Positions 1 through 7,339 of a DNA stretch of 7,339 nucleotides are shown here, one piece after another; positions within the stretch are counted from its first letter, which is position 1; every line of letters begins with the position of its first letter. A program made the position numbers and the translations under genes. The stretch is from contig JAGLYR010000295.1 in the NCBI GenBank assembly GCA_023132135.1, forward strand, positions 1-7,339. The letters are read 5' to 3'. This DNA comes from Candidatus Eiseniibacteriota bacterium. Its GTDB lineage: Bacteria > Arandabacterota > Arandabacteria > JAGLYR01. The notes under the pieces are model-generated. The model ran no database searches. It was not told the DNA's origin and was given only the letters and a program-made list of their open reading frames with translations.

Positions 1-273
1 CCCCAGACCATGCGACATGACGATGCAAGGTACGGGAGCTGAGTGTGCCTCCGGGAGATACAGCCAGGCGCTCAGTGATGTTGCCCTGACTTCGAAGGCT
101 ACATCCTTCCTTGGCCCGAATCGCTGGGTCTCCTTCTCCTGGCGAGGGTGTCTCGCCTTTCCCAGGCGTTGCTCTGGGACCGAGAAGCCAGGAATCAGGG
201 CTACGATCAGCAGATAGATGACAAACGCTCCAATGATGACACCGATAGTGATGCCAATATAAGGAAGGATCAT
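1..273 (-). CDS. Membrane-anchored alpha/beta hydrolase, N-terminal 91 residues (truncated by window edge)
   Basis: This reading frame is open from an ATG at 273 down to base 1 and has no stop, so the rest of the gene lies outside the window. The 91 visible residues begin with a hydrophobic segment (about residues 5-29, rich in I, V, L and G) that would act as an uncleaved signal anchor. A basic linker follows (about 36-57), then a beta-strand-rich stretch (VAFEVRATSLSAWLYLP) and finally CIVMSHGLG at 83-91. A hydrophobic strand followed by HG is the usual oxyanion-hole strand of alpha/beta hydrolases of the dienelactone hydrolase or acyl-peptidase type. The catalytic Ser, Asp and His are not visible, so substrate and activity cannot be named. 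A GGAG lies about 8 nt before the ATG. The gene lies 63 bp downstream of the membrane-protein gene on the same strand and may share its transcript. Confidence 0.72.
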   Translation of the reverse strand, partial: MILPYIGITIGVIIGAFVIYLLIVALIPGFSVPEQRLGKARHPRQEKETQRFGPRKDVAFEVRATSLSAWLYLPEAHSAPVPCIVMSHGLG

Positions 274-308
274 TCCCTGTTCTCCGATTGAATGAGAGCG
301 CCTCAGCC

Positions 309-333
309 GCGCTTGGCAGTGGCTGCCAAGCGC
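309..333 (-). terminator. Strong 11-bp hairpin between two minus-strand genes
   Basis: GCGCTTGGCAG and CTGCCAAGCGC form a perfect 11-bp stem around a TGG loop. It begins 3 bp past the stop codon of the membrane-protein gene and ends 35 bp before the hydrolase start. No T-run follows on the minus strand, so it is not a textbook intrinsic terminator. It could be a transcript-stabilising or partially terminating (attenuating) hairpin within an operon. Confidence 0.45.
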
Positions 334-336
334 TAG

Positions 337-1293
337 CTAGGCAGCGCGTGAACAACGACCGCCGCCAATGAAACTGCGACGCGAAACGGCAACCGCAATG
401 AGCGTTGCCGCCGGTAGCGCCCCGACAAACAAAGCGAGGTGGTAGCCGCGTATTGGTGTCCCTGAGAGTGCCTCTGCCTCCAACGGGGCAAACGGCATCT
501 GAGCGACGATGTCACACAGTGGGTTGGTCAGAAACGTCACAGTCAAGGAGATCGTCATGAGACCGAGGAAGACAATAGCGCACCACCAGGCCCAGTAGCA
601 CCTTCGCGCAACTCCCCAAGCGAGTATCACAGCTGTGGCGATCGAGAGATCGATGATCAACACTCCCGGAAGGCCAAGAACCACCCGGCCGAATAGCGGA
701 AAGAAGCCGCCGAAGAGCAGCGGAAAGTGAAGAGTCAATGCTACCAACACCATAAGGCTGCCCGCGACCTTCACGGCCTCAGGGGTGTCAGACAGCCAAT
801 TCGACGGGACATCGGCCGCCTGAAACACTCGCCGTGCAGTCCGACTCCGATAGAAACGCAGCAACGCAATCGGAAGAACTGGATACAGCAGTATGAACCC
901 CAGCGCCACAATTGGCAGACTGGCCAGGCTTAGTTCCTTGGATGTCACTAGCATCATTAGTGCTATCAACGACAAGGGCAACCCCACGATGAGCCAGTCA
1001 ACAAGCAACGTTGTCATTGCTGTCCGAGCCCACCAGCGAAGCTTCAGATGCCCGTATCCCAACGGGATGCACAACGCCGCAATGATGTAGTATCCGGCAA
1101 TCTGAATGGCGATGTTGGCGAACATCAACGAGCCGAATCCAAAGCCCTCATAGTGGAACCGACCACCTTCCTCGAACAGGTAGAATACGTGCGTCTCGGC
1201 GGGCCCAACCAGTGCACTTGCCACGCCAATCAGTAGCAGCACTATTCCGACAAGCCGGATCACTGCGATGGACCTCTGATCCAGGATCCTCAT
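337..1293 (-). CDS. Polytopic membrane protein of unknown function (318 aa, about 8 transmembrane helices)
   Basis: I do not recognise a family. The protein is dominated by hydrophobic helices at about residues 11-29, 53-80, 91-116, 123-147, 173-200, 203-229, 232-256 and 283-303. An aromatic and charged loop (ETHVFYLFEEGGRFHYEGFG, about 33-52) follows the first helix. A basic loop (RFYRSRTARRVF, about 146-157), probably cytoplasmic, follows the fourth. There is no obvious nucleotide-binding or catalytic motif. The frame stays open upstream to about 1605, but that extension is arginine- and proline-rich and reads like non-coding DNA. I chose the ATG at 1293 because AGAGGA lies about 6 nt before it and because MRILDQRS leads directly into the first helix. 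The gene ends with TAG at 337-339. The alpha/beta hydrolase follows in the same orientation, so the two may form an operon. Confidence 0.8.
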   Translation of the reverse strand: MRILDQRSIAVIRLVGIVLLLIGVASALVGPAETHVFYLFEEGGRFHYEGFGFGSLMFANIAIQIAGYYIIAALCIPLGYGHLKLRWWARTAMTTLLVDWLIVGLPLSLIALMMLVTSKELSLASLPIVALGFILLYPVLPIALLRFYRSRTARRVFQAADVPSNWLSDTPEAVKVAGSLMVLVALTLHFPLLFGGFFPLFGRVVLGLPGVLIIDLSIATAVILAWGVARRCYWAWWCAIVFLGLMTISLTVTFLTNPLCDIVAQMPFAPLEAEALSGTPIRGYHLALFVGALPAATLIAVAVSRRSFIGGGRCSRAA

Positions 1294-1610
1294 CCCACTT
1301 CCTCTGGATACACAAGAGAACGCGCGCTGTCTAACTGTGAGTATGTTGTTCCGTCCTCGCGGCCAATAACGTGACGGTAGAGAAACAGCAGCGCGCTGAG
1401 AGACGCTACCCCGATTGCTGCACCATGTCAAGAGGCGGTACCGACGCGGGTGCAAAGGTGGGTGTCGCCGGGAATAGCAAGGCGAGTGACCAAAGGCTTG
1501 CTTCTCTCCTGCTCTCGGTGCAGCGGACGGCAAGTTCGAAACCGGTGTCGTATCCGCAGAGTTCCCAATTTGGTAATATAATATTAGGTCACGATTTGGG
1601 AACAAACTTC
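1294..1610. other. Intergenic region between divergent genes
   Basis: I see no convincing gene here. The open frames on both strands have low-complexity, arginine-rich compositions. On the minus strand, a weak promoter candidate for the membrane-protein gene reads CATACT (complement of 1340-1345) with TTATTG 18 bp upstream (complement of 1364-1369); only the -10 is close to consensus. A 10-bp palindrome CAGCGCGCTG lies near 1388-1397, with no assigned role. The right end holds the palindromic, AT-rich control region listed separately. Confidence 0.5.
1561..1603. promoter_or_regulatory. Nested palindromes upstream of the higBA promoter (candidate operator)
   Basis: An outer inverted repeat, GTTCCCAA (1561-1568) and TTGGGAAC (1596-1603), encloses an inner AT-only palindrome TAATATAATATTA (1574-1586), perfect around its central base. 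The two centres are offset by about 2 bp. The block ends 7 bp before the -35 box. HigA-type antitoxins bind palindromes in their own promoter region, so this is a reasonable candidate operator, but the position is upstream of the -35 rather than over it. The AT-rich core could also act as an upstream promoter element. Confidence 0.45.
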
Positions 1611-1646
1611 TTGACAGACTTGCGACGGCTCGCTATACTGGGTTCA
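1611..1646 (+). promoter_or_regulatory. Sigma70 promoter of the toxin-antitoxin operon
   Basis: The -35 box is a perfect TTGACA (1611-1616), the spacer is exactly 17 bp, and the -10 box is TATACT (1634-1639), five of six consensus bases. Transcription would start at about 1645-1647, on the toxin ATG at 1646, so the mRNA is predicted to be leaderless or nearly so. No other promoter in the window is this close to consensus. Confidence 0.85.
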
Positions 1647-1930
1647 TGAGGGTTCTCGGCAAGGAACGGATTCACGAGGCTATCGCGAAACACGCGGACG
1701 CCGGCCCTCGACTTCGAGCATGGCTTGCTGAGGCAGAGGACGCGAAATGGACAAGCTCGAGGGATGTCAAACGCAGGTACCCATCTGTCAGCTTCCTTGG
1801 CGGGAATCGAGTTATCTTCAACATAGGCGGCAACAACTACCGGCTTGTGGCGAGCGCGGCGTACAACACGGATACGGTTCTCGTTGAGTGGTTCGGCACC
1901 CACGCGCAGTATTCGAAGAAGAGGTTCTAG
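1646..1930 (+). CDS. higB: HigB-type mRNA interferase toxin (PF09907-like, 94 aa)
   Basis: This is a small RelE-fold toxin of the E. coli HigB (YgjN) type, whose family members cleave mRNA at the ribosome and arrest translation. The 94 residues match the family's usual length. They show its landmarks in order: an N-terminal MRVLGKERIHEA strand and helix, a conserved Trp (W35) before the SSRDVKRRYPSVSFL segment, the signature FNIGGNNYRLVA (58-69), and the C-terminal GTHAQY (84-89) with His86 and Tyr89. The ATG at 1646 is used because homologues begin M-x-[VL]. No Shine-Dalgarno site precedes it and it coincides with the predicted transcription start. The toxin comes before the antitoxin, which is the characteristic higBA order. 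The TAG stop (1928-1930) overlaps the ribosome-binding site of the next gene, so the two are probably translationally coupled. Family assignment rests on motif recognition, not a search. Confidence 0.9.
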   Translation: MRVLGKERIHEAIAKHADAGPRLRAWLAEAEDAKWTSSRDVKRRYPSVSFLGGNRVIFNIGGNNYRLVASAAYNTDTVLVEWFGTHAQYSKKRF

Positions 1931-1938
1931 GAGGGGAC
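1929..1938 (+). promoter_or_regulatory. Strong ribosome-binding site of the antitoxin gene
   Basis: AGGAGG (1929-1934) overlaps the last two bases of the toxin stop codon and sits 4 bp before the ATG at 1939. It decides the antitoxin start: an in-frame ATG 51 bases upstream at 1888 lies inside the toxin gene and has no such site. Confidence 0.8.
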
Positions 1939-3156
1939 ATGGCCAAGGTGATTAAGAACAGAAGCGAGTACGAAGCGGCTCTGCGTGAAATGGAGACCCT
2001 TGTGTCGTCCGATCCACTGCCGAACACGGAAGATGGAGCAAGGCTGGAGCTCCTCGCCTTGCTGATCTCAACCTATGAAGATGAACGCTTTCCGGTGGCG
2101 AATCCGACCGCCGCTGAAGCCATACGGTTCCGAATGGAGCAACTTGGACTTACCCAACGAGATTTGGTCCCGTACATTGGAAGCCGAAGCCGTGTGTCTG
2201 AAGTGCTGAACGGCAAGCGCTCCCTCACGATGAAAATGGCGCGTGCCCTACATAGAGAACTGCGGATTCCGGCTGGGTCTCTCTTGCAGGAAGTGTCGAG
2301 TAGTCTCATGGGGGCTGAGGGGCCCTTGGAGTGGAGCAAGTTCCCAACTAGTGTGATGATCAAACGCAACTGGTTTCCTGATTTCCAGGGTCGGCCATCC
2401 GATGGAGCCGCACATGCTGAGGATCTGGTTGCGGGACTATTGAGGAGAGCCCGGGTGCCGGAGCTGCAGTCAGCGTTTTTGCGTCAACACGTTCGCTCCG
2501 GCTCGGAAATGGACAGATATGCCCTGTTGGCATGGTGGGCGCGGGCTGTCGAACTGGCGCGCGTTCAGCGACTGAGTGGCGTGTACCGGCCCGGAGCGAT
2601 AGACGACTCCTTCATGACTGATCTCGTTCGCCTGAGTTATCTCAGCGACGGTCCAAGACTCGCAAAGGAGTACCTCTCAAAGCACGGGATCCATCTGGTG
2701 ATTCTCGCTCATTTGCCGAGGACACATCTGGATGGTGCTGCTGCCCTGCTCGATGATGGCGCACCAGCCGTGATCCTGACGCTCAGGTATGATCGACTGG
2801 ACAACTTCTGGTTCTGCCTGTGCCACGAGCTGGGTCATATCGCCCTTCATCTACGTGAAGACAAAGAATCGCGCTACTTCGACGACCTTGATGTGCAGGG
2901 AGACTCGTCTGAAGTAGAGGCAGATCGCTTCGCGGAGAGGTCACTGATTCCGCCCAGAAGCTGGGGCAGGACAGCGGTGCGGCGGCAGTACAGTATTCAA
3001 GGCGTACGCGAGTACGCTAGTCGACTCAGAATCCATCCCGGCATCATCGCAGGCCAGATTCGCCGCGAGCAGAATAACTACCGCATTCTCTGGTCTCTGG
3101 TTGGAAACAAAGAGGTCCGGAAGCACTTTCCAGGCTTCGAGGCCGGCGTCGGCTAG
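1939..3156 (+). CDS. higA: HigA-type antitoxin fused to an ImmA/IrrE (M78) zinc metallopeptidase (405 aa)
   Basis: Residues 1-117 read as a complete HigA antitoxin of the COG5499 type. There is an N-terminal helical region (KNRSEYEAALREMETL through ISTYEDERFPV), then an XRE-like helix-turn-helix with EAIRFRMEQLGLTQRDLVPYIG (about 60-81) and the recognition-helix signature GSRSRVSEVLNGKRSLT (81-97). Ordinary HigA proteins end near here. This one continues through a linker (about 118-225) into an ImmA/IrrE-type domain. That domain has FWFCLCHELGHIALH with the HExxH zinc motif at 296-300 (catalytic Glu297), and then EADRFAERSLIP, whose Glu327 lies 27 residues after His300, where this family's third ligand is expected. 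ATG 1939 is chosen from its AGGAGG site. It is 8 bp downstream of the toxin gene in one operon. The expected roles are toxin neutralisation and repression of the promoter at 1611; the protease target is unknown and could be the antitoxin part itself (inference). Confidence 0.88.
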   Translation: MAKVIKNRSEYEAALREMETLVSSDPLPNTEDGARLELLALLISTYEDERFPVANPTAAEAIRFRMEQLGLTQRDLVPYIGSRSRVSEVLNGKRSLTMKMARALHRELRIPAGSLLQEVSSSLMGAEGPLEWSKFPTSVMIKRNWFPDFQGRPSDGAAHAEDLVAGLLRRARVPELQSAFLRQHVRSGSEMDRYALLAWWARAVELARVQRLSGVYRPGAIDDSFMTDLVRLSYLSDGPRLAKEYLSKHGIHLVILAHLPRTHLDGAAALLDDGAPAVILTLRYDRLDNFWFCLCHELGHIALHLREDKESRYFDDLDVQGDSSEVEADRFAERSLIPPRSWGRTAVRRQYSIQGVREYASRLRIHPGIIAGQIRREQNNYRILWSLVGNKEVRKHFPGFEAGVG

Positions 3157-3176
3157 CCTTTTGGGTTTTCCCCTAT

Positions 3177-3363
3177 TTAGGGCGCTTTGGGGTCAGGTCT
3201 TGCAATGACACATTCTGGGGTCTAACTCGTTGTTTTCTCAGATCTTCGCACCACCCGACCGACGGCGGTCCAGCGTACCCCGAAGAGATCTGTCAACAGC
3301 TGTTATTTCAACACTTGCGTCCGGTTTTGTTGCATTGCAAGACCTGACCCGAAAGCGCCCTAA
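3177..3363. mobile_element. 187-bp decayed transposon-like element (MITE/REP type) with 31-bp inverted repeats
   Basis: The left arm (3177-3207) and the reverse complement of the right arm (3333-3363) agree at 30 of 31 positions; the single mismatch is base 3189. The arms contain the motif GGGTCAGGTCTTGCAATG. From memory, this kind of GGTCAGGTCTTG terminus is common beside IS200/REP-associated transposase genes in environmental genomes; I could not check this. The interior holds no intact gene but has a relic of a transposase-like helix-turn-helix tail on the minus strand. Two shorter symmetries are also present: CAGATCTTCG (3240-3249) against CGAAGAGATCTG (3281-3292), and the perfect palindrome AACAGCTGTT (3295-3304). 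The element starts 20 bp after the antitoxin stop. Confidence 0.65.
3222..3299 (-). pseudogene. Relic of a helix-turn-helix C-terminal tail, probably of an IS200/REP-associated transposase
   Basis: Read on the minus strand, 25 codons ending in TAG (3222-3224) give LLTDLFGVRWTAVGRVVRR followed by SEKTTS. The pattern LF-G-V-x-x-T-A-V-x-R-x-V-R-R is a typical helix-turn-helix, like the DNA-binding tails found at the C-terminus of some Y1 (REP-associated tyrosine) transposases. A TAA stop lies in the same frame two codons upstream (CAG, then TAA), and no catalytic HUH domain is present. Only the end of a gene survives, between the inverted repeats. Chance similarity over 25 codons cannot be excluded. 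Confidence 0.4.
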
Positions 3364-3383
3364 GACCTGACCCGAAAGCGCCC
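3339..3383. repeat. Two tandem copies of a 22-bp repeat at the right end of the element
   Basis: The 22-bp unit beginning AAGACCTGACCCG and ending AAAGCGCCC occurs at 3339-3360 and again at 3362-3383, identical and offset by 23 bp. The first copy is the outer part of the right inverted-repeat arm; the second lies outside the element. The extra copy suggests a nested insertion, a second degenerate element end, or slippage duplication. Confidence 0.85.
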
Positions 3384-3460
3384 GTATCAGCCGCGAGCGT
3401 TAAGGCTGGCGCGGCGGGTGCATACGCTGGTCGGGTGCCCAGCCTCTTGCTCGCACGGCT

Positions 3461-4438
3461 TCACTCACCTATCCGTAGCCCTCCACTTCGACCACCGTCC
3501 ACTGGGAATGGCTCCGATATTCTCCGCCGTTTCCACCGCGACAGCTCCTTCATCTCCCTTACCCGCCGAAGCCCCTCCTCCGTCACGCCTGCTGCTCTCA
3601 CCACCCCTTTGCTCAAACCCCCCGCCAGATAGTCTAGCCCTATGTCGATCTTGCTGTAGCTCATCCCCAGCGCATACTCATCGCTAATCCCTCTCATCAT
3701 GTCCGGTGATGGCGCTTGCTGTCGAATCTCACCCGGCACCCCGAGGTACCGGGCAAGCTGTCGCACTTGCGTCTTGTACAGCCCAATCAGCGGCTGGTAT
3801 GGAAGATCATCCACTCCATCCTTCACGAACCAGCCTACCTCCCATTCGGACCGGTTGGCCCCTCCGAGCAGTAGCCAGTTCCGGGCTCTGGCCTTTGACT
3901 CCAACACCTCACGGCGATAGCGATGCCTGGCGTAGAACAACTCTTCTGCGTACCGGTTGACAAACCTGAGTACTGAGCCCCGAGGTCTGCGGTCTCCGAC
4001 CTTACCTCCCCCTGCTCGCAGCGACGACACAAACGGGGTCTCCCCGGCCATCAAGTGATACAATCTGTACATGAACCGGTTGATGAATGGTGACAGTCGT
4101 GTTATCCGCATCCCCCACGAAGTATAGATGCCCCCTTCCCTCCTGCCCGGTTCGATACTCTCAGTCTCCAGTTCGATTCCCAGCCAGTGCGCTACTTGTC
4201 CAGCATTGGATCCTTGACCTCGCTCACTGTCCCAATCGTAGAGATACATCGCATGAACAGAGCTCTCACCTAATGACCGTGTAGCCAGAGCCACAAGTAC
4301 GGCAGAATCGACCCCTCCGCTCAGCCCAGCCAGAACACCTCTCGCAGAATGCCGTGCGCAGAGGTGATGCAGGTACTCGGCCACAGCCTTAACCGCGCGT
4401 TCTTCATCGATCCTTAAGAGTGCACTTGCTGTTATCAT
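3461..4438 (-). CDS. NAD+ synthetase-family ATP pyrophosphatase (NadE-like, 325 aa)
   Basis: NadE adenylates nicotinic acid adenine dinucleotide and amidates it to NAD+ in the cytoplasm. The protein shows the N-type ATP pyrophosphatase loop GLSGGVDSAVLVALA (38-52, P-loop SGGVDS). A region matching the NadE core follows: ARHRYRREVL (170-179), LLLGGANRSE (189-198, compare the usual GTGNKSE), KDGVDDLPYQPLIGLYKTQVRQLARYLGVP (206-235) and a C-terminal DEYALGMSYSKIDIGLDYL (253-271), with basic residues near the end where NadE has a KR motif. No amidase domain is attached, so ammonia or a separate glutaminase would supply nitrogen. Residues about 101-165 look like an insertion compared with standard NadE. 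The frame stays open to a TTG at 4459 inside a repeat, but ATG 4438 is preferred, though its ribosome site is weak (GGAG 14 nt away). Another ATP pyrophosphatase amidation or thiolation role remains possible. Confidence 0.75.
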   Translation of the reverse strand: MITASALLRIDEERAVKAVAEYLHHLCARHSARGVLAGLSGGVDSAVLVALATRSLGESSVHAMYLYDWDSERGQGSNAGQVAHWLGIELETESIEPGRREGGIYTSWGMRITRLSPFINRFMYRLYHLMAGETPFVSSLRAGGGKVGDRRPRGSVLRFVNRYAEELFYARHRYRREVLESKARARNWLLLGGANRSEWEVGWFVKDGVDDLPYQPLIGLYKTQVRQLARYLGVPGEIRQQAPSPDMMRGISDEYALGMSYSKIDIGLDYLAGGLSKGVVRAAGVTEEGLRRVREMKELSRWKRRRISEPFPVDGGRSGGLRIGE

Positions 4439-4458
4439 CACGCTTCTGAAAAGCTCCA

Positions 4459-4478
4459 ACCACGAAGCACACGAAGGA
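4459..4478. repeat. Short CACGAAG tandem motif between the ATPase and NadE-like genes
   Basis: CACGAAG occurs at 4461-4467 and again at 4470-4476, a 9-bp period, within the 45-bp gap between the two minus-strand genes. From memory, very similar ACCACGAAG..CACGAAG strings recur in intergenic DNA of many environmental bacteria; their function is unknown to me. The motif overlaps the upstream TTG alternative start of the NadE-like frame, which argues against that start. Confidence 0.35.
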
Positions 4479-4483
4479 GTTCT

Positions 4484-5788
4484 TCACTCCGGCAAGTTGA
4501 GGAGGAAGCGCCAGGCTGACACGACCTGTATCTTCCCACAGGCGACTTGGATCTCTTCCTCCTGGTTCCGCGTCACAATCGTGCCGGACTCCAACCCAAG
4601 CTCTGCCATAGCTTCGCTCAAAGCCGCGACTTCCCGTTTCCTGGTCTGTGGCTCAGCCATCGATTCGCAAACCTGGACCAGCAATCGGGTGCAATCCCGC
4701 AATTGTGCGACGAAGTCCACCTCCAGCCCGCCTTTCGTCTTGCAGTAATAGATGTCGGGCGAGATGCGCCGAAGCGCTGTGAACACGAGATTCTCCAGCA
4801 GATGCCCTGAGTTGACGAGAATGCCCGAGGCCACGGACGTGACCAGGGCATGATCGACGCAGTAGATCTTCTTCGGGTTGGTCTTGCTGCGGGCGAGGGA
4901 CGCGTCGAATATCCGCACGGTAAACAGGAAATAGGCATCTTCGAACCACTCCAGGTAGTCCGACACGGCTGACTTGGGAGCTTTGTGGCCCAATGATTTC
5001 AGATAGCCGGTGAGGCTGTTGACTGAATAGAGCGAGGCGGTGTTGTCTACCAGCCGGTGTGCGAGGTCTGTCAAGGCTCTGGGATGCGAAACGTCATGGC
5101 GCTCGATCAGGTCTCGGAACAGGACGGCGCGGAAGTATTCCTGGTGGATCCTGGTTCGCAGGTGCCGGTCAAGACCGGCTACTTCGGGAAAGCCTCCGGT
5201 CTCCCAGTACCTATCGAATACCTTCTGCACGAGAAGCCGCTTTTTTGTCGACAAGGGGCCCGCGCTTTCCGTCCCCTTGTAGTCCAGGTATTCTCTGAAA
5301 GAAAACGGAAACAGCTCCCACGACAACGCCCGGCCGCGCATCTGCGTGGCGATCTCCTTGGAGAGCATCTGGGCCGAGGAGCCTGTAAGAAAAACTTCGC
5401 ACTGTTCGGTCCGCATCAGGCGGTCCACAAAAGGTTCCCATCCTTCGACCGCCTGGATTTCATCGAAAAAGCAATAGACCGTCTCGGCGTTTTTCTTCTC
5501 CGGGTAGAGAGAGTAATAGGCCTCGGAGATCAGGCTGAGACCTTCCTGCTTCAGGTTATGGAGACGGTCATCGAAGAAGTTGACGTACAGAATGTTCTCG
5601 CGCGAGACGCCCTCATCCAGAAGCCGCGCGATGACCTGGAACAGATAGGTCGATTTCCCGCTTCGGCGCACCCCGATACAGACGGTGGCCTTGCCGGGGA
5701 CCGCCTCGACCTGCAAGCGCCTGGGCACCCCGGTTTCCAAACTGATTTCCTGGAAATCCAGAATGATCGATTTGATGGTTTCTATCAT
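4484..5788 (-). CDS. AAA+ ATPase with DUF4143 C-terminal domain (COG1373 type, 434 aa)
   Basis: The N-terminal half is an AAA_14-type ATPase domain: Walker A GVRRSGKST (39-47), Walker B VYCFFDE (104-110) followed by IQAVEGWE, sensor-1-like LTGSSAQML (134-142), and the RGRALSWELFPFSFREYL segment (151-168) that marks this family. The C-terminal half matches DUF4143. It has a winged-helix-like region (ALTDLAHRLVDNTASLYSVNSLTGYL, then the SDYLEWFEDAYFLF stretch to about 290) and a nuclease-like core with HLLENLVFTAL (329-339), GGLEVDFV (353-360) and LLVQVCE (369-375). The E-x-D pair resembles the PD-(D/E)xK fold, but the final Lys is not evident. The length is typical. The cellular role of these proteins is not established. 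The ATG at 5788 has AAGGA 6 nt upstream and a promoter about 50 bp upstream. The NadE-like gene follows 45 bp downstream on the same strand. Confidence 0.88.
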   Translation of the reverse strand: MIETIKSIILDFQEISLETGVPRRLQVEAVPGKATVCIGVRRSGKSTYLFQVIARLLDEGVSRENILYVNFFDDRLHNLKQEGLSLISEAYYSLYPEKKNAETVYCFFDEIQAVEGWEPFVDRLMRTEQCEVFLTGSSAQMLSKEIATQMRGRALSWELFPFSFREYLDYKGTESAGPLSTKKRLLVQKVFDRYWETGGFPEVAGLDRHLRTRIHQEYFRAVLFRDLIERHDVSHPRALTDLAHRLVDNTASLYSVNSLTGYLKSLGHKAPKSAVSDYLEWFEDAYFLFTVRIFDASLARSKTNPKKIYCVDHALVTSVASGILVNSGHLLENLVFTALRRISPDIYYCKTKGGLEVDFVAQLRDCTRLLVQVCESMAEPQTRKREVAALSEAMAELGLESGTIVTRNQEEEIQVACGKIQVVSAWRFLLNLPE

Positions 5789-5840
5789 GCGCCGTCCTTC
5801 TGGCTGCGTTCGTGTCCAGTCCGGGGCCTAACCGGGAACC

Positions 5841-5870
5841 ATTGTGCCTGGCTGGGCCACTAACTGTCAA
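5841..5870 (-). promoter_or_regulatory. Sigma70-type promoter of the AAA+ ATPase gene
   Basis: On the minus strand, a perfect TTGACA -35 box (complement of 5865-5870) is followed after 18 bp by CACAAT (complement of 5841-5846), four of six -10 bases including the key A and T. Transcription would start near 5834, giving a leader of about 46 nt that contains the AAGGA ribosome site. Confidence 0.6.
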
Positions 5871-6005
5871 GCGGGATTTTCAGATTACTATGAAGGGGGA
5901 AACCCTCCGTCCCGCCGCGTCCAAGCCCCGCCACACCGTCGTGTGCAGACCGGCACAAATTCTACGCTGCTGGCGTGCGGATGTCAACCGGGCGTCGGAT
6001 TTCGC

Positions 6006-6034
6006 TACTCACGAGTGGAGGAATTCGATATACT
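6006..6034 (+). promoter_or_regulatory. Possible promoter of typA
   Basis: TATACT (6029-6034) is a good -10 box. The hexamer 17 bp upstream (TACTCA, 6006-6011) matches the -35 consensus at only three positions. The leader would be about 70 nt. Confidence 0.3.
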
Positions 6035-6110
6035 AATACATTCGGACTTCCCATTGTCTCCGTACCAAGGTGGACTCGGACCGTGGGGACTTTTTGGAGT
6101 GAATGAAACC

Positions 6111-7339
6111 ATGGCGAAACCGGCAAAAGATCACCCTGTTCCATTGATCCGGCACGACCGGCGGGCGTTGGCCATCGTCGCCCATGTCGACCACGGGAAG
6201 ACGACGCTCATCGATGCATTGCTCAAGCAGACCGGGACGTTCCGGGAGGGCCAAGAGGTCCAGGAATGCGTTCTGGACTCGGGCGAGCTGGAGCGCGAAC
6301 GGGGCATCACGATTCTGTCCAAGAACACGGCGATCCGCTACAAGGGTACGGTGATCAATATCGTCGACACGCCGGGCCATCGGGACTTCGGTTCGGAGGT
6401 GGAGCGTATTGTCTCAATGGTGGAGGGTATTCTCCTTCTCGTCGACGCAGCCGAAGGCCCCCTCCCGCAGACGCGGTTTGTACTGAAGAAGGCGATCGAG
6501 GGCAACAAGAAGGTCATCGTCCTCATCAACAAAATCGATCGCGCGGATGCACGAACGATGGAAGTCGAGGAGGAGATCCAAGACCTTTTCCTCTCGCTCG
6601 CCTCATGTGAAGACGATCTCGACTTTCTGGTGTTCTACGGCTCCGGCCGCAATGGCTTTGTCTCTACCGACCCGGACGCGACCTCCGGGAGCCTTGTACC
6701 GCTTCTTGACGCGATCCTCGAGCAGATTCCTGCGCCCATCATTACGGACGATCACTTCAAGATGCTCGTCGCAAACATTGAATATTCGGACTACCTCGGC
6801 CGGCTGGCGGTCGGGCGTATCCATTCGGGGAACCTGTCCCACGCGCTGGAGATTGGTGCGGTGTTCCCCGACGGGCGAATCGCGCAACGGGGAAAAGCGG
6901 GTAAAATCTTTCTCTTCCAGGGACTCGACAGGATCGAGGTCAAGGAAGCTTCGGCGGGCGACATCGTGGTGATCTCCGGGTTTCCGGAGGTCGAGATAGG
7001 GCAGACGATTCTCAGCCTCGAGGATCCGGCGCCGCTGTTGGGAATCCGCATCGAAGAGCCTACGCTCTCTATGGAGTTCCGGGTCAACGATTCCCCCATG
7101 TCCGGACAGTCGGGAAAGTACATGACGAGCCGCCATCTCAGTAGGCGGCTGGAGAGGGAGCTCGAGCGGAACGTCGGCATTCGACTGGAGAGAACCGCTT
7201 CACCCAACGCCTTCCGGGTGTTGGGCCGAGGGGAGCTCTCTCTCGCCATTCTCGCCGAGACGATGAGGCGCGAAGGGTTCGAGATAGCGCTCGGGCGTCC
7301 CGAAGTCATCCTTCGCAGGGACGAGGGCGGACGTTTGCT
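6111..7339 (+). CDS. typA: Translational GTPase TypA/BipA, N-terminal 409 residues (truncated by window edge)
   Basis: TypA/BipA is a ribosome-binding GTPase related to EF-G that supports ribosome assembly and stress or cold adaptation. The frame is open from ATG 6111 to the right edge; about two thirds of the usual length of roughly 610 residues is present. Visible motifs are G1 AHVDHGKT (24-31), G2 RGIT (64-67) inside [11 protein letters not shown]3 DTPGH (86-90) and G4 NKID (140-143). Domain II begins near [24 protein letters not shown] (217-240). The family-specific [15 protein letters not shown] (315-329) is followed by [18 protein letters not shown] (372-389). Some positions deviate from the common form. 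The G5-region motif reads YGSGRNG rather than the usual SA(K/R), G3 is followed by RDFGS rather than ADFGG, and GRGEL is followed by S rather than H. GGAG lies 11 nt before the ATG, and an ATG at 6103 is out of frame and soon stops. Confidence 0.95.

Follow-up and report, generated by a model that had tools for sequence, protein, structure and literature searches.

It has long been asked how toxin-antitoxin (TA) modules become activated when a phage infects the cell, and an antitoxin with a built-in protease would be a direct, testable answer, because the release switch would be part of the antitoxin itself. We have analyzed a locus that raises this possibility, located in a window that is one whole contig (7,339 nucleotides, 7.3 kb) of a Candidatus Eiseniibacteriota bacterium. 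The original prediction was that a HigA antitoxin is joined here to an M78 (ImmA/IrrE type) protease in a single 405-residue frame following a HigB toxin, and that a signal activates the protease, which cuts the antitoxin and frees the toxin. The pair is organized as follows:

1646-1930, forward strand: HigB-family (RelE-like) toxin, 94 aa, equivalent to PD-Lambda-2_A (Pfam HigB_toxin, PADLOC)
1930-1936, forward strand: Shine-Dalgarno sequence GGAGGGG of the fusion gene, anti-SD duplex of -10.7 kcal/mol
1939-3156, forward strand: HigA-M78 fusion, 405 aa, equivalent to PD-Lambda-2_B (PADLOC, Pfam HTH_3 and Peptidase_M78, AlphaFold fold matches)
1939-2289, forward strand: HigA domain, residues 1-117, with the toxin-binding N-terminal part at about 1-57 and the HTH at about 58-117 (fold alignment, profile match)
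2290-2331, forward strand: flexible linker, residues 118-131 (low pLDDT, poorly conserved columns)
2332-3153, forward strand: M78 (ImmA/IrrE/CapP-like) protease module, residues 132-405, with a small C-terminal HTH at about 353-388 (domain model)
2824-2838, forward strand: HExxH catalytic motif HELGH, residues 296-300 (88/88 homologues)
2911-2913, forward strand: Glu325, third metal ligand by homology (88/88 homologues, His+29 as in VapB52)

The fusion of the two domains was confirmed by Pfam, phmmer and an AlphaFold model. The frame at 1939-3156 translates into 405 amino acids and a stop codon, and starts 8 nt after the stop codon of the toxin. In Pfam, HTH_3 was found at residues 62-112 (E 3e-6) and Peptidase_M78 (PF06114) at residues 275-354 (E 4e-6). 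Both matches exceed the curated cut-offs, so that the expected M78 match for the C-terminal half was obtained; a search of NCBIfam gave sub-threshold matches only. The PADLOC model PD-Lambda-2_B covered residues 2-398 with an E value of 4.5e-133. An artefact of chance or frame can be ruled out by these curated Pfam matches, the 88 aligned homologues and the AlphaFold model. We also rejected a longer frame of 422 aa beginning with a GTG at 1888, since the homologues begin where Met1939 lies, the added stretch would overlap the toxin and the Shine-Dalgarno sequence is found at 1930-1936.

The N-terminal part is a complete HigA. Specifically, residues 5-108 matched E. coli and Shigella HigA in phmmer (5ycl, 5ifg; E about 9e-8) and the profile match to 5ycl reached an E value of 7.6e-15. 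The full-length AlphaFold model was built on 77 homologues and had a pLDDT of 89.6; its residues 4-117 aligned by VIA-align to E. coli HigA (6kmq_B) with a Z of 9.9 over 108 positions and 38% identity. Both the toxin-binding N-terminal part and the HTH are present, as in a HigBA antitoxin. The gene in front belongs to Pfam HigB_toxin (PF09907, E 1.8e-26) and matches PADLOC PD-Lambda-2_A over residues 1-94 of its 94 (2.3e-37). Its residues W26, W35, F58, N63, R66, T85, H86 and Y89 were each kept in 78 or more of the 83 homologues. The HigBA modules of E. coli (6kmq, 5ifg) and Shigella (5ycl) share with the window the toxin-first operon, the HigB_toxin family and the HigA fold of residues 1-117, but they have no protease domain. 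A close relative of the HigA part that also lacks the M78 domain is found in phage D6 (119 aa, 48% identity over residues 3-116).

For the other half, residues 219-390 of the full-length model aligned to the M78 protease CapP (Z 8.3, 156 positions). When residues 132-405 were modelled alone (pLDDT 92.2), the best fold matches were CapP (Z 8.4), IrrE (3dte and 3dti, 5.7 and 5.5) and the ssDNA-bound PprI (8sln, 5.2). The model thus supports a CapP/IrrE fold for the protease half; the Z values alone are borderline, and the sequence motifs add backing. The linker between both halves fell below a pLDDT of 50 at residues 120-127.

The predicted HExxH at residues 296-300 was present, with H296, E297 and H300 in 88/88 homologues. 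The downstream ligand had been placed at Glu327, where only 59 of the 88 sequences have a Glu, while position 325 is a Glu in all of them. In the M. tuberculosis antitoxin VapB52, solved with zinc, the ligands are H216, H220 and E245, the last one at His+29 (PMC13273310). Glu325 aligns with E245 and has the same His+29 spacing and, because of this and its full conservation, we assign the third metal ligand by homology to Glu325. HigA plus M78 within a higBA operon was a correct interpretation; the predicted Glu327 should be read as Glu325. The PDB chain 9vzy, which is probably VapB52 judging by its length and motif position, gave a weak profile match to the fusion (E 0.035) that also puts Glu325 on E245; VapB52 was absent from the VIA match list of the protease domain. 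The fusion has therefore the HExxH and the downstream Glu of M78 peptidases. Actually, H296, E297, H300, H304, D315 and E325 were invariant over the 88 homologues and many other residues around the active site were invariant too. The preservation of HExxH and Glu in 88/88 sequences indicates that catalysis is under selection.

CapP and VapB52 (at C229) are kept in check by a cysteine switch, but the fusion has no Cys between H300 and E325. Among 77 homologues, 19 have any Cys in this loop and none at a conserved column, so that the latch must differ from that of CapP and VapB52; D315 lies in this same loop. As for the cleavage site, we considered the FR motif that is cut in VapB52. F64-R65 is kept in the family (76/77 and 77/77), but it is part of the first HTH helix, and the HigA of phage D6, which has no protease, carries it as well; for these reasons we rejected it as a cleavage site.

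The expression signals ahead of the toxin gene were the following:

1562-1576, forward strand: putative operator palindrome TTCCCAATTTGGTAA, with one mismatch to TTCCCANNNTGGGAA (0.01 expected in the window)
1598-1603, forward strand: second operator half-site GGGAAC, conserved in homologous promoters
1611-1639, forward strand: sigma-70 type promoter TTGACA-17-TATACT (11/12 consensus match)

We found TTCCC-N5-GGGAA, with up to one mismatch, in 63 of 83 homologous promoters against 0.6% of control stretches, a count that is inflated by kinship among the loci, yet the set spans phyla. It is located mostly 48-60 nt upstream of the toxin start. GGGAAC or its complement appeared in 65/83 of the promoters and in 5% of the control stretches. 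On this sequence evidence the pair would have the autoregulatory operator of a HigBA module; no paper describing a TTCCC-N5-GGGAA operator was found in the literature. The immunity region of Enterobacteria phage ST2-8624 contains an unannotated HigB and a 218-aa HigA-like protein without M78, and carries two copies of this same palindrome.

The -10 box of the window promoter ends 6 nt upstream of the toxin ATG (1646), which suggests a leaderless toxin mRNA with its ATG near the expected transcription start. In nine of the related loci the annotated toxin ATG coincides with the end of a good -10 box; transcripts would then begin within the ORF, and translation of those toxins may really start further in. 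The anti-SD duplex of the fusion gene (-10.7 kcal/mol) is much stronger than that upstream of the toxin (-2.0 kcal/mol), and the same difference was found between the medians over 82 pairs (-7.1 and -4.25 kcal/mol, paired Wilcoxon p 1.6e-7). A weak toxin and a strong fusion Shine-Dalgarno would fit, as expected, an excess of antitoxin.

There is prior evidence of similar genes. Fusions of Xre and M78 (COG2856) next to RelE and PIN toxins were reported by (Makarova et al., 2009), with the proposal that the Xre repressor or the antitoxin is cut by the protease (PMC2701414). This class has the same architecture and proposed mechanism as the window pair, but it is a broad class defined by computational analysis, with the mechanism as a proposal. 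The release mechanism of the original prediction is an independent rediscovery of this proposal. Besides, PADLOC already contains the family, so that the caveat that antitoxin-M78 fusions may exist in databases was borne out on both counts. The nearest described system is PD-lambda-2 (Vassallo et al., 2022), which came out of a functional selection and gives E. coli protection against phage lambda-vir through abortive infection; overexpression of its fusion protein B alone was toxic, the HigB-like A neutralised it, and a third gene of the operon, C (phage P4 beta-like), was required for defence in E. coli (PMC9519451). The window pair has the same A (HigB-like) and B (HigA HTH plus peptidase), in the same order and with full-length HMM matches, but no gene C. 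In the window, B is not followed by a codirectional gene, and a search of its own genome (96% complete) found no match to PDLC03983, one of the three C models of PADLOC, or to Pfam Beta_protein (PF14350), which covers the same family. We have therefore discarded a complete PD-lambda-2; by its sequence, the pair is the A+B core of this already described family, without gene C.

A precedent for the mechanism is VapB52/VapC52 (Rv2514c-Rv2515c), also an M78-fused antitoxin beside a ribonuclease toxin, with HExxH and a Glu at His+29. In vitro, ssDNA triggers the self-cleavage of VapB52 and the HEXXH mutant shows no cleavage (2026; PMC13273310). It differs from the window pair in that the toxin is a PIN protein (VapC) and not HigB, and in that its toxin-binding N-terminus is not HigA. 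PprI and CapP, too, are proteases activated by ssDNA, and their substrates are HTH repressors (PMC10904395; PMC13373217). CapH/CapP, IrrE(PprI)/DdrO and ImmA/ImmR resemble the fusion in combining an M78 protease with an HTH, and CapP, IrrE and PprI are the best folds for its C-terminal half, but in these systems repressor and protease are separate genes with no toxin partner.

We searched the GTDB genomes with an alignment and obtained at least 527 relatives, the best 80 of which were examined and span many phyla; none exceeded 55% identity to the window protein. A HigB-like gene was detectable at 84 of the 89 loci examined, which are the closest relatives of the window protein and no random sample. 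In a phylum-wide search of eight genomes the sole match was the window itself, and in the tree the protein groups with two Candidatus Eisenbacteria proteins (support 99/94). Full-length relatives are also present on plasmids. In viral contigs, a search with the single sequence found no close relatives, while the alignment gave 109 matches, about 20 of them near full length; 16 of the 19 near-full-length ones with neighbours examined had a HigB-like gene beside them. At the 75 loci with 600 nt or more downstream, B was followed by a beta-like gene in 4, by hsdR in 9, by another close codirectional ORF in 14 and by none in 48. The two-gene HigB/HigA-M78 pair is thus widespread and nearly always without gene C. 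Excepting one divergent protein from a Sinorhizobium meliloti plasmid, the B proteins that come with a beta-like gene are all found in a single five-member group with good support, which does not include the window protein. The distribution of the pair, the rarity of gene C, the conserved operator, the linkage to hsdR, the lack of the cysteine switch and the S. meliloti locus described below are what the present analysis adds. The two-gene form is far commoner than the three-gene PD-lambda-2 under which it is now annotated and, the pair being mostly without gene C, defence-finding tools that require it will miss most members; the conserved operator is a simple handle to find and assay them. 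In the S. meliloti plasmid (L008:3265-5002), the HTH-M78 relative has a DUF6932 gene upstream replacing HigB and a beta-like C downstream. The toxin part may be exchangeable, and this locus is a possible toxin swap.

What, then, would the protease do? We give a probability of roughly one half to a release switch, that is, a type II TA module of HigBA descent whose antitoxin carries an M78 metalloprotease of its own as a permanent fusion, and in which a signal frees HigB. In the resting cell the HigA part would bind HigB and repress the promoter through TTCCC-N5-GGGAA, with the protease kept inactive. The trigger would most likely be ssDNA produced by DNA damage or by a replicating phage, with the C-terminal M78/HTH module as its sensor in the manner of CapP and PprI. 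The activated protease would then cut the HigA part, in cis or in trans, the operon would be derepressed and the freed HigB would stop translation, resulting in abortive infection. The domains, the conserved catalytic residues, the operator, and the gene pair with its distribution are what we have shown, and the ssDNA trigger, the self-cleavage, the activity of the toxin and the role of the window pair in phage defence are what we infer here. In support of the release switch are the presence of a HigA fold and a CapP-like M78 fold in a single protein, the invariant catalytic set and the activation of CapP, PprI and VapB52 by ssDNA. The abortive infection by PD-lambda-2, the preserved toxin core, the operator, the Shine-Dalgarno contrast and the relatives on plasmids and viral contigs support it as well. 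Against the release switch, the linker at 118-131 lies past the complete HigA and cleavage there alone would leave it able to bind HigB, the cysteine switch of CapP and VapB52 is absent, and the gene C that PD-lambda-2 needs in E. coli is missing. We also saw no link of this copy to phage, its contig having no recognised defence gene other than the pair. Besides, the toxicity of PD-lambda-2 B alone and its rescue by A are not predicted by a simple release switch.

This last point argues for an inverted polarity, in which HigA-M78 would be the killer, its protease attacking some protein of the host or of the phage, and the HigB-like partner would mainly restrain it. The invariant catalytic residues and the fact that A accompanies nearly every B would fit as well. 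We consider it unlikely, if worth keeping in mind, because the strong conservation of the HigB core would be needless for a mere inhibitor, A has the weaker Shine-Dalgarno although an inhibitor required in excess should have the stronger one, and the toxin-binding and HTH regions of HigA are fully retained. A doubtful extension is a TA of reversed or double polarity, with the M78 domain as a growth-stopping effector latched by another element (Asp315 would be a candidate) and by the HigB-like partner; the two-gene unit would be the true PD-lambda-2 core and gene C a late clade-specific addition.

Regulation is another reading that we find improbable as the main role: the protease would cut the HigA repressor, as happens with CapH and DdrO, derepressing the operon and linked genes such as hsdR, and toxin release would be secondary. 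CapH/CapP and PprI/DdrO do act in this way, and the conserved operator adjoins the toxin start. In addition, the hsdR of a type I restriction system comes directly after B in 10 loci (L019, L021, L031, L033, L034, L036, L052, L056, L067 and L073), mostly of one clade and in two separate parts of the tree. Nevertheless, the 48 of 75 loci with no gene close behind would often leave little to derepress but the pair itself, and the toxin is nearly always present. Finally, the phage D6 HigA would be compatible with an ordinary HigBA module in which M78 is a passive appendage, but HExxH and Glu325 in 88/88 homologues and the many invariant active-site residues make this very improbable.

A protein that combines a rhodanese domain with an AAA-like region is found close after B at two of the related loci (L048:6226-7242 and L050:2613-3656), which carry the labels of different phyla; the two proteins are 58% identical. 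In the window, we have seen no link to the pair in the remaining three genes:

3461-4459, reverse strand: NAD synthase-like protein (profile matches)
4484-5788, reverse strand: AAA_14/DUF4143 ATPase (profile matches)
6033-7339, forward strand: translation GTPase of EF-Tu/EF-G type (TypA/BipA-like), cut by the contig end (profile matches)

Elsewhere in the same genome, a 299-aa frame gave another, weak match to M78 (G000:C207:6368-6466). Located right after the fusion gene, at 3177-3363, there is a palindromic repeat with 36-nt arms that are 92% complementary, plus another copy, of 22 nt, of one of the arms. About 20 related stretches were found elsewhere in the genome, indicating that it is probably a MITE or REP-like element.
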